64,000 nt of DNA. It comes from Clostridiaceae bacterium (GTDB lineage Bacteria > Bacillota > Clostridia > Tissierellales > Sporanaerobacteraceae). Positions 1-64,000 of this stretch are shown here, in pieces (positions within the stretch are counted from its first letter, which is position 1; each line of letters opens with the position of its first letter). The DNA lies in contig JAHXQP010000030.1 of the NCBI GenBank assembly GCA_019391515.1, forward strand, positions 1 through 64,000. Direction: 5' to 3'. Under the pieces are notes generated by a model, which was given only the letters and a program-made list of their open reading frames with translations, ran no database searches and was not told where the DNA came from. The position numbers and the translations under genes are program-made.

Positions 1-246
1 TCTACCCCTATACATTGTAGGTTGAACACCTCTAGTATATGGATACTCTCCTGGATATCCTAGGTCTTTCTCATAATCTAAATCTCCAATAGCCTCAGGA
101 GTATATAGCCTTTCTACTTCAATTTCCGAAGTTGTAGAAAATTTTTCTTTTCTTTCTGGAAATCTTTTAATTGTCTTATCTACTGTTTTCTTTTTCCATT
201 CCTCTTTTGAGGATTTAAGATTTTTTAACTTTTGATCATCAAACAT
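1..246 (-). CDS. Methylmalonyl-CoA mutase family, catalytic subunit, N-terminal part only
   Basis: The first 82 codons of a gene that continues past the left edge. The translation begins MFDDQKLKN and ends in [12 protein letters not shown], the conserved N-terminal segment of the catalytic subunit of adenosylcobalamin-dependent acyl-CoA mutases (methylmalonyl-CoA mutase and relatives). These interconvert (R)-methylmalonyl-CoA and succinyl-CoA in propionate-type metabolism. The ATG at 244-246 has a G-rich ribosome site (GGGGGT) just upstream. The close relative isobutyryl-CoA mutase shares this motif and cannot be excluded from so short a piece. A B12 user here fits the cobalamin operon and PduO adenosyltransferase in the same window. 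Confidence 0.85.
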
Positions 247-632
247 TTGCCAACCCCCTATCCAATATTCGAAAGAAATCCTTTTCATAAAAGAGTCCTC
301 TATAAACTATTATATTATACATTATATATTTTTTTGCAATATTAATTTCAAAAATTTAAAAAATGAAATAAATATTGCAACTTTAATAAATCTATTCGAC
401 ACAAAATTCTTTTTTCCTCTTTAAATTCTCAGAAAACATAAAAATAAAACCCAGTATTAATGACATGTCATTAATACTGGGTTTTATTTATTAAACAATT
501 TAGTTTCATCTTCATTGTCATAAACAAAGCAGTATCTATTAGATCTTTGTAGTTACTTCTATATACATTCAAAAATCCTTTTAGTTTCAAAATTTTTTAG
601 CAAAAAAGGTAACTGCCCTTTTGCTAACTACC
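247..632. other. Intergenic region between ftsH and the mutase gene
   Basis: 386 bases with no credible gene. The region holds the long palindromic ftsH terminator (442-489), an imperfect hairpin just past the ftsH stop (about 599-625) and, next to the mutase start, AT-rich DNA that presumably carries its promoter. I could not identify convincing -35/-10 boxes. Confidence 0.6.
442..489 (-). terminator. Perfect 48-bp palindrome, ftsH terminator
   Basis: Every base of 442-465 pairs with 466-489, so the stem is 24 bp in DNA. On the minus strand it is followed by a T-rich run (TTTTATTTTTATG). It lies between the ftsH stop and the mutase start, and the symmetry means it could also terminate plus-strand transcription. 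Confidence 0.85.
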
Positions 633-2447
633 TTATGCGCTCATAAAAACTTCTTCAAATTCTTTTGAATCAAGGGTTTCTTTTTCAAGAAGAGCTTCTG
701 CTACTTTGTGCAACTTATCCATATTTTCTGTTAGTATCTCTTCTGCCTTTTGATATGCTTTATCTATTATAGTTCTCATTTCTTTATCTATAGCCGCTGC
801 TACTTGTTCACTATAGTTTCTTGCCCTTCCAAAATCTCTGCCTATGAATACTTCTTCATCATCTGTTCCATAAGTCATAGGCCCTAAATTCGCACTCATT
901 CCATAATGGGTTACCATTTTTCTTGCTAATTTAGTAGCTCTTTCTATATCATTCTGCGCTCCTGTAGATATATCATCTAATACTAGGGCTTCTGCTACTC
1001 TACCACCTAGTAAGCTAACTAATTCTTCTTCCATTTCCTTTTTAGTCATGTAAGACCTATCTTCCTCTGGTAAATATGCTGTAAAACCACCAGCCATTCC
1101 CCTAGGGATAATAGTTACCATGTGAACTGGATCTTGATGTGGAAGAAATTTAGAAGTTATGGCATGCCCTGCTTCATGATATGCAGTAAGCCTTCTCTCT
1201 TCCTCACTAATAACCTTAGATTTCTTCTCAGGACCTGCTACTACTTTAATAGATGCCTCTTCTATAATATCCATTGGTATTTCTTTTAAGTTATTTCTTG
1301 CTGTAAGAAGTGCAGCTTCATTAATTAGATTCTCTAAATCTGCTGGTGTAAATCCTGGAGTTCTTTTTGCAACAACCTTTAAATCTACATCTTCTGCTAA
1401 TGGTTTATTGCGAGTATGAATTCTCAAGATAGCTTCTCTACCTCTAACATCTGGTGCACCAACATATACTGTTCTATCAAATCTGCCTGGTCTTAAAATG
1501 GCTGGATCAAGAATATCTGGTCTATTAGTTGCTGCCATTAATATGATACCTTCATTAGTACCAAAACCATCCATTTCTACTAAGAGCTGATTTAATGTTT
1601 GTTCTCTTTCATCATGGCCTCCACCAAGACCTGCTCCTCTTTTCCTACCCACAGCATCTATCTCATCTATAAATATAATACATGGTGAATTCTTCTTTGC
1701 CTGTTCAAACAAATCTCTAACTCTACTAGCTCCCACACCTACAAACATCTCTACAAAATCAGAACCACTAATACTAAAGAAAGGAACTCCTGCCTCACCG
1801 GCAACAGCTTTACTTAAATAAGTTTTACCTGTTCCTGGAGGACCTACAAGTAATACACCCTTAGGTATTCTTGCACCTAATTCAATGTATTTTCTAGGAC
1901 TTTTTAAGAAGTCTACTATCTCTTTCAGTTCTTCTTTCTCCTCTTCAAGGCCTGCTACATCATCAAAGGTTACTTTCTCCCCCTCGTTTTCTTTATGCAT
2001 TTTTGCCTTGCTCTTTCCAAAGGACATCACCCTATTTCCACCACCTTGAGATTGTTGCATAAATACAAACCATATTACAACAAACACAAGTATAATAAAA
2101 ATAGTTGGTAACGCTTCAACAAACCAAGGTGTCCCTGGCTCTTCTTCTCCTCTATATCTAATCTCTTTTTTATCTACTAAAGGTTTTAAATAATCAGAAT
2201 AAAAAGTATACCTCATTTCTTCAGGCAATACAGTGGTAAATTGAGTATTGTTTTTCAATTTTCCTTTTATGGTTTTGCCTCCTACGCTTTTTAAACTCTC
2301 TACATCTTTAGAATTTAAGTGTTGTATTAGCTCCGTTACATCCATTTCCACTACTGGCTCTACATCTTTGCCTACCATTTCCACTACCAGAAATATAATA
2401 ATGAGTATAAGCAAATAAAAGCTCACACCCCTAAAGAATTTTCTCAA
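633..2447 (-). CDS. ftsH: ATP-dependent zinc metalloprotease FtsH
   Basis: A membrane-anchored AAA+ protease that degrades misfolded membrane proteins and regulatory proteins. The 604 residues show one N-terminal membrane segment (about 8-24), an extracytoplasmic domain, a second membrane segment (about 112-130), Walker A GPPGTGKT (202-209), Walker B IIFIDEID (257-264), the zinc motif HEAGH (424-428) and a likely third zinc ligand Asp near 500. Length is slightly below the usual 610-650. The start is TTG at 2445-2447, with SD GGGAGGAC about 6 nt upstream. It is the last gene of tilS-hpt-ftsH, the same order as in Bacillus, and ends at the palindrome at 442-489. Confidence 0.97.
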
Positions 2448-2549
2448 TCTAAGTCCTCCCTTCTAGAGCTGGCAAGATTGTATATTTTCAAATTATAACA
2501 CATTTCACCCTAAAAAACAACAATCTAACCAAAGCCAATTTTAAATGTT

Positions 2550-3086
2550 TTAATCACATGATTCTTCTTCTATAGAGAATATATCTGGCAAATTTCTATA
2601 CTTTTCAGCATAGTCTATTCCATATCCTACAACAAACTCATCTGGTATTACAAATCCTCTATAGTCAACAGGTACATTTACTTTTCTTCTTTCAGGTTTA
2701 TCTAAAAGAGTACATATTCTTACACTACTAGCTCCTCTTTTCTTTAAATTATCTGTTAGATATCCAAGTGTAAGTCCTGTATCTATTATATCTTCTACTA
2801 TAAGGATATGTTTTCCTTCTACGTTGGAATCCAAATCCTTAATTATTCTCACTACTCCTGAGGATTTAGTTGAATTTCCATAGCTGGATACAGCCATAAA
2901 ATCCATCGTAACGGGTATTTCAATATTTCTTGCTAAGTCTGCCATAAATATTGCTGCACCTTTTAGTATTCCTACTAACATTAACTCCTTACCTTGATAG
3001 TCTTTTGTAATTTCTTCTCCTAATTCTTTTACTTTTTTTTCAATTTTCTCTGAAGAAACAAGTACTTCCTTTCTAAATTCCTCCAT
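2550..3086 (-). CDS. hpt: Hypoxanthine phosphoribosyltransferase
   Basis: A purine-salvage enzyme that joins hypoxanthine or guanine to PRPP to give IMP or GMP. The 178-residue protein carries the PRPP-binding signature around [14 protein letters not shown] and the GILKGA loop typical of bacterial HPRTs. An in-frame TTG at 3099-3101 would add five residues (MRRRK), but those codons are the SD sequence itself (GAGGAGGAG), so ATG at 3084-3086 is the start. It sits 18 bp after tilS and about 100 bp before ftsH, the conserved clostridial and Bacillus arrangement. Confidence 0.95.
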
Positions 3087-3104
3087 CTTTCTCCTCCTCA
3101 AAAT

Positions 3105-4502
3105 TTACGGTTTTTTATAATATTTTATTACTAGGACATTTTTTGTGCTAGTAGTTATTTTATAATCTTCACTAACCCTAAACCCTACTACCCAAATAAT
3201 ATTTTTACCATCTGTTAGTATAGGAATGGTATCCCTTTGATTCAATGGGATTTTTTCATCAATAAATAAGTCTTTTAATTTCTTCATTCCATTCATACCT
3301 AAAGGAACAAATTTATCTCCTGCTTTTCTATTCCTTAAATGCAAACCGTCTTCTATTTTATCATAATCAAAATACTTAATAAACCTATCTTTAAAATTTA
3401 TTTCAACTTTTTCTCTAGGAACCACCCTAGCCTCAATAAAGCAATTAGTCTCTTTAATATAAATAGTTTTTTCAAAACTAATATCATAATTAAAAGCCAC
3501 ATTATCTTCTTTATTACCCATTTTTATAATAAGGTCATCATAACTCGTCTCAGCTACTATATTATTAATCAAGTCTATACTCTTTCCTGTATCACCCCTA
3601 TCGAAAAGTTCTACTATATCTAAAATATGTTTACTAGTTATTCCTTGAAGATTATTCGTCAAATCATATATAGCTTGTCTAACAATCCTTTGCTTTATAG
3701 CAGTATGTTCTTTTGAAAATTTCTTTCTATGTAAAATTATACTATTTTTTTTCTTACTTTTCATCAGATTTCTATATATTTTAGATGTATATTCGTTTAA
3801 AAAACTACTGTCATAAGACATTATTTTAGAAGTTCTCCACAACGTATCTATGATATTTGGATTAAAATTTTCTTTTATATAAGGTATTACTTCTAATCTA
3901 ATTTTATTTCTATTGTATATAGGAACTAAATTAGTTTTATCTAATCTTGTTTCTATATTATTTATTTCTATATATTCTTCTATTTCAGTTCTAGATATAT
4001 CTAATAACGGTCTAATAATATCTTCTGTTTTATATTCCATCCCCTTTAAACCATCTATACCTGTTCCTCTTAGCATCCTCATTATAAGTGTTTCTGCCTG
4101 ATCGTTTTTATTGTGGGCTACAGCTATTTTACCTCCACCTATATTGGATAAAGTATCTCTAAAAAAATCATATCTAAGCTTTCTTCCCGCTTCTTCGGAA
4201 GACATCTTATGTTTTTTAGCATAACCTTCCATATCTATTCTTATAGAATAATAAGGAAGATTTAATTTTTTAGATAATCCTTCTACAAATTTCTCATCTT
4301 TATTTGCTTCTTCTCCCCTTACCCCATGATTTACATGAGCAATATAAATAGAAAAAGATTTTTGATTCTGTATTTCTAAAAGTCCATATAAAAGGGCCAT
4401 TGAATCTGGTCCTCCTGACAATCCTATTAAAATATTGTCCCCTTTGTTAATCAAACTATGTCGCTCAATAGTCGATAACATTTGCTCCTTTAAACCCAAC
4501 AT
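3105..4502 (-). CDS. tilS: tRNA(Ile)-lysidine synthase TilS
   Basis: Converts the wobble cytidine of the CAU anticodon of tRNA-Ile2 to lysidine, using ATP and lysine, so the tRNA reads AUA. The PP-loop SGGPDS is at residues 29-34 of the chosen protein, followed by the N-type ATPase fold and a C-terminal TilS substrate-binding domain (about 380-465). An upstream ATG at 4533-4535 would add 11 residues but has its only SD-like bases (AAGG) touching it. ATG at 4500-4502 has GGGTGGTG at good spacing and gives MLGLKEQML. AUA codons are frequent in this AT-rich window, in keeping with the need for this enzyme. Confidence 0.95.
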   Translation of the reverse strand: MLGLKEQMLSTIERHSLINKGDNILIGLSGGPDSMALLYGLLEIQNQKSFSIYIAHVNHGVRGEEANKDEKFVEGLSKKLNLPYYSIRIDMEGYAKKHKMSSEEAGRKLRYDFFRDTLSNIGGGKIAVAHNKNDQAETLIMRMLRGTGIDGLKGMEYKTEDIIRPLLDISRTEIEEYIEINNIETRLDKTNLVPIYNRNKIRLEVIPYIKENFNPNIIDTLWRTSKIMSYDSSFLNEYTSKIYRNLMKSKKKNSIILHRKKFSKEHTAIKQRIVRQAIYDLTNNLQGITSKHILDIVELFDRGDTGKSIDLINNIVAETSYDDLIIKMGNKEDNVAFNYDISFEKTIYIKETNCFIEARVVPREKVEINFKDRFIKYFDYDKIEDGLHLRNRKAGDKFVPLGMNGMKKLKDLFIDEKIPLNQRDTIPILTDGKNIIWVVGFRVSEDYKITTSTKNVLVIKYYKKP

Positions 4503-4607
4503 ATACACCACCCATAATAATCTTTTAAAAATCATTCCTTATTTTATTATACGATATTTTTTCAATCTATGCTTAGATATTATCTTTTTTATCAAAAATA
4601 TAGCAGA

Positions 4608-4639
4608 AAAAACCTTTAGTCTCAAGACTAAAGGTTTTT
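4608..4639 (-). terminator. Terminator downstream of spoIIE
   Basis: Inverted repeat of 15 bp (AACCTTTAGTCT-type arms) with a very short loop. On the minus strand it is followed by TTTTTTCTGC. It lies just past the spoIIE stop at 4668 and before tilS. Confidence 0.85.
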
Positions 4640-4667
4640 CAACCATTCAATAACTAAGAAATTTAGA

Positions 4668-7025
4668 TTATTGCTTTACCTTCCAAACCTTAGTAGCCAA
4701 TACTGTCATATCGTCTTTTATTTCTCCTTTAGCTGCCTTTTTGGCCTCCTTCATAACCATATTAGCAATTGTCTGAGGGTTAAAGCTATCAATATTTTTA
4801 ATAACCTCCCTCATCCACTTCTCCTTATTTGCAACTTCTTCATTAGCTTCCAACACCCCATCAGACATCATTATAATAAAGTCCCCATCTTCTAAAAAGT
4901 GCTCGTAGACTTGAAAATCTACATCTTTCAACATTCCAACAGGCAAAGAATGTGAATTTATAACTTCAACCCTATCTTTTTTCTTAATAAATGTTGAAGC
5001 AGCCCCAGTTTTAATTGCCTGTAACTTTCCAGAATATAGATCTATTGTAGAAATATCTAATGTGGTAAATATCTCTTCTTCTGATTTTAACATCAGCATA
5101 GAGTTTATAGTATTTAAGGCCACCTCTTCGCTAAATCCAGCTTCTAAAAACTTTTCTAACAAAGATATAGCTATGCTACTTTCATAATTTGCTTTTTTAC
5201 CTATTCCCATCCCATCACTTAAAGCTATAAAATAATTATCCTCCGTTTCTCCAAATGTATAACTATCCCCAGAAATATAATTAGAAAATTGACTATTTTT
5301 ACTGATTTTAGTTATAGTACCATATCTATTGGCTTTTTTAAAACTATATCTATTCCTTTCTTTAATACTTTGATTACTATTCATAGTAAATTCACCTTTT
5401 AAAGGCAAATCTATTGCTTGAGAAACAATAGCTTTTACATTTTCCAAACTATTAGCCTTTTTGAAACATTTGTCTACCTCAACATATATCTCAAAATCAT
5501 TTTCACCATATTCAGCTACTACTGTCTCTAATACATCTACACTATTTGTTCTTAAAGCAGAGTATAGCTCTGATTCTACATCCTTATTAAAAGTTATTTC
5601 TCTGTCTATATTTTTCATTAGATTTCCAATTATATCTGAAATTCCACTTAATTGTTCTGCTACTAATTTTCTATTTTCACTCATTTTCTTTTCCCATATA
5701 TAATTTATCTTATATATATCAAAGAGTCTATAAACCTTGTCCATTATCTTTTCAGTATTTATACAAGTAGATTTGAAAAGTTTGGGTATATGTTCCTCAT
5801 CAATCTCTCCTGTCATTTCCATCATAGTTATAAGATTGAACATAGAATAATAAGTTGTATAAAAGTCATCTTGCCAACAGAATTTATTCATAGAACAATT
5901 TTTGCACATATCACTTGCAACTTCGTCAATAAAAACAGATACATTATCTGTGCAAACTTCTTTATCTTCTGAAACTTTTACGAACATCTTACTTAACTCC
6001 TCAAATACTTCCGAAACTTCTTTCAATCTTCTATTTGTCAATTCTTTTATTCTATCATCATATGAATTACTTTTATTAACTCCTAAATTTATAGATATCT
6101 TATTTAAAATATTATCTTCTATATAATTAAAACCCAAAACAAAGATTAGACTACCGATACCTAATTCATAATAACTCAAAAAACTTGTACCAAATCCATT
6201 TATATAAAAGCTCATAATACTATTGCCAAGTATAAATCCTAATATAGAACCAGTTTTTCCTAAATCTTTAAAAACTCCAGAAAATAGACCAGAAAGTCCA
6301 TATATAGAAATTAAAAATGGCATATCAGGCTGTGATAAATACGCAACCATTCCTACTGTAATACCTATACCTGATCCTAATGCTGCTCCATATGCATGTC
6401 CAATTACTATTATAAATAAAATACTTATTATATTTTTAATAGAAACCCCTAGCAAACTAAAATCTCCTAATCCAGAAAGCGCTAGTGAAAAAGTAATGAA
6501 AAGACATATCAATTCTTCATTGGTAAGCTTATTTTTTTCTATTATTTTTTGTGGAAAACTATAAGAAAATATATATGATAATGTGAAAATAACAACACCT
6601 TCAAATACTACCATCATAAAGTCGTACATATAATATTGACTCAATAAAATTAAATTTAGAAAATTTACTGCTATAAATATAATAGATGAAATTAAGGATA
6701 CATTTATTATAGATGTTTTTTTATCCCTATTATTAATACTAAGAACAGTATATACAATACCCATTGTAATTAAATAATTGTATCCTTTGATACCATGGAA
6801 ACTTAATACACCTATTATTACTGATAAAAAACTTATAAATGAAAAATTACTGAAACTACTAGCTGCTAAAAAAGATATTCCAAATGGTGTCAAACCATTT
6901 ATAACTGAAGTCCTAGATATGAAAAAACCTAATATACCAATAAGAATCCCTACTTTATCAAATGTCATTTTTTTATTAAGAGATCTCTTTTGATTTAAAG
7001 ATACCGTCCCCATTCTGTCTGTCAT
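4668..7025 (-). CDS. spoIIE: Stage II sporulation protein E, membrane PP2C phosphatase
   Basis: SpoIIE dephosphorylates SpoIIAA-P to release sigma F in the forespore and also associates with FtsZ at the polar septum. The N-terminal ~300 residues are a run of about ten hydrophobic segments. A regulatory region with the family's cysteine cluster (DMCKNCSMNKFCW) follows, then a C-terminal PP2C domain with the metal-binding Asp motifs LSDGMGIGKKA and MMSDGVLEANE. At 785 residues it is slightly shorter than the B. subtilis protein. TTG at 7029-7031 is also in frame, but ATG at 7023-7025 is correctly spaced from GGGGTGG. A promoter with Spo0A-like features lies just upstream. Confidence 0.96.
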   Translation of the reverse strand: MTDRMGTVSLNQKRSLNKKMTFDKVGILIGILGFFISRTSVINGLTPFGISFLAASSFSNFSFISFLSVIIGVLSFHGIKGYNYLITMGIVYTVLSINNRDKKTSIINVSLISSIIFIAVNFLNLILLSQYYMYDFMMVVFEGVVIFTLSYIFSYSFPQKIIEKNKLTNEELICLFITFSLALSGLGDFSLLGVSIKNIISILFIIVIGHAYGAALGSGIGITVGMVAYLSQPDMPFLISIYGLSGLFSGVFKDLGKTGSILGFILGNSIMSFYINGFGTSFLSYYELGIGSLIFVLGFNYIEDNILNKISINLGVNKSNSYDDRIKELTNRRLKEVSEVFEELSKMFVKVSEDKEVCTDNVSVFIDEVASDMCKNCSMNKFCWQDDFYTTYYSMFNLITMMEMTGEIDEEHIPKLFKSTCINTEKIMDKVYRLFDIYKINYIWEKKMSENRKLVAEQLSGISDIIGNLMKNIDREITFNKDVESELYSALRTNSVDVLETVVAEYGENDFEIYVEVDKCFKKANSLENVKAIVSQAIDLPLKGEFTMNSNQSIKERNRYSFKKANRYGTITKISKNSQFSNYISGDSYTFGETEDNYFIALSDGMGIGKKANYESSIAISLLEKFLEAGFSEEVALNTINSMLMLKSEEEIFTTLDISTIDLYSGKLQAIKTGAASTFIKKKDRVEVINSHSLPVGMLKDVDFQVYEHFLEDGDFIIMMSDGVLEANEEVANKEKWMREVIKNIDSFNPQTIANMVMKEAKKAAKGEIKDDMTVLATKVWKVKQ

Positions 7026-7064
7026 TTTCAACCACCCCTATTTATATTTTCATATTTACAACTC

Positions 7065-7097
7065 ATGATAACAGAAGTTTTCTGAAATATTTGTCAA
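7065..7097 (-). promoter_or_regulatory. spoIIE promoter with unusual 21-bp spacing
   Basis: On the minus strand, a perfect -35 TTGACA (7092-7097) is followed by exactly 21 bp and then TATCAT (7065-7070), 5 of 6 to the -10 consensus. B. subtilis spoIIE and spoIIG promoters are known for a sigma-A -35 with over-long 21-22 bp spacing that needs Spo0A-P. The predicted start site is about 30 nt upstream of the spoIIE ATG. Confidence 0.7.
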
Positions 7098-7104
7098 TAC
7101 TAGT

Positions 7105-7130
7105 TGTCTAAATAAAAAAATCTTTAGACA
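7105..7130 (-). promoter_or_regulatory. Putative Spo0A boxes upstream of spoIIE
   Basis: Two copies of TGTCTAAA in inverted orientation (7105-7112 and 7123-7130), separated by 10 bp and lying 8-33 bp upstream of the -35. Each matches the 0A box TGTCGAA at 6 of 7 positions. The inverted arrangement could also form a weak hairpin, so the assignment is by position and similarity only. Confidence 0.45.
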
Positions 7131-7284
7131 TATTTTAGTATCAAACCTTAAAAAAACTATTGTTTTTTTTAACCTAAAATAGCCTACATTATATCTATAA
7201 TAGGGATGTATCCAACTGTATAGCTTCAACAAAGTATTTTGATATCTAATGTATAATAATGTATTTTAATTTCAAGATAACTCA

Positions 7285-7308
7285 TTAAAGAATGAATTCA
7301 TTCTTTAA
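7285..7308. repeat. 24-bp perfect palindrome
   Basis: TTAAAGAATGAA and its exact reverse complement abut with no loop. There is no T-run on the minus side. It may be an operator or a weak terminator; its function is unknown. Confidence 0.4.
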
Positions 7309-7329
7309 ACCTTTTTCAAAAAATAATAA

Positions 7330-7351
7330 AAAACCGGAATAATCCGGTTTT
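7330..7351 (-). terminator. Terminator overlapping the yabR stop codon
   Basis: Stem AAAACCGGA / TCCGGTTTT with a 4-nt loop, followed on the minus strand by TTTATTATTTTT. It overlaps the yabR stop codon at 7350-7352. Confidence 0.85.
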
Positions 7352-7760
7352 AAAAATCAGCATTTTTGCTACGGCCTTTTTGTCCTTTTCTAGACTCTCT
7401 GCTTTTTAATTGGTCTTGTCTTTCATTACTTTCTTTCATAAATTTAGATAGTTTATCTTCAAAGGACATATGCTTTTGCCTGTCATCAGTTTTCGTCCAG
7501 TCTATCTCAATTGGCTCACTAGTCTTGGGTTTAGCTTGTCTTATAGAAAGACTTATTTTCCCCTCCTTATTTATGGATAAGACCTTTACTTTAACCTTTT
7601 GATTTCTCTTTAGATAATCACTCACCTTTTCCACATAATCATCTGATATTTCAGAAATATGAACTAAACCAGTCTTTCCTTCTGGTAGTTGAACAAAAGC
7701 ACCAAAATTTGTTATTCCTGTTACAGTGCCTTCAACTACACCTCCTACAGCTATGGCCAT
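7350..7760 (-). CDS. yabR: S1-domain RNA-binding protein, YabR family
   Basis: A small cytoplasmic protein with one S1 RNA-binding domain (residues about 5-75, with the signature GAFVQLPEGKTGLVHISEI) and a charged, lysine/arginine-rich tail of about 60 residues. It resembles the C-terminal part of ribosomal protein S1 and polynucleotide phosphorylase. YabR sits next to divIC in Bacillus and clostridia, as here. Its exact role is not well established. The SD (AGGAGG) is about 12 nt from ATG, longer than usual, and no closer in-frame start exists. A terminator sits right on its stop codon, so it ends the yabP-yabQ-divIC-yabR unit. Confidence 0.9.
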   Translation of the reverse strand: MAIAVGGVVEGTVTGITNFGAFVQLPEGKTGLVHISEISDDYVEKVSDYLKRNQKVKVKVLSINKEGKISLSIRQAKPKTSEPIEIDWTKTDDRQKHMSFEDKLSKFMKESNERQDQLKSRESRKGQKGRSKNADF

Positions 7761-7842
7761 AAATAAATAATTCCTCCTTACAAAATAATCTGTTATCCTT
7801 AAATATAAGTATATATTAGAAAATTAAATATGTCAATCTAAG

Positions 7843-8160
7843 CTAGTTATTATCCTTTCTTAAGAAAGGATTTTTATTCTTATTCTTATCAATATATATA
7901 ATTTCTCTAGGTTTAAGCATTCTAAATTCTTCTCTTGCTATTTTTTCGACAAATTCTAGTGAATCCTTGTTTTTTATTTCAATGTCTATTTTATTTATTT
8001 CTGATTTCAGTTTTTCAATTTCTTCTTCAGTATTATTTTTTTCTATTTCTAATTCTTTCATCATATTTCTTTGGCTATATATTGTAGAACATATATATAT
8101 GGCAAACACTAGAATTACCATATGTCTTATCCTAAACTTTCTCTTACTTTTTTTACCCAT
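7843..8160 (-). CDS. divIC: Septum formation initiator, DivIC/FtsB family
   Basis: A short bitopic membrane protein of the divisome that links FtsL and DivIB. The 105 residues show a basic cytoplasmic N-terminus (GKKSKRKFRIRH), one membrane segment (about 14-30), then a coiled coil (KELEIEKNNTEEEIEKLKSE) and the conserved REEFRMLKPREIIYI segment near the C-terminus. An upstream GTG (8167-8169) is in frame but lies within the SD GAGGTGGT; ATG at 8158-8160 is the start. It lies between yabQ and yabR as in B. subtilis, where divIC is essential. Confidence 0.92.
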   Translation of the reverse strand: MGKKSKRKFRIRHMVILVFAIYICSTIYSQRNMMKELEIEKNNTEEEIEKLKSEINKIDIEIKNKDSLEFVEKIAREEFRMLKPREIIYIDKNKNKNPFLRKDNN

Positions 8161-8206
8161 ATCTACCACCTCATAATAATTATTCTACAACTTTTAATAA
8201 ATTCCT

Positions 8207-8683
8207 TTATTTCTTTTTAGATATTATTCTTATATATTTATTTGTATCTTTTATTATCTTTCCTGAAATATCTTTTGCTTTTTTCACTTTATTAAATAAA
8301 GGTGATAGTACCTTCTTAATCAGATTAAAAGGAAAAATTATAACTTTAATTATTTTCTTCATAATTAAACAAAGTAATCTTAAAAACCTTAAAAGAATAG
8401 GATATATTAATTTACTCAATAACTTTAAATAAAGATAAAGGCCTAAAAATAGCCCTATAAATATATAACCTCTAAGTTCACCCCAATTGCTCTTTATAAG
8501 AATATAAAATACAATAAGTGTAGCTAGTATCCAGAATACTAAATCTTCAATAAAAGTAATAATTTTCTTAGGGTTTAAGTAATATCTAAAACCTCTATAA
8601 ACATCATATATAAACCCTACTACTAAACCACCATAGAAAACTGTAAAAAAGACATACGCTTGCATCTTAACAGAATTGTCCAT
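8207..8683 (-). CDS. yabQ: Spore cortex protein YabQ
   Basis: A membrane protein needed for spore cortex formation and made in the mother cell under sigma E in Bacillus. The 158 residues contain about four hydrophobic segments (roughly 8-28, 38-62, 70-90, 94-112) and a lysine-rich tail. Recognition rests on the YabQ-like N-terminus (VFFTVFYGGLVVGFIYDVYR, in the first 30 residues) and on position between yabP and divIC. SD AAGGAG is 6 nt from ATG. It is 17 bp from yabP, so the two are cotranscribed. Confidence 0.9.
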   Translation of the reverse strand: MDNSVKMQAYVFFTVFYGGLVVGFIYDVYRGFRYYLNPKKIITFIEDLVFWILATLIVFYILIKSNWGELRGYIFIGLFLGLYLYLKLLSKLIYPILLRFLRLLCLIMKKIIKVIIFPFNLIKKVLSPLFNKVKKAKDISGKIIKDTNKYIRIISKKK

Positions 8684-8699
8684 AGTATTCTCCTTATAA

Positions 8700-8981
8700 T
8701 CACTTAAACATTTTACCTAATATATTTCCTTTTGAACTTGAAGATTTATTATTATATATAATTCCATTTATCTCTCCATCTATTTTTACATTACCATCAT
8801 CTAAATTTAACTTGCTTATATTAAGCTCTTCACCTTTTATAGTAACACCACCCCTTACGGTAAACAAAACTATAGTATTGTCATTAAAGCTTTCTACTTG
8901 CTCTACACCTGTAATAGATAGCTTTTTTCTATCTTCTAAATATATATTTTGATTTTTAAACTCAACTTTACTATCATTCAC
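8700..8981 (-). CDS. yabP: Spore protein YabP
   Basis: The partner of YabQ in spore cortex assembly. The 93-residue protein is predicted soluble and beta-rich, with the YabP/YqfC-type sequence LSITGVEQVESFNDNTIVL and the 'turn-plus-beta' VRGGVTIKGEELNI. The start is GTG at 8979-8981, with SD GGGGGG six nt upstream; an ATG two bases away is out of frame. It is the first gene of yabP-yabQ-divIC-yabR, separated from rqcP by a strong terminator, so it needs its own promoter in 8982-9051, probably sporulation-specific, though I cannot identify the boxes. Confidence 0.9.
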   Translation of the reverse strand: MNDSKVEFKNQNIYLEDRKKLSITGVEQVESFNDNTIVLFTVRGGVTIKGEELNISKLNLDDGNVKIDGEINGIIYNNKSSSSKGNILGKMFK

Positions 8982-9051
8982 ACATATCCCCCCTTGTATC
9001 TCCCTTATTAAATAATATGAAAAAAAGAAAATTTTATTACTTAAAACTTTT

Positions 9052-9107
9052 TAAAAAAAGAGCTACATTAGAATATTTTAAAATATTCTAATGTAGCTCT
9101 TTTTTTA
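9052..9107 (-). terminator. Perfect 56-bp palindromic terminator after rqcP
   Basis: 28 bases on each side pair exactly, from TAAAAAAAGAGCTACATTAG inward. On the minus strand the hairpin ends in a T-run. It separates hup-rqcP from yabP-yabR and is symmetric enough to work both ways. Confidence 0.9.
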
Positions 9108-9120
9108 GCTAACTTAAATC

Positions 9121-9360
9121 TTATAAATTTTTATATAGTTCTTGTGCTTGATTTTTAGGAACATTATCCTTTGTACTTAATACTTTTATTTTAACAGAAC
9201 CTGTCCCTAATCTAATTTCTATAATGTCTTCTACCTTTACTTCATCTCCTGGCTTTGCAACTTTTCCATTTATATATATTCGGCCTTGCTCACAAGCCTC
9301 TTTAGCCATAGTTCTCCTCTTAATAAGCCTTGAATTCTTTAAATACTTATCTACCCTCAT
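9121..9360 (-). CDS. rqcP: S4-domain ribosome quality-control factor RqcP (YabO)
   Basis: A 79-residue S4 RNA-binding protein (MRVDKYLKNSRLIKRRT...GRIYINGKVAKPGDEV), formerly YabO or Hsp15-like. In B. subtilis it joins RqcH on stalled 50S subunits and supports C-terminal alanine tailing of nascent chains. An in-frame GTG four codons upstream falls in the SD (GGAGGG), so ATG at 9358-9360 is used. It follows hup after an intrinsic terminator, so its expression may come from hup read-through or a local promoter. Bacterial heat-shock protein Hsp15 is the alternative name for this family; synteny favours RqcP. Confidence 0.9.
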   Translation of the reverse strand: MRVDKYLKNSRLIKRRTMAKEACEQGRIYINGKVAKPGDEVKVEDIIEIRLGTGSVKIKVLSTKDNVPKNQAQELYKNL

Positions 9361-9380
9361 AATACCCTCCACATTCTAAT

Positions 9381-9411
9381 AAAAAAATCAGGCCAATGAC
9401 CTGATTTTTTT
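9381..9411 (-). terminator. Terminator of hup, overlapping its stop codon
   Basis: AAAAAAATCAGG / CCTGATTTTTTT with a 7-nt loop. The minus-strand T-run follows directly. It overlaps the first bases of the hup stop codon and lies upstream of rqcP, where it would attenuate rather than abolish rqcP transcription. Confidence 0.88.
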
Positions 9412-9688
9412 ACTTATTTACTGATTCTTTTAAAGCTTTACCAGCTTTGAAAACTGGAGCTTTTGAAGCTGGAATATGGATAACTTCTTCAGGATTTCTT
9501 GGATTTCTTCCTTCTCTTGCTTTTCTTTGTCTAACTTCAAAAGTACCAAATCCAACAAGTTGAACTTTGTCTCCATCAACTAATGCTTCCTCAACAGATT
9601 TCATAAATGCATTTAAAGCACTTTCTGCATCCTTCTTAGTTAAATTACTTTTCTCAGCTATGCTAGCAACTAATTCAGCCTTATTCAT
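9410..9688 (-). CDS. hup: Nucleoid protein HU
   Basis: A DNA-bending histone-like protein of 92 residues. It starts MNKAELVASIAEKSNLTKKDA and carries the HU signature GFGTFEVRQRKAREGRNPRN (DNA-binding arm) in the second half. TTG/ATG codons further upstream are in frame (as far as 9709), but SD GAGGAGG lies there; ATG at 9686-9688 is the start. In B. subtilis the corresponding place (yabN-yabO) has no hup; the inserted position is seen in clostridia. The strong terminator at its stop suggests a mostly monocistronic, highly expressed gene. Confidence 0.95.
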   Translation of the reverse strand: MNKAELVASIAEKSNLTKKDAESALNAFMKSVEEALVDGDKVQLVGFGTFEVRQRKAREGRNPRNPEEVIHIPASKAPVFKAGKALKESVNK

Positions 9689-9797
9689 AATTAATTCCTC
9701 CTCATACAAATGTTTATAATTAGCCTATATTTGCTTATTCTATGTTGTTTTCAAAATTCCTTCTTATTTTATAATAGTTTTTATAATATTGATGGTT

Positions 9798-11264
9798 TTA
9801 TGTATTCTTTGCTTCATTCCATAGTATATCCATTTGTTCCAAAGTCATTTCCCTAAAATCTTTACCAAGTTCATTGCTTTTTATTTCCATCAGCTCAAAT
9901 CTCTTTATAAATTTGTTAATAGCTTTGTTTAATGCTACTTCAGGATTTACGTTTGAAAACCTACACACATTTACAACTGCAAATAATAAATCTCCTAACT
10001 CCTCCTCTACTTTCTCTATATCACCACCTTTACATAGATTTACTTCTTCAATTACTTCAAAATATTCTTCTTTAACTTTATCAATTGCACCATAGATATT
10101 GTCCCAATCAAATCCTACATCTGCTGCTCTTTTTTGAACTTTATAACTTCTCATAAGTGAAGGAAGTTTTGGAACAGCTTTCAATCTCCCTGTGTAGTTT
10201 TCAATGTTTCTATTCTTAAATTTCATTTCATTCCAATTATATACTACTTCATCACATTTTTCTACTTTTTTTTGTTCAAAAACATGAGGATGTCTAAAAA
10301 TAAGTTTATTGCATATACCAGTAGTTACGTCAAATATATTGAAATAACCATCTTCAGTAGCCATCTGACTATAAAACACTACCTGAAGAAGCAAATCACC
10401 TAACTCTTCTGCCAAACTGTCCATATCATCTTCATCTATAGCCTCTACTACCTCGTATGCTTCTTCTATAACAGATTCCCTAATAGATGAATATGTTTGT
10501 TCCCTATCCCAAGGACAACCTTCTTTTCCTCTCAAGATTTTTATTATATCTAAAAGATCATTCACATCATAAATTTTTGTATTTATTTTATCCACTTTAG
10601 GAATATATATACTGGTTAGATGATTTATTGTATCACATCTATCCAATTCATATATAGGAATTTTAAAAATTTCTTCCTTTTTTTCAATTCCTGCACTATT
10701 TACTATATATATTTCATACTCATCTCCATATATTTCAGATAAGTATAGTTTAACAGAAGAGGCAACTCTTTTATTATATACCTGAGTAATAATATTTGCC
10801 GTATTTATATCTACTTTTTGTCCTGTAATGTTTAGTCCATCTATGATCTTTAATCCTTTTACAGGATCATGACCTATAGCTACTAATATAGGATCTATAA
10901 AACTCATACCTGGAATTAAATCTATCTCAATATTTTTTTCTTTTTTATAATCTAATAATATTTCTACAGTTTTTTCTGCTACTAATGGATTTCCTGGTAC
11001 AAAATAATTAACCACTCCATATTCTTCTGACTTTCTAATTAAATCTTCTACTATATAGTTATAAACTTTTTTAAAATTTTCTTTTTCCTCATATACATAA
11101 TCATAGGATTTATATGGTATATTATTTTCATTTAAATAAGATAGCGTAGGATGATTTTCTGTTCTTATCATATTTATATATCCACTATTTAATCTATCTA
11201 AAGCCCCTAATGTTAAACAATTCACATTTCCAGGACCTAATCCTATTACATATATTTTGCCCAT
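9798..11264 (-). CDS. mazG: Tetrapyrrole-methylase/MazG nucleotide pyrophosphohydrolase fusion (YabN type)
   Basis: A two-part protein of 488 residues. Residues 1-215 are a tetrapyrrole-methylase-like domain (MGKIYVIGLGPGNVN). Residues about 230-488 form a MazG NTP pyrophosphohydrolase with two MazG repeats, the first with the metal-binding EExxE...ExxD pattern (VIEEAYEVVEAIDEDD, EELGDLLLQVV). MazG cleaves non-canonical NTPs to NMP and PPi. The methylase-like part of YabN has no proven substrate. SD AAGGAG precedes ATG by about 9 nt. It lies between spoVB and hup, the conserved yabM-yabN order. Confidence 0.94.
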   Translation of the reverse strand: MGKIYVIGLGPGNVNCLTLGALDRLNSGYINMIRTENHPTLSYLNENNIPYKSYDYVYEEKENFKKVYNYIVEDLIRKSEEYGVVNYFVPGNPLVAEKTVEILLDYKKEKNIEIDLIPGMSFIDPILVAIGHDPVKGLKIIDGLNITGQKVDINTANIITQVYNKRVASSVKLYLSEIYGDEYEIYIVNSAGIEKKEEIFKIPIYELDRCDTINHLTSIYIPKVDKINTKIYDVNDLLDIIKILRGKEGCPWDREQTYSSIRESVIEEAYEVVEAIDEDDMDSLAEELGDLLLQVVFYSQMATEDGYFNIFDVTTGICNKLIFRHPHVFEQKKVEKCDEVVYNWNEMKFKNRNIENYTGRLKAVPKLPSLMRSYKVQKRAADVGFDWDNIYGAIDKVKEEYFEVIEEVNLCKGGDIEKVEEELGDLLFAVVNVCRFSNVNPEVALNKAINKFIKRFELMEIKSNELGKDFREMTLEQMDILWNEAKNT

Positions 11265-11301
11265 ATATATCTTCTCCTTTGTTCAACAAATAAAATATAT
11301 T

Positions 11302-12915
11302 TTAATAAACTTTTAATAATTTAAGTTTCACAAGGATTTTGGCTATTTTCTCTCCCTTTGGTATTAATTTAAAATCATCATAAGTTATAGAACCAGTCCT
11401 TATAAGAAATAGGAAGTAAACTATTGCTCCTACAAATATTGCTAGTATAGTAGCCATTCTATCCCCAACAAGAGGAGTAAATACTATATGACCTACTTTT
11501 GCCATAATTGCCATCCCTATAGCTGAAATCAGGGGCATTATAAATACTTCTCCAGTTTTAAATTCTATTTTCGCATATTTCTTTACACTAATCAAGTCTA
11601 AAGTACTTGCAATCATATAAGCTACAACTGTACTTATAGCTGCTCCCTTAACATTAACACTTGGTATTCCCGTAAGTACATAGGTAAGTATAGTCTTTGT
11701 AATTGCGCCTATTAATAAATTTCTTACTGGTATCATAGTTCTTCCTAATCCCTGAAGTATAGCCGTCAGAGATTGAACCAAAGTTAGAAATATTACTCCA
11801 AAAGAAAGATATTGTAATATTTCTCCTGTACTATGCAATGCTTCTGCTGTATTTTTAAAATATAATAATCTAATAATAGGCTTCCCTAAAACGAATAATC
11901 CTAAAGCACAAGGTAAACCTATCAGTAAAGTAACCCTTACTCCAGAGGATATTATACTCTTTATTTCTTCTTTTTTCTTTCTAGCATATGCATCAGATAT
12001 AGCTGGAACTAAACTTATGGCCAATGCCATAGAGAAAACTTGTGGCAAATTAATTAAAGTTTGAGCAAGACCTTTAAGTTGACCATATAGATCATTTGCT
12101 TGAAACTCGCTAAATCCAACGTATTGAAGTCTCCTCATGACTATAGCAGCATCTATGGTATCCATTATAGGTGCAATAGCTGAACCAATAGTTATCGGAA
12201 TTGCTATTATCAATAAATCTTTAATAATTTTACCAGTAGTTTCATCATCATATCCCTCAGTCATTCTTACTTCTTTTCTAATGTCTTTTCTCCTAGGTAA
12301 ATATATTAAAACCATAGCTAGAGTTCCTGCAACAGCTCCAATAGAGCCTCCAAAAGAAGCACCTCCTGCTGCAATTGGAATTCCTTTATCAAGCAAAAAA
12401 TAGGTTAGAAACAACCCAGTTCCTACTCTAAACGCTTGTTCTGAAATTTGAGAAACTGCTGTAGGTGTCATAAATTGTCTTCCTTGAAAATATCCTCTAA
12501 AAGCAGACATTATTGGAACAAAAAATAATGCCGGTACTAATGCCACTAATGAATAATAAGCATTTCTATTTCCTAACGCTTCCACAATATTTTCTGCTAA
12601 TACAAATACAAATAAACTTGTCAAAATACCACATATAAAGAGTCCTGATAAAGCTATTTTAAATACTTTATGGGCCCCCCTATAATTTCCTATAGCCCTT
12701 TTTTCTGAAACTAATTTAGCAATAGCTACAGGAAAACCTGAGGTTGATATAGTTAAAAGTAAAACATAAAGAGGATATGCTGTCTGATAATATCCCATGC
12801 CTTCTGTTTTAATTATATTACTAATAGGAATTCTATAAAATGCTCCTAAGATTTTAACTATAATACCTGCAACTCCTAAAATAGCTGCCCCTTTCAAAAA
12901 ATTTTCTTTAGTCAT
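11302..12915 (-). CDS. spoVB: Stage V sporulation protein B, MOP-superfamily lipid flippase
   Basis: A polysaccharide/lipid II flippase-like membrane protein (MATE/MOP superfamily) needed for spore cortex synthesis. The 537 residues hold about 14 hydrophobic segments starting GAAILGVAGIIVKILGAFYR, with the YYQTAYPLY segment common to SpoVB and YtgP. An in-frame TTG at 12931-12933 lacks an SD; ATG at 12913-12915 has CCAGGG upstream. That SD lies in one arm of a possible mRNA hairpin (12923-12956). Context between spoVT and mazG favours SpoVB over its paralogue YtgP/MurJ-like. Confidence 0.92.
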   Translation of the reverse strand: MTKENFLKGAAILGVAGIIVKILGAFYRIPISNIIKTEGMGYYQTAYPLYVLLLTISTSGFPVAIAKLVSEKRAIGNYRGAHKVFKIALSGLFICGILTSLFVFVLAENIVEALGNRNAYYSLVALVPALFFVPIMSAFRGYFQGRQFMTPTAVSQISEQAFRVGTGLFLTYFLLDKGIPIAAGGASFGGSIGAVAGTLAMVLIYLPRRKDIRKEVRMTEGYDDETTGKIIKDLLIIAIPITIGSAIAPIMDTIDAAIVMRRLQYVGFSEFQANDLYGQLKGLAQTLINLPQVFSMALAISLVPAISDAYARKKKEEIKSIISSGVRVTLLIGLPCALGLFVLGKPIIRLLYFKNTAEALHSTGEILQYLSFGVIFLTLVQSLTAILQGLGRTMIPVRNLLIGAITKTILTYVLTGIPSVNVKGAAISTVVAYMIASTLDLISVKKYAKIEFKTGEVFIMPLISAIGMAIMAKVGHIVFTPLVGDRMATILAIFVGAIVYFLFLIRTGSITYDDFKLIPKGEKIAKILVKLKLLKVY

Positions 12916-12922
12916 TATAAAC

Positions 12923-12956
12923 CCTGGTTTCAAATATATATCTTAAAATAACCAGG
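12923..12956 (-). promoter_or_regulatory. Possible SD-sequestering hairpin in the spoVB leader
   Basis: A 7-bp inverted repeat CCTGGTT / AACCAGG (12950-12956 and 12923-12929) with a 20-nt loop. The 3' arm includes the CCAGG of the only plausible spoVB SD. The stem is short, so confidence is low. Confidence 0.35.
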
Positions 12957-13134
12957 AGTTTCACCACCTTTCACATAATCTATGGCTAATAATATACTGC
13001 AACCTCACCATTCTTAATTGTACATTAAGTTATTTAAAATCCCAATATCATTTATATATCTATATTTTAATATGGGTCAATAAAGTCTATTATACCAAAA
13101 AGATATTTTATAAGAAATGTCTTTATTACAAAAA

Positions 13135-13168
13135 TAATAAAAGTCTACCTTAAGGTAGACTTTTATTA
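13135..13168 (-). terminator. Terminator of spoVT, overlapping its stop codon
   Basis: A perfect 34-bp palindrome centred on CCTTAAGG. On the minus strand it ends in TTTTATTATTTTT. It overlaps the spoVT stop codon, so spoVT is probably transcribed alone. Confidence 0.85.
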
Positions 13169-13717
13169 ACTTTCCATTTGTTTTGACAAAAATCCTGCTG
13201 CCACTTCTCCTAGCTTTACTTCCATTTCTCCCATTTTTACATCAGCATCTTTAGATATAAAAATTATTGCACCTATCGGATCACCTTGCATAATTATAGG
13301 AACTACTATTTGACTTGTATATTCATCTACACTTTCATCTTCATAAAAAAGTCTAATAGGTTTATTAGTATCATTAGATATATAAACCTCTCTACTTTCC
13401 ATCATTTTTTCTAAACTTTGACTTACTCTTTTCTCTAAATATTCTTTCCTTGAACCTCCTGCAACAGCTATAATGGAATCTCTGTCAGTTATAACAACCA
13501 TATGGTTAGTGGTTTCATACAATGATTCACAATATTCTTCTGAAAATTCATTCAACTCTCCTATAGGAGAATATTTTTTAAGTATTACTTCACCTTCTCT
13601 ATCCGTAAATATTTCTAAAGGATCACCTTCTCTTATTCTTAATGTTCTTCTAATTTCTTTTGGAATAACTACTCTACCTAAATCATCTATTCTTCTAACT
13701 ATTCCAGTAGCCTTCAT
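13166..13717 (-). CDS. spoVT: Stage V sporulation protein T, AbrB-family regulator
   Basis: A DNA-binding transcriptional regulator of late forespore genes. Residues 1-50 are the AbrB/SpoVT swapped-hairpin domain (MKATGIVRRIDDLGRVVIPK, REGDPLEIFTDREG). Residues about 55-180 form the GAF-like ligand domain, giving the typical 180-residue length. A strong SD (AAGGAGG) precedes ATG. Upstream lies a possible sigma G/F-type promoter, which would match the sigma G control known in B. subtilis. Confidence 0.97.
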   Translation of the reverse strand: MKATGIVRRIDDLGRVVIPKEIRRTLRIREGDPLEIFTDREGEVILKKYSPIGELNEFSEEYCESLYETTNHMVVITDRDSIIAVAGGSRKEYLEKRVSQSLEKMMESREVYISNDTNKPIRLFYEDESVDEYTSQIVVPIIMQGDPIGAIIFISKDADVKMGEMEVKLGEVAAGFLSKQMES

Positions 13718-13752
13718 GTTTTACCTCCTTAAATGTAATTTTCTTGTATATT

Positions 13753-13783
13753 TATTATTTTACTTCCATGAACATTTTATGCA
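13753..13783 (-). promoter_or_regulatory. Possible forespore (sigma G/F) promoter of spoVT
   Basis: TGCATA (13778-13783) and AATAATA (13753-13759) with 18 bp between, compared with the sigma G/F consensus of roughly TGAATA and CATAATA. It lies 36 bp upstream of the spoVT start. The first base of the -10 is not the usual C. Confidence 0.35.
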
Positions 13784-13816
13784 TGAATGGTAAAGTTAAG
13801 GTAAAATATTAATATA

Positions 13817-13850
13817 AAAAAACTCTATAGGCTTTCCTATAGAGTTTTTT
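13817..13850 (-). terminator. Terminator of prsA
   Basis: Stem AAAAAACTCTATAGG / CCTATAGAGTTTTTT with a CTTT/AAAG loop and a minus-strand T-run, directly after the prsA stop codon. Confidence 0.9.
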
Positions 13851-13851
13851 A

Positions 13852-14853
13852 TTAACTAGCTTTTTTATCTTCTTCTTTTTCATTATCTTTTTTATCATCA
13901 GATTTTTTATTTTCTTCCATGTATATATCTATTTTTGCTTCATCTCTCATTTTTCCTAAATGTCCTTGAAGTTTTGTAACTTTTATTCCTCGAACTATTT
14001 CATCTTTCATTTCATCATTTGCTTTATCATATTTATCTATCTTATCCTCTACTTTTATAATATGATATCCATGTTGACTTTTAACTACTTCACTTACTTC
14101 CCCTGGTTTCAGTGAAAATGCAACTTTTGAAAATTCTGGTACCATTTTTTCCTTAGTGAAATAGCCTAAATCTCCGCCTTCTTTAGCACTACCTTCATCT
14201 TTTGATTTTTCTTTAGCTAAAGCTTTAAAGTCTTCTCCCTTTTCTATTCTTCCTAATATATTTTTAGCTTCTTCTTCTGTTTCAACTAATATATGGCTAG
14301 CTTTAACAACTTCATAAGCATCTTTATTTTCTTCAAAGAATTTTTTTGCTTCCTCATCTGTTACTTTCGTTTTATTAATATAGTCTTCTCTATACTTCTC
14401 GATTGTCTTTTCTTTTTTTACCATTTCTTTAAAATATTTTTCATCTACACTATTGTTTTCTAAAAACTTCTTATATTCTTCTTCTCCACCAAGTTTTTCT
14501 TTGTATTGCTTAATTAATTCATTTACTTCTTCATCGGTAGCAGTCATTTTATTTTTTTCAGCTTCTTTCATCTCTATCTTTTCCATTATCAAAGCTTCTA
14601 AAATATTTTCTTTTACTAATTCTTCAACTGTTTTACCCTTTTCAGCTTCCTGGCTCATAATATCTGGGCCTAATTGATCTTCATACCCTTTCTTAACCAT
14701 TTCAAATGCGTTGTTAAACTCAGTTTTAGAAATAGTATCTCCGTTTACTTTTGCCACTGCATCTTTGGGTGTACCTTGACATCCAGTTAAAATTACAATT
14801 ACCAATACAAATATTAACGAAAGTTTGAAAACTTTTTTATTAAAGTTAATCAA
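13852..14853 (-). CDS. prsA: PrsA-like foldase lipoprotein, parvulin peptidyl-prolyl isomerase
   Basis: A secreted lipoprotein that helps exported proteins fold outside the membrane. It has a signal peptide with lipobox LTGC (lipid-modified Cys about residue 25), a SurA-N-like helical region (to about 180), a parvulin domain (VKASHILVETEEEAKN ... GDLGYFTKEKMVPEF ... HGYHIIKVED, about 185-280) and a very charged Lys/Glu/Asp tail. The ATG at 14860-14862 touches the SD (AAAGG). TTG at 14851-14853 is about 8 nt from it and gives MINFNKKVFKLS, so I prefer TTG. It lies 38 bp after mfd. Confidence 0.88.
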   Translation of the reverse strand: MINFNKKVFKLSLIFVLVIVILTGCQGTPKDAVAKVNGDTISKTEFNNAFEMVKKGYEDQLGPDIMSQEAEKGKTVEELVKENILEALIMEKIEMKEAEKNKMTATDEEVNELIKQYKEKLGGEEEYKKFLENNSVDEKYFKEMVKKEKTIEKYREDYINKTKVTDEEAKKFFEENKDAYEVVKASHILVETEEEAKNILGRIEKGEDFKALAKEKSKDEGSAKEGGDLGYFTKEKMVPEFSKVAFSLKPGEVSEVVKSQHGYHIIKVEDKIDKYDKANDEMKDEIVRGIKVTKLQGHLGKMRDEAKIDIYMEENKKSDDKKDNEKEEDKKAS

Positions 14854-14891
14854 TGAAAACATCCTTTCTCTATTTTTAGTTAATAAATATA

Positions 14892-17800
14892 TTATATACT
14901 ACTTTTTTCATTAATAAAACCACTTATTTTTTCTATCAGCACCTTCAAATCTTCTAATATTTTAATTCCTGGCCTAAACTTAAATATAGGTTTACCTGAT
15001 AAATCAAATTGTAGCTTTCTTCTATATTGAGTAGATAACTCATTTATAAGCTCTGGAGTAATCAAAGATGATGAGCTAAATTGTATATCTATGAAACCCT
15101 TACCTTGAACAATACTTGTTATATAAGAACGACTGGAAATATATTTAATATAAGATATTTTCATTAGATTATCTACCTCTTCAGGTATATCTCCAAATCT
15201 ATCTATAAGCTCTTCTAACAAATCGTGATAGTCTTCCTTATTTTGAATGCTAGCAATTTTTTTATATATCTCAACTTTTATTTCTTCATCTGAAATATAC
15301 TTATCTGGTATATACCCATCTACGTTAAGATCTATATTGGTTTCTACTAGATCCTCTACTACATCACCTTTAAATCTCCTTATAGTATCATTTAAAAACT
15401 TCACATATAGATCATAACCTATAGCTTCAATATGCCCATGCTGTTCCATACCTAATAAATTGCCAGCTCCCCTAATCTCTAAATCCCTCATAGCTATTTT
15501 AAATCCTGAACCAAATTCTGTGAATTCTTTTATTGCTTTAAGCCTTTTTTCTGCTACTTCCGACAATACTTTATCCCTTTCATACATCAAATAGGCAAAG
15601 GCCAATCTATTAGCCCTTCCTACTCTTCCTCTAAGTTGATAAAGTTGAGATAACCCCATTTTATCCGAATCATATACTATTATAGTATTTACATTAGGTA
15701 TATCTAAACCTGTTTCTATAATAGTAGTGCAAACTAGTACATTAAATTCTTTTTTCAGAAATTTCATCATTACCTTTTCTAATTCTCTCTCACTCATTTG
15801 ACCATGTCCTACTGCAATCTTAGCTTTAGGCACTAGCTTTTTTAATGTAGAGGCCATTTTGTCTATGGTTTCAACCCTATTGTAAACAAAGTAAACTTGA
15901 CCTCCCCTATTTATCTCTTTAACTATAGCATCTCTTACTAATTGTTCATTATATTCCACAACATAGGTTTGAATAGGATATCTTTCTTCTGGAGGCTCAT
16001 CTATAACACTCATATCCCTTATGCCTATTAAAGACATGTGAAGAGTTCTAGGAATGGGTGTAGCTGTAAGAGTAAGTACATCTACATTTTCCTTAAGTTT
16101 TTTTAAAGTCTCTTTGTGTTTTACTCCAAAACGCTGCTCTTCATCAACTATTAATAATCCTAAATCATTAAACTCTACATCTTTCGACAATAACCTATGA
16201 GTGCCAACAACTATATTTACATTCCCATTTCTTAAATTCTCAATAACTTTTTTTTGTTCACTAGGAGTCCTAAACCTGCTTAACATTCCTGCTTTAATTG
16301 GAAATTCATTAAATCTATTAACAATAGTGTTATAATGTTGTTGTGCCAATATAGTAGTGGGTACTAAAAAGGCTACTTGTTTATTATCCATAATTGCTTT
16401 AAAAGCAGCCCTTAAAGCTACTTCTGTTTTTCCATATCCTACATCACCACAGAGAAGTCTATCCATAGGTCTAGATTTCTCCATATCATTCTTTATTTCT
16501 TCAATACTTATCATTTGAGCATCTGTTTCTTCATATGGAAACATATCCTCGAATTGTCTTTGCCATAGGTTGTCAGAACTAAAAGCAAATCCCTTTACAC
16601 TTTGTCGTTTAGCGTACAATTCAAGTAAATCTTTTGCCATATCTTCAATAGCTTTTTTAGCTTTTGCCTTAGTCTTACTCCATTCAGAGCTACTTAGTTT
16701 ATTTATCTTTGGTTTAGCTTTATCTGCTCCAACATACTTTTGAATTAAATTCATCTGATCTATAGGAACATAAAGCTTATCTTTTCCTCTATATTTAATA
16801 GTTAAATAATCTTTTTTTATACCTTGAATATCTAACTGTTCTACCCCTAAGTACTGGCCTATTCCATGATTTTCATGAACAACATAACTACCAATTTTCA
16901 AATCAGAAAAATCTGTTATTTTTTCTCTATTCTTTTTAATAGGTCTAGAAATTTTCTTCTTATTTGTTCCAAATACTTCTTTATCACTTATTAAAACAAA
17001 CTTTATATCTGAATATTCAAATCCTCCGTTTATAGTACCAGATATTATAAATACTTGACTAGATTTTATGGGTCTATTTTTATCATAAATATATATACAT
17101 TCTATACCTTTTTCTCTTAGAGCACTTTCTAGCCTTTGTCCTCTATCTTCAGTTCCTGCAAATATGATGGTCTTATATCCTCTGTATTTATAATGCTTCA
17201 ACTCTTCTACTAAAAAATCAATCTTATTGTGAAAAGATTGCATGCTCTTAGTAGTAATATTTAAAATAGATTTAGGTGAATATATTTCATCAGTTTTTAA
17301 AAATGCACTAACAGTTATGCATGTATATTTCTTGATTTTTCTAGATACTTTTTCATAATTATAGTAAATATTTTCATGTCTTGATAACAATTCACCACGT
17401 TGAAATACATCTGTAAATTTAAAAACGAAATCATTATATATTTCTTTAACTTTTTCTTCTATTCTTTTAGGATCATCTAATAAAACTAAACTGTTTTTAT
17501 CTAAATAATCTATAAGGCTTCCTAATTTGTCATCAGGAATATATGGTGTCACCATATCCACATTATTTATATTTAATCCTTCTCTTATAGATTCCATATA
17601 CTTTAAAAACTTATTTTCTAATGACTCTTTTTCTTTTAAATTGTCTTTAGATCCCTTCAATGCCTTATTGAAATCTCTATCAATACTTGCTATAACCTCT
17701 TCTTTGAAATCATCTAATATTAAAACCTCTTTAGTAGGAGGAATTGATACTTCATTAACTCTTTCAATAGACCTTTGACTTGCTATATCAAATAATCTTA

Positions 17801-18410
17801 TAGAATCTACTTCATCATCAAATAATTCTATTCTATAGGGATAATTACTAAACGGAGGGAAAAAATCTATGATCCCTCCTCTTATACTAAACTGTCCCTT
17901 TCCTTCTAACATATTTACTCTTTCATAGCCTTTAATTACAAATTTTCCTGCCAGTTCTTTTAATTGAACTATTTCACCATATTTTATATTTTCGGTATGG
18001 TTTTCAAATAGTTTTTTGCTCATTACTTTATTTAGTAATGCCTCTATATATGTTACTACAACCATATTCTCTCCATTATTTAATTTAGATAAAACTTTCA
18101 GCCTTGAATGAATAGTTTCATAGCTAAATGCTTCAATATCATAAAATACTACTTCTCTTGAAGTATACATTTCCACTGGAGTATTAAAATTTTTTAAATC
18201 CTCATATATCCTTTTAGCTTTTATCTCATCAGAAGCTATTACTAATATTTGCTTTTTTGTATCCTCTTTTAAAGCATAGGTAATATGACCTAAGCTTTCA
18301 CTGCTCACCCCGTGAATAGCAATAGGACTAGTTTTTTCTTGTATTTCTTTTAATAATTTTTCATAGGAAGACAAGTTCTTCAATGGATCTACGAACATAT
18401 TTTGCGGCAT
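14892..18410 (-). CDS. mfd: Transcription-repair coupling factor Mfd
   Basis: A 1172-residue ATP-dependent translocase that removes RNA polymerase stalled at DNA lesions and recruits UvrA. In order: UvrB-homology modules (about 1-340), RNA-polymerase-interacting domain (SYVVHENHGIGQYLGV, about 505-575), RecG-like translocase with Walker A CGDVGYGKTEVA and DEEQ box IVDEEQRFG, the second motor domain (ATIIETGLDIPNVNT-like region, QLRGRVGR) and the TRCF C-terminal domain. SD AAGGAG is 8 nt from the ATG. It is downstream of pth as in Bacillus, with a hairpin in between at 18438-18462. Confidence 0.97.
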   Translation of the reverse strand: MPQNMFVDPLKNLSSYEKLLKEIQEKTSPIAIHGVSSESLGHITYALKEDTKKQILVIASDEIKAKRIYEDLKNFNTPVEMYTSREVVFYDIEAFSYETIHSRLKVLSKLNNGENMVVVTYIEALLNKVMSKKLFENHTENIKYGEIVQLKELAGKFVIKGYERVNMLEGKGQFSIRGGIIDFFPPFSNYPYRIELFDDEVDSIRLFDIASQRSIERVNEVSIPPTKEVLILDDFKEEVIASIDRDFNKALKGSKDNLKEKESLENKFLKYMESIREGLNINNVDMVTPYIPDDKLGSLIDYLDKNSLVLLDDPKRIEEKVKEIYNDFVFKFTDVFQRGELLSRHENIYYNYEKVSRKIKKYTCITVSAFLKTDEIYSPKSILNITTKSMQSFHNKIDFLVEELKHYKYRGYKTIIFAGTEDRGQRLESALREKGIECIYIYDKNRPIKSSQVFIISGTINGGFEYSDIKFVLISDKEVFGTNKKKISRPIKKNREKITDFSDLKIGSYVVHENHGIGQYLGVEQLDIQGIKKDYLTIKYRGKDKLYVPIDQMNLIQKYVGADKAKPKINKLSSSEWSKTKAKAKKAIEDMAKDLLELYAKRQSVKGFAFSSDNLWQRQFEDMFPYEETDAQMISIEEIKNDMEKSRPMDRLLCGDVGYGKTEVALRAAFKAIMDNKQVAFLVPTTILAQQHYNTIVNRFNEFPIKAGMLSRFRTPSEQKKVIENLRNGNVNIVVGTHRLLSKDVEFNDLGLLIVDEEQRFGVKHKETLKKLKENVDVLTLTATPIPRTLHMSLIGIRDMSVIDEPPEERYPIQTYVVEYNEQLVRDAIVKEINRGGQVYFVYNRVETIDKMASTLKKLVPKAKIAVGHGQMSERELEKVMMKFLKKEFNVLVCTTIIETGLDIPNVNTIIVYDSDKMGLSQLYQLRGRVGRANRLAFAYLMYERDKVLSEVAEKRLKAIKEFTEFGSGFKIAMRDLEIRGAGNLLGMEQHGHIEAIGYDLYVKFLNDTIRRFKGDVVEDLVETNIDLNVDGYIPDKYISDEEIKVEIYKKIASIQNKEDYHDLLEELIDRFGDIPEEVDNLMKISYIKYISSRSYITSIVQGKGFIDIQFSSSSLITPELINELSTQYRRKLQFDLSGKPIFKFRPGIKILEDLKVLIEKISGFINEKSSI

Positions 18411-18437
18411 TCAATCAACTCCTTAACCAAATACCTT

Positions 18438-18462
18438 AAGCCCAGGTTTTGTTCCTGGGCTT
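18438..18462. repeat. Hairpin between pth and mfd, T-run on the plus side
   Basis: AAGCCCAGG / CCTGGGCTT with an 8-nt-scale loop. The T-run (TTTATTTTTT) follows on the plus strand, while the minus-strand transcript continues AAGGTATTTGG with no U-run. As a terminator it would act on antisense RNA, not on the pth-mfd message. Confidence 0.6.
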
Positions 18463-18468
18463 TATTTT

Positions 18469-19026
18469 TTAATTAAATTTATTCATGGCTTTATCTATAT
18501 CTTCTTTTATAATTGTTTCGATTGACTCGCAAGCTACTTCAATTGATTCTTTGATAATTTTCTCTTCTTTATTTTGAAATCTACTTAGTACAAAATCTGC
18601 TAAGTCCCATTCTGAAGGCGGACTACCTATTCCAATCTTTATTCTAGGAAAATCATCTCTTTGAAGATGATATATAATTGATTTTAATCCATTATGAGTT
18701 CCTGCACTTCCCTTTCTTTTAATCCTCACAGTACCAAAATCTATATCTATATCATCAACTACCACTAATATATTTTCTATAGGTATCTTATAATATTTAC
18801 ATAATTCTAATACAGAAATCCCACTATTGTTCATATAGGTTTGAGGCTTCAATAACAAAACACTTTCATTCCCTATCCGCCCCTTACCATAAACACTTTT
18901 AAACTTAATCTTGTTTATATCTATACCATTTCTATCTGCCAATAGATCCACTGTATTAAATCCTATATTATGTCTAGTGTTTTCATACTCTCTTCCTGGA
19001 TTTCCTAGACCTATTACTGCGTACAA
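18469..19026 (-). CDS. pth: Peptidyl-tRNA hydrolase
   Basis: Cleaves peptidyl-tRNA released prematurely from ribosomes (SpoVC in B. subtilis). The 185-residue protein has the family N-terminus AVIGLGNPGREYENTRHNIGF, with catalytic His in TRHNIGF, plus the conserved LLKPQTYMNNSG and VVDDIDIDFG blocks and the substrate-binding GTHNGLKS-type motif. The start is TTG at 19024-19026, with SD AGGGAG about 9 nt upstream. It is 17 bp after prs and in the conserved glmU-prs-pth-mfd order. Confidence 0.95.
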   Translation of the reverse strand: MYAVIGLGNPGREYENTRHNIGFNTVDLLADRNGIDINKIKFKSVYGKGRIGNESVLLLKPQTYMNNSGISVLELCKYYKIPIENILVVVDDIDIDFGTVRIKRKGSAGTHNGLKSIIYHLQRDDFPRIKIGIGSPPSEWDLADFVLSRFQNKEEKIIKESIEVACESIETIIKEDIDKAMNKFN

Positions 19027-19043
19027 ATATATCAGCTCCCTAA

Positions 19044-19991
19044 TTAGTCAAACAACTTACTTACAGATTCATTTTTGTGTACTCTCATAATAGCTTCCGC
19101 AAAAATAGATGCAACACTAACTACTTCAATTTTGTCTATTTTCTTTTCTTCTGATAATGGAATTGTATCTGTTACTATAAACTTTTCTATTTCTGAATTT
19201 TCTATTCTCTCTACAGCTGGTCCCGAAAGAATTGGATGAGTTCCACAAGCATAAACATTTAATGCACCAAAATTCTTTAATACTTTTGCAGCTTTAGTTA
19301 TAGTTCCTGCTGTATCTATAATATCATCTACAATTATTACATCTTTTCCTTCAATATCCCCAATTACATTCATAACTTCTGAAACATTAGCTTTTGGCCT
19401 TCTCTTTTCTATAATTGCAATAGGTAAATCTAATAAATTAGCAAAATTTCTTGCCCTTGTAACTCCTCCTAAATCTGGAGAAACTACTACTGTTTCTCTT
19501 TTAACTATTTTTTTAAAATAATCAGCTAAAATAGGTACCCCAATTAAATGGTCTACAGGTATATTAAAATATCCTTGAATTTGGCCTGCATGTAAATCCA
19601 TAGTTAAAACTCTATCTGCACCTGCAGTAGTCAATAAATCGGCTACAAGTTTTGCTGTTATTGGCTCTCTTGCCTTAGTTTTCCTATCTTGTCTTGCATA
19701 TCCATAGTATGGTATTACCGCATTGATTCTACCTGCTGAAGCTCTCTTTAAACCGTCCATTAATATTAATGTTTCCATTAAATTTTCGTTTACTGGAGGA
19801 CATGTTGGCTGTATCAAGAAAACATCATTTCCTCTAACAGTTTCATTAATATTTGCTGATATCTCACCATCACTAAAAGTTCCAACTTCACAGTCACCTA
19901 ATTGGATCCCAAGTTCCTTACATATTTTTTCTGCCAACTCCTTGTTTGCATTTCCAGTAAATACTTTTATGCTACATTCATTTATATTCAT
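19044..19991 (-). CDS. prs: Ribose-phosphate pyrophosphokinase (PRPP synthetase)
   Basis: Makes PRPP from ribose 5-phosphate and ATP for purine, pyrimidine, histidine, tryptophan and NAD synthesis. The 315 residues show the class I signature, with [16 protein letters not shown] (ATP loop region), the [15 protein letters not shown] segment and the PRPP/ribose-5-P loop [20 protein letters not shown] precedes ATG. It lies 18 bp after glmU and just before pth. The nearby purR and hpt also use PRPP. Confidence 0.97.
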
Positions 19992-20009
19992 GGTAAAAAC
20001 TCCTCCTAT

Positions 20010-21398
20010 TTATTTATTATCTTTTGTGAATTTTTTTTTAAAAACCCAATCTGCTTTGCAAACTTGTCTAGCTCTAGCAATAGCTAAATGGCCCCTATCT
20101 ACTTTATCCGTAATTGTAGAACCTGCCGCTATATAACCCCACTCTTTTACAACTACTGGGGCTACTAGGTTGGAATTACTTCCCACAAAAGCATTATCTT
20201 CTACAGTAGTTCTACTTTTAGTTTTCCCATTATAATTTACAAATACTACCCCGCAACCAATGTTTACATTTTTGCCAACATCAGCATCTCCTATGTAAGA
20301 AAGATGGCTGGCTTTTGAATTGTCGCCTATATTCGCATTTTTTACTTCAACAAAATCTCCAATCTTCACGTTTTTACCAATGTGGCTATTTGGTCTTAAA
20401 TAAGCATAAGGTCCTACTTTTGTTCCATCTTCAACAATGCTATCTAATATGGTGGAGATTTGTATTTCTACTTTATTGTTTATCTTTCCATTAACTACTC
20501 TAGTATTATGACCTATTATACAATCTTCTCCTATCACTGTATTACCTTCTAAAATTGCTCCAGGATATACTATAGTATCACTACCTATTTTAACCTGATT
20601 CTCTATGTAAGTAGATTCTGGGTCAATTAAAGTAACACCATTTTTCATATGTTTCTCATTGATTCTTTTTCTCATTAGTTTTTCAGCATAAGCTAATTGA
20701 ACTCTAGAATTAATACCAAATATTTCTGTGGAATCTTCTATCTTATATGCTCCTACTTTAAGTCCTTCATCTTTAAAAATTTTCACTGCATCTGTTATAT
20801 AGTATTCTCCTTGGGCATTTTTATTATCGATTCTATCTAAAGCAAGTTTTAAATATTTTCCTTTAAAACAATACATTCCAGAATTTATTTCTTTTATTCT
20901 CTTTTCTTCTTCAGTGGCATCTTTTTCTTCCACTATAGAATAAATATTGCCTTTTTCATCCCTAACTATTCTACCGTAACCCTTAGGATCTTCAAATTCT
21001 GCAGTTAAAACAGTACAAGCATTATCACTCGAATTATGATATTCTACAAGTTCATTTAGAGTATCTCCAGAAATCAAAGGTGTATCTCCATATAAAATTA
21101 TAACACAACTATTATCTTTAATATAGTTCCTAGCTTGCATAACTGCAAAACCCGTTCCATAAGGTACTCCTTCTCCTATAGGCTGCTTTTCAAAAGTAAT
21201 ATCTTCATCATTCATACTATCTATTACTTCTTCTCCTCCATGGCCTACTATTACTATATTGTTTTCCACTTTTGCACATCTACTTGCGTCAATAACATAA
21301 CTTAATAATGGTTTCCCACAAATATTGTGTAATACCTTTGGCTTATTTGATTTCATTCTAGTTCCTTCACCAGCAGCAAGTATAATTGAAATAGTCAT
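20010..21398 (-). CDS. glmU: Bifunctional UDP-GlcNAc pyrophosphorylase / GlcN-1-P acetyltransferase GlmU
   Basis: Makes UDP-GlcNAc for peptidoglycan and other wall polymers. Residues 1-230 are the uridyltransferase (ILAAGEGTRMKSNKPKVLH, then the GDTPLIS metal site). Residues about 250-462 are a left-handed beta-helix acetyltransferase (hexapeptide repeats such as IGDNSKASHLSYIGDADVG). The open frame extends upstream to 21482, but ATG at 21396-21398 starts the canonical MTISIILAAGEG and has AGAGGTG as SD. It is separated from spoVG by a terminator and leads glmU-prs-pth-mfd-prsA. Confidence 0.97.
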   Translation of the reverse strand: MTISIILAAGEGTRMKSNKPKVLHNICGKPLLSYVIDASRCAKVENNIVIVGHGGEEVIDSMNDEDITFEKQPIGEGVPYGTGFAVMQARNYIKDNSCVIILYGDTPLISGDTLNELVEYHNSSDNACTVLTAEFEDPKGYGRIVRDEKGNIYSIVEEKDATEEEKRIKEINSGMYCFKGKYLKLALDRIDNKNAQGEYYITDAVKIFKDEGLKVGAYKIEDSTEIFGINSRVQLAYAEKLMRKRINEKHMKNGVTLIDPESTYIENQVKIGSDTIVYPGAILEGNTVIGEDCIIGHNTRVVNGKINNKVEIQISTILDSIVEDGTKVGPYAYLRPNSHIGKNVKIGDFVEVKNANIGDNSKASHLSYIGDADVGKNVNIGCGVVFVNYNGKTKSRTTVEDNAFVGSNSNLVAPVVVKEWGYIAAGSTITDKVDRGHLAIARARQVCKADWVFKKKFTKDNK

Positions 21399-21512
21399 TA
21401 AAAACACCTCTATCTTTTGTATTTCTCCACCCAATAATATTTTATACAATTTCTGATATAAGTCCACACCTAATTTATCCATTTATATATAATATTTATT
21501 TAAAATAGTAAA

Positions 21513-21536
21513 AAAAGGACCAAATTTGGTCCTTTT
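21513..21536 (-). terminator. Terminator of spoVG
   Basis: Palindrome AAAAGGACCAAA / TTTGGTCCTTTT. On the minus strand the T-run extends to TTTTTTT. It lies just after the spoVG stop at 21539. Confidence 0.88.
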
Positions 21537-21538
21537 CT

Positions 21539-21802
21539 TCACTCATCACCTATATTTTTTTCATACTCCTTAAAAATTGCTTCCTGTATCTTGCTTCTAG
21601 TTTCTGAATTAATTGGATGGGCAATATCTTTAAAATCTCCATCTGCCATCTTTCTACTTGGCATAGCAATAAAAAATCCGTTTTGGCCTTCTATTATCTT
21701 TATGTCATGTACTACAAACTCGTTGTCAAAAGTAACAGAAACTATGGCTTTCATTTTACCTTCGTTGGTGATTTTTCTAATTCTTACATCTGTGACTTGC
21801 AT
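21539..21802 (-). CDS. spoVG: SpoVG family RNA/DNA-binding regulator
   Basis: A small (87-residue) conserved protein beginning [19 protein letters not shown], with the SpoVG core ([20 protein letters not shown]). It affects septation, cortex formation and, in several Firmicutes, post-transcriptional regulation. An in-frame ATG and other codons upstream (to 21844) overlap the GGTGGTG region; ATG at 21800-21802 is the conserved start. It lies between purR and glmU, as in Bacillus, and has its own terminator. Confidence 0.96.
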
Positions 21803-21913
21803 CTTCAGCTCACCACCTTCCCAGAAGTCCCTTAAATAATACAATTATTAAATATTCTCTATATTCTCTAAACTTTGAAGAAATCCTTCTTTTATTGTAA
21901 ATCTTTTTTATTT

Positions 21914-22744
21914 TTATTTAAATTGTTCTAAGTATTCAAAATTTGACTTTAAATATATTTTACCATTTTGTTCATCAACCGCCTCTAGTTTTATAAGAGA
22001 AATATAATCATCTACTAGTTTTTTCTCTGGACTTTTAGTTGAAACAAATATTCCAACTCCAGCTACTTCGGCATTAAACTCATTCATCATATCATTTATT
22101 CCCTTTATTGTTCCTCCAGCTTTCATAAAATCATCTATTACTAAAACTTTTGAACCTTCCTTCATAACCTTTTTTGACAGAGACATAGTTTGAATAACCT
22201 TAGTAGAGCCAGACACATAATTTATATTTACAGTAGGCCCTTCAGTGATCTTTGTATTTTTCCTTATAACAATTAGAGGTACATTTAAAATATCTGCAGT
22301 CATAAGGGCTATAGGAATTCCCTTAGTTTCAACTGTTACTACATAATCTATACTTTTATGATTAAATTCATTGGCAAATATCTTACCTATATTCCTTATT
22401 ATATTAGGAGTATATAGAATATCCATCATATATATAAAGCCACCTGGAATAATCCTCTTTCCATTAGACAATGTTCTGCATAAATCTTCTAAAAGAATTT
22501 TAGTCTCTTCTTTTCTAGACTTTGGTAAAAACTTTACCCCACCATTGGCTCCTGGAATAGTTTCTATTTTTCCTATATCCAGTTTTTTGACAATTTCCTT
22601 CATTATGGATACATCACCACTGATGCTAGGCTTTTTAACATTAAACATTTCAGAAAAATAATTATATGTGAAAATTTCATTTGGTCTACTTGTAAGTGTA
22701 TACATTATAGCCCCTATTCTTTCATTTCTTTTTAATTGATCCAT
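21914..22744 (-). CDS. purR: Purine operon repressor PurR (Gram-positive type)
   Basis: A PRPP-responsive repressor of purine synthesis and transport genes, unrelated to the LacI-type PurR of E. coli. Residues 1-75 are a winged-helix domain (MDQLKRNERIGAIMYTLTSR). The rest is a phosphoribosyltransferase fold with the PRPP-binding motif VLVIDDFMKAGGTI. At 276 residues it is close to the B. subtilis protein. ATG at 22742-22744 follows GGGTGG; the upstream in-frame ATG at 22777 has no SD. It is divergent from murC. Confidence 0.95.
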   Translation of the reverse strand: MDQLKRNERIGAIMYTLTSRPNEIFTYNYFSEMFNVKKPSISGDVSIMKEIVKKLDIGKIETIPGANGGVKFLPKSRKEETKILLEDLCRTLSNGKRIIPGGFIYMMDILYTPNIIRNIGKIFANEFNHKSIDYVVTVETKGIPIALMTADILNVPLIVIRKNTKITEGPTVNINYVSGSTKVIQTMSLSKKVMKEGSKVLVIDDFMKAGGTIKGINDMMNEFNAEVAGVGIFVSTKSPEKKLVDDYISLIKLEAVDEQNGKIYLKSNFEYLEQFK

Positions 22745-22854
22745 TCTAACCACCCTAATTAAATATTTTTCTTTCATATATTAACTTATTTTATTCCTTT
22801 ATATAGTATAATTCAATATATTTATAACTTTTCCTTTTTATATTTCTACCTTTA

Positions 22855-22863
22855 TGATATAAT
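22855..22863 (+). promoter_or_regulatory. Extended -10 element, likely murC promoter
   Basis: TGATATAAT fits the extended -10 pattern TGnTATAAT, about 100 bp upstream of murC in the purR-murC divergent gap. No clear -35 hexamer precedes it. Confidence 0.4.
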
Positions 22864-22966
22864 TTATCAATGACAAAATAAAAATACTATAAAATGTGAT
22901 AATAATATTTTTTTTGGCAATAATGAATATAGAGATGATTATATATATTTTGGGAGGTAATTGTAT

Positions 22967-24340
22967 ATGGTTTCACACGTTCATCTTATAGGTATTGGCG
23001 GAATAAGTATGAGTGGATTAGCAGAAATACTTTTAAAAGAAGGATATACTGTCTCTGGCTCAGATATGAACTCATCTTTGATAATTGATAAATTAAAAAA
23101 ACAAGGTGCTAATATTTACACAAATCATAAAAAAGAAAATATACAAGGAGCAGATTTAGTAATATATACAGATGCTATATCTAATGATAATCCAGAACTA
23201 TTAGAAGCTAAGAAAAATGGTATAACAACTTTAGATAGGGGTACTTTCCTAGGAAAACTTATGAAGAATTATGATAAATCTATTGCTGTTTCTGGTACTC
23301 ATGGAAAAACTACTACTACTAGTATGTTAGCTACGATATTAAATAAATCTTCTTTAGAACCTACTATACTTTTAGGTGGAGAATTAGATGAAATAGGTGG
23401 TAATGTAAAAATAGGTAGCAAAAATTTAGTTTTAACCGAAGCTTGTGAATACAAAGGAAATATACTCAAATATCAACCTACTATGGCCATAATCCTTAAT
23501 ATGGAAGAAGATCATTTAGATTATTTTAAAAATATAGATCATATAGTAGATACATTTAAGGAATATGCAAACAATTTAGATGAAGATGGACACTTGATTA
23601 TAAATATAGATGATGAAAATGCTAATAAAGTCATAAAAGATAGCAGATGTAATATCGTTACATTTGGTATAAATAATAAAGCTGATTATACTGCAGAAAA
23701 TATTTCATTTACAAATGAAGGATATCCAAAGTTCGTGCTTAATATAAAAGATAAAGGTACATTTCCTATTACCCTAAATGTTATGGGAATACATAATGTA
23801 TACAACTCCCTAGCTAGTATTGCTGCAGCCCATACTTACAATGTACCAATAGAATCAATAATAAATTCAATGCAATACTATAAAGGTACCCATAGAAGAT
23901 TAGAAACAAAAGGATATATAAATGGTATAAAAATAATGGATGATTATGCTCACCATCCAACAGAAATTAAAGCAGCTCTTAATGCCCTTAGAAAAAGCAC
24001 ATCACAAAAACTTTGGTGTGTATTTCAACCTCATACTTACTCAAGAACTAAACTTCTTTTAGATCAATTTTCCGAATCATTTTATGAAGCTGATAAAGTT
24101 ATAATAGCTGATATATATGCTTCTAGGGAAAAAGACACCGGCATTATTCATTCTACTAGTTTAGTTAACTCATTAAAAGAAAGAAATGTAGAAGCTATAT
24201 ATCTTAAATCTTTTGAAGAAATTAAGAACTATCTCTTTGATAATATGGAAGACGGAGATGTTTTAGTAACTATGGGAGCAGGTAATATTTATAAATTAGG
24301 AGAATTAATGCTGAAAGAAAGCAAAAAAGAAGCAATTTAA
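22967..24340 (+). CDS. murC: UDP-N-acetylmuramate--L-alanine ligase
   Basis: Adds L-alanine to UDP-MurNAc, the first amino acid of the peptidoglycan stem. The 457-residue protein has the N-terminal Rossmann motif HLIGIGGISMSGLAEILL, the Mur-ligase ATP loop SGTHGKTTTTSM (about 107-118), the DYAHHPTEI motif and the C-terminal domain. TTG at 22961 is also in frame, but ATG at 22967 is about 9 nt from the SD GGGAGG. It is one of the few plus-strand genes in the left half, divergent from purR and convergent with the LCP gene. Confidence 0.96.
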   Translation: MVSHVHLIGIGGISMSGLAEILLKEGYTVSGSDMNSSLIIDKLKKQGANIYTNHKKENIQGADLVIYTDAISNDNPELLEAKKNGITTLDRGTFLGKLMKNYDKSIAVSGTHGKTTTTSMLATILNKSSLEPTILLGGELDEIGGNVKIGSKNLVLTEACEYKGNILKYQPTMAIILNMEEDHLDYFKNIDHIVDTFKEYANNLDEDGHLIINIDDENANKVIKDSRCNIVTFGINNKADYTAENISFTNEGYPKFVLNIKDKGTFPITLNVMGIHNVYNSLASIAAAHTYNVPIESIINSMQYYKGTHRRLETKGYINGIKIMDDYAHHPTEIKAALNALRKSTSQKLWCVFQPHTYSRTKLLLDQFSESFYEADKVIIADIYASREKDTGIIHSTSLVNSLKERNVEAIYLKSFEEIKNYLFDNMEDGDVLVTMGAGNIYKLGELMLKESKKEAI

Positions 24341-24363
24341 AGTCCCTATTCCATAGGGACTTT
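24339..24363 (+). terminator. Terminator of murC
   Basis: AAAGTCCCTA / TAGGGACTTT with a 5-nt loop and seven Ts on the plus strand. It overlaps the end of the convergent LCP gene; on the minus side there are only three Ts. Confidence 0.85.
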
Positions 24364-25350
24364 TTTTAATACTCTATAAAGTTCTTCCATTATCTCCTTG
24401 GTCTTTAATTCATCTTGAATATAATATGATAGAGTTTTACCTTCAATAGTTCTATAACTTGCTATACCAGGCAATGTGGAAAATTTAAAATCTTTCTTGT
24501 CTATCTCTAATAATTCTTTTCCGTATTTCAAAGCTTTATTTAAACTAATATCTGTATTTACGTGTTCAAAACTGCTTTTAATAACTAAGGGTAATCTTGC
24601 TCCTAGAGATTTATTAAAAATGGAAAATAAAAACTCCTGCTGCGCTTTTATTCTGCCTAAATCTCCTTCATTATAACCAACTTTGTTATTATTTCCTTTT
24701 CTATATCTTAAGAATTGTACAGCTTTTTTACCATCTAAAACCTGTTTTCCTTTTGGTATATCTATATATAGTGGGGGTTTCGATGTAGGATCTTCATACT
24801 TCATATGAAAGGGCACATATACTTCTACACCTCCTATAGAATCTACTATATTCTCAACCCCTTTATAATCAACCATAACATAATAGTGAACAGGTACCTC
24901 TCCGAGCATATATTCAATAGTTTTTTTCAACCCTTCCATACCATGATCTCCATATACTGCATTAATTTTTCTTTGTTCTGCTTTTTCATATCCTTTTCTA
25001 TAAATATAAGTATCCCTAGGAATAGAAATAAGATCAATTTTTTTGTACTTCCTATCAAAAGAAGCAAATATAATAGTATCTGTTCTTATATCATCCATTC
25101 CTAATAATATAAAATTAATCCTATCACTTCTTTCTATACCTTCTTTTAAGGAATTTATAGGTTTTTCTGCCTCTTTTTCTTTTTTATCTTTCTCAGAAAA
25201 TTTTACATCTTTCTCTATGCTTTCATTTATATTATTGTATATGGAGTTTTTTTCTCCATTGTTAAACTTTAAAAAAGTATACGAACCTAATAAAAAAGCA
25301 ATAAAAAAACATATGAAAGCTAAACTAAAGTATTTTAAAAAGTTTTTCAT
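24346..25350 (-). CDS. LytR-CpsA-Psr (LCP) family wall-polymer ligase
   Basis: LCP enzymes move undecaprenyl-phosphate-linked polymers such as teichoic acids or capsule onto peptidoglycan outside the membrane. The 334-residue protein has a short cytoplasmic N-terminus, one membrane anchor (about 7-25), a charged linker and an LCP domain with NFILLGMDDIRTDTIIFAS, the arginine motif SIPRDTYIYRKG and QFLRYRKGNNNKVG. The ATG at 25348-25350 is preceded in frame by TAA. The strong SD (AGGAGG) is 18 nt away, which suggests coupling through a four-codon leader peptide at 25347-25361. Confidence 0.9.
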   Translation of the reverse strand: MKNFLKYFSLAFICFFIAFLLGSYTFLKFNNGEKNSIYNNINESIEKDVKFSEKDKKEKEAEKPINSLKEGIERSDRINFILLGMDDIRTDTIIFASFDRKYKKIDLISIPRDTYIYRKGYEKAEQRKINAVYGDHGMEGLKKTIEYMLGEVPVHYYVMVDYKGVENIVDSIGGVEVYVPFHMKYEDPTSKPPLYIDIPKGKQVLDGKKAVQFLRYRKGNNNKVGYNEGDLGRIKAQQEFLFSIFNKSLGARLPLVIKSSFEHVNTDISLNKALKYGKELLEIDKKDFKFSTLPGIASYRTIEGKTLSYYIQDELKTKEIMEELYRVLKKVPME

Positions 25351-25361
25351 TTAATATCCAA
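25347..25361 (-). other. Possible four-codon upstream ORF coupled to the LCP gene
   Basis: TTG GAT ATT AAA TGA begins 7 nt after AGGAGG, and its stop overlaps the LCP start as ATGA. This explains why the SD sits 18 nt from the LCP ATG. It is seen in sequence only and could be coincidental. Confidence 0.4.
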
Positions 25362-25503
25362 TTTTCTACCTCCTTTCAATCAATGTACAATCATATTTTA
25401 TACAATACTTAGTTTTTTACTCTCATTTTTAATTATAAAAAATTAAGTATTTAGTGATTTTTTGCCAAAAATAGTTAGTAAAATAATTTTTCACAAAAAA
25501 CTA

Positions 25504-25534
25504 AAATTCCCTGGTGAAATTCACCAGGGAATTT
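25504..25534 (-). terminator. Terminator of hbd
   Basis: Stem AAATTCCCTGGTGA / TCACCAGGGAATTT, followed on the minus strand by TAGTTTTTTG, 18 bp past the hbd stop. Confidence 0.88.
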
Positions 25535-25551
25535 ATTTAACTTTATAACAT

Positions 25552-26406
25552 TTATCTTGAGTAATCGTAGAATCCTTTACCAGTTTTTCTACCTAATTGT
25601 CCACCTCTAACCATCTTTCTTAATAATGGATGAGCCCTATATTTTGAATCACCAAATTCAGTATATAGTACATCCATAATAGCTAAACAAACATCTAAAC
25701 CAATTAAATCTCCTAAAGCTAAAGGTCCTATTGGATGATTTGCACCAAGTTGCATTGCTTGGTCAATATCTTCAGCTTTCGCTACTCCATCACCTAATAT
25801 TCCTACAGCTTCATTGACCATTGGAATAAGTATTCTATTTACAACAAATCCTGGAGCTTCTTCAACTTCAACAGGAGTTTTTCCTAGTTTTTCTGATAAT
25901 TCAAATACTGCATTTCTAGTTTCTTCACTAGTTGCAATTCCTTTAATAACTTCAATTAATTTCATAACTGGAACTGGATTAAAGAAATGCATTCCAATTA
26001 CTTTATCAGGTCTATTTGTAGCACTTGCAATTTCAGTTATTGATAAAGAAGAAGTGTTTGTTGCGAGTATTGCATCTTCTTTGCAAACTTCATCTAATTT
26101 AGCAAAAGTTTCTCTTTTAATATCCATGTCTTCGGCAATAGCTTCAATTACTAAATCACAATCACTTAAATCTTCATACTTTGTAGTGATTTGTATTTTG
26201 TCTAATAATTTGTTCTTATCATCTTCGGTAATTTTTTCTTTTTTAACTAATCTACTTAAGCCTTTATCAACATGTTTTGCACTTGCTCTTGAGTTATCTG
26301 GATCAATATTTCTAACCCACATAACAACGTCACAACCATTTTGAACTAAAACTTGAACAATTCCTGAAGCCATAGTACCTCTTCCAAGTATTCCAACCTT
26401 TTGCAT
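25552..26406 (-). CDS. hbd: 3-hydroxybutyryl-CoA dehydrogenase
   Basis: Oxidises or reduces 3-hydroxyacyl-CoA / acetoacetyl-CoA in clostridial C4 metabolism. The 284-residue protein has an N-terminal Rossmann domain, the catalytic blocks [20 protein letters not shown] and [13 protein letters not shown], and a C-terminal domain ending [13 protein letters not shown]. It is very close to Clostridium Hbd except in the dinucleotide motif: G8-R-G-T-M-A13 replaces GxGxxG, and V31-R32-N33 replaces the acidic residue after strand 2. This suggests NADP(H) rather than NAD(H); the preference is inferred. It is 28 bp after crt. Confidence 0.93.
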
Positions 26407-26434
26407 AAAAACACCTCCAAAAATTATCTTAAAA

Positions 26435-27214
26435 TTATCTTAATTTATAGTCAGGTTTGCGTTTTTCTAAAAACGCTCCCATGCCTTCTTTTTGATCATC
26501 TGTTGTAAAACAAAGTCCAAATAGATCTCTCTCAATTGCCATTCCTGTTTCGATATCTGTTTCAATTCCTCTATTTATAGCAGCTTTTGCAAATCTAACC
26601 GCTATTTGTCCTTTTGATAAAATAGTTTTCGCTAATTTCATCGCTTCTTCCATTAAATCATCTTGAGGAACTACTTTGTTTACAAGTCCTATTCTATAAG
26701 CTTCATTAGCATCTATCATACCTGCTGTAAAGATTAATTCCTTTGCTCTTCCCATTCCTACTAATCGAGCCAATCTTTGAGTTCCTGCAAATCCTGGAAT
26801 TATTCCAAGACCTGTCTCTGGTTGTCCAAATTTAGCTTTATCTGACGCTATTCTAATGTCACAGCACATTGACAATTCACAGCCTCCACCTAATGAGAAA
26901 CCGTTTACCGCAGCTATAACAGGTTTTTCCATTAACTCAATCTTTCTAAATACATTTAAACCATTTCTTGCAAATTCTCTTGCTTCTTTAGAGCCCATAT
27001 TCTTCATTTCTGCTATATCTGCACCTGCTACAAAGGCTCTTCCCTCACCTGTTAATATAACAATATGTACCTCTTCATCTTTGTCTATCATATCTACAGC
27101 TTTATCTAACTCTTTCAATACTTGAGTATTGAGGGCATTTAATGCTTCAGGTCTATTAATTGATAATATACCTATATTGCCTTCTTTTTTGAAAACTAAA
27201 TTTTCAAAATCCAT
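26435..27214 (-). CDS. crt: Enoyl-CoA hydratase (crotonase)
   Basis: Hydrates crotonyl-CoA to 3-hydroxybutyryl-CoA, or the reverse, and works with the adjacent hbd. The 259-residue protein has the crotonase oxyanion-hole regions [13 protein letters not shown] and [16 protein letters not shown], and the two catalytic glutamates expected near ELSMC and PETGLGI. An ATG at 27227-27229 is in frame but part of the SD (GAGGAGGG), so ATG at 27212-27214 is used. Unlike the usual crt-bcd-etfBA-hbd operon, no acyl-CoA dehydrogenase, ETF or thiolase gene is present here. Confidence 0.93.
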
Positions 27215-27585
27215 TCTATCCCTCCTCATATTGCTATCTTTCTCTCTGTTTGTTTACATTTTATCAAAACTTTTAAAATAAATCAATAGTAAGTTTGACA
27301 ATCCATTAACAATCTTTGTTCTTTAACATAATTTTAATTGAAAATTCTTAATATTTCTTAGTTTATCTCCATTGTTCTCCATTTTTTTAAATTTATTTTC
27401 TTCAATTTATTAAGTTATTTTTTATTATGTTTATAACCTTAAGCTTTTCTATATAGTTTATCATCTAACGCTAAACCTCTACAATATAAGAAATCTGATT
27501 ATAGCTAATTAAATATTTACTTTTGTTAAAAGAATATCAAATTAAAGTCTTCATAAGAAATTTATAGAAATAATAGAATAGGTAA
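27215..27585. other. AT-rich intergenic region between dcd and crt
   Basis: 371 bases. Apart from the crt promoter near 27258-27286 and a hairpin at the dcd stop (27572-27603), I see no gene, RNA fold or repeat. A TTGTTAA near 27308-27314 (minus strand) resembles half of a Rex site but has no inverted partner. Confidence 0.5.
27258..27286 (-). promoter_or_regulatory. Promoter of crt-hbd
   Basis: TTGATT (27281-27286) and TAAAAT (27258-27263) with exactly 17 bp between, about 40 bp upstream of the crt start. Confidence 0.6.
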
Positions 27586-27603
27586 TTAATTACCCACTCT
27601 ATT
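27572..27603 (-). terminator. Possible dcd terminator overlapping the stop codon
   Basis: Hairpin around GGTAATTAATTACC that pairs fully in minus-strand RNA with two G-U pairs. The following sequence is only weakly T-rich (ATTTCTATAAATTTC). Confidence 0.5.
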
Positions 27604-28137
27604 ATTCTCTATATCTTTGTAAACCCTACTCCCTGTTGCTCTTCTTTGTCTTTGATATTTTCCGTCATAAGGATTCATTGCTTGCCTGTCCATAAGAGCA
27701 AATACCAATTGACAAATCCTTCTTCCTGAAATAAGTTTTATAGGAAGTCTATTGGCATTATATAATTCAAGAGTTATTTCCCCTTCAAACCCTGGGTCGA
27801 CCCATCCTGCATTTTGAATAAAAAGGCCCATCCTACCTATGGAACTTCTTCCTTCAACAAAAGCTGTCAAATAATTAGGCAATTTAATATACTCCATAGT
27901 AGTAGCAAGTAAAAAAGAATTTGGGGGAATAATTATCTCATCACTTTCAATTTCTATATATTCTATCTCCTCTTGAAGACACATAGATTCAACCCTATTT
28001 TCATCGACTTTCAAAAAATATCTTCCTAATCTTATATCTACACTAGCTGGCTGAATTTGTCTATCTTCTTCAATTGGATCTATTATAAGTTCTTTATCTT
28101 CAATCATCTTTTTAATAGTTTTATCTGATAGTATCAA
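27586..28137 (-). CDS. dcd: dCTP deaminase
   Basis: Deaminates dCTP to dUTP (or directly to dUMP in bifunctional forms), feeding dTMP synthesis. The 183-residue protein has the trimeric dUTPase-like fold signatures [26 protein letters not shown] (with the active-site RSS) and [18 protein letters not shown]. The start is TTG at 28135-28137, with GGGAG 8 nt upstream. It follows pgi by 13 bp, so they share a message. The window also has a dCMP deaminase at 62784, a second route to dUMP. Confidence 0.94.
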
Positions 28138-28150
28138 TTTTATCTCTCCC

Positions 28151-29455
28151 TTAGTATCCTGGTTTTTCTATTAATCTAAACATATTCTTTTTATATTCTT
28201 CAACTCCTGGCTGGTCAAAAGGATTAACTCCCATTAAATATCCACTAATAGCACAGCTTTTCTGGAAAAAATAAATTAGTTTTCCAAAATATCTTTCACT
28301 TAATTCAGGGATGTTTATAATTATATTTGGTACTCCTCCTTGTGTATGAGCAAGAACAGTACCTTCAAAAGCTTTTTTATTTACAAAATCTATTGTCTTT
28401 CCTGAAAGGAAATTAAGTTCATCTAAATCTTCACCATCTTTATTGATTTTTATATTTTTTTTAGGCTTCTCAATATTTATAGTAGTTTCAAAGATATTTC
28501 TCCTTCCATCTTGAATAAACTGACCTAAAGAATGTAAATCGGTAGTGAAATTTACTGCTGAGGGATATATTCCTTTTAAATCTTTTCCTTCACTTTCTCC
28601 AAATAGTTGTTTCCACCATTCTTGAAAATAAAATAGGCTTGGTTCATAGCTTGCTAATATTTCTATATCTATTCCTTTTCTATACAAAATATTCCTTAAA
28701 AGAGCATATTGGTAAGAATAATTTCTATCTATATCTAAATTAGCATACTCTTCCATCCCTTCCCTAGCACCTTCCATTAACTTATCTACATCTATACCCG
28801 CCACTGCAATAGGAAGTAATCCTACAGATGTAAGTACAGAATACCTACCTCCAATATCATCTGGTACTGTAAATGTTTCATATCCTTTTACAGTAGCCAT
28901 CTCTTTTAATATTCCTTTTTCTTTATCTGTAGTAATATAAATTCTTTCTTTAGCTTTTTCCCCGTATTTTTTCATCATATATTCTCTAAATATTCTAAAG
29001 GAAATAGCAGGTTCTGTGGTAGTTCCAGATTTAGATATTACATTGATACTTATACTCTTGCCATCTATTAACTCTAACAATTCAAGTATATAAGTACTGC
29101 TTACATTATTTCCTACAAAATATATTTCTGGTCCCTTTCTTTTGTCTAGACTCAACTGGTTATAAAAAGAATGGTTTAAAGCTTCTATACAGGCTCTAGA
29201 TCCTAAATAGGAACCTCCTATTCCTATAACAATAAATACATCTGAATCACTTCTTATTCTTTTAGCTGTTTCTTTTACTCTTTTAAATTCATCTATGTCA
29301 TAACTTTTAGGATAATCCAGCCAACCTAAATATTTTGACCCTGCACCTCTTTTTTCATGTAAAATATTATGTGATAAATATATATATTCTTCTAAAGATT
29401 CTAGCTCATGAGCTTTTATGAAACTCTTGGAATAATCTAGATAAATACTTTCCAT
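28151..29455 (-). CDS. pgi: Glucose-6-phosphate isomerase
   Basis: Interconverts glucose 6-phosphate and fructose 6-phosphate. The 434 residues are typical for the shorter Firmicutes enzymes. Signatures include [33 protein letters not shown], the [16 protein letters not shown] motif (PGI signature 1 region) and the C-terminal [28 protein letters not shown] precedes ATG. Cotranscribed with dcd. Confidence 0.96.
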
Positions 29456-29519
29456 AAAACCCCTCCTATTATATTTAAAAATTATTTATAACTTATAATA
29501 TCACAAATTTTAAAAAATA

Positions 29520-29547
29520 AATCCTGAAAGCTTAAGCTTCCAGGATT
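29520..29547 (-). terminator. Terminator of the PAS/PP2C gene
   Basis: AATCCTGAAAGCTT / AAGCTTCCAGGATT with one internal mismatch. It ends in TTATTTTTTAAAA on the minus strand and reaches the gene's stop codon. Confidence 0.8.
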
Positions 29548-30680
29548 TATTCCATTACTTCTATTAAAACTACTGCAAGATCATCATCTTGAGTGCCCCA
29601 ATTAAATTTATTAACTTCTCTTTCTAATCTCTTTATTACATTTGCCGTTCCCTTTTCTATTACTTCTATTACCCCTTCCATACCAAACTCTTTTTTAGAC
29701 TTATTTTGAATCTCTGTAATACCATCTGTATAAAAAAGAATCTCATCACCTTTATTTAACTTTATAGAATCTTCCTTATATTTTATCTCATTAAATATAT
29801 AAGAAATAGGAAATCCCCTAACTTTAAGAATCTTTATCTCTTCTTCATTAAATAATATTGGTACACAATTATGTCCAGCGTTAGAATATCTAAACTCATT
29901 AGTTTCGGTATTTATAACACCATAAAACATAGTAAAGTACTTATCATCATCCAAATCTAAGTCTATAAATCTTTTATGAAGTTCAGTAAGAGTTTTTGCA
30001 GGACTTTTAATTTCTTCTTTTATAGCTCTCATAGTTTGTCTTACAAACATAGTCATCATAGAAGCTGTGATACCATGACCTGCTACATCTGATATATATA
30101 TGCCAATATGTTGATCGTCAATATAAAATATATCAAACATATCTCCACTCAACATTTCACATGGCTTGTACAAAAAATCTATTTTAACATTTTTATATAT
30201 GCCTCTTTGAGGAAGAATTTTTCTTTGAAGAGTCTTAGCAAATCCTAGATCTTTACTCATTTTTTTATTTTTTTGTTTTATCTCTCTCTCTAATTTTCTC
30301 TCTCTTGTAACATCTCTAAAAACTTCAACTGCTGCATATATATTGCCTTCACAGTCCGCTACAGGAGAACTTTTAACTGAAAAAACTCTATCTCCTACAA
30401 TTTCTTCTTTTTGAACTATATCTCCAGTTGCAATACTTCTTTCTGTAATACAAAAAGTGCATGGTCTAATTTTGCCAATAGCTTCATAGCATTTCCTTCC
30501 TTCCAAATCTTGACCAAGACTTTCCTTCATAGTTTTATTTGCATATATAATGGTGCCCTCTTTATCAATGACCCTTACCCAATCGGCCATTCCTTCTAAA
30601 ACATGATAATTTAACATACTATAATTCTTATACTCTTTCATCTTTTCTTCGATGAAACTAAATTTTTCTTTATTTATCAT
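29547..30680 (-). CDS. PAS-domain SpoIIE-type PP2C serine phosphatase
   Basis: A likely signalling phosphatase (RsbU/RsbP-like) acting on an anti-sigma-factor antagonist. The target is unknown. Residues about 20-130 form a PAS domain (MADWVRVIDKEGTIIYANK) that contains the cysteines CYEAIGKIRPCTFC. A short coiled coil (RERKLEREIKQKNKK) links it to a SpoIIE/PP2C domain (about 165-377) with GDMFDIFYIDDQHIGIYISD, SDVAGHGI and ILFYTDGITEIQNK metal-site motifs. ATG at 30678-30680 follows GGGTG; an in-frame GTG three codons up is within the SD. No anti-sigma or STAS partner lies nearby. Confidence 0.85.
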   Translation of the reverse strand: MINKEKFSFIEEKMKEYKNYSMLNYHVLEGMADWVRVIDKEGTIIYANKTMKESLGQDLEGRKCYEAIGKIRPCTFCITERSIATGDIVQKEEIVGDRVFSVKSSPVADCEGNIYAAVEVFRDVTRERKLEREIKQKNKKMSKDLGFAKTLQRKILPQRGIYKNVKIDFLYKPCEMLSGDMFDIFYIDDQHIGIYISDVAGHGITASMMTMFVRQTMRAIKEEIKSPAKTLTELHKRFIDLDLDDDKYFTMFYGVINTETNEFRYSNAGHNCVPILFNEEEIKILKVRGFPISYIFNEIKYKEDSIKLNKGDEILFYTDGITEIQNKSKKEFGMEGVIEVIEKGTANVIKRLEREVNKFNWGTQDDDLAVVLIEVME

Positions 30681-30768
30681 ATTTCTCACCCATATTTTTC
30701 AAATTAAACACCTTATATTTATCATACCACAGCTTATAATTAAAAAAAAGCATTATTTAAGATAGTTA

Positions 30769-30802
30769 AAAAGCATCTATCTTAAAAAGAATAGATGCTT
30801 TT
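30769..30802 (-). terminator. Terminator of the LysE-family gene
   Basis: AAAAGCATCTAT / ATAGATGCTTTT with a 10-nt loop, followed by T residues on the minus strand, about 75 bp past the stop. Confidence 0.75.
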
Positions 30803-30875
30803 ATATCTATATAATAGTTAAATTATATAATACATTTAAAAATTCTAAATTGAATATTCTTTTTTATGAAAACAT

Positions 30876-31487
30876 TTACATGAAAGTTTTAATAAATGAA
30901 TAACCTAATTTAGCACCAAAAAATATAATTATTATTCCACACACAATGTTTATCCACCTTATAATATTGTTATCAAATTTCTCATGAAATATTGACACAA
31001 TAGTAGAAAGTGATGTAAACCAAATAAATGAAGCTAAACAAAATCCCATTATAAAATACTTACTAAAACCTTCAGGAATCGAAGCATTATATGCCCCTAA
31101 AAGTATTGAACCATCAATCAATGCTTGAGGATTTAACCAAGTAACAACAAAACAATCAACTATTATTCTAACTAAAGGCTTTTCGGTATCAACATCATTT
31201 GATATTTCAGGAGAAGATTTTAATAAACTAATACCTATGTAAATAACTATTATGCTGCCAAGTAACATAATTATCCCCTGTAATATAGGAACTTTTTTCA
31301 TTAGAGCTCCTATGCCAAAAAAACATGCTAAAGCTAAAGAAATATCAAAAAATATAGTAACAAATGCAACTTGGTAAGCTTTAGATCTACTCTCTCTTAA
31401 AGCTGAATTAATAACATAAAGATTTTGCATACCAAGAGGTGCTACATAACCAATACCTAACATTAAACCCTGCAGTAAATATTTCAT
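30876..31487 (-). CDS. LysE/ArgO family amino-acid exporter
   Basis: A small membrane exporter of the LysE family, which moves basic amino acids or other solutes out of the cell. The 203 residues hold about six hydrophobic segments, with the family's GYVAPLGMQNLYVINSAL start and VTWLNPQALIDGSILLG in the middle (the conserved NP region). The substrate cannot be told from sequence. SD GGGGGG precedes ATG. It stands alone, between terminators at 30769-30802 and 31628-31664, with no LysG-type regulator nearby. Confidence 0.85.
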   Translation of the reverse strand: MKYLLQGLMLGIGYVAPLGMQNLYVINSALRESRSKAYQVAFVTIFFDISLALACFFGIGALMKKVPILQGIIMLLGSIIVIYIGISLLKSSPEISNDVDTEKPLVRIIVDCFVVTWLNPQALIDGSILLGAYNASIPEGFSKYFIMGFCLASFIWFTSLSTIVSIFHEKFDNNIIRWINIVCGIIIIFFGAKLGYSFIKTFM

Positions 31488-31627
31488 AATAAATCCCCCC
31501 TATAATATAGTTTTAAAATCACATTTTAATATTGTTATATTAATATTGTTATAAATATTGCAATGTTTGTGCCACTTTCTAATATATTTTAAAAAGCTAA
31601 ATTCCAATGAAATTAAGAACAAAATAA

Positions 31628-31664
31628 AAAAAGCTGAAAAAACATGCCTGTTTTTCAGCTTTTT
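31628..31664 (-). terminator. Terminator downstream of the adenosyltransferase gene
   Basis: AAAAAGCTGAAAAA / TTTTTCAGCTTTTT around an 8-9 nt loop, with a minus-strand run of seven Ts. It lies about 90 bp past the stop. Confidence 0.85.
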
Positions 31665-31749
31665 CGCCTATTTTTAAGCATTAATTTATATTTTTCTTAA
31701 AATTTACATCAATATCTTTAAGATATTCCATTCCTATATATGATATTTA

Positions 31750-32283
31750 TTATCTATTACTAAAGTTTACTTTTTCCTCTCTTTCTTCTAATGCTCTAGC
31801 TAATGCGTATATAAGGTCTGCTAGCCTATTTACATATTTTATCACAATAGGATTTATATCTGCACTATTTGATAAAGTGATAATTCTTCTTTCTACCCTT
31901 CTACATATAGTTCTAGATACATGTAAGTAAGCAGAGGCTTTTCCAGAACCAGGTATTATAAATCCTGTAGGTTTACTTACTTTTGCCATATATTCATCAA
32001 TTTTTTCTTCTAAAAATCTTATATCATTTTCTTCTACACTATATGGAAGCTTAGTTATATCTTCTGTTGCGAGAGTTGCTGCTACTGTAAATAACTTATT
32101 TTGTATTTCAGTAATTAGATTATACATTTCCTCATCATCAATATAATTTTTAGCTAAACCTAAGGAAGCTACTAATTCGTCAACAGTACCATAACTTTCA
32201 ACTCTAATAGAATCCTTAGAAACTCTCTTATTATCAAATAAACTAGTCTTTCCTTTATCTCCAGTCTTTGTATATATATTCAT
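31750..32283 (-). CDS. PduO-type ATP:cob(I)alamin adenosyltransferase
   Basis: Transfers the 5'-deoxyadenosyl group of ATP to cob(I)alamin or cob(I)yrinic acid diamide, making coenzyme B12. The 177-residue protein starts MNIYTKTGDKGKTSLF (ATP-binding N-terminal motif). It carries ESYGTVDELVASLG and the C-terminal SRTICRRVERRI helix typical of the PduO/MMAB family. ATG at 32281-32283 follows GGGAGG; the upstream in-frame start lies within the SD. The large cobalamin operon at 45983-57140 lacks an adenosyltransferase, and this gene fills that step. The mutase at the left edge needs the product. Confidence 0.93.
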   Translation of the reverse strand: MNIYTKTGDKGKTSLFDNKRVSKDSIRVESYGTVDELVASLGLAKNYIDDEEMYNLITEIQNKLFTVAATLATEDITKLPYSVEENDIRFLEEKIDEYMAKVSKPTGFIIPGSGKASAYLHVSRTICRRVERRIITLSNSADINPIVIKYVNRLADLIYALARALEEREEKVNFSNR

Positions 32284-32381
32284 ATATATTCCTCCCAAAA
32301 TAAAAATTCTTTATTATATATATACTCGATTTCTAAAAAATCAAACCTTTCTGATAAAATAAAAATATTAATTTAAATAAA

Positions 32382-33518
32382 TTATTTTCTAGGAGGTCTT
32401 GGACCATAGTATTGATAATAATCTACTCTTATTCTTCCATTAAACAGTTTTCTTCTTCTGTCAGCTTTCTTCCCATAAAGTTTTTCAAATCCAGTATTAG
32501 ATGTCAAAATATAAATAGACCAAGTATCAAGTTTATTGAATCTTTTCCCAATTTCTCTATATAATTTCTCCACCTCTTCTTTTTCACCTATTCTCTCTCC
32601 ATAAGGTGGATTTGATATTATTACACCATATTTATCATTTAATTTTAGGTTTAAAACATCTTCAGTTTTAAACTCTATACAGTCATCTACCCCTATTTCA
32701 AATGCATTCTCTTCAGCAATTTTGGCTGCCTTTTTATCTATATCTGAAGCTATGATCTTTAAATCTCTATCCTGTATTATTGCTTTTCTAGCAGAAATTC
32801 TCTCATCTTTCCAATATTCTTTTTTCACTCTAGGCCATTCTTCAGCAGCGAAATTTCTTTGAATACCTGGTGCAATATTTTTGCCTATCATAGCTGCCTC
32901 TATAGCAATAGTTCCAGATCCACAGAAAGGATCCACTAAAACTCTTTCATGATTCCAAAAACTTAATTGAACTAATGCGGCTGCCAAAGTCTCTTTAATA
33001 GGTGCCTCTACACTTTCCAATCTATAACCCCTTTTATGTAATCCCTCTCCACTAGTGTCTATAGTTAATGTAGCAATATCTTTTAAGATAGATACTTGAA
33101 TTGTAAATTTAGCTCCTGTTTCCTTAAACCATTCTGTATTATATTTTGTTCTAAGCTTTTCAACTACTGCTTTTTTAACAATAGCTTGACAATCTGGTAC
33201 ACTCATTAATTTTGAATCTACAGCTTTTCCTACAACCGTAAACTCTCCATCTTCTGTTATCCAGTCTTCCCATGGAAGAGCCTTTGTTCTTTCAAATAAC
33301 TCTTCAAAAGAAGTTGCCTTAAATTCTCCCATCTTTAGAAGTACTCTATCAGCTGTTCTCAGCCAAATATTTGATTTTGGAATAGCTTTTTCATCACATT
33401 TAAAAGTTACTTTTCCATTTTCCACTTCTATATCTTCATATCCTAAAGTTGAAACTTCTCTTTTAACTACAGACTCCAAGCCAAAGGTAGATGTAGCTAT
33501 TAGTTCTATTTGCCCCAT
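32382..33518 (-). CDS. THUMP-domain class I SAM-dependent rRNA methyltransferase (RlmL/YpsC-like)
   Basis: A likely 23S rRNA guanine-N2 methyltransferase. Residues about 45-160 are a THUMP RNA-binding domain. Residues about 165-378 are a Rossmann methyltransferase with VDPFCGSGTIAIEAAMIG (SAM site) and ISNPPYGERIGE (catalytic NPPY). At 378 residues it resembles B. subtilis YpsC and the N-terminal half of E. coli RlmL. The exact target base is not proven for this group. SD AAAGGAG precedes ATG, and the gene appears monocistronic. Confidence 0.9.
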   Translation of the reverse strand: MGQIELIATSTFGLESVVKREVSTLGYEDIEVENGKVTFKCDEKAIPKSNIWLRTADRVLLKMGEFKATSFEELFERTKALPWEDWITEDGEFTVVGKAVDSKLMSVPDCQAIVKKAVVEKLRTKYNTEWFKETGAKFTIQVSILKDIATLTIDTSGEGLHKRGYRLESVEAPIKETLAAALVQLSFWNHERVLVDPFCGSGTIAIEAAMIGKNIAPGIQRNFAAEEWPRVKKEYWKDERISARKAIIQDRDLKIIASDIDKKAAKIAEENAFEIGVDDCIEFKTEDVLNLKLNDKYGVIISNPPYGERIGEKEEVEKLYREIGKRFNKLDTWSIYILTSNTGFEKLYGKKADRRRKLFNGRIRVDYYQYYGPRPPRK

Positions 33519-33687
33519 TTTATCTCTCCTTTAATATTTCTCTAAACAATATTATACTCTAATTTTTAAATAATTACTTTAATTAATTTATTTTATGTGT
33601 ATTTTTTAAATAGGTTGGGTATATATTTTAAAGAATAGAAAATAAACCCTTATGGGAATTTAAGAATATTTAAGGAGGAACATTATT

Positions 33688-34065
33688 ATGAAAAGTTTAG
33701 GAACAATGTTGCAAAGCGGAGATTGGAAAGGTGAAAAACACGTACCTGTTATTCATGTACCAGAAAAAGTTAAAAAGGGTGAAGAATTTGAAATAAAAAC
33801 ACTTGTTGGAGAAGAAATAGCTCATCCAAATACTTTAGAACATCATATTGCATGGGTTAAAGTATTTTATCATCCAGAAGGAAGTAATTTTCCTGTTGAA
33901 ATAGGAAACTATGATTTTTCAGCACATGGTGAAAGCGAAATATATACTGAGCCTTATATATCTTTAAAATTTAAAGTTGATAAACCTGGAACAATACATG
34001 CCGTAAGCTATTGCAATATTCATGGTCTTTGGGAAAATAGTGTTGAATTAACTGTAGAGGACTAA
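33688..34065 (+). CDS. Superoxide reductase (1Fe-SOR, neelaredoxin type)
   Basis: Reduces superoxide to hydrogen peroxide without making oxygen, an oxygen defence of anaerobes. The 125 residues show the full set of active-site ligands: E16-K-H18 (EKHVP), H46, H52 (HPNTLEHH) and C109-N-I-H112 (SYCNIHGLW). The N-terminal desulforedoxin-like iron domain of two-iron desulfoferrodoxin is missing, so this is the one-iron class. A strong SD (AAGGAGG) precedes ATG. The peroxide it makes could be removed by the peroxiredoxin at 38893. Confidence 0.95.
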   Translation: MKSLGTMLQSGDWKGEKHVPVIHVPEKVKKGEEFEIKTLVGEEIAHPNTLEHHIAWVKVFYHPEGSNFPVEIGNYDFSAHGESEIYTEPYISLKFKVDKPGTIHAVSYCNIHGLWENSVELTVED

Positions 34066-34075
34066 TCAGTCCTCT
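34056..34075 (+). terminator. Terminator of the superoxide reductase gene, overlapping its stop codon
   Basis: AGAGGACT / AGTCCTCT with a 4-nt loop, then TTTCTTTT. The stop codon (34063-34065) lies within the hairpin. Confidence 0.8.
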
Positions 34076-34087
34076 TTTCTTTTACCC

Positions 34088-34117
34088 TTGACAAATACAT
34101 ATAGTCTATAATATTAT
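34088..34117 (+). promoter_or_regulatory. Promoter of the tyrS T-box leader
   Basis: TTGACA (34088-34093) and TATTAT (34112-34117), 18 bp apart, placing the transcript start near 34124, just ahead of the T-box leader. Confidence 0.6.
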
Positions 34118-34123
34118 ATATCA

Positions 34124-34363
34124 TAAACTATAAAATATATATTAAAATAAAACAATGAAAGATTCAGTAGCTATTTATGGTTAAAGGACAGAGAATAGAC
34201 TATTGGTGAGAAGTCTATGACCTATAAAGAAGCGAATTACAATCTGGAGTTTCAATGGGAAACCATTGCGCTTATCATGCGATAAAATGATTAGAGGCTA
34301 TATGCAAATTAAGGTGGTACCACGGGTGTTTTCTCGTCCTTTGAGGAGAAAACACCCTTTTTA
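34124..34363 (+). promoter_or_regulatory. T-box riboswitch controlling tyrS
   Basis: The leader contains the T-box AAGGTGGTACCACGG (34311-34325). A terminator follows at once, GGGTGTTTTCTC / GAGAAAACACCC (34324-34335 / 34346-34357), then a T-run (34358-34363). A TAC triplet at 34238-34240, in the GCGAATTACAA context, fits a tyrosine specifier, in agreement with the tyrS gene 44 bp beyond. Uncharged tRNA-Tyr would be read as the signal to antiterminate. Stem I (AGTAG...GGACAGAGAATAG region) lies at 34165-34250. Confidence 0.93.
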
Positions 34364-34406
34364 TTTGTATAAAAATCATTAATATAAATTTCAAGGAGGG
34401 TGAAAA

Positions 34407-35633
34407 ATGGAAAATGTATTTGATATCCTGCAAGAAAGAGGGTATATTGATCAATCAACATATGAAGATGAACTCAAAGAATTATTAGGTAAGGAACCTA
34501 TAAATTTTTATATTGGATTTGATGCTACAGCTGATAGTTTAACTCTTGGACATTTTGTTCAAATAATGGTAATGAAGCATATGCAAAATGCTGGACATAG
34601 ACCTATAGCTCTACTAGGTGGAGGTACAACTATGGTTGGAGACCCTAGTGGAAAATCTGATATGAGAAAAATGATGACTAGGGAACAAATTAATTATAAT
34701 GCAAAGAGATTTAAAGAACAACTTTCAAGATTTATTGACTTCGATGATAATAAGGCAATGGTCGTTAATAATGCTGATTGGTTGTTAGATTTAAACTTCT
34801 TAGAATTTATGAGGGAAATTGGTGTACATTTCTCTGTAAATAGGATGCTTTCCTTTGATTGTTATAAAAACAGACTAGATAAAGGATTAACTTTCTTTGA
34901 ATTTAGCTATATGTTAATGCAATCCTATGACTATCTAAAACTATATAGAGAACATAATTGTCGTCTTCAAGTTGGAGGTAGCGACCAATGGTCAAATATT
35001 CTAAGTGGATATGAGCTAGTTAGGAAATTAGAAAATGCTAAAGTATATGCTATGACATTTAAACTTCTAACTACTGCTGCTGGTACTAAAATGGGTAAAA
35101 CAGAAGCAGGTACTATCTGGTTAGATCCAGAAAAAACTCCACCATATGAACTATATCAATACTTAAGAAATGTAGACGATAGAGATGTAGAAAACTTCCT
35201 AGCAGTCTTAACTTTCTTGCCTATGGAAGAAGTAAGAAAACTAGGATCTCTAGAAGGGGCAGAAATCAACAAAGGAAAAGAAACTCTAGCTTTTGAAGTA
35301 ACTAAAATGGTTCATGGAGAAAAAGAAGCTATAAAAGCTCAGAAAGCTGCTAAGTCCTTATTTGAAGGGGGAATAAAATCCGATTCCATACCTACTACAG
35401 AAATTCCTAAATCAGAACTAGAAAAAGGAATAGGAATACTAAATCTATTGACAGAAGTAGGTCTTACTAAATCTAATGGAGAAGCAAGACGTTTAATTAA
35501 GCAAGGTGGATTATATATGGAAGATGAAAGACTTAATGATCCAAATAAAATAATAAATATTGAAGATTTTACTGACAATAAATTACTACTAAGGAAAGGA
35601 AAGAAAGTTTATCATCAAATAAAACTTGTTTAG
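34407..35633 (+). CDS. tyrS: Tyrosyl-tRNA synthetase
   Basis: A class I synthetase that charges tRNA-Tyr. The 408 residues carry the HIGH-like motif in LTLGHFVQ, the [16 protein letters not shown] segment and tyrosine-site DYLKLY. The KMSKS-like loop is KMGKTEAG, and a C-terminal S4 domain (about 345-405, [19 protein letters not shown]) binds the tRNA. SD AAGGAGGG precedes ATG by 6 nt. It is controlled by the T-box leader just upstream. Confidence 0.97.
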
Positions 35634-35655
35634 TCCCATAAATATTCTTATGTAT

Positions 35656-35685
35656 AAAAGTTCTGCAAAAATTTGCAGAACTTTT
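35656..35685 (+). terminator. Terminator of tyrS
   Basis: AAAAGTTCTGCAAA / TTTGCAGAACTTTT with a 2-nt gap, followed by TATTTT. Confidence 0.88.
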
Positions 35686-35834
35686 TATTTTCCTCCCCCA
35701 TTTCTTCCATATGGCTCATTAACCATATTTTGAGGGTTTATCTTAAAAAAACTTAATGTTATACTTTTAAAAAATCATTCTTTAGGAAGGAGGAGTGGAA
35801 AAGAACTTTTAAAAATAAAGGGAGGAAATATAAA

Positions 35835-36596
35835 ATGAAAAAAAGTGTAAAAAAATCTTTATTATCATTAACTATTGCTGCATTTCTTATTTCACCAATA
35901 AACTTAGCTAGCGCAGCAAACTCAACAACTAAAAATGACTGTTCTACACCAAGGTATAATTGTAAAACAAATGTCAATTGGAAAAATTGCTTTACAAGAT
36001 ATACATGGAGTTATAACTATAAAGAAAACTCAAAACAACATAATAACACTAAACAAGATCAAGTTTCTGATGAAAAAAATAATACTAATAAACCTGAAGA
36101 AAATATTACAAATGAAAAAGAGAACAATACTAAACCTTCAGAAAATGTAGCAGAAAAAAATACTTCTACTGAAAATAATACACAAAAAGAAGTTAATCAA
36201 GACATAACAACTAGTGCAAATGCTGAAGAATTAAAAGTTGTTGAACTAGTTAATGTAGAGAGAAATAAGGCAGGTTTGTCCCCACTAACTTATAACGAAG
36301 AGCTTTCTAAAGTAGCTCGTATAAAATCTCAAGATATGGCGGACAAAAACTATTTTAGTCATAACTCTCCTACTTATAAGGATCCTTTCACCATGATGAA
36401 AAACTTCGGAATAAAGTATGGACAAGCTGGTGAAAATATTGCAAAAGGATATTCTAATGCTGACTCTGTAGTAAAAGGATGGATGAATTCACCAGGACAT
36501 CGTGCAAATATTTTAAATTCAAACTTCAAAAAAATTGGTGTAGGATATGTAAATAAAGGTGGTACTACTTACTGGACTCAAATGTTTACAGACTAA
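35835..36596 (+). CDS. Secreted CAP-domain (SCP-like) protein
   Basis: Residues 1-28 are a signal peptide (KKSVKKSLLSLTIAAFLI... cut after LASA). Residues about 30-62 are a short segment with three cysteines (NDCSTPRYNCKTNVNWKNC), followed by a low-complexity Asn/Lys/Glu/Thr linker (65-125). Residues about 128-253 form a CAP domain with LVNVERNKAGLSPL, KNYFSHNSP, AGENIAKGYSNADSVVKGWMNSPGHRANIL and YWTQMF, keeping the family's His and Glu residues. It resembles the YkwD/SafA-associated CAP proteins of spore formers. Function is unknown beyond likely cell-surface or spore-coat location. Confidence 0.88.
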   Translation: MKKSVKKSLLSLTIAAFLISPINLASAANSTTKNDCSTPRYNCKTNVNWKNCFTRYTWSYNYKENSKQHNNTKQDQVSDEKNNTNKPEENITNEKENNTKPSENVAEKNTSTENNTQKEVNQDITTSANAEELKVVELVNVERNKAGLSPLTYNEELSKVARIKSQDMADKNYFSHNSPTYKDPFTMMKNFGIKYGQAGENIAKGYSNADSVVKGWMNSPGHRANILNSNFKKIGVGYVNKGGTTYWTQMFTD

Positions 36597-36627
36597 TCCT
36601 TGACTATATGTATATAAATGTTATAAT

Positions 36628-36666
36628 AGATAGTTAGGTTTCTTGCAATAAGAAATCTAACTATCT
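36628..36666 (+). terminator. Terminator of the CAP gene
   Basis: A 17-bp stem (AGATAGTTAGGTTTCTT and its complement, one G-U pair) with a 5-nt loop, then seven Ts. Confidence 0.88.
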
Positions 36667-36699
36667 TTTTTTATTTTAGGCAATTTAAGGAGGAATAAT

Positions 36700-38073
36700 A
36701 TGAATCGTTCAAAACAACTTGGTGAAAAAAACATTGGAGAATTACTCATAGAATTTTCTATTCCTGCCATTGTAGGTATGCTAGTAAATGCCCTATATAA
36801 TATAGTAGATAGAATATTTATCGGTAGAGGAGTAGGTCGTCTAGGGATTGCAGGAATATTTGTAGGATACCCTATTTCTTTAATACTTATGGCCTTTGGA
36901 ATGCTTATTGGGCTCGGAGGAAATGCATTAGTTTCTATAAGGCTAGGACAGAAAAAAGAGAAAGAAGCTGAAGAAATCCTTGGAAATTCATTCACTTTAT
37001 TACTTTTAATTTCCGTAGGTGTTGGTATATTAGGCCTCTTAACTTTAGAACCACTTCTAAAAGCTTTTGGTGCTAGTGAAACTATTCTTCCTTATTCTGT
37101 AGATTATATGAAAATCATTTTATTTGGGGCACCATTACAAGCTATAGGGTTTGGACTAAATAACTTTATTAGAGGAGAAGGAAATCCTAAAATGGCAATG
37201 GGGACTATGCTTATAGGTGCCATATTAAATACTGTATTAGATCCTATATTTATATTCATATTTAATATGGGAATCAAAGGAGCTGCCCTTGCAACTATTA
37301 TATCTCAAGGAGCTTCTAGTATATGGGTTTTAAGTTACTTTTTCAAAGGTAAGGGTCTTCTTACATTAAAAAGTGAAAATTTGAAATTAAAAAAATCTAT
37401 AATAAAAGAAATAATCTCTATTGGATTAGCTCCATTTAGTATGCAAATTGCAGCAAGTATGGTAACTGTTCTTTTAAATAACAATCTTAAAAACTATGGA
37501 GGAGATATAGCTACATCCAGTATGGCAGTTATAAATAGTATTACTATGCTAGTACTTATGCCTATATTCGGAATCAACCAAGGAGCTCAACCTATTATAG
37601 GATATAACTATGGTGCAAAAAAATACGATAGGGTAAAAGAAACTTTAAAATTGGCTATTCTATTTGCAACAATCATAGTAACTATAGGATTTATATTTAC
37701 TCAAACAATTCCTGAAAAACTAATAGCTCTATTTGGTAAAGATGAAAAAGAATTGATTCAAGTAGCTTCTAGAGCTATGAGAATTAATCTATCTATGTTA
37801 CCCATAATAGGATTTCAAGTCATAAGTGCTAATTATTTTCAGGCTATAGGCAAGCCAAAACAGGCTATGTTTCTAAGCCTATCAAGACAAGTATTAGTTC
37901 TTATACCAGCTTTAATAATACTTCCAAGAATTTTTCAATTAACTGGAGTTTGGCTAGCCGGTCCCGTATCCGATATAATCGCTTCTATAATTACAGCCCA
38001 ATTTCTTATCAAAGACTTAAAACACTTAGGAAAAGAATCTACTAATGCAAAACCTAGAATAAATGAAAATTAA
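36700..38073 (+). CDS. MATE family multidrug/Na+ efflux transporter
   Basis: A 457-residue membrane protein with about 12 hydrophobic segments and the MATE hallmarks. These are IPAIVGMLVNALYNIVDRIF near the N-terminus, GIGALAxxG-like region LILMAFGMLIGLGGNAL, and the second-half repeat MPIFGINQGAQPIIGYNYGA. It exports cationic drugs or other solutes in exchange for Na+ or H+. Related to the MepA group by its N-terminus; the substrate is unknown. SD AAGGAGG precedes ATG. It sits alone, bounded by terminators on both sides. Confidence 0.92.
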   Translation: MNRSKQLGEKNIGELLIEFSIPAIVGMLVNALYNIVDRIFIGRGVGRLGIAGIFVGYPISLILMAFGMLIGLGGNALVSIRLGQKKEKEAEEILGNSFTLLLLISVGVGILGLLTLEPLLKAFGASETILPYSVDYMKIILFGAPLQAIGFGLNNFIRGEGNPKMAMGTMLIGAILNTVLDPIFIFIFNMGIKGAALATIISQGASSIWVLSYFFKGKGLLTLKSENLKLKKSIIKEIISIGLAPFSMQIAASMVTVLLNNNLKNYGGDIATSSMAVINSITMLVLMPIFGINQGAQPIIGYNYGAKKYDRVKETLKLAILFATIIVTIGFIFTQTIPEKLIALFGKDEKELIQVASRAMRINLSMLPIIGFQVISANYFQAIGKPKQAMFLSLSRQVLVLIPALIILPRIFQLTGVWLAGPVSDIIASIITAQFLIKDLKHLGKESTNAKPRINEN

Positions 38074-38108
38074 AAGCTAATATAAGTTCTCCACTTATAT
38101 TAGCTTTT
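38072..38108. terminator. Bidirectional terminator between the MATE and Nudix genes
   Basis: AAAAGCTAATATAAGT / ACTTATATTAGCTTTT with a 5-nt loop, between two convergent genes. It overlaps the Nudix stop codon region. Confidence 0.8.
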
Positions 38109-38714
38109 AATTATGTCTATAAAGTTTTTAGTTATCTTTGCAGTCATTCCCCATATAATATAATCATTATATTCATAGAAATAAACTGAATACTTACCTT
38201 TGTCCCAATAATAGCCTTTGCCATTTGGAATCTTATCATAAGGAAAATCTTCCCCAATAACAGCTTCTAAATCTATATAATGAACTTTAGGTTCTGTTTC
38301 AATGAAAAAATTAATTGGTACAGTAAAAATATGATCAACTTCATCTTTACTATAGTCAATATATTCATACCTTACATTTTTTAAAACTCCTAAAAAGGGA
38401 TATATGGAAATATTTGCATGGGATATTAAATAATCCAACTCACCTATAACATTAATATTTTTAGCCTTTATATTAAGCTCTTCACAAGTTTCTCTTACGG
38501 CAGCTTCTCTGAATGTTTCACCATACTCCACTCTTCCTCCTGGAAAAGAAATCTCTCCTGGCTGTCTTTTTAAATTCTTAGCCCTTATCTCATAAACTAA
38601 TTCTAATTGTCCATTTCTTTCTATAATTGGAACTAGAACTCCATAATTATACATTATATCTAATGGTTTAGACCTTCTATATTCAAACTTTCGTTTAATT
38701 TTTTCTAGTCTCAT
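38100..38714 (-). CDS. Nudix hydrolase, coenzyme A pyrophosphatase-like
   Basis: A 204-residue Nudix enzyme. The Nudix box runs from Gly60 to Ile82 (GRVEYGETFREAAVRETCEE), with the metal-binding R74-E75...E78-E79. The preceding RAKNLKRQPGEISFPGG is the extra motif of the CoA/NUDT7-8 subgroup (UPF0035). Such enzymes cut CoA to 4'-phosphopantetheine and adenosine 3',5'-bisphosphate. It is convergent with the MATE gene. Confidence 0.88.
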   Translation of the reverse strand: MRLEKIKRKFEYRRSKPLDIMYNYGVLVPIIERNGQLELVYEIRAKNLKRQPGEISFPGGRVEYGETFREAAVRETCEELNIKAKNINVIGELDYLISHANISIYPFLGVLKNVRYEYIDYSKDEVDHIFTVPINFFIETEPKVHYIDLEAVIGEDFPYDKIPNGKGYYWDKGKYSVYFYEYNDYIIWGMTAKITKNFIDIIKS

Positions 38715-38831
38715 TAATTAATACACCTCTAATTAATATTTTCATATAATCCTACTATAATATTCCTAAGTTTAAGTATATATAAGTTTTACTTATATAT
38801 CAATTATAGTTATAATTTTAAAATCTCAATA

Positions 38832-38863
38832 AAACTAAGCGGTCAGTTTTGACCGCTTAGTTT
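38832..38863 (-). terminator. Terminator of the peroxiredoxin gene
   Basis: AAACTAAGCGGTCA / TGACCGCTTAGTTT with a 4-nt loop. The T tract on the minus strand is short (TTTTATT). Confidence 0.85.
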
Positions 38864-38892
38864 AAATTTGTAATTGTTATAATCTATTTGAT

Positions 38893-39420
38893 CTATCCTT
38901 CTAATAAATCTTCTCCCTCATTCCAACCTATTGGACAAAGTCCACCAGTTTGTAAAGCTTTAAGAACCCTTAATGTTTCATCTACGCTTCTACCAACATT
39001 AAGATCATGTACAACAGAATAGCGAACCACTCCTTCAGGATCTATTATAAATAATCCTCTAAGAGCTACACCATTTTCTTCAATTAAAATCCCAAAATCT
39101 TTAGCTACTTTTTTAGTCATATCTGCAGCTATAGGGAATTTAACTTTTCCTAAATCCCCTTTTATCCAAGCCTTATGTGAATGTTCACTATCCACACTTA
39201 CTGCTAAAACTTCCGCTCCTGCTTTTTTAAAATCTTCATATCTATCACTATAGCCTGTGATTTCAGTTGGACAAACAAATGTAAAATCTGCTGGATAAAA
39301 GAACATTACAAGCCATTTTCCTTTATAATCATCTAGGCTAACAGTGATAAACTCTTCACCATCACCTGTAACAGCATTCATTTTAAAATCTGGTGATTCC
39401 ATTCCTACTAATCTTTCCAT
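38893..39420 (-). CDS. Typical 2-Cys peroxiredoxin (AhpC/Prx1 type)
   Basis: A thiol peroxidase that reduces hydrogen peroxide and organic peroxides. The 175 residues have the peroxidatic site FYPADFTFVCPTE (Cys50), the HSHKAW motif, and a resolving cysteine near the C-terminus (GGLCPIGW, Cys162). The electron donor (AhpF or thioredoxin) is not in the window. SD AGGAGG precedes ATG, and the gene is monocistronic. It complements the superoxide reductase at 33688. Confidence 0.95.
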   Translation of the reverse strand: MERLVGMESPDFKMNAVTGDGEEFITVSLDDYKGKWLVMFFYPADFTFVCPTEITGYSDRYEDFKKAGAEVLAVSVDSEHSHKAWIKGDLGKVKFPIAADMTKKVAKDFGILIEENGVALRGLFIIDPEGVVRYSVVHDLNVGRSVDETLRVLKALQTGGLCPIGWNEGEDLLEG

Positions 39421-39539
39421 AATATATTAACCTCCTAATTTTTTCTTTATTTTGATGTTATTATATATATTCCCCTCTAAAATATGTTTTAAACAAAATT
39501 ATTATATGATAATCAATGTCACTAGCTTTTTTTGTATAA

Positions 39540-39580
39540 AAAACAGTCTTAACCATTTAAGACACTTGGTTAAGACTGTT
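39540..39580 (-). terminator. Terminator of the TetR-MMPL-repeat operon
   Basis: AACAGTCTTAACCA / TGGTTAAGACTGTT with an 11-nt loop and a T-run on the minus strand, 13 bp past the last stop. Confidence 0.88.
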
Positions 39581-39592
39581 TAAACTAATTAT

Positions 39593-41776
39593 TTATTTCT
39601 CTTTTTTGAACAAATTTTTAAGCCAATTAATAAATCCACCTTTTTCCTCTTTTTTATCTTCAATATCTAATTCTTCTTTTTTCTCTTCTCCCTTTATTTG
39701 TTCGGTCTTCATAACAAACTTAACACTGCTTTCCATTTCCTCGCTAGTACCTGTAAAACTGTTATATTCTTTTGATAGGTTAATAAGTTTGTCTTTAGTG
39801 TCCATTATTGTATCTATATCTAAATCACTTTCATCTATTCTTTTGCTAATTTCAGAAATTCCTTCTTTATGAAATTTCTTCATTCCTTCATCTAATTCTT
39901 TTGTACCATCTTTCAACTGATTAGAACCATCTTTCAGTTTCATACCACCATTTGAAAGTTCGTCTGTTCCTTTTGAAAGAGCATCTGCTCCAGTATAAAG
40001 TTGACCTGCTCCATTATCTAATTGGCCTAAGCCATTAGTTAACTTACCTGCTCCATTTGATAATTCTTTTGAACCATTTGAAAGTTGTTTTGTACCATTA
40101 TTTGCCTGACTTGCACCTTCATTTAATTCAATTGAACCTTTAGCTAACTGTTCTCCACCTTCATTAAGTTTACTTGTAGCTCTGCTCAATTCTTTACTTC
40201 CAGTGTTAAGTTGACTAATTCCCCCTGATATTTGTTTTTGTCCTTTATTCACTTCTCCTAATCCAGTACTTAATTGTTCTGAAGCTGCTTGAGCTTGTTT
40301 TATACCTTTCTCTACTTCTTCAACACCAACTATAAGTTGATTACTAGAATCTTTTAACCCTTCTAGTGCCATTCTTTGTTTTTGTAAACCTTCACCAATC
40401 TTTTCTGCAATACCAGAAACCCCTGGTGCTTTTTTAAGTCCTTCTACTGCTGTATCTAAACCATCCATACCTTCTAACAACATTTCTATTACTTTTAATT
40501 CTTTTTGTTTTCCTGCCTTGATTTTTTCCAATCCTTCGGCAGCATTACCTAAACCATTTGTTAAATCTTCTTGACCCTTTTGAATTTTAGCTGTGTTGTC
40601 TACTACACCCTTCATACCATCATCTAATTTTTTAGTTTGTTCAGGCATCCCCTTTACTTTTCCATCTAATTGGTTAAGGCCATTTGACAGCTGATTAACA
40701 CCTTTACGATTCTTTTTAGTACCATCCGCTAATTGTTGAGTTCCCTTTCCTAATTTATCGGCACCTTGAGCTAAAGCTCCTGCTCCCTTATTTATTTCTT
40801 GACTTCCTTTGTATGAAGCATCTACTCCATCTTTTAGCTGTTTTGTTCCATCTTTTAAAACACTAGCTCCAGTATTTACTTTTCCTACTCCATTTACAAA
40901 CTCATCTATGCCACCACTTAAACTTATCTGTCCTTCGTAAAGTTTACCTGTAGCTTCACTTAGTTTTTCACTAGCTTCTTTAATTTTTTCTATTCCATCT
41001 ATCAATTCATCTAAATCTTCTGTGCCACTTATATCATCTATTTCTGGAATCTCACTAGTAGTTGTAATAACTATTGGACTCATTTCAAAATCTGTAACAT
41101 CTGCCTTTACTTCTAAGGAATCCGGGATATCTATGTCACCTTTATTAATATTTAAACTTTCTTTAACTCCTGGTAATGCTACATAAGTTATTACTTGATT
41201 GTTCCCATCAGAAACTAATTTCCCACTATTTATATTTACATTTTTAAATTTATCTAATGGCATGTTCATTACTGCTACTGTGACAAAAGGAGTATATAAT
41301 GTCTTTTGTTTTCCATTCTTCATGCTTATAACATGGCTATCTTTATTTTTAACTTCTAAATTTATTTTAATTCTTCCTGATTTACCTGCTATATCTTTAG
41401 GATCTACTTCTTTATCATTTAAATAGTATTTAACTTCTACATCTATTGGTAAATCTTTATTAGATTTTCCTTGATAGAATATATCCTTCTCATCAGTTTC
41501 CCATATTATTTTATCTCCATCTATCTTTGGCTCTTCTTCACCTTTTACGTTTTTTATTTCTTTTAAAATACTTTCATCTTTTACTTTTCCTAAAGATGTA
41601 TCTGAATGAAGCCATATACTAGATGTTTTCTCCATAGGAACCCCTTTTTCATCTAAATTTACATAAACAGTTTCTTCTTTTGACACTTTTCCACTTGCAA
41701 AGGAAAAACTAGGTATTATCATAGCAAGAACTATTGCTAAACTTAATGTTTTTGTAATTTTATTATTTGTTTTCAT
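39593..41776 (-). CDS. Secreted protein with Leu/Gly heptad repeats (YhgE/Pip-like repeat region)
   Basis: A 727-residue exported protein with a signal peptide (about 1-28, ends FSFASG), a beta-rich N-terminal domain (30-250), and from about 255 to 640 dozens of LxxGxxxL-type heptads such as QLADGTKKNRKGVNQLSNGL. Repeats of this type occur in YhgE/Pip-family proteins and in proteins encoded beside MMPL transporters. There is no large C-terminal membrane domain as in YhgE; the end is a charged stretch plus an amphipathic tail (INWLKNLFKKEK). The gene overlaps MMPL by 14 bp, so the two are coupled. A role as periplasmic-side partner of the transporter is inferred. Confidence 0.8.
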   Translation of the reverse strand: MKTNNKITKTLSLAIVLAMIIPSFSFASGKVSKEETVYVNLDEKGVPMEKTSSIWLHSDTSLGKVKDESILKEIKNVKGEEEPKIDGDKIIWETDEKDIFYQGKSNKDLPIDVEVKYYLNDKEVDPKDIAGKSGRIKINLEVKNKDSHVISMKNGKQKTLYTPFVTVAVMNMPLDKFKNVNINSGKLVSDGNNQVITYVALPGVKESLNINKGDIDIPDSLEVKADVTDFEMSPIVITTTSEIPEIDDISGTEDLDELIDGIEKIKEASEKLSEATGKLYEGQISLSGGIDEFVNGVGKVNTGASVLKDGTKQLKDGVDASYKGSQEINKGAGALAQGADKLGKGTQQLADGTKKNRKGVNQLSNGLNQLDGKVKGMPEQTKKLDDGMKGVVDNTAKIQKGQEDLTNGLGNAAEGLEKIKAGKQKELKVIEMLLEGMDGLDTAVEGLKKAPGVSGIAEKIGEGLQKQRMALEGLKDSSNQLIVGVEEVEKGIKQAQAASEQLSTGLGEVNKGQKQISGGISQLNTGSKELSRATSKLNEGGEQLAKGSIELNEGASQANNGTKQLSNGSKELSNGAGKLTNGLGQLDNGAGQLYTGADALSKGTDELSNGGMKLKDGSNQLKDGTKELDEGMKKFHKEGISEISKRIDESDLDIDTIMDTKDKLINLSKEYNSFTGTSEEMESSVKFVMKTEQIKGEEKKEELDIEDKKEEKGGFINWLKNLFKKEK

Positions 41777-43871
41777 ATATAATCCTTCCTTTCTCTACTG
41801 TATCTCCAGTACTTCTACCCCAATTTTTAGATGTTCTTCTTATTAGACCTTCACTTGCCAATAGCACTCCTGGCAATATAAATAAAATAACTCCTGTACT
41901 TATCAAAGCTCCTCTAGCTATCATACCACTCAAACTTTTCACTATTTCCATATCTGAAATAACTGCTACTCCAACTGTAGAACCAAAGAAAGTTAATCCA
42001 CTGGTAAATATAGATTTAGAGGATTCTCGTACTGAGATTTCCATAGCTTCAAATTTATTATGACCATTTCTTATTTCTTCTCTAAATCTAGTTGTTAAAA
42101 GTATTGCATAGTCAACTGTAGCTCCTAGTTGAATTGAGCCAATAACTATAGATGAAATAAAAGGTATTGAGTTATTCATATAGTAAGGTACAGCCATATT
42201 TATAAATATAGCTAACTCTATTACCAATACTAGAAATAATGGAATAGATATAGATGTAAACACTATAAGTATAATGCAAAATACAGCCAATATAGATATA
42301 ACATTTACACGTTTAAAATCTTCATCTGCAATGCTGACTAAATCTTTTGTCAGTACCCCTTCACCTGTAACCATAGTTCTACTATCATATTTTTTAGTTA
42401 TTTCATGAATAGCAGCTACTTGAGCATTTTCTTCATCCGTTGCTGCTTTGAAACTAGAATTTACAAGAATTAATTTATATCCTCCCTGTTCAAATTTATC
42501 TTTTACTTCTTTTGGAATGAAATTATCTGGAATACCTGGGCCAACAAATTTGTCATAACTTATGACTTTTTCTATACCTTCTAACTTTTCAATGTCATCT
42601 ACCATACCTTTTATTTTATAGCTTGGCATATCACTAGGCACTAAAATCATATGAGTAGTCATCATATTGTACTCATTTTTTAATTTAGAAAATCCTACTA
42701 TAGAGTCCATATCCCTTGGCAAAGACTCATCTAAGTTATAATAGACTTCATTGTTTCTCTCACCATAGAATGCAGGCAAGAATATCAGTAAAGCTATTAT
42801 GATAAATAGTTTATAATGCTTGGTTACAAGTTTAGACAACCCATTAAACTCTGGAAGTAAAGTCTTATGGCTAAATCTATGAATTGCCTTGTCAAATACT
42901 AACATTAATGCTGGCAATACTGTTAAAACTGATATAACTCCTAAAAAAACTCCTTTAGCCATTACAAGGCCAATATCTTTCCCTATGGTAAGCTCCATAA
43001 ATGCTATTGCTAAAAAACCTGCTATAGTAGTTAAGGAACTTCCCATTATAGAAGCTGCGGTTTTTTCAATAGCATTAGCCATAGCTTGATTTTTGTCATC
43101 TATTTTTCTACTTTCTTCTTCAAATCTATGAAGCAAGAATATAGAATAATCCATCGTAACCCCTAATTGTAGTACAGCAGCTAATGATTTAGTTATATAG
43201 GATATTTCCCCAAATATAATATTGGTTCCAAAGTTGTACATTATGGCATACCCAATACTTACAAGTATTATAAAAGGTACTATTGTTGATTCTAATGTTA
43301 GAGTCAATACTAATACAGCTAATGCAACTGCTAATCCCACATATATTGGTGTTTGCTTGTCGGCTAATTCTACTGTATCTTTAAGTACTGCAGCCATTCC
43401 ACTTAAAAAGCATTGTTTATTTAATACTCCTCTTATTTCAGTTATAGCGTCTTGGGTAATATCTGATGAAGACTCATTACCAAATTGAATCATTAATAAA
43501 GTGGAGTTTTCTCTATAGAATGTATCTTTTAGTTCTTCTGGTAATGCTTCTTTGGGTATAGCAGTATCTACAAAATCATCTACCCATATAATCTTTTCCA
43601 CACCTTCTATATCAGATATTTTATCTTTAATCTTTGCTACATCTTTTTCTTCCATATTCTCTATAACAAGAAAAGACGTAGATGAATTTTCAAATACATC
43701 GTTTAATATTTCCTGTCCTTTTACGGATTCTAATTTTTTCGGTAAATAGGTCAAAATATCATAGTTTATCTTTGTCTTAATCATTCCATAAAAGGATGGC
43801 AAAAGTAAAAATGTTGCAATTAGTAGGACTAATTTTCTATGTTTTGCTATAAAATGTCCAAATTTATTCAT
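41763..43871 (-). CDS. MMPL/RND-family transporter
   Basis: A 702-residue membrane protein in two similar halves. Each has one membrane segment, an extracellular domain, then five segments. The halves carry the matching RND/MMPL motifs GVTMDYSIFLLHRFEEE and GATVDYAILLTTRFREE. MMPL proteins export lipids, lipopeptides or drugs using the proton gradient. The substrate here is unknown. ATG at 43869-43871 follows GGGAGATG; an ATG five codons upstream lies in the SD. It is in an operon with the TetR gene (18 bp upstream) and the overlapping heptad-repeat gene. Confidence 0.9.
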   Translation of the reverse strand: MNKFGHFIAKHRKLVLLIATFLLLPSFYGMIKTKINYDILTYLPKKLESVKGQEILNDVFENSSTSFLVIENMEEKDVAKIKDKISDIEGVEKIIWVDDFVDTAIPKEALPEELKDTFYRENSTLLMIQFGNESSSDITQDAITEIRGVLNKQCFLSGMAAVLKDTVELADKQTPIYVGLAVALAVLVLTLTLESTIVPFIILVSIGYAIMYNFGTNIIFGEISYITKSLAAVLQLGVTMDYSIFLLHRFEEESRKIDDKNQAMANAIEKTAASIMGSSLTTIAGFLAIAFMELTIGKDIGLVMAKGVFLGVISVLTVLPALMLVFDKAIHRFSHKTLLPEFNGLSKLVTKHYKLFIIIALLIFLPAFYGERNNEVYYNLDESLPRDMDSIVGFSKLKNEYNMMTTHMILVPSDMPSYKIKGMVDDIEKLEGIEKVISYDKFVGPGIPDNFIPKEVKDKFEQGGYKLILVNSSFKAATDEENAQVAAIHEITKKYDSRTMVTGEGVLTKDLVSIADEDFKRVNVISILAVFCIILIVFTSISIPLFLVLVIELAIFINMAVPYYMNNSIPFISSIVIGSIQLGATVDYAILLTTRFREEIRNGHNKFEAMEISVRESSKSIFTSGLTFFGSTVGVAVISDMEIVKSLSGMIARGALISTGVILFILPGVLLASEGLIRRTSKNWGRSTGDTVEKGRIIYENK

Positions 43872-43889
43872 TGAATCATCTCCCATATT

Positions 43890-44462
43890 TTATATTATTT
43901 TCTTTATAGTCTCAAAGAGTATAGGCTTCATCTCGTCTATATCTGTAGGCTCATTAAGTACAATGCAACTATAGCAAACTGAACCTGTTATCTCTATGAT
44001 CATAAAAAGTATTTTTTCTACCTCCTCTTCATCTAAATCTTTAAAGCCTTCTTCAAACATATAAAATATCTCATTTATTTCTTTATAATCTTTACATGCT
44101 TTTTTAATAACCCCCCAAGAAAGATTTTTGTAAATTAACTTTAATAATAATTTATTTTCTTTTAAGTATTCTATAATACAATCTATAAAGTAAAAAAGTT
44201 TCTCTTCAAAACTTAGAAATTGTGTTAAATTAGTTTTGTTAATAGCTAAACTTAGTATCTCAGTACTTTTGTCTAGAATTATTTTATCTAACACATCGTA
44301 TTTATCCTTAAAATAAAGATAAAAAGTTCCTTTTGCTACTCCTGCTTTTTTTACTATGTCACTAATTGCTGTATTATGAATGCCTTTTGTAGTAAATAAA
44401 TCATAGGCGGCAGCATAAAGAGAACTCTCTTTTTCTTTTTTATTCTTTTGTATTTTTGACAT
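43890..44462 (-). CDS. TetR/AcrR family repressor
   Basis: A 190-residue regulator. Residues about 10-60 form the TetR helix-turn-helix (ESSLYAAAYDLFTTKGIHNT, DIVKKAGVAKGTFYLYFKDK). The rest is a helical ligand-binding domain without recognised specificity. SD AAGGTGGT is 10 nt from ATG. It is the first gene of the TetR-MMPL-repeat operon, and two palindromic sites flank its own promoter, so it very likely represses its own operon and releases on binding an exported compound. Confidence 0.93.
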   Translation of the reverse strand: MSKIQKNKKEKESSLYAAAYDLFTTKGIHNTAISDIVKKAGVAKGTFYLYFKDKYDVLDKIILDKSTEILSLAINKTNLTQFLSFEEKLFYFIDCIIEYLKENKLLLKLIYKNLSWGVIKKACKDYKEINEIFYMFEEGFKDLDEEEVEKILFMIIEITGSVCYSCIVLNEPTDIDEMKPILFETIKKII

Positions 44463-44492
44463 TTATCTGCATACCACCTTTCAATAATAAAG

Positions 44493-44509
44493 AATGACCA
44501 ATAGTCATT
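44493..44509. promoter_or_regulatory. TetR operator O1
   Basis: AATGACCAATAGTCATT, a near-palindrome sharing AATGACCA with O2. It lies just downstream of the -10, near the transcription start. Confidence 0.7.
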
Positions 44510-44516
44510 ATTTATT

Positions 44517-44545
44517 ATTATAATATCATAATGACCATTGGTCAA
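44517..44545 (-). promoter_or_regulatory. Promoter of the TetR-MMPL-repeat operon
   Basis: TTGACC (44540-44545) and a perfect TATAAT (44517-44522) with exactly 17 bp between on the minus strand. The -35 lies inside operator O2. Confidence 0.85.
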
Positions 44546-44546
44546 C
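44530..44546. promoter_or_regulatory. TetR operator O2
   Basis: AATGACCATTGGTCAAC, with the perfect 13-bp palindrome TGACCATTGGTCA. It covers the -35. The centre lies 37 bp from O1. Confidence 0.75.
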
Positions 44547-44631
44547 TTTTTTATTCATTTTTTTATTAAGTTTTTTTAATTATTTCTTGATTATGTTAAG
44601 AAAAGGTTTTCTTATAGTTTATATTATTTTT

Positions 44632-44673
44632 AAAAAAGTTTTTTCTCATATTCTAATGAGAAAAAACTTTTTT
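44632..44673 (-). terminator. Terminator inside the 3' end of the GDT1/UPF0016 gene
   Basis: An 18-bp stem AAAAAAGTTTTTTCTCAT and its complement with a 6-nt loop. The 5' arm of the RNA hairpin is made of the last coding codons (KKVFSH), and the stop codon lies in the loop. Confidence 0.75.
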
Positions 44674-45771
44674 CTTAATCTTATATCCAATATCCTTATT
44701 TTCATTTTCTATATTTTTCATATAATCATATACATCCTTATTAAAAGGTATATATTTATCAAAAATTATTAACTCTAGGGCCTTCCTTGCTTCATTTACT
44801 ATAAATTTTTCATCAGGTTCTATTCCATACTTATTATAGTCTTCTATTATTAAACATAATGCATCTATTGCTTTATCAATATTAAAATCTTTATTTTTAA
44901 GTTTATAAAAATCTATTTCCTCATCTAAATAATAAATTTCTTTTTTTCTAGCTTCATCTAATATCTCTTTTGTAAATCCTATAATACACTTTCCTCCCAT
45001 ACAAGAGCCACATACTTTTTCTCCTAGACATATATTATCTACAGCTTCTTTAAGCTCTTGTGTCTGTATATACAATGTGGCAGCTACTTCCTTCATAACT
45101 GACTTTTGTCCAATTCTTCTCAAATATAATAGCTTTCTTACTAATACAAAGACTATTGTAGATATTACAATAAAGTAAATTATTATATTTGTATAGGTTA
45201 AATATCTTTGTGGCAACATTTGGAACAACTTTAAAGTACCAAATGTTAGAAAAACTAAAGATGAAATAATTTTAATTAAAATATCTGGTATTTTCTTACC
45301 TATTTTACTTCCAACAAAAATTCCTAGACCACTTGTTACTATCATTCCTAAAGTAGTACCAAATAAAATAAAAATAGGATAATTTCCTTCCGCAGCTAAA
45401 GTCATTGCAGTAAGTTGAGTTTTGTCTCCTAATTCTCCTACAAAAAATGCTACAGCCACAGTCATTATAGGCCCAAAACTTTTCTTATCAAAATGGTTTT
45501 CTTCATCTTCTTCACTTCTTAATGCTAAGATACCGAATATAACAAATAATGCCCCAGCCATAATTTGAACTAAATCTAATGGAATCAATTTAGAAAGATA
45601 CTTCCCCAAAATTATTGCCATTCCATGATTTAAAAAAACTCCAAATAGTACTCCAAGTAGTACCTCCCTCACTTTATACTGAGTAGCAAAAGTCATAGCT
45701 ATAATTTGAGTTTTATCCCCCATTTCAGCAACAAATATAAGAAAAAATGCTCTTAACAATTCTGTTAACAA
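44653..45771 (-). CDS. GDT1/UPF0016 family manganese/calcium exporter with C-terminal extension
   Basis: UPF0016 (TMEM165/GDT1) proteins are cation exporters; bacterial members export Mn2+. Two repeats carry the defining E-x-G-D-K-[ST] motifs, EMGDKTQ at 16-22 and ELGDKTQ at 113-119, within six predicted membrane segments (residues 1-215). Residues about 225-372 are an extra soluble, mostly helical domain with CLGEKVCGSCMGGKC, which I do not recognise. The start is TTG at 45769-45771, 8 nt from GGGAGG. A yybP-ykoY-type manganese riboswitch precedes it, matching the function. Confidence 0.9.
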   Translation of the reverse strand: MLTELLRAFFLIFVAEMGDKTQIIAMTFATQYKVREVLLGVLFGVFLNHGMAIILGKYLSKLIPLDLVQIMAGALFVIFGILALRSEEDEENHFDKKSFGPIMTVAVAFFVGELGDKTQLTAMTLAAEGNYPIFILFGTTLGMIVTSGLGIFVGSKIGKKIPDILIKIISSLVFLTFGTLKLFQMLPQRYLTYTNIIIYFIVISTIVFVLVRKLLYLRRIGQKSVMKEVAATLYIQTQELKEAVDNICLGEKVCGSCMGGKCIIGFTKEILDEARKKEIYYLDEEIDFYKLKNKDFNIDKAIDALCLIIEDYNKYGIEPDEKFIVNEARKALELIIFDKYIPFNKDVYDYMKNIENENKDIGYKIKKKVFSH

Positions 45772-45797
45772 GTAATTCTCCTCCCTTTCTCCTTCAT

Positions 45798-45852
45798 AAA
45801 AAAAGACTTTCAGTTTAATAAGGTTTAGTATTCCCTATTAAACTAAAAGTCT
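45798..45852 (-). terminator. Riboswitch-controlled terminator before the GDT1 gene
   Basis: AGACTTTTAGTTTAATA / TATTAAACTGAAAGTCT type stem of about 20 bp, followed on the minus strand by seven Ts. The 5' arm starts within the GAGCGAGACTTT end of the aptamer, so aptamer folding and terminator folding compete. Confidence 0.85.
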
Positions 45853-45955
45853 CGCTCCTCTTTTTAATAAAAAGTAAATAGGACCAGGTATTTATACCAG
45901 CATGTTGACCCTATTTGCAAAGTATATTGCAGCTACTCCCTCTTAGTTAAAATTT
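45843..45955 (-). promoter_or_regulatory. yybP-ykoY family manganese riboswitch
   Basis: The minus-strand RNA has the family's two hallmark segments, an AGGGAGTAGC (45931-45942) and a closing GAGCGAGACTTT (about 45842-45853), with GGTCAACATGCTGG-type sequence between. Its place before a UPF0016 cation transporter matches the known regulon, in which Mn2+ binding turns expression on. The expression platform is the terminator at 45798-45852. Confidence 0.82.
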
Positions 45956-45967
45956 TTATTACCATAT

Positions 45968-45996
45968 ATTATATACTATATACTACTTATCTTCAA
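45968..45996 (-). promoter_or_regulatory. Promoter of the riboswitch-GDT1 unit inside the end of the cobalamin operon
   Basis: TTGAAG (45991-45996) and perfect TATAAT (45968-45973), 17 bp apart. The -35 lies within the last codons of the Cys-rich gene (stop at 45983). The start site would be near 45961, immediately before the riboswitch. Confidence 0.7.
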
Positions 45997-46252
45997 CAGC
46001 TTTAGCCATTCTTTCTTTATTTACTTCCATTATCTTATTATTTATATAGTCATATCCATTAGGTGAATGGGGAATAAGACAATTTGTACAGTCTTTAATA
46101 CCTTTATAATTTTGATGATTTCCTCCACATTCCTCTAAAAAATAAAGAGGACAGTAACAAAATAGACAACTAAACTCTTCTTCATTTTTCACCTTATGAC
46201 ATGGGAAATACTTACAAGCAGTATTTCTATAAAATTTATATGAATTTTCCAT
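45983..46252 (-). CDS. Cysteine-rich small domain protein, last gene of the cobalamin operon
   Basis: An 89-residue cytoplasmic protein with eight cysteines (13, 18, 29, 32, 34, 42, 55, 58) and histidines at 19, 46 and 62, in patterns such as CKYFPCH, CLFCYC and CTNC. It matches the small cysteine-rich domain family often encoded in or fused to cobalamin biosynthesis genes. Its function is not known; metal binding is likely from the residues. It lies 2 bp after cbiJ and so is cotranscribed. There is no terminator between it and the next promoter. Confidence 0.85.
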   Translation of the reverse strand: MENSYKFYRNTACKYFPCHKVKNEEEFSCLFCYCPLYFLEECGGNHQNYKGIKDCTNCLIPHSPNGYDYINNKIMEVNKERMAKAVEDK

Positions 46253-46254
46253 AA

Positions 46255-46998
46255 CTATTCTCCTCTCTTACTATATTTTCTAATTAATTTTTCTACCTCT
46301 TCTAAATTTTCTATTCCGCTTTCTTCAGTTCTTCCAATAATTATTGGAATAATACCTAGCTCTTTACAAGCATTTATTCGCTCCAATGTTCCTCCACTTT
46401 TTCCACTATCTTTCATAACTACATACTCTGCACCATATTCACTAAACATATCTTTGTTAAATTTAGTAGAAAATGGTCCTAATATAGCCACAATATCCTT
46501 CATGTGTACATTATATTTCTTACATTCTTCTATGCTTTCTAATGCTGGTAATATCCTATATATAAATCTATTTTGTCCTCTTATTTTTTCAAAGTCTCCT
46601 ATATTTTTAGAGCCCGTAGTAAAAAATACAGTTCCTGATATGTTTTTCAAATAAGATATACATTCATCATAATTTTTTAGGTATACTGCCCAAGAAGGTA
46701 TATCTGTTTTATTCCTAATATATCTAATATATTTTATGTTTTTCATATTGGAAATCTTTTTTGCATTTTTACTTACTATTTTTGCATATGGATGAGACAA
46801 ATCTACTATAAGTTCTATGTTTCTATCTTCAACAAATTCAAGCATTTCATCTAAATTCATTCTTCCTATTATTAATTTAGAAGAATCTATAAACTGTCTT
46901 TCACTTTCTGTTGCACCTGTTATTACAAAATCTTCTATATCTTCTATTTTACTTACAAGACGTCTAGCTTCACTAGTTCCTCCTATTATCCATATCAA
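46255..46998 (-). CDS. cbiJ: Precorrin-6A/cobalt-precorrin-6A reductase
   Basis: Reduces the corrin ring at C18-C19 using a nicotinamide cofactor, a middle step of cobalamin synthesis. The 247 residues start with the nucleotide-binding IWIIGGTSEARRLV and include DLSHPYAKIVSKNAK, SGTVFFTTGSKN and a C-terminal VVMKDSGKSGGT motif typical of CobK/CbiJ. The start is TTG at 46996-46998, overlapping the cbiH stop by four bases (TTGA), with SD GGGGG upstream. It is the thirteenth gene of the operon. Confidence 0.93.
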   Translation of the reverse strand: MIWIIGGTSEARRLVSKIEDIEDFVITGATESERQFIDSSKLIIGRMNLDEMLEFVEDRNIELIVDLSHPYAKIVSKNAKKISNMKNIKYIRYIRNKTDIPSWAVYLKNYDECISYLKNISGTVFFTTGSKNIGDFEKIRGQNRFIYRILPALESIEECKKYNVHMKDIVAILGPFSTKFNKDMFSEYGAEYVVMKDSGKSGGTLERINACKELGIIPIIIGRTEESGIENLEEVEKLIRKYSKRGE

Positions 46999-47714
46999 AG
47001 ATTATACCCCCTAGGAGTTATCATATGGCCATTTTCTACGTAAGTCTTGCTATTTCCTACTATTAACACAGATAGCATGTCTATTCTTTCATAATCTATA
47101 TCATCTAAAGTCGTTATAAATTGTTCTTGTCCACTTCTTCCAGAATTTTTAACAATCCCAACAGGTGTTGAAGGTGATTTGTGTTTAAGCATTATTTCTA
47201 CTGCTTTTTCTATATGTTTTTTTCTTCCTTTACTTCTAGGATTATATATAGTTATAACAAAATCTGCTTCCGATGCCTTCTCAATCCTTTTTTCAATTAA
47301 TTCCCACGGTGTTAAAAGATCACTTAAACTAATAGAACAAAAATCATGCATAATAGGGGAACCTAGTTCTCCTGCTGCGGAAAAAGCTGCTGTAACTCCT
47401 GGTACTATTTCTACATCTATATCGGTTGCCATCTCTAAAATTGGACCTGCCATACCATAAAGACCAGCATCTCCTGTACTTACAATAGCAGTATCTTTTC
47501 CGTTCTTTACAGATTCAATAGCTGCTTTACATCTTTCCAATTCTCCTTTCATTCCTGTAGATATTATTTCCTTCCCTTCTACAAGTTCTTCTAAATATTC
47601 AATGTAAGGAGTATATCCTACTATTACCTGAGAATTTTTTATAGCATTTACAGCCCTAAATGTCATATCCTCTCTCCCACCTGGGCCTATTCCTACTACA
47701 TATAATTTAGCCAT
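46995..47714 (-). CDS. cbiH: Cobalt-precorrin-3 C17-methyltransferase (CobJ/CbiH)
   Basis: SAM-dependent methylation at C17 coupled to ring contraction. The 239 residues show the tetrapyrrole methylase fold with AKLYVVGIGPGGREDMTFRA at the start, STGDAGLYGMAGPILEMA and the C-terminal GNSKTYVENGHMITPRGY. In the anaerobic (cobalt-early) pathway the contraction product is the delta-lactone opened by CbiG, the next gene upstream. Overlaps cbiG by 8 bp and follows an AAAGGAGG SD. Confidence 0.95.
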   Translation of the reverse strand: MAKLYVVGIGPGGREDMTFRAVNAIKNSQVIVGYTPYIEYLEELVEGKEIISTGMKGELERCKAAIESVKNGKDTAIVSTGDAGLYGMAGPILEMATDIDVEIVPGVTAAFSAAGELGSPIMHDFCSISLSDLLTPWELIEKRIEKASEADFVITIYNPRSKGRKKHIEKAVEIMLKHKSPSTPVGIVKNSGRSGQEQFITTLDDIDYERIDMLSVLIVGNSKTYVENGHMITPRGYNL

Positions 47715-48732
47715 AATTTACCTCCTTTGAAATTGCTATTGTAATCCCATTACATTTAGTCTTTTTAACAACTATTTCACCTCCTGAAAGATAGGCACAA
47801 GGCTCACTTACAGAAGATACTCCTATAGTCTTTTTAACAAAAGAACTTTTTTCAAACATTTTTTCCACTTTCTCTATCTCTTTTAGAGTAAAAATATTCA
47901 TAGGACAGTCAAAATACTTACTAGCTTCTATAATCCCGACTTCATCTTTTTTAATTTCTACTGTTCCTATAGATTTTATAGAATTCTTAGAAAGATTGTT
48001 TCTATCTAAAGTTTCTAATATTGCTTTAATTATTCTTTCTCCTTCTACTCCTTTTCTACAACCTATACCAATATTTAAATTTTTAGGTCTTAAAATAGTA
48101 TAAGGTATGTCCAGATCTATATTTTGAATAGAGGTTATCAGTATAAGTCCATCTATTCTATCTTTTAAATCTTCTATTCCATCTAAACTATCTATAGCTA
48201 GTATATTGTCGTAATAAATAATATCTTTCATGTCAGAATAGAAACCAATCTTTTTACCATTTACCATCATAGCTGTAATATCCTTTATAGATTCCATATC
48301 TTCCATTAAATATCCCATATTCATAGCAAATACATCTATAGCTTCTATACCTCTACCATCTGAAGCTGTAGTTATAATTGGCTTTACTTTCAATATATCA
48401 GCTATATATTTACATAAGAAATTTCCCCCACCTATATGCCCTGATAATAAGCTTATTGAAAACCTCCCTAAATCATCTACCACGACTATTGCTGGATCTA
48501 CAGTTTTATCAATTATATATGGCGCCATCATCCTTACTGCTATTCCGGTAGCAGATATGAAAACTATGCCATCATGTTCTTTTACAATATCTTTGAAAAT
48601 ACTCTTAATTCCACCCTTAATTTCAGAATTTATATAATGATGAATTTCAATACAGTTATTCAATTTAAAACTAGATAACTTCTCACCAATTTTTCTACCA
48701 TTGTCTGTAAAGGATAAACAAGCTACTTTCAT
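47707..48732 (-). CDS. cbiG: Cobalt-precorrin-5A hydrolase CbiG
   Basis: Opens the delta-lactone of cobalt-precorrin-5A with loss of acetaldehyde, a step found only in the anaerobic pathway. The 341 residues include an N-terminal domain with FISATGIAVRMMAPYI and LLSGHIGGGNFLCKYIA, and the C-terminal CbiG/CobE-like domain with IGIGCRKGVEG and PCAYLSGGEIVVKKTKCNG. Length is normal and there is no fusion. It starts ATGA-coupled to the cbiF stop. Its presence argues for the cobalt-early route. Confidence 0.94.
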   Translation of the reverse strand: MKVACLSFTDNGRKIGEKLSSFKLNNCIEIHHYINSEIKGGIKSIFKDIVKEHDGIVFISATGIAVRMMAPYIIDKTVDPAIVVVDDLGRFSISLLSGHIGGGNFLCKYIADILKVKPIITTASDGRGIEAIDVFAMNMGYLMEDMESIKDITAMMVNGKKIGFYSDMKDIIYYDNILAIDSLDGIEDLKDRIDGLILITSIQNIDLDIPYTILRPKNLNIGIGCRKGVEGERIIKAILETLDRNNLSKNSIKSIGTVEIKKDEVGIIEASKYFDCPMNIFTLKEIEKVEKMFEKSSFVKKTIGVSSVSEPCAYLSGGEIVVKKTKCNGITIAISKEVNYG

Positions 48733-49484
48733 TTAGAAGCATTCCTATATTCATGAGTAAATTCCGGATCATAGAGTTTAGATCTTTCATAATCTCCTGA
48801 TATAAAATCTCCTACAAGTATTTGAGCCGTTTTGGTAATTCCTTCTTTTTTAACTTTCTCCCCGATATCTTTCAAAATACCTATTACAATTTTTTCATCT
48901 TTCCAAGTAGCTTTATATATTACTGCAATTGGTACATCTTCTCTTCCATATCCTCTTTTTAATTTATCCACCACATTATCTATTTGTTGGACTGAAAGGA
49001 ATATAGCCATAGAAGCACCATAGGAAGCCAATTTTTCCAGATCTTCATTTTCCGGTACACTAGTTCTGCCTTCTATTCTAGTAAGTATAACTGTTTGGCT
49101 GACTTCTGGAAGAGTGAATTCTTTTTTTATAGCTGAACAAGCAGCAGTAAAGGAACTAACACCTGGTATTACTTCATAGGAAATCTTCTTCTCATCTAAA
49201 ATATCCATCTGTTCCCTTATGGCACCATAGATAGTAGGGTCGCCTGTATGAAGTCTAACTACCTTCAATCTTTTATCTAATCCATCCTCCATCACATCTA
49301 TTACCTCTTCTAAAGTCATAGATGCGCTGTTGTAAAATTGACATTCTTCTTTACAGAAATTTAGATGTTCTTTCGATACCAAGCTTCCTGCATATATAAC
49401 AATATCTGCTTCTTCTAAAAGTTTTCTTCCTTTAATAGTTATTAAATCTACATCTCCAGGACCTGCTCCTACAAAACTAATCAT
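48729..49484 (-). CDS. cbiF: Cobalt-precorrin-4 C11-methyltransferase (CobM/CbiF)
   Basis: Methylates C11 of cobalt-precorrin-4 with SAM. The 251-residue protein starts MISFVGAGPGDVDLITIKG and has VRLHTGDPTIYGAIREQMD and VIPGVSSFTAACSAIKKE, the signature of this methylase. An in-frame TTG at 49500-49502 lies before the SD GGAAGGAG, so ATG at 49482-49484 is the start; it overlaps the cbiL stop by 8 bp. It is in the run of overlapping genes cbiL-cbiF-cbiG-cbiH. Confidence 0.95.
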   Translation of the reverse strand: MISFVGAGPGDVDLITIKGRKLLEEADIVIYAGSLVSKEHLNFCKEECQFYNSASMTLEEVIDVMEDGLDKRLKVVRLHTGDPTIYGAIREQMDILDEKKISYEVIPGVSSFTAACSAIKKEFTLPEVSQTVILTRIEGRTSVPENEDLEKLASYGASMAIFLSVQQIDNVVDKLKRGYGREDVPIAVIYKATWKDEKIVIGILKDIGEKVKKEGITKTAQILVGDFISGDYERSKLYDPEFTHEYRNASK

Positions 49485-50142
49485 CTTTCTCTCTCCTTCC
49501 AAATATAAATGAAATATAATCTTTATCTTCCAATATATCTTCTTTATCCATCAATATCTGCTCTTCTTTAAGACTACATCTTTTAACATAAGTATATGAA
49601 AAATTCTTTTTTTCAAAAGTATCTATAATAGTTTTTTTATTTTTTGTAGTTTTTAAAATACATACTGAATCAACCTTTTCTAATATTTCTTCATCTTTCA
49701 TTTCATCAAGCAATAAAAACTTATCTCCTTTTACAGTAATAGGAGTTTTTGATTTTGAAGCTCCTGCTAAAAAAGAAGTTATACCTGGAACTACCTCTAC
49801 TTCTACTCCCATTTCTTCTACATTTTCCATTAAATATATGAAAGTACTATATACCATAGGGTCTCCAATAGTTAGAAAAGCTCCTGATTTTCCTTCTGGT
49901 ATTTCTTTTTTTATTATTTCTGCTGCATTCTCATAATCTTCTTTCTTAACCTTTCTCATAGGAAAATCTATTAGAACTACTCTTTTTCCCTCAATAAAAT
50001 CTTTAGCTGTATCTAAAGCCATATTCTTTCCATTATTATTAGGAGCAAATATTATTTCTGCTTCCTCCATAATCCTTACTGCTTTCAATGTTAGATATTC
50101 TTTATCTCCTGGGCCTGTTCCTATACCAAATAGTTTCTTCAT
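49477..50142 (-). CDS. cbiL: Cobalt-factor II/precorrin-2 C20-methyltransferase (CobI/CbiL)
   Basis: Adds a methyl group at C20 of cobalt-factor II using SAM. The 221 residues carry KLFGIGTGPGDKEYLTLKAV at the N-terminus, AEIIFAPN, TIGDPMVYSTFIYLMENVEE and VPGITSFLAGASKSKTPI. The assignment over other tetrapyrrole methylases rests on these motifs and on every other ring methylase being accounted for in the operon. It overlaps cbiT by 4 bp. Confidence 0.93.
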   Translation of the reverse strand: MKKLFGIGTGPGDKEYLTLKAVRIMEEAEIIFAPNNNGKNMALDTAKDFIEGKRVVLIDFPMRKVKKEDYENAAEIIKKEIPEGKSGAFLTIGDPMVYSTFIYLMENVEEMGVEVEVVPGITSFLAGASKSKTPITVKGDKFLLLDEMKDEEILEKVDSVCILKTTKNKKTIIDTFEKKNFSYTYVKRCSLKEEQILMDKEDILEDKDYISFIFGRREKDD

Positions 50143-50687
50143 CTCTTCACTCCTTTTACTAAGAATATTGGATTATTCCCTTTCATAAGACCTACACTAC
50201 TTATTTTTGCTGTTTGAATAAGCCTTGTCTCTATGTCTTTATAATTATATTTCTCTAAGAGTTCTATAAATTGATTTAAATTCTTTAAAGTAACAAAATT
50301 AGCACAAACTATGCCATCTTTTTCTAAACTCTTTTCTAAAAAATCAAATATGTCTTCTAATCTTCCGCCACTTCCACCAATAAAGCATTTGTTATACTCC
50401 ATCTGTGGTATACTCTCAGGAGCCTGTCCTTCAATTATATTTACATCTACCTTAAACTTTTCACTATTCTTTTTTATTAATTCTATACCCTCTTCTTCTT
50501 TCTCTACTGCCCAAACTTCTGCACCTTGAAAAGCTCCTTCTATAGACACAGATCCTGTACCAGCTCCTATATCTAATAGTACATCTCCTTCTTCTATAGA
50601 AAGAAGTACAATAGTTAAAGCTCTTATATCAAATTTAGTCATCGGGATATTTCCCCTTATAAACTCTTCATCTTTAATCCATTTCAT
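50139..50687 (-). CDS. cbiT: Cobalt-precorrin-6B C15-methyltransferase, decarboxylating (CbiT)
   Basis: Methylates C15 and removes the C12 acetate carboxyl group. It is a class I SAM enzyme, unlike the other methylases here. The 182 residues show MTKFDIRALTIVLL (the conserved N-terminal MTK motif), the SAM loop LDIGAGTGSVSIEGA and CFIGGSGGRLEDIF. It is separate from CbiE, whereas aerobic CobL is a CbiE-CbiT fusion. Its start lies inside the cbiE 3' end (14-bp overlap). Confidence 0.94.
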   Translation of the reverse strand: MKWIKDEEFIRGNIPMTKFDIRALTIVLLSIEEGDVLLDIGAGTGSVSIEGAFQGAEVWAVEKEEEGIELIKKNSEKFKVDVNIIEGQAPESIPQMEYNKCFIGGSGGRLEDIFDFLEKSLEKDGIVCANFVTLKNLNQFIELLEKYNYKDIETRLIQTAKISSVGLMKGNNPIFLVKGVKR

Positions 50688-51270
50688 TCTCTATCACCAC
50701 CACTGCCAAAGGAGATATATATTCTATATTATCTCCAATATCAACCAATACAATTTTCTCATCATCGTAGGATAAATTAAATCCTGCATATATCTTCCCT
50801 TTAACACCTAGACTATTTAGAACTTTCGATATCTTTGATGGAGTATTATTTTTGTCTGTAAGTATTATTGTAAGAGGATTATTTTTTACATTTTCTAAAC
50901 CTTCATCTCTGCCGTGGAGGGATAAGAAGCTTGCATGTTGCCAACTTTTCTTAAGCTTTCCCATCATATACTGGAAAGAAGATATTCCTGGTAGTACATT
51001 GTCTACCCCTATACCTTTCCTCTTCAAATACTCTAATATACCATAGAAACAAGGGTCTCCAGAAGCCAATATTAGTACATTTTCTTCCCTATCTAAAATA
51101 TCTAATACCTCACTTACACTTTTGATTTCTATATAGTCTTTTCTTAGGTTCCCAAGTGAACGTGAGACTCTCCCAAAAGCTATTACAGTTTCAGTTTTTT
51201 CTATAGCTTCTTTTACTTCACCTGTAACTAGTTTTGGATTTCCTGGTCCTATTCCAGCTACCGTTATCAA
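50674..51270 (-). CDS. cbiE: Cobalt-precorrin-7 C5-methyltransferase (CbiE)
   Basis: Methylates C5 with SAM. The 198 residues start MITVAGIGPGNPKLVTGEV and carry ILASGDPCFYGILEYLKRK and VLPGISSFQYMMGKLKKSW, the CbiE version of the tetrapyrrole methylase fold. It overlaps cbiD by 4 bp and cbiT by 14 bp, which fits coordinated synthesis of the CbiE/CbiT pair. Confidence 0.94.
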   Translation of the reverse strand: MITVAGIGPGNPKLVTGEVKEAIEKTETVIAFGRVSRSLGNLRKDYIEIKSVSEVLDILDREENVLILASGDPCFYGILEYLKRKGIGVDNVLPGISSFQYMMGKLKKSWQHASFLSLHGRDEGLENVKNNPLTIILTDKNNTPSKISKVLNSLGVKGKIYAGFNLSYDDEKIVLVDIGDNIEYISPLAVVVIENEMD

Positions 51271-52340
51271 ATAAATACACCTCTTTCCATAGAGTATATA
51301 ATTACCTCTACATCATAATCCTCGTCTTTTAAATATTTTTTTATTCTTTCTTCACATCCTCTTTCCATATCATAAATTACTTCCTCATAACCTTCTTCTA
51401 GACAAATATTTAAAGATTCTTCTGCTGTTATTGCATTATTTATCTTTTGTATAACTTTCATATTTGCACCTCTTAGTGCCAAATAATATATGAAAGCCTC
51501 CATTCTTCCATCACAAACTTTGCTATGAGTATTGAATACTCCTATAGATAGTTTAGCAAATTTACCTATATGGCCTATTAAGGTCATAGATTTGAAGCCC
51601 TTATTATACATATAAAGAATGCTATCCCCTATATAATTTGAAATTTTAACTTTGCCGCTCTTAAGTTTAAGAGAATCTGCTATCTTTTCTCCATAATTTC
51701 CTGGCACTAAAATTATATTTTCTCTTCCTTCCCTTTCCATGGCTGCGTCAGCTTCAAGATATATGGTTTTTATAAGGGCCTCTTCTGACATAGGATATAC
51801 TATACCTTTTGTACCTATAATAGAAATGCCGTCTTCTACTCCTATATTTTTATTATAGGTCTTTTTGGCAATTTCTCTTCCCGTAGGTGCATATATGACT
51901 ACATCATATCCAGAGTCTGATACTTCCCTAACCTCTTTTTCTATCATTTTTCTTGGTACAGGATTTATAGCTGCCGAGCCTATTTCACCAAATAATCCTT
52001 TTCTTTTTATTCTCCCTATACCTTCTCCTCCATCTATAACAACTTTTCCATCTTTTCTTTTTCTAACTTTAGCACATATATCCATGCCATCAGTTGCATC
52101 TGGATCATCTCCTCCATCCTTTACAATGCAACAAGAGGCCCATCCACTTTCTATTTTTAAATTCTTTAATTCAAGTTTCAATCTTATGCCAGCTGGTGTA
52201 TCTATTTCCACAAAAGATGGTTTCTTTCCTTCAAGAAGTTGTACTGCTCCTTTAGCCGCTCCAGCAGCACAACTTCCTGTAGTATAACCACATCTTAATC
52301 TTTTCCCTTCTTTTATGACATACATCTCTCCATCATTCAT
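51267..52340 (-). CDS. cbiD: Cobalt-precorrin-5B C1-methyltransferase (CbiD)
   Basis: A C1-methyltransferase specific to the anaerobic pathway. The 357 residues show the CbiD hallmark LRCGYTTGSCAAGAAKGAVQ near the start, KDGGDDPDATDG and GIGRIKRKGL, and ILVPGNYGEKIA with LIGHIGKFAKLSIGVFNTHS later. It starts with ATGA overlap on the cbiC stop. Its presence with cbiG places this pathway firmly in the cobalt-early class. Confidence 0.95.
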   Translation of the reverse strand: MNDGEMYVIKEGKRLRCGYTTGSCAAGAAKGAVQLLEGKKPSFVEIDTPAGIRLKLELKNLKIESGWASCCIVKDGGDDPDATDGMDICAKVRKRKDGKVVIDGGEGIGRIKRKGLFGEIGSAAINPVPRKMIEKEVREVSDSGYDVVIYAPTGREIAKKTYNKNIGVEDGISIIGTKGIVYPMSEEALIKTIYLEADAAMEREGRENIILVPGNYGEKIADSLKLKSGKVKISNYIGDSILYMYNKGFKSMTLIGHIGKFAKLSIGVFNTHSKVCDGRMEAFIYYLALRGANMKVIQKINNAITAEESLNICLEEGYEEVIYDMERGCEERIKKYLKDEDYDVEVIIYSMERGVFI

Positions 52341-52957
52341 CTTCCCACCACCATGTATAAAAGAGCATTTACAATTGAAGCTGCTACATTGCTACCCCCT
52401 TTTGTTCCCACAGTAGATATGGAAGGTATGTTATATTTTCTCAGTTCTTCTCTCGATTCTTTAGCTCCTACAAATCCTACTGGAACCCCTATAACAAATT
52501 TAGGATCCACCTTACCAGCATCAACAAGTTCTAAAATCCTAAACAATGCAGTAGGAGCATTTCCTATAACAAACATATCTATTCCTTCAGATACTGCTAA
52601 ATCTATTGCGCAAGCAGATCTAGTTGTTCCTAATTCTTTTGAAAGTTTTTTAGCTCTTTCATCATCTATAAAGTATTTTAATTCACAACCTGTTTTAGAC
52701 AGTGCAGTTTTATTTATACCTGAATAAGCCATTTTAGTATCTGTATATATAGTTCCTCCACTTTTAATTGCAGATATAGCATTGTTTAAAAAATCTCCTT
52801 TAAACTCTACTATATTCCTATAATCAAAGTCTCCTGTAGTATGGATCATTCTTTTAACAACTATTTTCTCTTCAGGAGAAAAGTTGGTATCACCCATTAC
52901 TTCTTCTATAATATCCATACTCTTGTTTTCTATTTCCATAGGTTTTTTTATATACAT
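52337..52957 (-). CDS. cbiC: Cobalt-precorrin-8 methylmutase (CbiC)
   Basis: Moves a methyl group from C11 to C12 to give cobyrinic acid. The 206 residues include RMIHTTGDFDYRNIVEF (the catalytic His region), TIYTDTKMAYSGINK, IGNAPTALFRILEL and VGFVGAKESREEL, all typical of CbiC/CobH. It has normal length. It lies 11 bp after cbiA and its stop overlaps the cbiD start. Confidence 0.95.
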   Translation of the reverse strand: MYIKKPMEIENKSMDIIEEVMGDTNFSPEEKIVVKRMIHTTGDFDYRNIVEFKGDFLNNAISAIKSGGTIYTDTKMAYSGINKTALSKTGCELKYFIDDERAKKLSKELGTTRSACAIDLAVSEGIDMFVIGNAPTALFRILELVDAGKVDPKFVIGVPVGFVGAKESREELRKYNIPSISTVGTKGGSNVAASIVNALLYMVVGR

Positions 52958-52968
52958 TCTATTCTTAC

Positions 52969-54282
52969 CTACCTTTCCCTATTGTTTTCTACATTGTCCA
53001 ATAAATAGTTGAATGCCTTCATATTACTAAAAAAATGTATATGAGGATATCCTGCTAGAACATTTTTATATTCATATCCACAGCTCCAACTCTTCTTTCC
53101 CATAGGTTTTTTTATACGATATATTTCTTCACTATCTATATTTGTAATAGATTTATGAAATTCATTAGCATTTAAAATATCGCCTTTTTCACCTAATATA
53201 CAGTCTTTTAAAAGCTCTATATTTATATATCCAAATCTTTGAAGCCTATTGGTCATAGTACTACTACCTTTAAATATATTGCACATTTCACTGCCTTCAA
53301 TATCCCCTACAAGATACATAAAACCTCCACATTCCCCATAAACATACCCACCATCTTCTGCAAAAGTCTTTATAGATTTCAACATGCTCTTATTTTTTGA
53401 AAGCTCATCTTTAAACACTTCTGGATATCCTCCACCTAGATACAATAAATCACATGATGGCAGTTCCTTATCTTTAAGAGGAGAAAAGTACACTAAATTA
53501 CATGTATTTTCAAGAAGTTTCAAATTTTCTATATAGTAAAATGAAAATGCTTTGTCATAAGCTACACCTACTGTAATATCTCTTTTTCTTGGATAAATAA
53601 ATTTAGGAACTTCTACAACATTCATAAGTTTCATAATTTCATCTATATCTACACTTTCTTCTATATGAACAGAGGCATTTTCTATAATATCCTCAATATT
53701 TTCTAATTCTTCAGTTTGGATTAGACCTAAATGTCTACTTTCTATCTCCAGTTCACTATCCTTTTCCACAAAACCTAAAACTTTTATCCCCACGTATTTT
53801 TCTATCTGCTCTTTAAGCAATATATACATAGCTTTCGTTACTTTATTTAAAATAACCCCTTTAATTTTAGAACCTTCAAAATCTACCATTCCTTTTATCT
53901 TAGGAATTACAGAGAACATTTCTCCACCAGGAGTATAAACCAATACAGCATTTACATCTAATTTTTTTGATATGTCGAAAGATGAGTTTTCAAAAGTATT
54001 ATATACTCCATCAAAATATCCCATAGCCCCTTCTATGATTCCATATTCCCCATCGCCCATAGCAATAGCCGATTTTATTCCATCTACTCCCATTAGGTGA
54101 ATATCTAAATTTCCTGGTCTTTTCCCTGATGCCTTACCTAAAAAACTCGTATCTATATAATCTGGTCCTGTTTTATAGCCACATACATCAATTTTTCTTT
54201 TCTTCAATGCCCTAATAAGGCCCAAGGTTATTAAGGTTTTTCCACTACCACTAGAAGGGGCTGTTATCATTAACATTTTCAT
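52969..54282 (-). CDS. cbiA: Cobyrinate a,c-diamide synthase (CbiA)
   Basis: Amidates the a and c side chains of cobyrinate using ATP and glutamine. The 437-residue protein is complete. The P-loop ITAPSSGSGKT is near residues 6-16, the dethiobiotin-synthetase-like domain runs to about 200, and a C-terminal class I-like glutamine amidotransferase has DLLYLGGGYPEVF, the nucleophile YGECGGFMYL (Cys318) and PHIHFFSN (His about 416). It is the only amidotransferase domain with a glutaminase centre in this operon, which matters because CbiP lacks one. It sits 1 bp after cobD. Confidence 0.96.
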   Translation of the reverse strand: MKMLMITAPSSGSGKTLITLGLIRALKKRKIDVCGYKTGPDYIDTSFLGKASGKRPGNLDIHLMGVDGIKSAIAMGDGEYGIIEGAMGYFDGVYNTFENSSFDISKKLDVNAVLVYTPGGEMFSVIPKIKGMVDFEGSKIKGVILNKVTKAMYILLKEQIEKYVGIKVLGFVEKDSELEIESRHLGLIQTEELENIEDIIENASVHIEESVDIDEIMKLMNVVEVPKFIYPRKRDITVGVAYDKAFSFYYIENLKLLENTCNLVYFSPLKDKELPSCDLLYLGGGYPEVFKDELSKNKSMLKSIKTFAEDGGYVYGECGGFMYLVGDIEGSEMCNIFKGSSTMTNRLQRFGYINIELLKDCILGEKGDILNANEFHKSITNIDSEEIYRIKKPMGKKSWSCGYEYKNVLAGYPHIHFFSNMKAFNYLLDNVENNRER

Positions 54283-54283
54283 A

Positions 54284-55333
54284 TTATAACCTCTCCAATT
54301 CTTTAAAGGATTTTATAAGTCTTAAGTTTTTATCTCTATCCTTAATAGCAACTCTAATATAACTTTTACCTAAGCCATCAAAACTCGAACATTTTCTTAC
54401 AACTAACCCATCACTAAGAAACTTGTGAAAAGCAAATTCTTCATCCCAATTTAAGAGCTTTATAAGTATATAATTGGTATGGGTAGTATATACCTTTATT
54501 CCTTCTATTTTTGAAAGCTCTTCTAACAAGAATTTTCTTTCAGCTTCTATATATCTTTTACTTTTATCTATATAATCTTTACAATTAAATATATATCTTC
54601 CTGCACAATCAGCTAATGCATTTACACTCCAAGGTAATTCTATTTTCTTATACTCTTCTACCATATCTTTAGAAATACAAGCATATCCTAATCTTATTCC
54701 TGGCAATGAAAAAAATTTAGTTGCTGCCCTTATAATTCCTACTCCTTTAAAATCTTCATCACTAAAAATATCTATGCTATCATAATCCTCTGGACAAAAC
54801 TCAAAAAATGCCTCATCTAATAGTAAAAAACCACCTTTTTCCCTTACTATTTCATAAGTTTTCTTCAATTCTTCAATTTCAATTCTAAGCCCAGTAGGAT
54901 TATTAGGATTGCCTAAAACTAATAGATCTCCTTCCATCATGTTCTCTTCAAGATTGTCTAAATCTAAAGAAAAATCTTCTAAATAATTTAGTTTCAAAAC
55001 TTCCTTACCAAATACTCTCGCCCTATCTTCATATTCTGAAAAAGAAGGAATAAATACAATCACCCTTTTAAACAAGTGAATTATATTATTTATTATTTCA
55101 ACTGCTCCATTTCCTACAATTACATTTTCTATGTTACACTTTAAATACTCTGATATAGCTTTTCTAAGATATCTATATTGAATATCTGGATAACTTATAA
55201 GGGTATTAAAAGAATTTATAAGTTCTCTATTCAACCCTTCAGGAGGACCTAGGGGATTGATATTACTGCTAAAATCTATAAGTTCTCCTTGATAATAATC
55301 AGCATAACTAATTAAATCTCCACCATGTTTCAT
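54284..55333 (-). CDS. cobD: Threonine-phosphate decarboxylase / aminotransferase-like CobD
   Basis: A PLP enzyme that makes (R)-1-amino-2-propanol phosphate, the linker between the corrin ring and the nucleotide loop. The 349 residues start MKHGGDLISYADYY (CobD-like) and continue DFSSNINPLGPP, GNPNNPTGLRIE and LLLDEAFFEF. The PLP lysine is in AATKFFSLPGIRLGYA. It resembles HisC but the N-terminus and context, between cbiA and cbiB, mark it as CobD. SD GGTGGGAA precedes ATG. Confidence 0.93.
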   Translation of the reverse strand: MKHGGDLISYADYYQGELIDFSSNINPLGPPEGLNRELINSFNTLISYPDIQYRYLRKAISEYLKCNIENVIVGNGAVEIINNIIHLFKRVIVFIPSFSEYEDRARVFGKEVLKLNYLEDFSLDLDNLEENMMEGDLLVLGNPNNPTGLRIEIEELKKTYEIVREKGGFLLLDEAFFEFCPEDYDSIDIFSDEDFKGVGIIRAATKFFSLPGIRLGYACISKDMVEEYKKIELPWSVNALADCAGRYIFNCKDYIDKSKRYIEAERKFLLEELSKIEGIKVYTTHTNYILIKLLNWDEEFAFHKFLSDGLVVRKCSSFDGLGKSYIRVAIKDRDKNLRLIKSFKELERL

Positions 55334-55348
55334 CTTTTTCCCACCTTT

Positions 55349-56278
55349 TTATATAAAGCTAATGGTCATATATATCAATAGCAAAAGTAGTTCTCCTCTG
55401 TACATGATCTCAATAGTACTTTTTATATCTTCTTTTTCTATAATTTTATTTTTATCCCCAATAGTTGGCTTTTCTATTAATTTTCCAAAATAATAGCTAC
55501 TTCCCCCAAGCTGTATGTTTAAGAGTCCTGCTACAGCCCCTTCTGGATAAGCACTATTAGGACTTTTATGGTTTTTTCTATCCCTTAGCATTATTTTAAA
55601 TCCATTCACTATATCATATTTAAATATAGAAGAAACACACATGAGTATTCCTGACAATCTTGCAGGTATATAGTTAAATACATCATCTATTCTTGCTGGA
55701 AAACGGCCTAAGTCTATATATTTTTCATTCATATATCCTAACATAGAATCCATGGTATTTACCATCTTATACATTAGTCCTCCAGGAGCTCCTAAAATAA
55801 ATATATAAAATAGTGGTGCAACAACTCCATCAGAAGTATTTTCTGCTACAGTCTCTATATCTGCTTTTATAATCTCTTCTTTACTTAAACTTTTTGTGTC
55901 TCTTCCTACGATATAAGAAAGTTTTTTCCTAGCATCTTCTATACCGTTATCAAAGGCATGATAAACCTTCATAGCTTCTTTATGAAGACATTTTGCAGCA
56001 ATACATGTATATATTAAATAGGTATTTATAATATGGTATAAAAGCTTGTACTTTCTTATAAATTTTAATAGTACAAAAGGAAGAAAAAAAGCCATAACTA
56101 TGTTGATAAAAGCTATTAAAAAGCCAGCTGTTTTTAAACCTTTTTTACTTTTAAATATCTTTCTTACAAATCTATCTTCAACTGAAATTATATTTCCCAT
56201 GAATTTAACTGGATGTGGAAAACTATAAGGGTCCCCTATTAAAAAGTCTAAAACAACTGCTATTACAATGTCTAACAT
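55349..56278 (-). CDS. cbiB: Adenosylcobinamide-phosphate synthase CbiB
   Basis: An integral membrane protein that attaches the aminopropanol phosphate to adenosylcobyric acid. The 309 residues contain four or more hydrophobic segments and the family motifs FLIGDPYSFPHPVKFMG near the N-terminus, VAENTSDGVVAPLFY (conserved ENxSDGV) and RFPARIDDVFNYIPARLSG. It needs the product of CbiP and acts after adenosylation by PduO. It lies 15 bp after... cobD starts 15 bp past its stop, and its own start lies 22 bp past the cbiP stop. Confidence 0.95.
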   Translation of the reverse strand: MLDIVIAVVLDFLIGDPYSFPHPVKFMGNIISVEDRFVRKIFKSKKGLKTAGFLIAFINIVMAFFLPFVLLKFIRKYKLLYHIINTYLIYTCIAAKCLHKEAMKVYHAFDNGIEDARKKLSYIVGRDTKSLSKEEIIKADIETVAENTSDGVVAPLFYIFILGAPGGLMYKMVNTMDSMLGYMNEKYIDLGRFPARIDDVFNYIPARLSGILMCVSSIFKYDIVNGFKIMLRDRKNHKSPNSAYPEGAVAGLLNIQLGGSSYYFGKLIEKPTIGDKNKIIEKEDIKSTIEIMYRGELLLLLIYMTISFI

Positions 56279-56300
56279 TTATTTCACCTACATTATTTGA

Positions 56301-57140
56301 TTATTTATTAAGCAATGAATAAACATAATCCATATCTATGTTTTCTCTAACTATATGGGCTAATTTTCGTATTTCTTCTGCTTTTTCACTATCATCTTGT
56401 TTCTTATTATTGCATTCTTTTTCATAATCTGAAAGACTATCCTCATCTTCTAATTCTAAATGCATATAAGGTATAGTTCCAACTACTGGAATATTCAATA
56501 GCTCTTCTATCATTTGAATTCCAGGCTCTAAAAGAGATTTATCTCCTCTAAATTTATTAATGACTAATCCTTTAACCCTTTTTCTCTCTTCCTCTTCCAA
56601 CAACATCACTGTTCCGTATAAAGAAGCAAAAACTCCGCCTCTATCTATATCAGCTACTAATAATACAGGTGCATCTGCCATTTCAGCCATTCCCATATTC
56701 ACAATATCGTTTTGCTTTAAATTTATTTCTGCTGGACTTCCTGCACCTTCTATAACCACTATGTCATATTGGCTTTCAGCTGCATCAAAAGTTTCTTTAA
56801 TCATAGATCTTAAACTATTTTTAAACTTAAAATATTCTACAGCGCCCATATTTTCATATAATTTACCTTTTATAAATACTTGACTTTTCCTATCGCTTGT
56901 AGGCTTTAGAAGGATAGGATTCATATTTGGACTTGGTTCAAGTTGAGCTGCAAAAGCTTGTAATACTTGGGCAGTACTTATCTCTAAACCCTCCGGAGTA
57001 ATATATGATTTAGAAGACATATTTTGCGATTTAAAAGGGAAAACACTATGTTCATCTTCCTTAAATATTCTACATAAAGCAGTACATAACATACTTTTAC
57101 CTGCTGAAGAAGTAGTTCCTTGTACCATAATTGTTGCCAT
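56301..57140 (-). CDS. cbiP: Cobyric acid synthase CbiP lacking the glutamine amidotransferase domain
   Basis: CbiP/CobQ amidates the b, d, e and g side chains of adenosylcobyrinate diamide and is normally about 500 residues. This one has 279. Residues 1-235 are an intact synthetase domain: [18 protein letters not shown] (P-loop), [52 protein letters not shown] and [12 protein letters not shown]. After [10 protein letters not shown] it passes directly to [20 protein letters not shown], which matches the extreme C-terminal tail of full-length CbiP. The glutaminase domain between them, with its Cys and His, is absent, in frame and with no remnant. ATG at 57138-57140 follows GGAGGTG. It is the first gene after the B12 riboswitch. 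An assembly or recent deletion error is possible but the junction is clean. Confidence 0.9.
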
Positions 57141-57151
57141 ATCTTCACCTC

Positions 57152-57187
57152 CAAAAAATAAAAGAGAACTTCTCTCGAAGTCCTCTT
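57152..57187 (-). terminator. Terminator of the cobalamin riboswitch expression platform
   Basis: AAGAGGACTTC / GAAGTTCTCTT with a 4-nt loop, then TTTATTTTTT on the minus strand, between the B12 aptamer and cbiP. A second, weaker hairpin (AGTTCA / TGAACT followed by TTTTTT) lies at about 57196-57228. Confidence 0.8.
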
Positions 57188-57261
57188 GTTTTATAAAAAA
57201 GTTCAATATTTCCCCAGTTTATGAACTAGACAAACAAGCACTTTCTTTCCCTCCGAAAGAA

Positions 57262-57425
57262 TGCTTTCAACTTAGGCAGGTTTCCTGACTTACGGTTCAA
57301 CCTCCTTCCTCCTTCCCAGCATAAGGCTAGTGGATTATGGAATTTGTCACCGTTTACAGTAGCGGGGGCTGTAGTGGGCTTTCACCACTTTCCCTTTTAA
57401 CCATTAAGGCACCTTAGTATCTATT
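57262..57425 (-). promoter_or_regulatory. Cobalamin (B12) riboswitch
   Basis: The minus-strand leader has the class I cobalamin aptamer hallmarks. These include GGGAAAGTGGTGAAAGCCC, CCCCCGCTACTGTAAACGG and, at the 3' side, GTAAGTCAGGAAACCTGCC (57270-57290). It precedes the 14-gene cobalamin operon and is followed by a terminator, so bound coenzyme B12 should stop transcription. Confidence 0.95.
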
Positions 57426-57446
57426 TTATTTTCCATTATCTATTAT

Positions 57447-57476
57447 ATAATATCATTTTTTATATTTTTGTGTCAA
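57447..57476 (-). promoter_or_regulatory. Promoter of the cobalamin operon
   Basis: Perfect TTGACA (57471-57476) and TATTAT (57447-57452), 18 bp apart. The start site would be about 15 nt before the riboswitch. Confidence 0.7.
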
Positions 57477-57529
57477 ATAGAAATTGTTGTATAACTACTA
57501 TCCTATCTAAATTCATTTTAAATTATTTC

Positions 57530-58729
57530 CTATACTCTAAAAATTATATCTGCTACTTTTTTTATTATATCTTCTCTATTAAAAACAGAGAGAAAATCTA
57601 CTTTGTTGACTATTTTATGGAAAATGTTCTCTACTTCCAATTCTCTATTTCTATGTTCTTTTTCAACTATATTAAGAAAATCATCATAATCGTATACCTT
57701 AAATCTTTCTATATTGTAGATAATGGCAAGTTCTTCAAGAAAACCAATAGCTATTTCTCCATAAGTATTTTCTTTTTTTAGCCCTAGAGCGTCACTTATC
57801 CTTGGAATTATATACTCGAATAACGCTCTTCTATAAGGTATATCCTCGATACCAAGTATCTCTCCTATTTCAATAATTTTATTCTCTTCTGTATTTAAGA
57901 ATATATCTATAAAATAATCTTCATCTTTTTTAGATTCAATATAGTATTTATACCCTTTAAGACCTTTTAATGCTTTTAATCCATCATAATAACCTAGTTT
58001 TAAATTTTTTCTAGCTACTTCACCGTCAAAATCCAACGTTTTACCTAAGTCATCATTAGGAGATATGTAGATTATATTTAGACCACTATTATCATTTTTC
58101 TTTAATCTTCCAGGACCATGGGTTCTTATAGCTATTATATCTTTATATCCTTTATCAGATAAAAGATTTATAGGAAGATTATTATATATACCTCCATCTA
58201 TATACATTTTACCATTAATTTTTTCTTTTTTAAATGCAGGGAAATATGCACTAGCAAGTAAATACTCAACTAATTTTCCTTCTGGGATATCTTCAATATA
58301 TAATTCTAAAGGCTTTAAATCTGTAAGAGAAACCGTAACTATTCCAAAATCTTTGCCTGAATTCCTTATCTTATCTTCATCTATTAACTCACACAAAAGA
58401 TCCTTTAGAGGAGTTACATCTATACCTTTTTCAGTTATTATTCCCTTTATTCTTTCACTTAGAGACTTTATATCTTCCTTAGTTAATTTGCCTTTTTTTA
58501 GTTTTTTCATTTCAATGTCATCAGCATTCATTACCTTCGAATAACACATATTATACCAAAGTTCATAAGCTTTCTCAAAATCATCTTGAGCTATTGCAGC
58601 ACCATTTAAAGCTCCAACCGATGTACCTGCTACCCCTCCAATTTCTATATTCATATCCTTTATTGCTTTATATGCTCCAATATGATAAGCCCCTTTTGCT
58701 CCTCCGCCTTCCAATACTAAACCATACAT
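57530..58729 (-). CDS. Patatin-like phospholipase
   Basis: A serine lipid acyl hydrolase of 399 residues. The catalytic features are all present: oxyanion hole LEGGGAKGAYHIG (7-19), nucleophile elbow GTSVGA (Ser37) and the catalytic Asp in YIDGGIYNNLP. The C-terminal 200 residues are charged, helical and not recognised. No signal peptide, so it is probably cytoplasmic. It lies at the end of the minus-strand run before the B12 promoter, with SD AGAAGG upstream of ATG. Physiological substrate unknown. Confidence 0.9.
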   Translation of the reverse strand: MYGLVLEGGGAKGAYHIGAYKAIKDMNIEIGGVAGTSVGALNGAAIAQDDFEKAYELWYNMCYSKVMNADDIEMKKLKKGKLTKEDIKSLSERIKGIITEKGIDVTPLKDLLCELIDEDKIRNSGKDFGIVTVSLTDLKPLELYIEDIPEGKLVEYLLASAYFPAFKKEKINGKMYIDGGIYNNLPINLLSDKGYKDIIAIRTHGPGRLKKNDNSGLNIIYISPNDDLGKTLDFDGEVARKNLKLGYYDGLKALKGLKGYKYYIESKKDEDYFIDIFLNTEENKIIEIGEILGIEDIPYRRALFEYIIPRISDALGLKKENTYGEIAIGFLEELAIIYNIERFKVYDYDDFLNIVEKEHRNRELEVENIFHKIVNKVDFLSVFNREDIIKKVADIIFRV

Positions 58730-58807
58730 TAAATCACCTTCTTATAATTTTACATTTTAAAATATAATAATGTCTATTTTTTGTCAATCTTGTTTTAAAC
58801 ATCTTTA

Positions 58808-60037
58808 TCAATTTTTTCTTACCCTTAATAAACTTGTTAGACTCAAATTTTTAATAGTATCCTCTACTCTATCTTCAATGATACTGTCTTTAGTTATTGA
58901 TACTATCTCTTCCATAGAAAGATATGCCGATATAAGAGCATTCTCGGTATTCGTTCTAATCTTTAGACTGCATCCTTCCTTTACTCCATCGCATACCATT
59001 CCTACAGTCCCTTCGCACATATTCTTAATTGATCCCTCTATGTTCTTTATTCGCCCACCCAATATATAAGTAATTCCTGCACTAGCACCTATTGCTGCTA
59101 ATGAAGTTCCACATAATGGAGATACTGCACTTACCCATTGTCTTATATATATTGTAATTAAACAAGATATGGCCACTCCCCTTATTATTTTTTCTTCCTC
59201 TACATTCTTAAGTCTTCCTGTCATAACTACTGGAACTATAGCTTGAATACCTTTATTCCCACTTCCCATCAATGTCATATTACTGCTTCTTAAACCTGCC
59301 ATTCTAGCATCTGAAGCGGCTGTTGTGTATAAGCAAACTTTATTAATTAAATCATCTTTTATTACGCCCTTTTTCATTAAGCTATCAAGACCAAATGCTA
59401 CACCCGTATCTAGCTTTTTATTAATACCCTTTTTAGCAAGTGACAGATTCATCTCAATAGCTTGTCTAATAAAGTCTAATTCCTCTATAGGTACTTTATT
59501 CATTTCTTCTATCATTTCATTAATTGTTGTCTTAGTTATATCTATTATTTCTTCTTCTGCTTTTTCTTGCTTATAAAATATAACCTTACCATTTTTAATG
59601 ATTTTCACAACATTTTTATAACTATCGAGTACCAACACTTCCACCCACTCATCTTTTCCATATACTTTAGCATTTATGTAAAATTTATCTACATACTTTA
59701 CATTTACATTTACTCTTTCCTTAATTATCAAATTTTCTGCTTCATTAATTATTCTTCTATCTATATCTTTAAAAAGGGTTAATTCCTTTTGTGAATTTTT
59801 AAGAATAGCTCCTAAACTAGCAGCCAACTTTATTCCATATCTATCTGTATTTGGTATTGTAACACCATGGGCATTTTTAAATAACCCGATATTTACAACC
59901 AAATCTAATTTTTCTACTTCACCATCTATTAATTCACTAGCTTTTGCACAAGCTAGTCCAATGCTTGCGATTTCTGTGCAGCCTAAACCTTCTTTTAGCT
60001 CCTTATTTAACAATTCAACAAATTTGTTGACACACAC
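58808..60037 (-). CDS. UPF0597 family L-cysteine/serine desulfidase-like enzyme
   Basis: A 409-residue protein of the UPF0597 family, which includes CyuA/YhaM and the iron-sulfur L-cysteine desulfidase CdsB. Members release sulfide, ammonia and pyruvate from cysteine. Motifs include GLGCTEIASIGLACAKA, NVVGLFKNAHGV-type INIGLFKNAHGVTIPNT, GSGNKGIQAIVPVVMTG, SPLCGTSLAAIGASAGI, and the C-terminal cysteine pair NMCEGTVGMVCDGVKEGC that could bind a 4Fe-4S cluster. The start is GTG at 60035-60037, with AAGGAG about 11 nt upstream. Serine dehydratase activity is an alternative. Confidence 0.85.
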   Translation of the reverse strand: MCVNKFVELLNKELKEGLGCTEIASIGLACAKASELIDGEVEKLDLVVNIGLFKNAHGVTIPNTDRYGIKLAASLGAILKNSQKELTLFKDIDRRIINEAENLIIKERVNVNVKYVDKFYINAKVYGKDEWVEVLVLDSYKNVVKIIKNGKVIFYKQEKAEEEIIDITKTTINEMIEEMNKVPIEELDFIRQAIEMNLSLAKKGINKKLDTGVAFGLDSLMKKGVIKDDLINKVCLYTTAASDARMAGLRSSNMTLMGSGNKGIQAIVPVVMTGRLKNVEEEKIIRGVAISCLITIYIRQWVSAVSPLCGTSLAAIGASAGITYILGGRIKNIEGSIKNMCEGTVGMVCDGVKEGCSLKIRTNTENALISAYLSMEEIVSITKDSIIEDRVEDTIKNLSLTSLLRVRKN

Positions 60038-60108
60038 TTCAAAACCATCTCCTTATATTATTCGACCTAACCAAGTTAAAATATAATTTTCCTATCTTCC
60101 CCATATAT

Positions 60109-60117
60109 ATTATAGCA
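60109..60117 (-). promoter_or_regulatory. Extended -10 promoter of the desulfidase gene
   Basis: TGCTATAAT on the minus strand fits TGnTATAAT. Seventeen bp further upstream is a weak GTTAAA -35. It is about 70 bp upstream of the start codon. Confidence 0.5.
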
Positions 60118-60157
60118 GTAATACTCATCTGTTTAACGTTATTTTCACAAAAATAAA

Positions 60158-60201
60158 ATATAAAAGCTGACTGAATAATATTATTCAGTCAGCTTTTATA
60201 T
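60158..60201 (-). terminator. Terminator of mscL
   Basis: A perfect 44-bp palindrome (AAGCTGACTGAATAAT and complement) followed by TTTTATTTTTG on the minus strand. Confidence 0.9.
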
Positions 60202-60224
60202 GAAAACATATTTAATATAATTTT

Positions 60225-60659
60225 TTATCCTTCGAGCTTTGAAGTACAATAAGGACATCTTGTTGCTTCTATAGGTATTTCTGAAAAACAAAATTCGCAT
60301 TTCTTAGAGGTTACTTGAGCAGGCTCTTTATCTTTCCTAAACTTATTGAGCTGCCTAATAACTAAGAAAAGAGAAAAAGAAATTATTAAAAACTCCATAA
60401 TTACATTAAAAAAAACTCCATAATTTATGGTAGCTGCTCCTGCACTTTTGGCTTCTTGCAAAGTTGCATACCTTGTCCCATCAAGACTTATGAAAAAGTT
60501 TGAAAAATCAACTTTTCCAATAATTCCCCCAATTATAGGCATAATAATATCATTAACTAATGAAGATACGATTTTTCCAAAAGCACCACCTATAATCACG
60601 CCTATAGCTAAATCTACGACATTACCTTTTACTGCAAATTCCTTAAATTCCTTAAACAT
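60225..60659 (-). CDS. mscL: Large-conductance mechanosensitive channel MscL with zinc-ribbon tail
   Basis: MscL opens under membrane tension to release solutes during osmotic downshock. The 144-residue protein has TM1 with the conserved [20 protein letters not shown] pore helix, an extracellular loop and TM2 (about 80-105). Residues 120-140 add CEFC...CPYC (Cys 121, 124, 135, 138), a small zinc-ribbon-like tail that replaces the usual C-terminal helix bundle end. ATG at 60657-60659 follows GGAGAG; an open frame up to 60737 has no SD or homology. Confidence 0.94.
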
Positions 60660-60730
60660 ATAATCTCTCCTATCGTAAAACTTACTAATAATATCCCTTT
60701 TATTATATACCCAATAGTAATGTAATAAAT

Positions 60731-60773
60731 ATATCAAAAAAACACCTCTATAATAGAGGTGTTTTTTTGATAT
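60731..60773 (-). terminator. Terminator of the dicarboxylate symporter gene
   Basis: A 20-bp stem ATATCAAAAAAACACCTCTA and complement with a 3-nt loop, ending in T-rich sequence, one base past the stop codon. Confidence 0.9.
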
Positions 60774-60774
60774 A

Positions 60775-61953
60775 TTATTTTGTCTTTTGTGTCTTTGATT
60801 CTTTTTTGAAAATTCCTGTAAGCATAAGAGCTATAGCTCCATCTCCAGTAATATTGCAAGCAGTACCAAAACTATCTTGTAATGCAAATATAGTAAGCAT
60901 TAAAGCAACACCAGAATCATCAAACCCTAATATACCAGTAATAAGTCCTAAAGAAGCCATAACTGTTCCTCCAGGCACTCCTGGCGCTCCTATTGCAAAT
61001 ACACCAAGTAATATAATAAAAGTTATCATTGAAGAAGCTGGAGGAAGTGCTCCATATAAAATTTTAGACACCGTCATTACAAAGAAAACTTCTGTAAGCA
61101 CAGAGCCACAAAGGTGAATAGTAGAACCTATAGGAATAGCAAAATCTACTATCTCTTTATCTAGAACTTTCGATTTCCTAGCAGAGCTTAAGGCTACTGG
61201 TAATGTAGCCGCACTAGACATAGTTCCTACAGCAGTCAAATACGCTGGCCCATAATGCTTAACTACTTTCCAAGGATTTTCTTTAGATATTAAACCTGCT
61301 ATTCCATACAATAGTGCTAACCATATAAAATGACCTATTATTACAAGTACTATTACTTCAATAAATATAGGTAATTGCTTAGTTATGCTTCCTTCATAAG
61401 CTAATCCTGCAAAGGTAGTAGCTATAAATATAGGTAGTATAGGAATAACCATTTTTTTCACAATCTCTAACATTATATTTTGAAATTCTTTAAACAACCC
61501 ATTAACTTTTTCAGATTTTGTCCAAACGACAGCAAGCCCTATAATTATGGAAAAAATTAGTGCAGACATAACCGACATTAATGGTGGTATATCTAATTTA
61601 AATACTATCTCAGGTAATTCTTTTAGATTATCTACATTTGTTGCTATATTTAGATTTGGAATTATAGCATACCCTGCTAGTGCAGAAAATAATGCTGCCC
61701 CTACTGAAGATAAATAAGCTATTAAAAGGGTAGTTCCTAACATCTTACTTGCATTAGATTGCAAACTTGTTATGGAAGGAGCTATAAAACCAATTATGAT
61801 TAAAGGCACACAGAAAAATATAAACTGTCCTAATATATATTTTATTGTTATTATGCCTTTAATAAATGTTTCATTTGATACAAGACCTATAATAATTCCT
61901 AAAAAAACTCCTAGAAGAAGCTTAACAATGAGATTATCTCTTAGTTTTAACAT
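60775..61953 (-). CDS. Na+/H+:dicarboxylate (DAACS family) symporter
   Basis: A 392-residue membrane protein of the dicarboxylate/amino acid:cation symporter family (GltP, SstT and related). It has eight hydrophobic segments and the re-entrant loop signatures [32 protein letters not shown] (serine-rich HP1), [16 protein letters not shown] and the [19 protein letters not shown]2/TM8 region. Substrates in the family are glutamate, aspartate, C4-dicarboxylates or serine; the sequence does not say which. The gene is monocistronic, with a GTATACT-type promoter upstream. Confidence 0.9.
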
Positions 61954-62116
61954 TTAGACACTCCTTTCATTTTTTTATTATTTAAATGTTTTTATATATT
62001 TACCCATTTAAGTATACCATATACTCTAAATACATATTATTACTTTTACATATATATTCAAATATATTATATTAAATAGTTATTTATTGATTTTATTTAT
62101 CCATTTATATTCTTCA

Positions 62117-62611
62117 CTATTGATTATTATTAACATTATTGTTATCATGGAGTACTTGATCTAAAACTATAACCAACGCAAGAATAAAAGCATGATTTTC
62201 TTCTTCGTCTATATCTACTCCATAAGTATCTGACCAAGCAAAAAACTTTTTATTTACTACTGCAACCTCTCTTTTATCTCTATATATTGAGAAATTATAG
62301 GCAAAGATATCTCCATCTATTGTAAACTTTCCAAAATCACTACTTATATTGAATTTAGGTTTAAAAAGTGTAAATTCCTTTTTAACAGTAGCAGCTAAAT
62401 TTCTACCTATATAGATATTATATTCTGGCAAAAACCTGAAAATTTTTTCTTCTATATATATTAAGTTCTCCCCATTCATATTATAAATATTAAGCTTATT
62501 TCCAAATGTAAAAACTTTTCCTACTACTTGGAATTTAGGTCTTTCCATTTCATCTGTAATAATGAATTTATCTCCAATAGTAAATATTTTTTCCCTTACT
62601 AAATATCTCAT
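62117..62611 (-). CDS. LURP-one-related (LOR) family protein
   Basis: A 164-residue protein of the LURP-one/tubby-like beta-barrel family, starting MRYLVREKIFTIGDKFIITDE. The repeated beta-strand pattern is visible in VVGKVFTFGNKLNIY and IEEKIFRFLPEYNIYIG. Bacterial LOR proteins have no assigned function; a membrane- or lipid-binding fold is inferred from the fold class. An in-frame ATG at 62642-62644 has no SD; ATG at 62609-62611 follows TGAGGG and matches the family's start. The C-terminus is poly-Asn (NNNVNNNQ). Confidence 0.88.
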   Translation of the reverse strand: MRYLVREKIFTIGDKFIITDEMERPKFQVVGKVFTFGNKLNIYNMNGENLIYIEEKIFRFLPEYNIYIGRNLAATVKKEFTLFKPKFNISSDFGKFTIDGDIFAYNFSIYRDKREVAVVNKKFFAWSDTYGVDIDEEENHAFILALVIVLDQVLHDNNNVNNNQ

Positions 62612-62712
62612 ACTATCCCTCACTTTAAATTTATTTGTCTTCATATATTGAAAATATTATATAATACTAAGTTTATTTTTACTACAATAAAATTTTTCTT
62701 TATTACCAACTC

Positions 62713-62742
62713 TTGATACTTGGGGCTAAGTGTCTATATAAT
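62713..62742 (+). promoter_or_regulatory. Promoter of the dCMP deaminase gene
   Basis: TTGATA (62713-62718) and perfect TATAAT (62737-62742), 18 bp apart, about 40 bp upstream of the ATG. Confidence 0.65.
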
Positions 62743-62783
62743 ATAAACAATGTATTAAAACTTAATCAGAGGAGCGAAAAAAT

Positions 62784-63272
62784 ATGGAAAGAAGAGATAA
62801 AACAAATTATTATTTAGATATTGCTGAAGTAGTTTCAGAAAGGGGGACCTGTCTTAGGAGGAACTTTGGAGCAATAATAGTTAAAAATGATGAAATAATA
62901 GCTACAGGATATACAGGAGCTCCTAGAGGAAGAGAAAATTGTACAGATTTAAATTTCTGTAAAAGAGAAGAATTAAATATACCTAGAGGAACCCATTATG
63001 AACTGTGTAGATCCGTCCATGCAGAAGCTAATTGTATAATTAGCGCTTCTAGAAAAGATATGATTGAAGCTACTCTTTATCTAGTAGGCAAAGACAAAAA
63101 AACAGGAAAGCTAGTTGAAAATGCTAATTCCTGTTCAATGTGCAAACGACTTATAATCAATGCTGGAATCAAAAATGTATTTGTTAGAGACACCAAAAAT
63201 GATTTTAGAAAAATAAATGTTGATGAATGGATAGAAAATGATGATTCACTAAGTAATGAGCCAGGATATTAA
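62784..63272 (+). CDS. dCMP deaminase-family cytidine deaminase
   Basis: Zinc enzyme that deaminates dCMP to dUMP for thymidylate synthesis. The 162 residues have the zinc motif VHAEAN (His-Ala-Glu) and the second cysteine pair CSMCKR, plus GYTGAPRGRENC typical of the ComEB/dCMP deaminase group. SD AGAGGAGC precedes ATG. Its 3' end overlaps the convergent RNase H gene by 4 bp, so there is no terminator between them. With dcd at 27586 the window has two routes to dUMP. Confidence 0.92.
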   Translation: MERRDKTNYYLDIAEVVSERGTCLRRNFGAIIVKNDEIIATGYTGAPRGRENCTDLNFCKREELNIPRGTHYELCRSVHAEANCIISASRKDMIEATLYLVGKDKKTGKLVENANSCSMCKRLIINAGIKNVFVRDTKNDFRKINVDEWIENDDSLSNEPGY

Positions 63273-63883
63273 TTTTCTATTCCTAAAGATTTTTTGGCCA
63301 ACTTATCTGCCTCTTCATTATAAGTATCTCCAGAGTGGGCTTTAACTTTTATAAATACTACATTTAACTTATTCTTTATGGAATAATAATATTCTTTATA
63401 TTTTTTTGTTCCAATTTTATTAGTTCTCCATTCTCCTTTTGCCCACTTCTCTATTCCCATATAGTCATAATGTAGATAAAGAGTATCTTTGTTTTTATTC
63501 AATGCTATATCCATAGCAACCATTGCTCCCTTTATCTCTCCTGCTACATTCCTCATTTCTAAAAAATCCCCATCATTCCCTCTACCAAAATAAGTTGCTT
63601 TTCCTTCCTTAGAAAAGACAACAACTCCATATCCATAGTATTTAATATCTTTATTAAAACTTCCATCCACATATGCTACTATTTCATTTTCGCCTAAATT
63701 TTCTATAGTCTTTTCTAAATAAATTTCATCTTCAGATCTCAAAAAACTTTCAGCTTCTTCTATCGAAGTAAAACTTTTATATTCTGCGCCAGAATATCCT
63801 TTTACTTGCTTTTCACATTCAGGCCAAGAATTATATATTCCAGGACTTTTACCTACTCTAACCGCATAGTACTTTTTTTTCAT
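63269..63883 (-). CDS. Viroplasmin-domain ribonuclease H1
   Basis: Degrades RNA in RNA-DNA hybrids. Residues 1-46 are a caulimovirus viroplasmin-type (RNase H N-terminal, hybrid-binding) domain, YYAVRVGKSPGIYNSWPECE. Residues about 68-204 are RNase HI with IVAYVDGSFN (first catalytic Asp), the Glu in MRNVAGEIKGAM, LYLHYDYMGIEKWAKG and VKAHSGDTYNEEADKLA (last His/Asp). ATG follows AGAGGTG. It is 10 bp from the preceding unidentified gene on the same strand, so likely cotranscribed with it. Confidence 0.93.
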   Translation of the reverse strand: MKKKYYAVRVGKSPGIYNSWPECEKQVKGYSGAEYKSFTSIEEAESFLRSEDEIYLEKTIENLGENEIVAYVDGSFNKDIKYYGYGVVVFSKEGKATYFGRGNDGDFLEMRNVAGEIKGAMVAMDIALNKNKDTLYLHYDYMGIEKWAKGEWRTNKIGTKKYKEYYYSIKNKLNVVFIKVKAHSGDTYNEEADKLAKKSLGIEN

Positions 63884-63893
63884 AATTCACCTC

Positions 63894-64000
63894 TTATAAT
63901 ATATTACAACCTAAAGTTTGTTTCGCTTCCTTTAATGCAAATTTGTGTGCTTCTTCATCAAAAGAAGCTACTCCATCTTCATAGATATTAACCTTATATC
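63894..64000 (-). CDS. Unidentified gene, C-terminal 34 residues only
   Basis: An open frame enters from the right edge and ends with TAA at 63894-63896. The visible translation ends DGVASFDEEAHKFALKEAKQ and then TLGCNIL. It reads through codons without a stop and lies 10 bp upstream of the RNase H start with its SD, as expected of an upstream operon partner. I do not recognise the family. Confidence 0.55.
   Translation of the reverse strand, partial: YKVNIYEDGVASFDEEAHKFALKEAKQTLGCNIL

Follow-up and report, generated by a model that had tools for sequence, protein, structure and literature searches.

A CbiP without its glutaminase domain, most likely an ammonia-dependent and repeatedly evolved cobyric acid synthase

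The cbiP gene in the analysed stretch of DNA (64,000 nucleotides, hereafter the window) encodes a synthetase core joined to the C-terminal tail of the long enzyme, and the whole glutaminase domain between them is absent. Together with the related sequences collected here, this shows the short CbiP to be a real, widespread and repeatedly evolved variant of cobyric acid synthase, one that most likely depends on ammonia. We put at about three in four the probability that it is a functional single-domain enzyme that uses ammonia and whose glutaminase has been lost repeatedly. CbiP/CobQ is the adenosylcobyric acid synthase, which carries out four amidations (b, d, e and g) of the corrin side chains. 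One review describes CbiP as hydrolysing glutamine and as having an amidotransferase domain (PMC8123684), and another derives its amide groups from glutamine (PMC7242693).

The short cbiP gene and its cluster

The features of the gene and its surroundings are as follows.

56301..57140, minus strand: short cbiP (glutaminase-less single-domain cobyric acid synthase), ATG start, TAA stop, ORF of 279 aa
56442..57140, minus strand: synthetase core, residues 1-233, P-loop included (family scans, alignment, AlphaFold2 model)
56394..56441, minus strand: charged linker, residues 234-249, at the site of about 225 absent glutaminase residues (AlphaFold2 model and tail comparison)
56304..56393, minus strand: retained C-terminal tail (residues 250-279), modelled as two confident helices; its homologue is the very end of long CbiP
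56973..56975, minus strand: codon 56 (Thr), Arg in 127/127 distinct long CbiPs and non-Arg in 74/77 distinct short ones
57258..57431, minus strand: cobalamin riboswitch RF00174, upstream of cbiP (115.7 bits)
55349..56278, minus strand: cbiB, adenosylcobinamide-phosphate synthase (ORF and family scans)
54284..55333, minus strand: cobD-like aminotransferase (ORF; name presumed from the sequence)
52969..54282, minus strand: cbiA, full length, GATase_3 intact-looking, with Cys in GECGG and His in PHIHF
51267..52340, minus strand: cbiD (PF01888 match at 51540-52298)
46255..52957, minus strand: rest of the cluster around cbiD, namely cbiC, cbiE, cbiT, cbiL, cbiF, cbiG, cbiH and cbiJ (ORFs)

The product matched the full-length family models over their first halves only (model positions 2-241 of 480 in NF001989 and 1-247 of 477 in TIGR00313). 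Its scores exceeded the curated cut-offs of both models (322.5 against 309.9 for TIGR00313), so automatic annotation would name it an ordinary CobQ; the CbiA/CobB model TIGR00379 gave 38.8 bits, below its cut-off of 261.4. The P-loop and the QNM, DIDRGG and NKFRG motifs of CobQ-type synthetases are all present, and the C-terminal GATase_3 domain with the catalytic Cys and His is absent. No GATase Pfam domain was found in the protein by a scan that did detect GATase_3 in the CbiA of the cluster, and as a control the GATase_3 model detected the CbiP glutaminase in 27 of 27 long-CbiP genomes. The earlier note on this DNA had described a complete synthetase core from which the glutaminase was gone, and the half-length matches and the domain scan agree with that description.

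In 98% of 129 long proteins the best match to the final 30 residues fell inside the terminal 60, with a median score of 51 compared with 33 for the 95th percentile of shuffled tails, which confirms the earlier assignment of this end to the long-CbiP tail. The passage from core to tail had been read as a direct jump. The domain is indeed absent in frame, but a charged linker of roughly 15-25 residues lies between the two parts; the distance from DEDS to the tail motif is 25 residues in the window protein and 250 in the long Alkaliphilus protein L110. The start of cbiB, at 56278 and 22 bp past cbiP, was as previously described.

An assembly deletion was ruled out, because two congeners (97% and 85% identical) and many further genomes have the same junction. 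The earlier note had named two observations that would count against it, and both were looked for: related genomes carry the same deletion rather than an intact glutaminase, and the search of the window genome for a second full-length cbiP found none. This genome (2.84 Mb, 32 contigs, 99.5% complete) gave a single cbiP match and a single GATase_3, the latter in CbiA. The gene is the first after the cobalamin riboswitch and is followed on the same strand by cbiB, cobD, cbiA and the corrin-ring genes as far as cbiJ; the names cobD-like, cbiC, cbiE, cbiT, cbiL, cbiF, cbiG, cbiH and cbiJ are those we take to apply from the sequence.

Distribution of short CbiPs and repeated loss

Some CbiP match was obtained in 122 of 249 genomes of the order (a few of them weak paralogues), in 128 of 391 genomes of the class and in at least 222 of 398 genomes of the phylum. 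The lengths fall mostly into two classes, of about 275-300 aa and about 480-570 aa. The 227 loci with a CbiP match yielded 204 distinct proteins, 77 short and 127 long, after exclusions and the removal of identical duplicates. Excluded before counting were two short fragments (L047, with an in-frame stop, and L208), two genes cut at contig ends (L121 and L126) and one of intermediate length (L221, 395 aa). Short forms occupy 95 loci in 78 genomes, counts that still take in the fragments L047 and L208, and are spread over 17 family codes, in 8 of which long forms also occur. The suggested search for other CbiPs of about 280 residues with the same junction was thus productive, with all 77 distinct short proteins coming from many families. 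The same recurrence of glutaminase loss across families removes the earlier picture of a one-off architecture in an otherwise invariant enzyme. The best 80 matches of a scan of genome contigs, a set outside which near relatives of the window may fall, comprised 78 long CbiPs, two cut ones and no short one.

Several genomes carry unusual complements or frames. One (G927) has two cbiP genes, one short and one long (L216 and L217), and another (G036) has two short ones from different clades (L013 and L104), for which contamination is possible. In G030 a decayed second cbiA and cbiP with stop codons lie at G030:C28:80820-83324, and the intact copies are on contig C7. Unusually long CbiP frames occur at L130 (732 aa) and L142 (849 aa), as possible fusions with a neighbouring gene, and open CbiP frames of 715-799 aa in G500, G921 and G964 are likewise possible fusions with an adjacent gene.

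For the synthetase core we built a tree from 151 of the 204 rows (77/77 short and 74/127 long), excluding the trait columns. It needs 12 changes between short and long forms, of which well-supported (starred) branches force at least seven, and shuffled labels on the same tree need about 50; an earlier tree with fewer rows needed 7 changes, 4 of them forced by starred branches. Since the long CbiPs are scattered through the tree and the short ones are nested among them, repeated loss of the glutaminase is the natural reading of the origin of the short form, with the reservation that the counts of changes alone give no direction and that transfer may have contributed.

Signs of function and residues that change with the domain

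Among 13 pairs of related short genes, dN/dS (NG86) was 0.066-0.145, indicating purifying selection. All 77 short proteins retain G14, K15, K37, N40, E131, G132, G134, E138, N140, G168 and N195, and the remaining motif residues are almost as constant (S16 and F197 in 76/77, D164 in 75/77, K196 in 73/77). By these signs the short CbiP looks functional. The AlphaFold2 model of the window protein has a mean pLDDT of 90.3, and that of a long CbiP is also confident (92.0). Residues 234-245 of the linker form the only segment of three or more residues with pLDDT below 50 in the window model, and the helices of the tail are confident; the tail thus probably belongs to the synthetase fold rather than to the glutaminase, which would explain why it has been retained. 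The nearest solved fold to the model is dethiobiotin synthetase BioD (PDB 1dae and 1dts; E 8.8e-11, TM 0.58/0.72). The sequence search matched no solved structure to the CbiP synthetase domain, and the single-domain form of 280 residues may therefore be a convenient structural target.

Across the 127 long proteins, 62 positions show a conservation of 97% or more. Six of them fall to about 35% or less in the short proteins, namely Arg56 (3.9%) and Gln87, Asn44, Glu53, Ser45 and Lys79 (22-35%); Ala57 stands at 78% and the other 55 at 89.6% or above. Leu43 and Gly55, just below the 97% line, are retained in 2/77 and 12/77 short proteins, respectively. Arg56 itself is present in 127/127 long and 3/77 short proteins (L195, L196 and L209), being replaced in the others by T, I, V, N, A, S, G, K, Q or H. 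Counted on starred branches, it was lost with the domain in 6.9 of 7 independent pairs, and the reverse never occurred (sign test, median p 0.0156, uncorrected, for a position picked afterwards as the most different). In L104, an isolated short protein nested among long ones, Arg56 alone is changed among the eight positions. On the model of the window protein the changed residues lie on or beside consecutive strands and the start of a helix (45-47, 53-55, 56-64, 76-80 and 86-90). We infer that in long enzymes these residues, Arg56 among them, are turned towards the glutaminase or the path of the ammonia, where they would serve contact with the glutaminase or the hand-over of ammonia. As these few residues change almost whenever the glutaminase leaves, such a role in ammonia transfer is directly testable.

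Arg56 does not serve as an absolute mark of glutamine users, since beyond the group sampled it is missing from 2 of 9 distant sequences, the long CobQs of Thermus and of one haloarchaeon. The residue may align near the metal site of BioD. One long CbiP (L084, genome G130) has Gly in place of the catalytic Cys, keeps the catalytic His and has Ser at 43 and 55; from its sequence it is a possible glutaminase-dead intermediate.

We consider it barely credible that short cbiP is decaying, or that its product is something other than cobyric acid (a relic, or an enzyme for another substrate). The changed positions (43-56, 79 and 87) are part of the synthetase core and might conceivably shift the choice of substrate, and decayed cbiP and cbiA fragments with stops do exist in one relative, G030. 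Such a course is, however, opposed by the low dN/dS, the conserved motifs, the riboswitch and the position in the operon, as well as by the recurrence on at least seven supported branches and by the fact that this is the sole cbiP match in the window genome.

Source of the nitrogen and comparison with known systems

In the reading that we favour, the short CbiP would amidate adenosylcobyrinic acid a,c-diamide with free ammonia, at the expense of ATP. NH3 would probably reach the acyl-phosphate directly, and an ammonia-rich, amino-acid-fermenting life may make the glutaminase dispensable. The earlier note had set free ammonia beside a glutaminase acting in trans, either CbiA of the same operon or a separate gene. 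These were the right alternatives, but a universal donation by CbiA is contradicted by the survey of short-CbiP genomes. CbiA is present in 47 of 60 (the window genome included), so that donation in trans is possible there, and in the window a CbiA with the GECGG and PHIHF motifs is encoded in the same cluster. It was not found in the other 13, and hence borrowing from CbiA cannot be general. The set of 60 includes two imperfect short genes, that of G119 (in-frame stop) and that of G243 (split over two contigs); the latter genome, 88% complete, is one of the 13. Eight of the 13 gave no GATase_3 match at all, and in the other five the model picked up HisH, PdxT, a single GatD-like gene adjoining MurT and a fragment at the end of a contig. 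Moreover, one might expect docking of a CbiA glutaminase to keep some of positions 43-56, 79 and 87, which change in the short proteins. We therefore regard it as improbable that short CbiP acts as a synthetase subunit for which CbiA provides the glutaminase. A further 17 short-CbiP genomes included three (G268, G420 and G777) without any GATase_3 match.

Less probable still is that some other glutaminase, dedicated or shared, feeds ammonia to the short CbiP in trans as in a split enzyme. A known two-subunit alternative of this kind is the lipid II isoglutaminyl synthase MurT-GatD, in which GatD belongs to the CobB/CobQ GATase family. The retained tail past the deleted domain could be a docking site for such a partner, and 'Candidatus Manganitrophus' has separate ORFs for synthetase and GATase with an overlap of a few bases, for which a frameshift could also be the explanation. 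A GATase_3 fragment at a contig end in G033 also counts on this side. The window genome, on the other hand, contains one GATase_3 (in CbiA) and one PF00117 glutamine amidotransferase (CTP synthase), and no stand-alone glutaminase of either kind, such as the earlier note had suggested might lie elsewhere, was found in it (class II and nitrilase-type enzymes lie outside this search). A CbiP-type GATase profile, a narrow one that missed other CbiAs, gave only four matches at the 95 short loci (stretches of 2.6-19 kb, 56/95 longer than 7 kb), each in an ORF of CbiA-like length (443-465 aa). The small GATases of the CbiA-less genomes are HisH (G020, G033, G045, G053 and G227) or PdxT (G020). Stand-alone GATase_3 genes of about 250-320 aa were considered as partners of CbiP and rejected: they adjoin MurT in six of the six short-CbiP genomes examined (G045, G947, G696, G813, G883 and G968) and are best explained as GatD for that reason, although the GatD-model matches that were scanned score below its curated threshold. 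Of the donors left for the short CbiP, free ammonia is the simplest.

The fragment in G033 is 169 aa long, with MutS as the sole neighbour seen. The 'Ca. Manganitrophus' locus (L232, plasmid CP114554.1) keeps Arg56, and its synthetase and GATase ORFs may be a true split or a frameshift. That CTP synthase carries the only PF00117 domain found in the whole window genome suggests few glutamine-dependent biosynthetic routes there. Finally, glutamine-type NadE was found in 2/39 short-CbiP and 15/39 long-CbiP genomes (Fisher p 0.0006, raw; 80 genomes searched, two without a match), but the expected parallel switch of NadE to the ammonia type is not significant when phylogeny is taken into account, pairs going the same way in 2.7 of 5 and showing no difference in 2.3 (p 0.25).

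Seven of the 13 CbiA-less genomes are also without CbiD, and by gene content they look like salvagers. Salvagers of this type, with CbiP but without CbiA, are described for about 2% of gut genomes (PMC8123684). The other six have CbiD: G020, G033, G045 and G053 belong to one family, and G247 and G248 to another (loci L239-L244, L049, L051, L053, L057, L106 and L108). By BLAST with the genes of the window, cbiC, cbiD and cbiE occur in all six. The run is longer in G020, G053, G247 and G248 (cbiT, F, G, H and J too) and in G033 extends from cbiC to cbiG, an ORF resembling cbiH lying at the margin of the fetched sequence, so that five of the six have a long cbi run; within the stretch fetched, G045 shows cbiC, cbiD and cbiE only. 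Cobalt chelatases were confirmed by Pfam in G248 and G053. A second CbiA-family model found in the six only CbiP itself and small or fragmentary weak matches. With G248 in a single contig and G045 in two, gaps in the sequence are unlikely to explain why CbiA is absent there. These genomes raise the question of how the a,c-diamide is synthesized: either the short CbiP does all six amidations or another enzyme makes the a,c-diamide. That in these six the short CbiP would carry out all six (a, c, b, d, e and g) from free ammonia, with neither CbiA nor any glutaminase needed, is a tentative proposal that we consider unlikely, though not far-fetched. A further genome, G947 (290 contigs), has a short CbiP and CbiD and no CbiA-sized frame among its GATase_3 matches.

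A search of the open-access literature, with supplementary files outside its scope, found no report of a CbiP without glutaminase. If the ammonia-dependent reading is true, many bacteria have been given the wrong nitrogen donor in annotation and in models of the B12 pathway, and the repeated losses would amount to a natural replicated experiment on the coupling of glutaminase and synthetase.

Compared with the CbiP/CobQ family (TIGR00313 / NF001989), the short CbiP shares the synthetase core, the motifs, the C-terminal tail and the operon and riboswitch context, and differs in being without the whole GATase_3 and in the replacement of Arg56 and its near-invariant neighbours. It resembles MurT-GatD as a synthetase without a glutaminase of its own; the partner gene of MurT is adjacent, whereas none was found beside short CbiP. 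BioD is likewise a stand-alone synthetase of the same P-loop class, but it acts on another substrate and has 18% identity to the short CbiP. Of the known systems, NAD synthetase (NadE type N; PMC3376133) comes nearest. This ATP-dependent amidase, too, occurs both with a glutaminase and in a form that has none, and shows lineage-specific loss; for its single-domain form, ammonia was shown to be the physiological donor. The enzyme and the substrate are different. According to that paper, glutamine and ammonia users among NAD synthetases differ in structural elements and no conserved residue separates them, whereas in CbiP Arg56 tells the two forms apart almost without exception in the set sampled here. 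The single-domain form of NAD synthetase is regarded as ancestral, whereas the short CbiPs are nested among fused forms.
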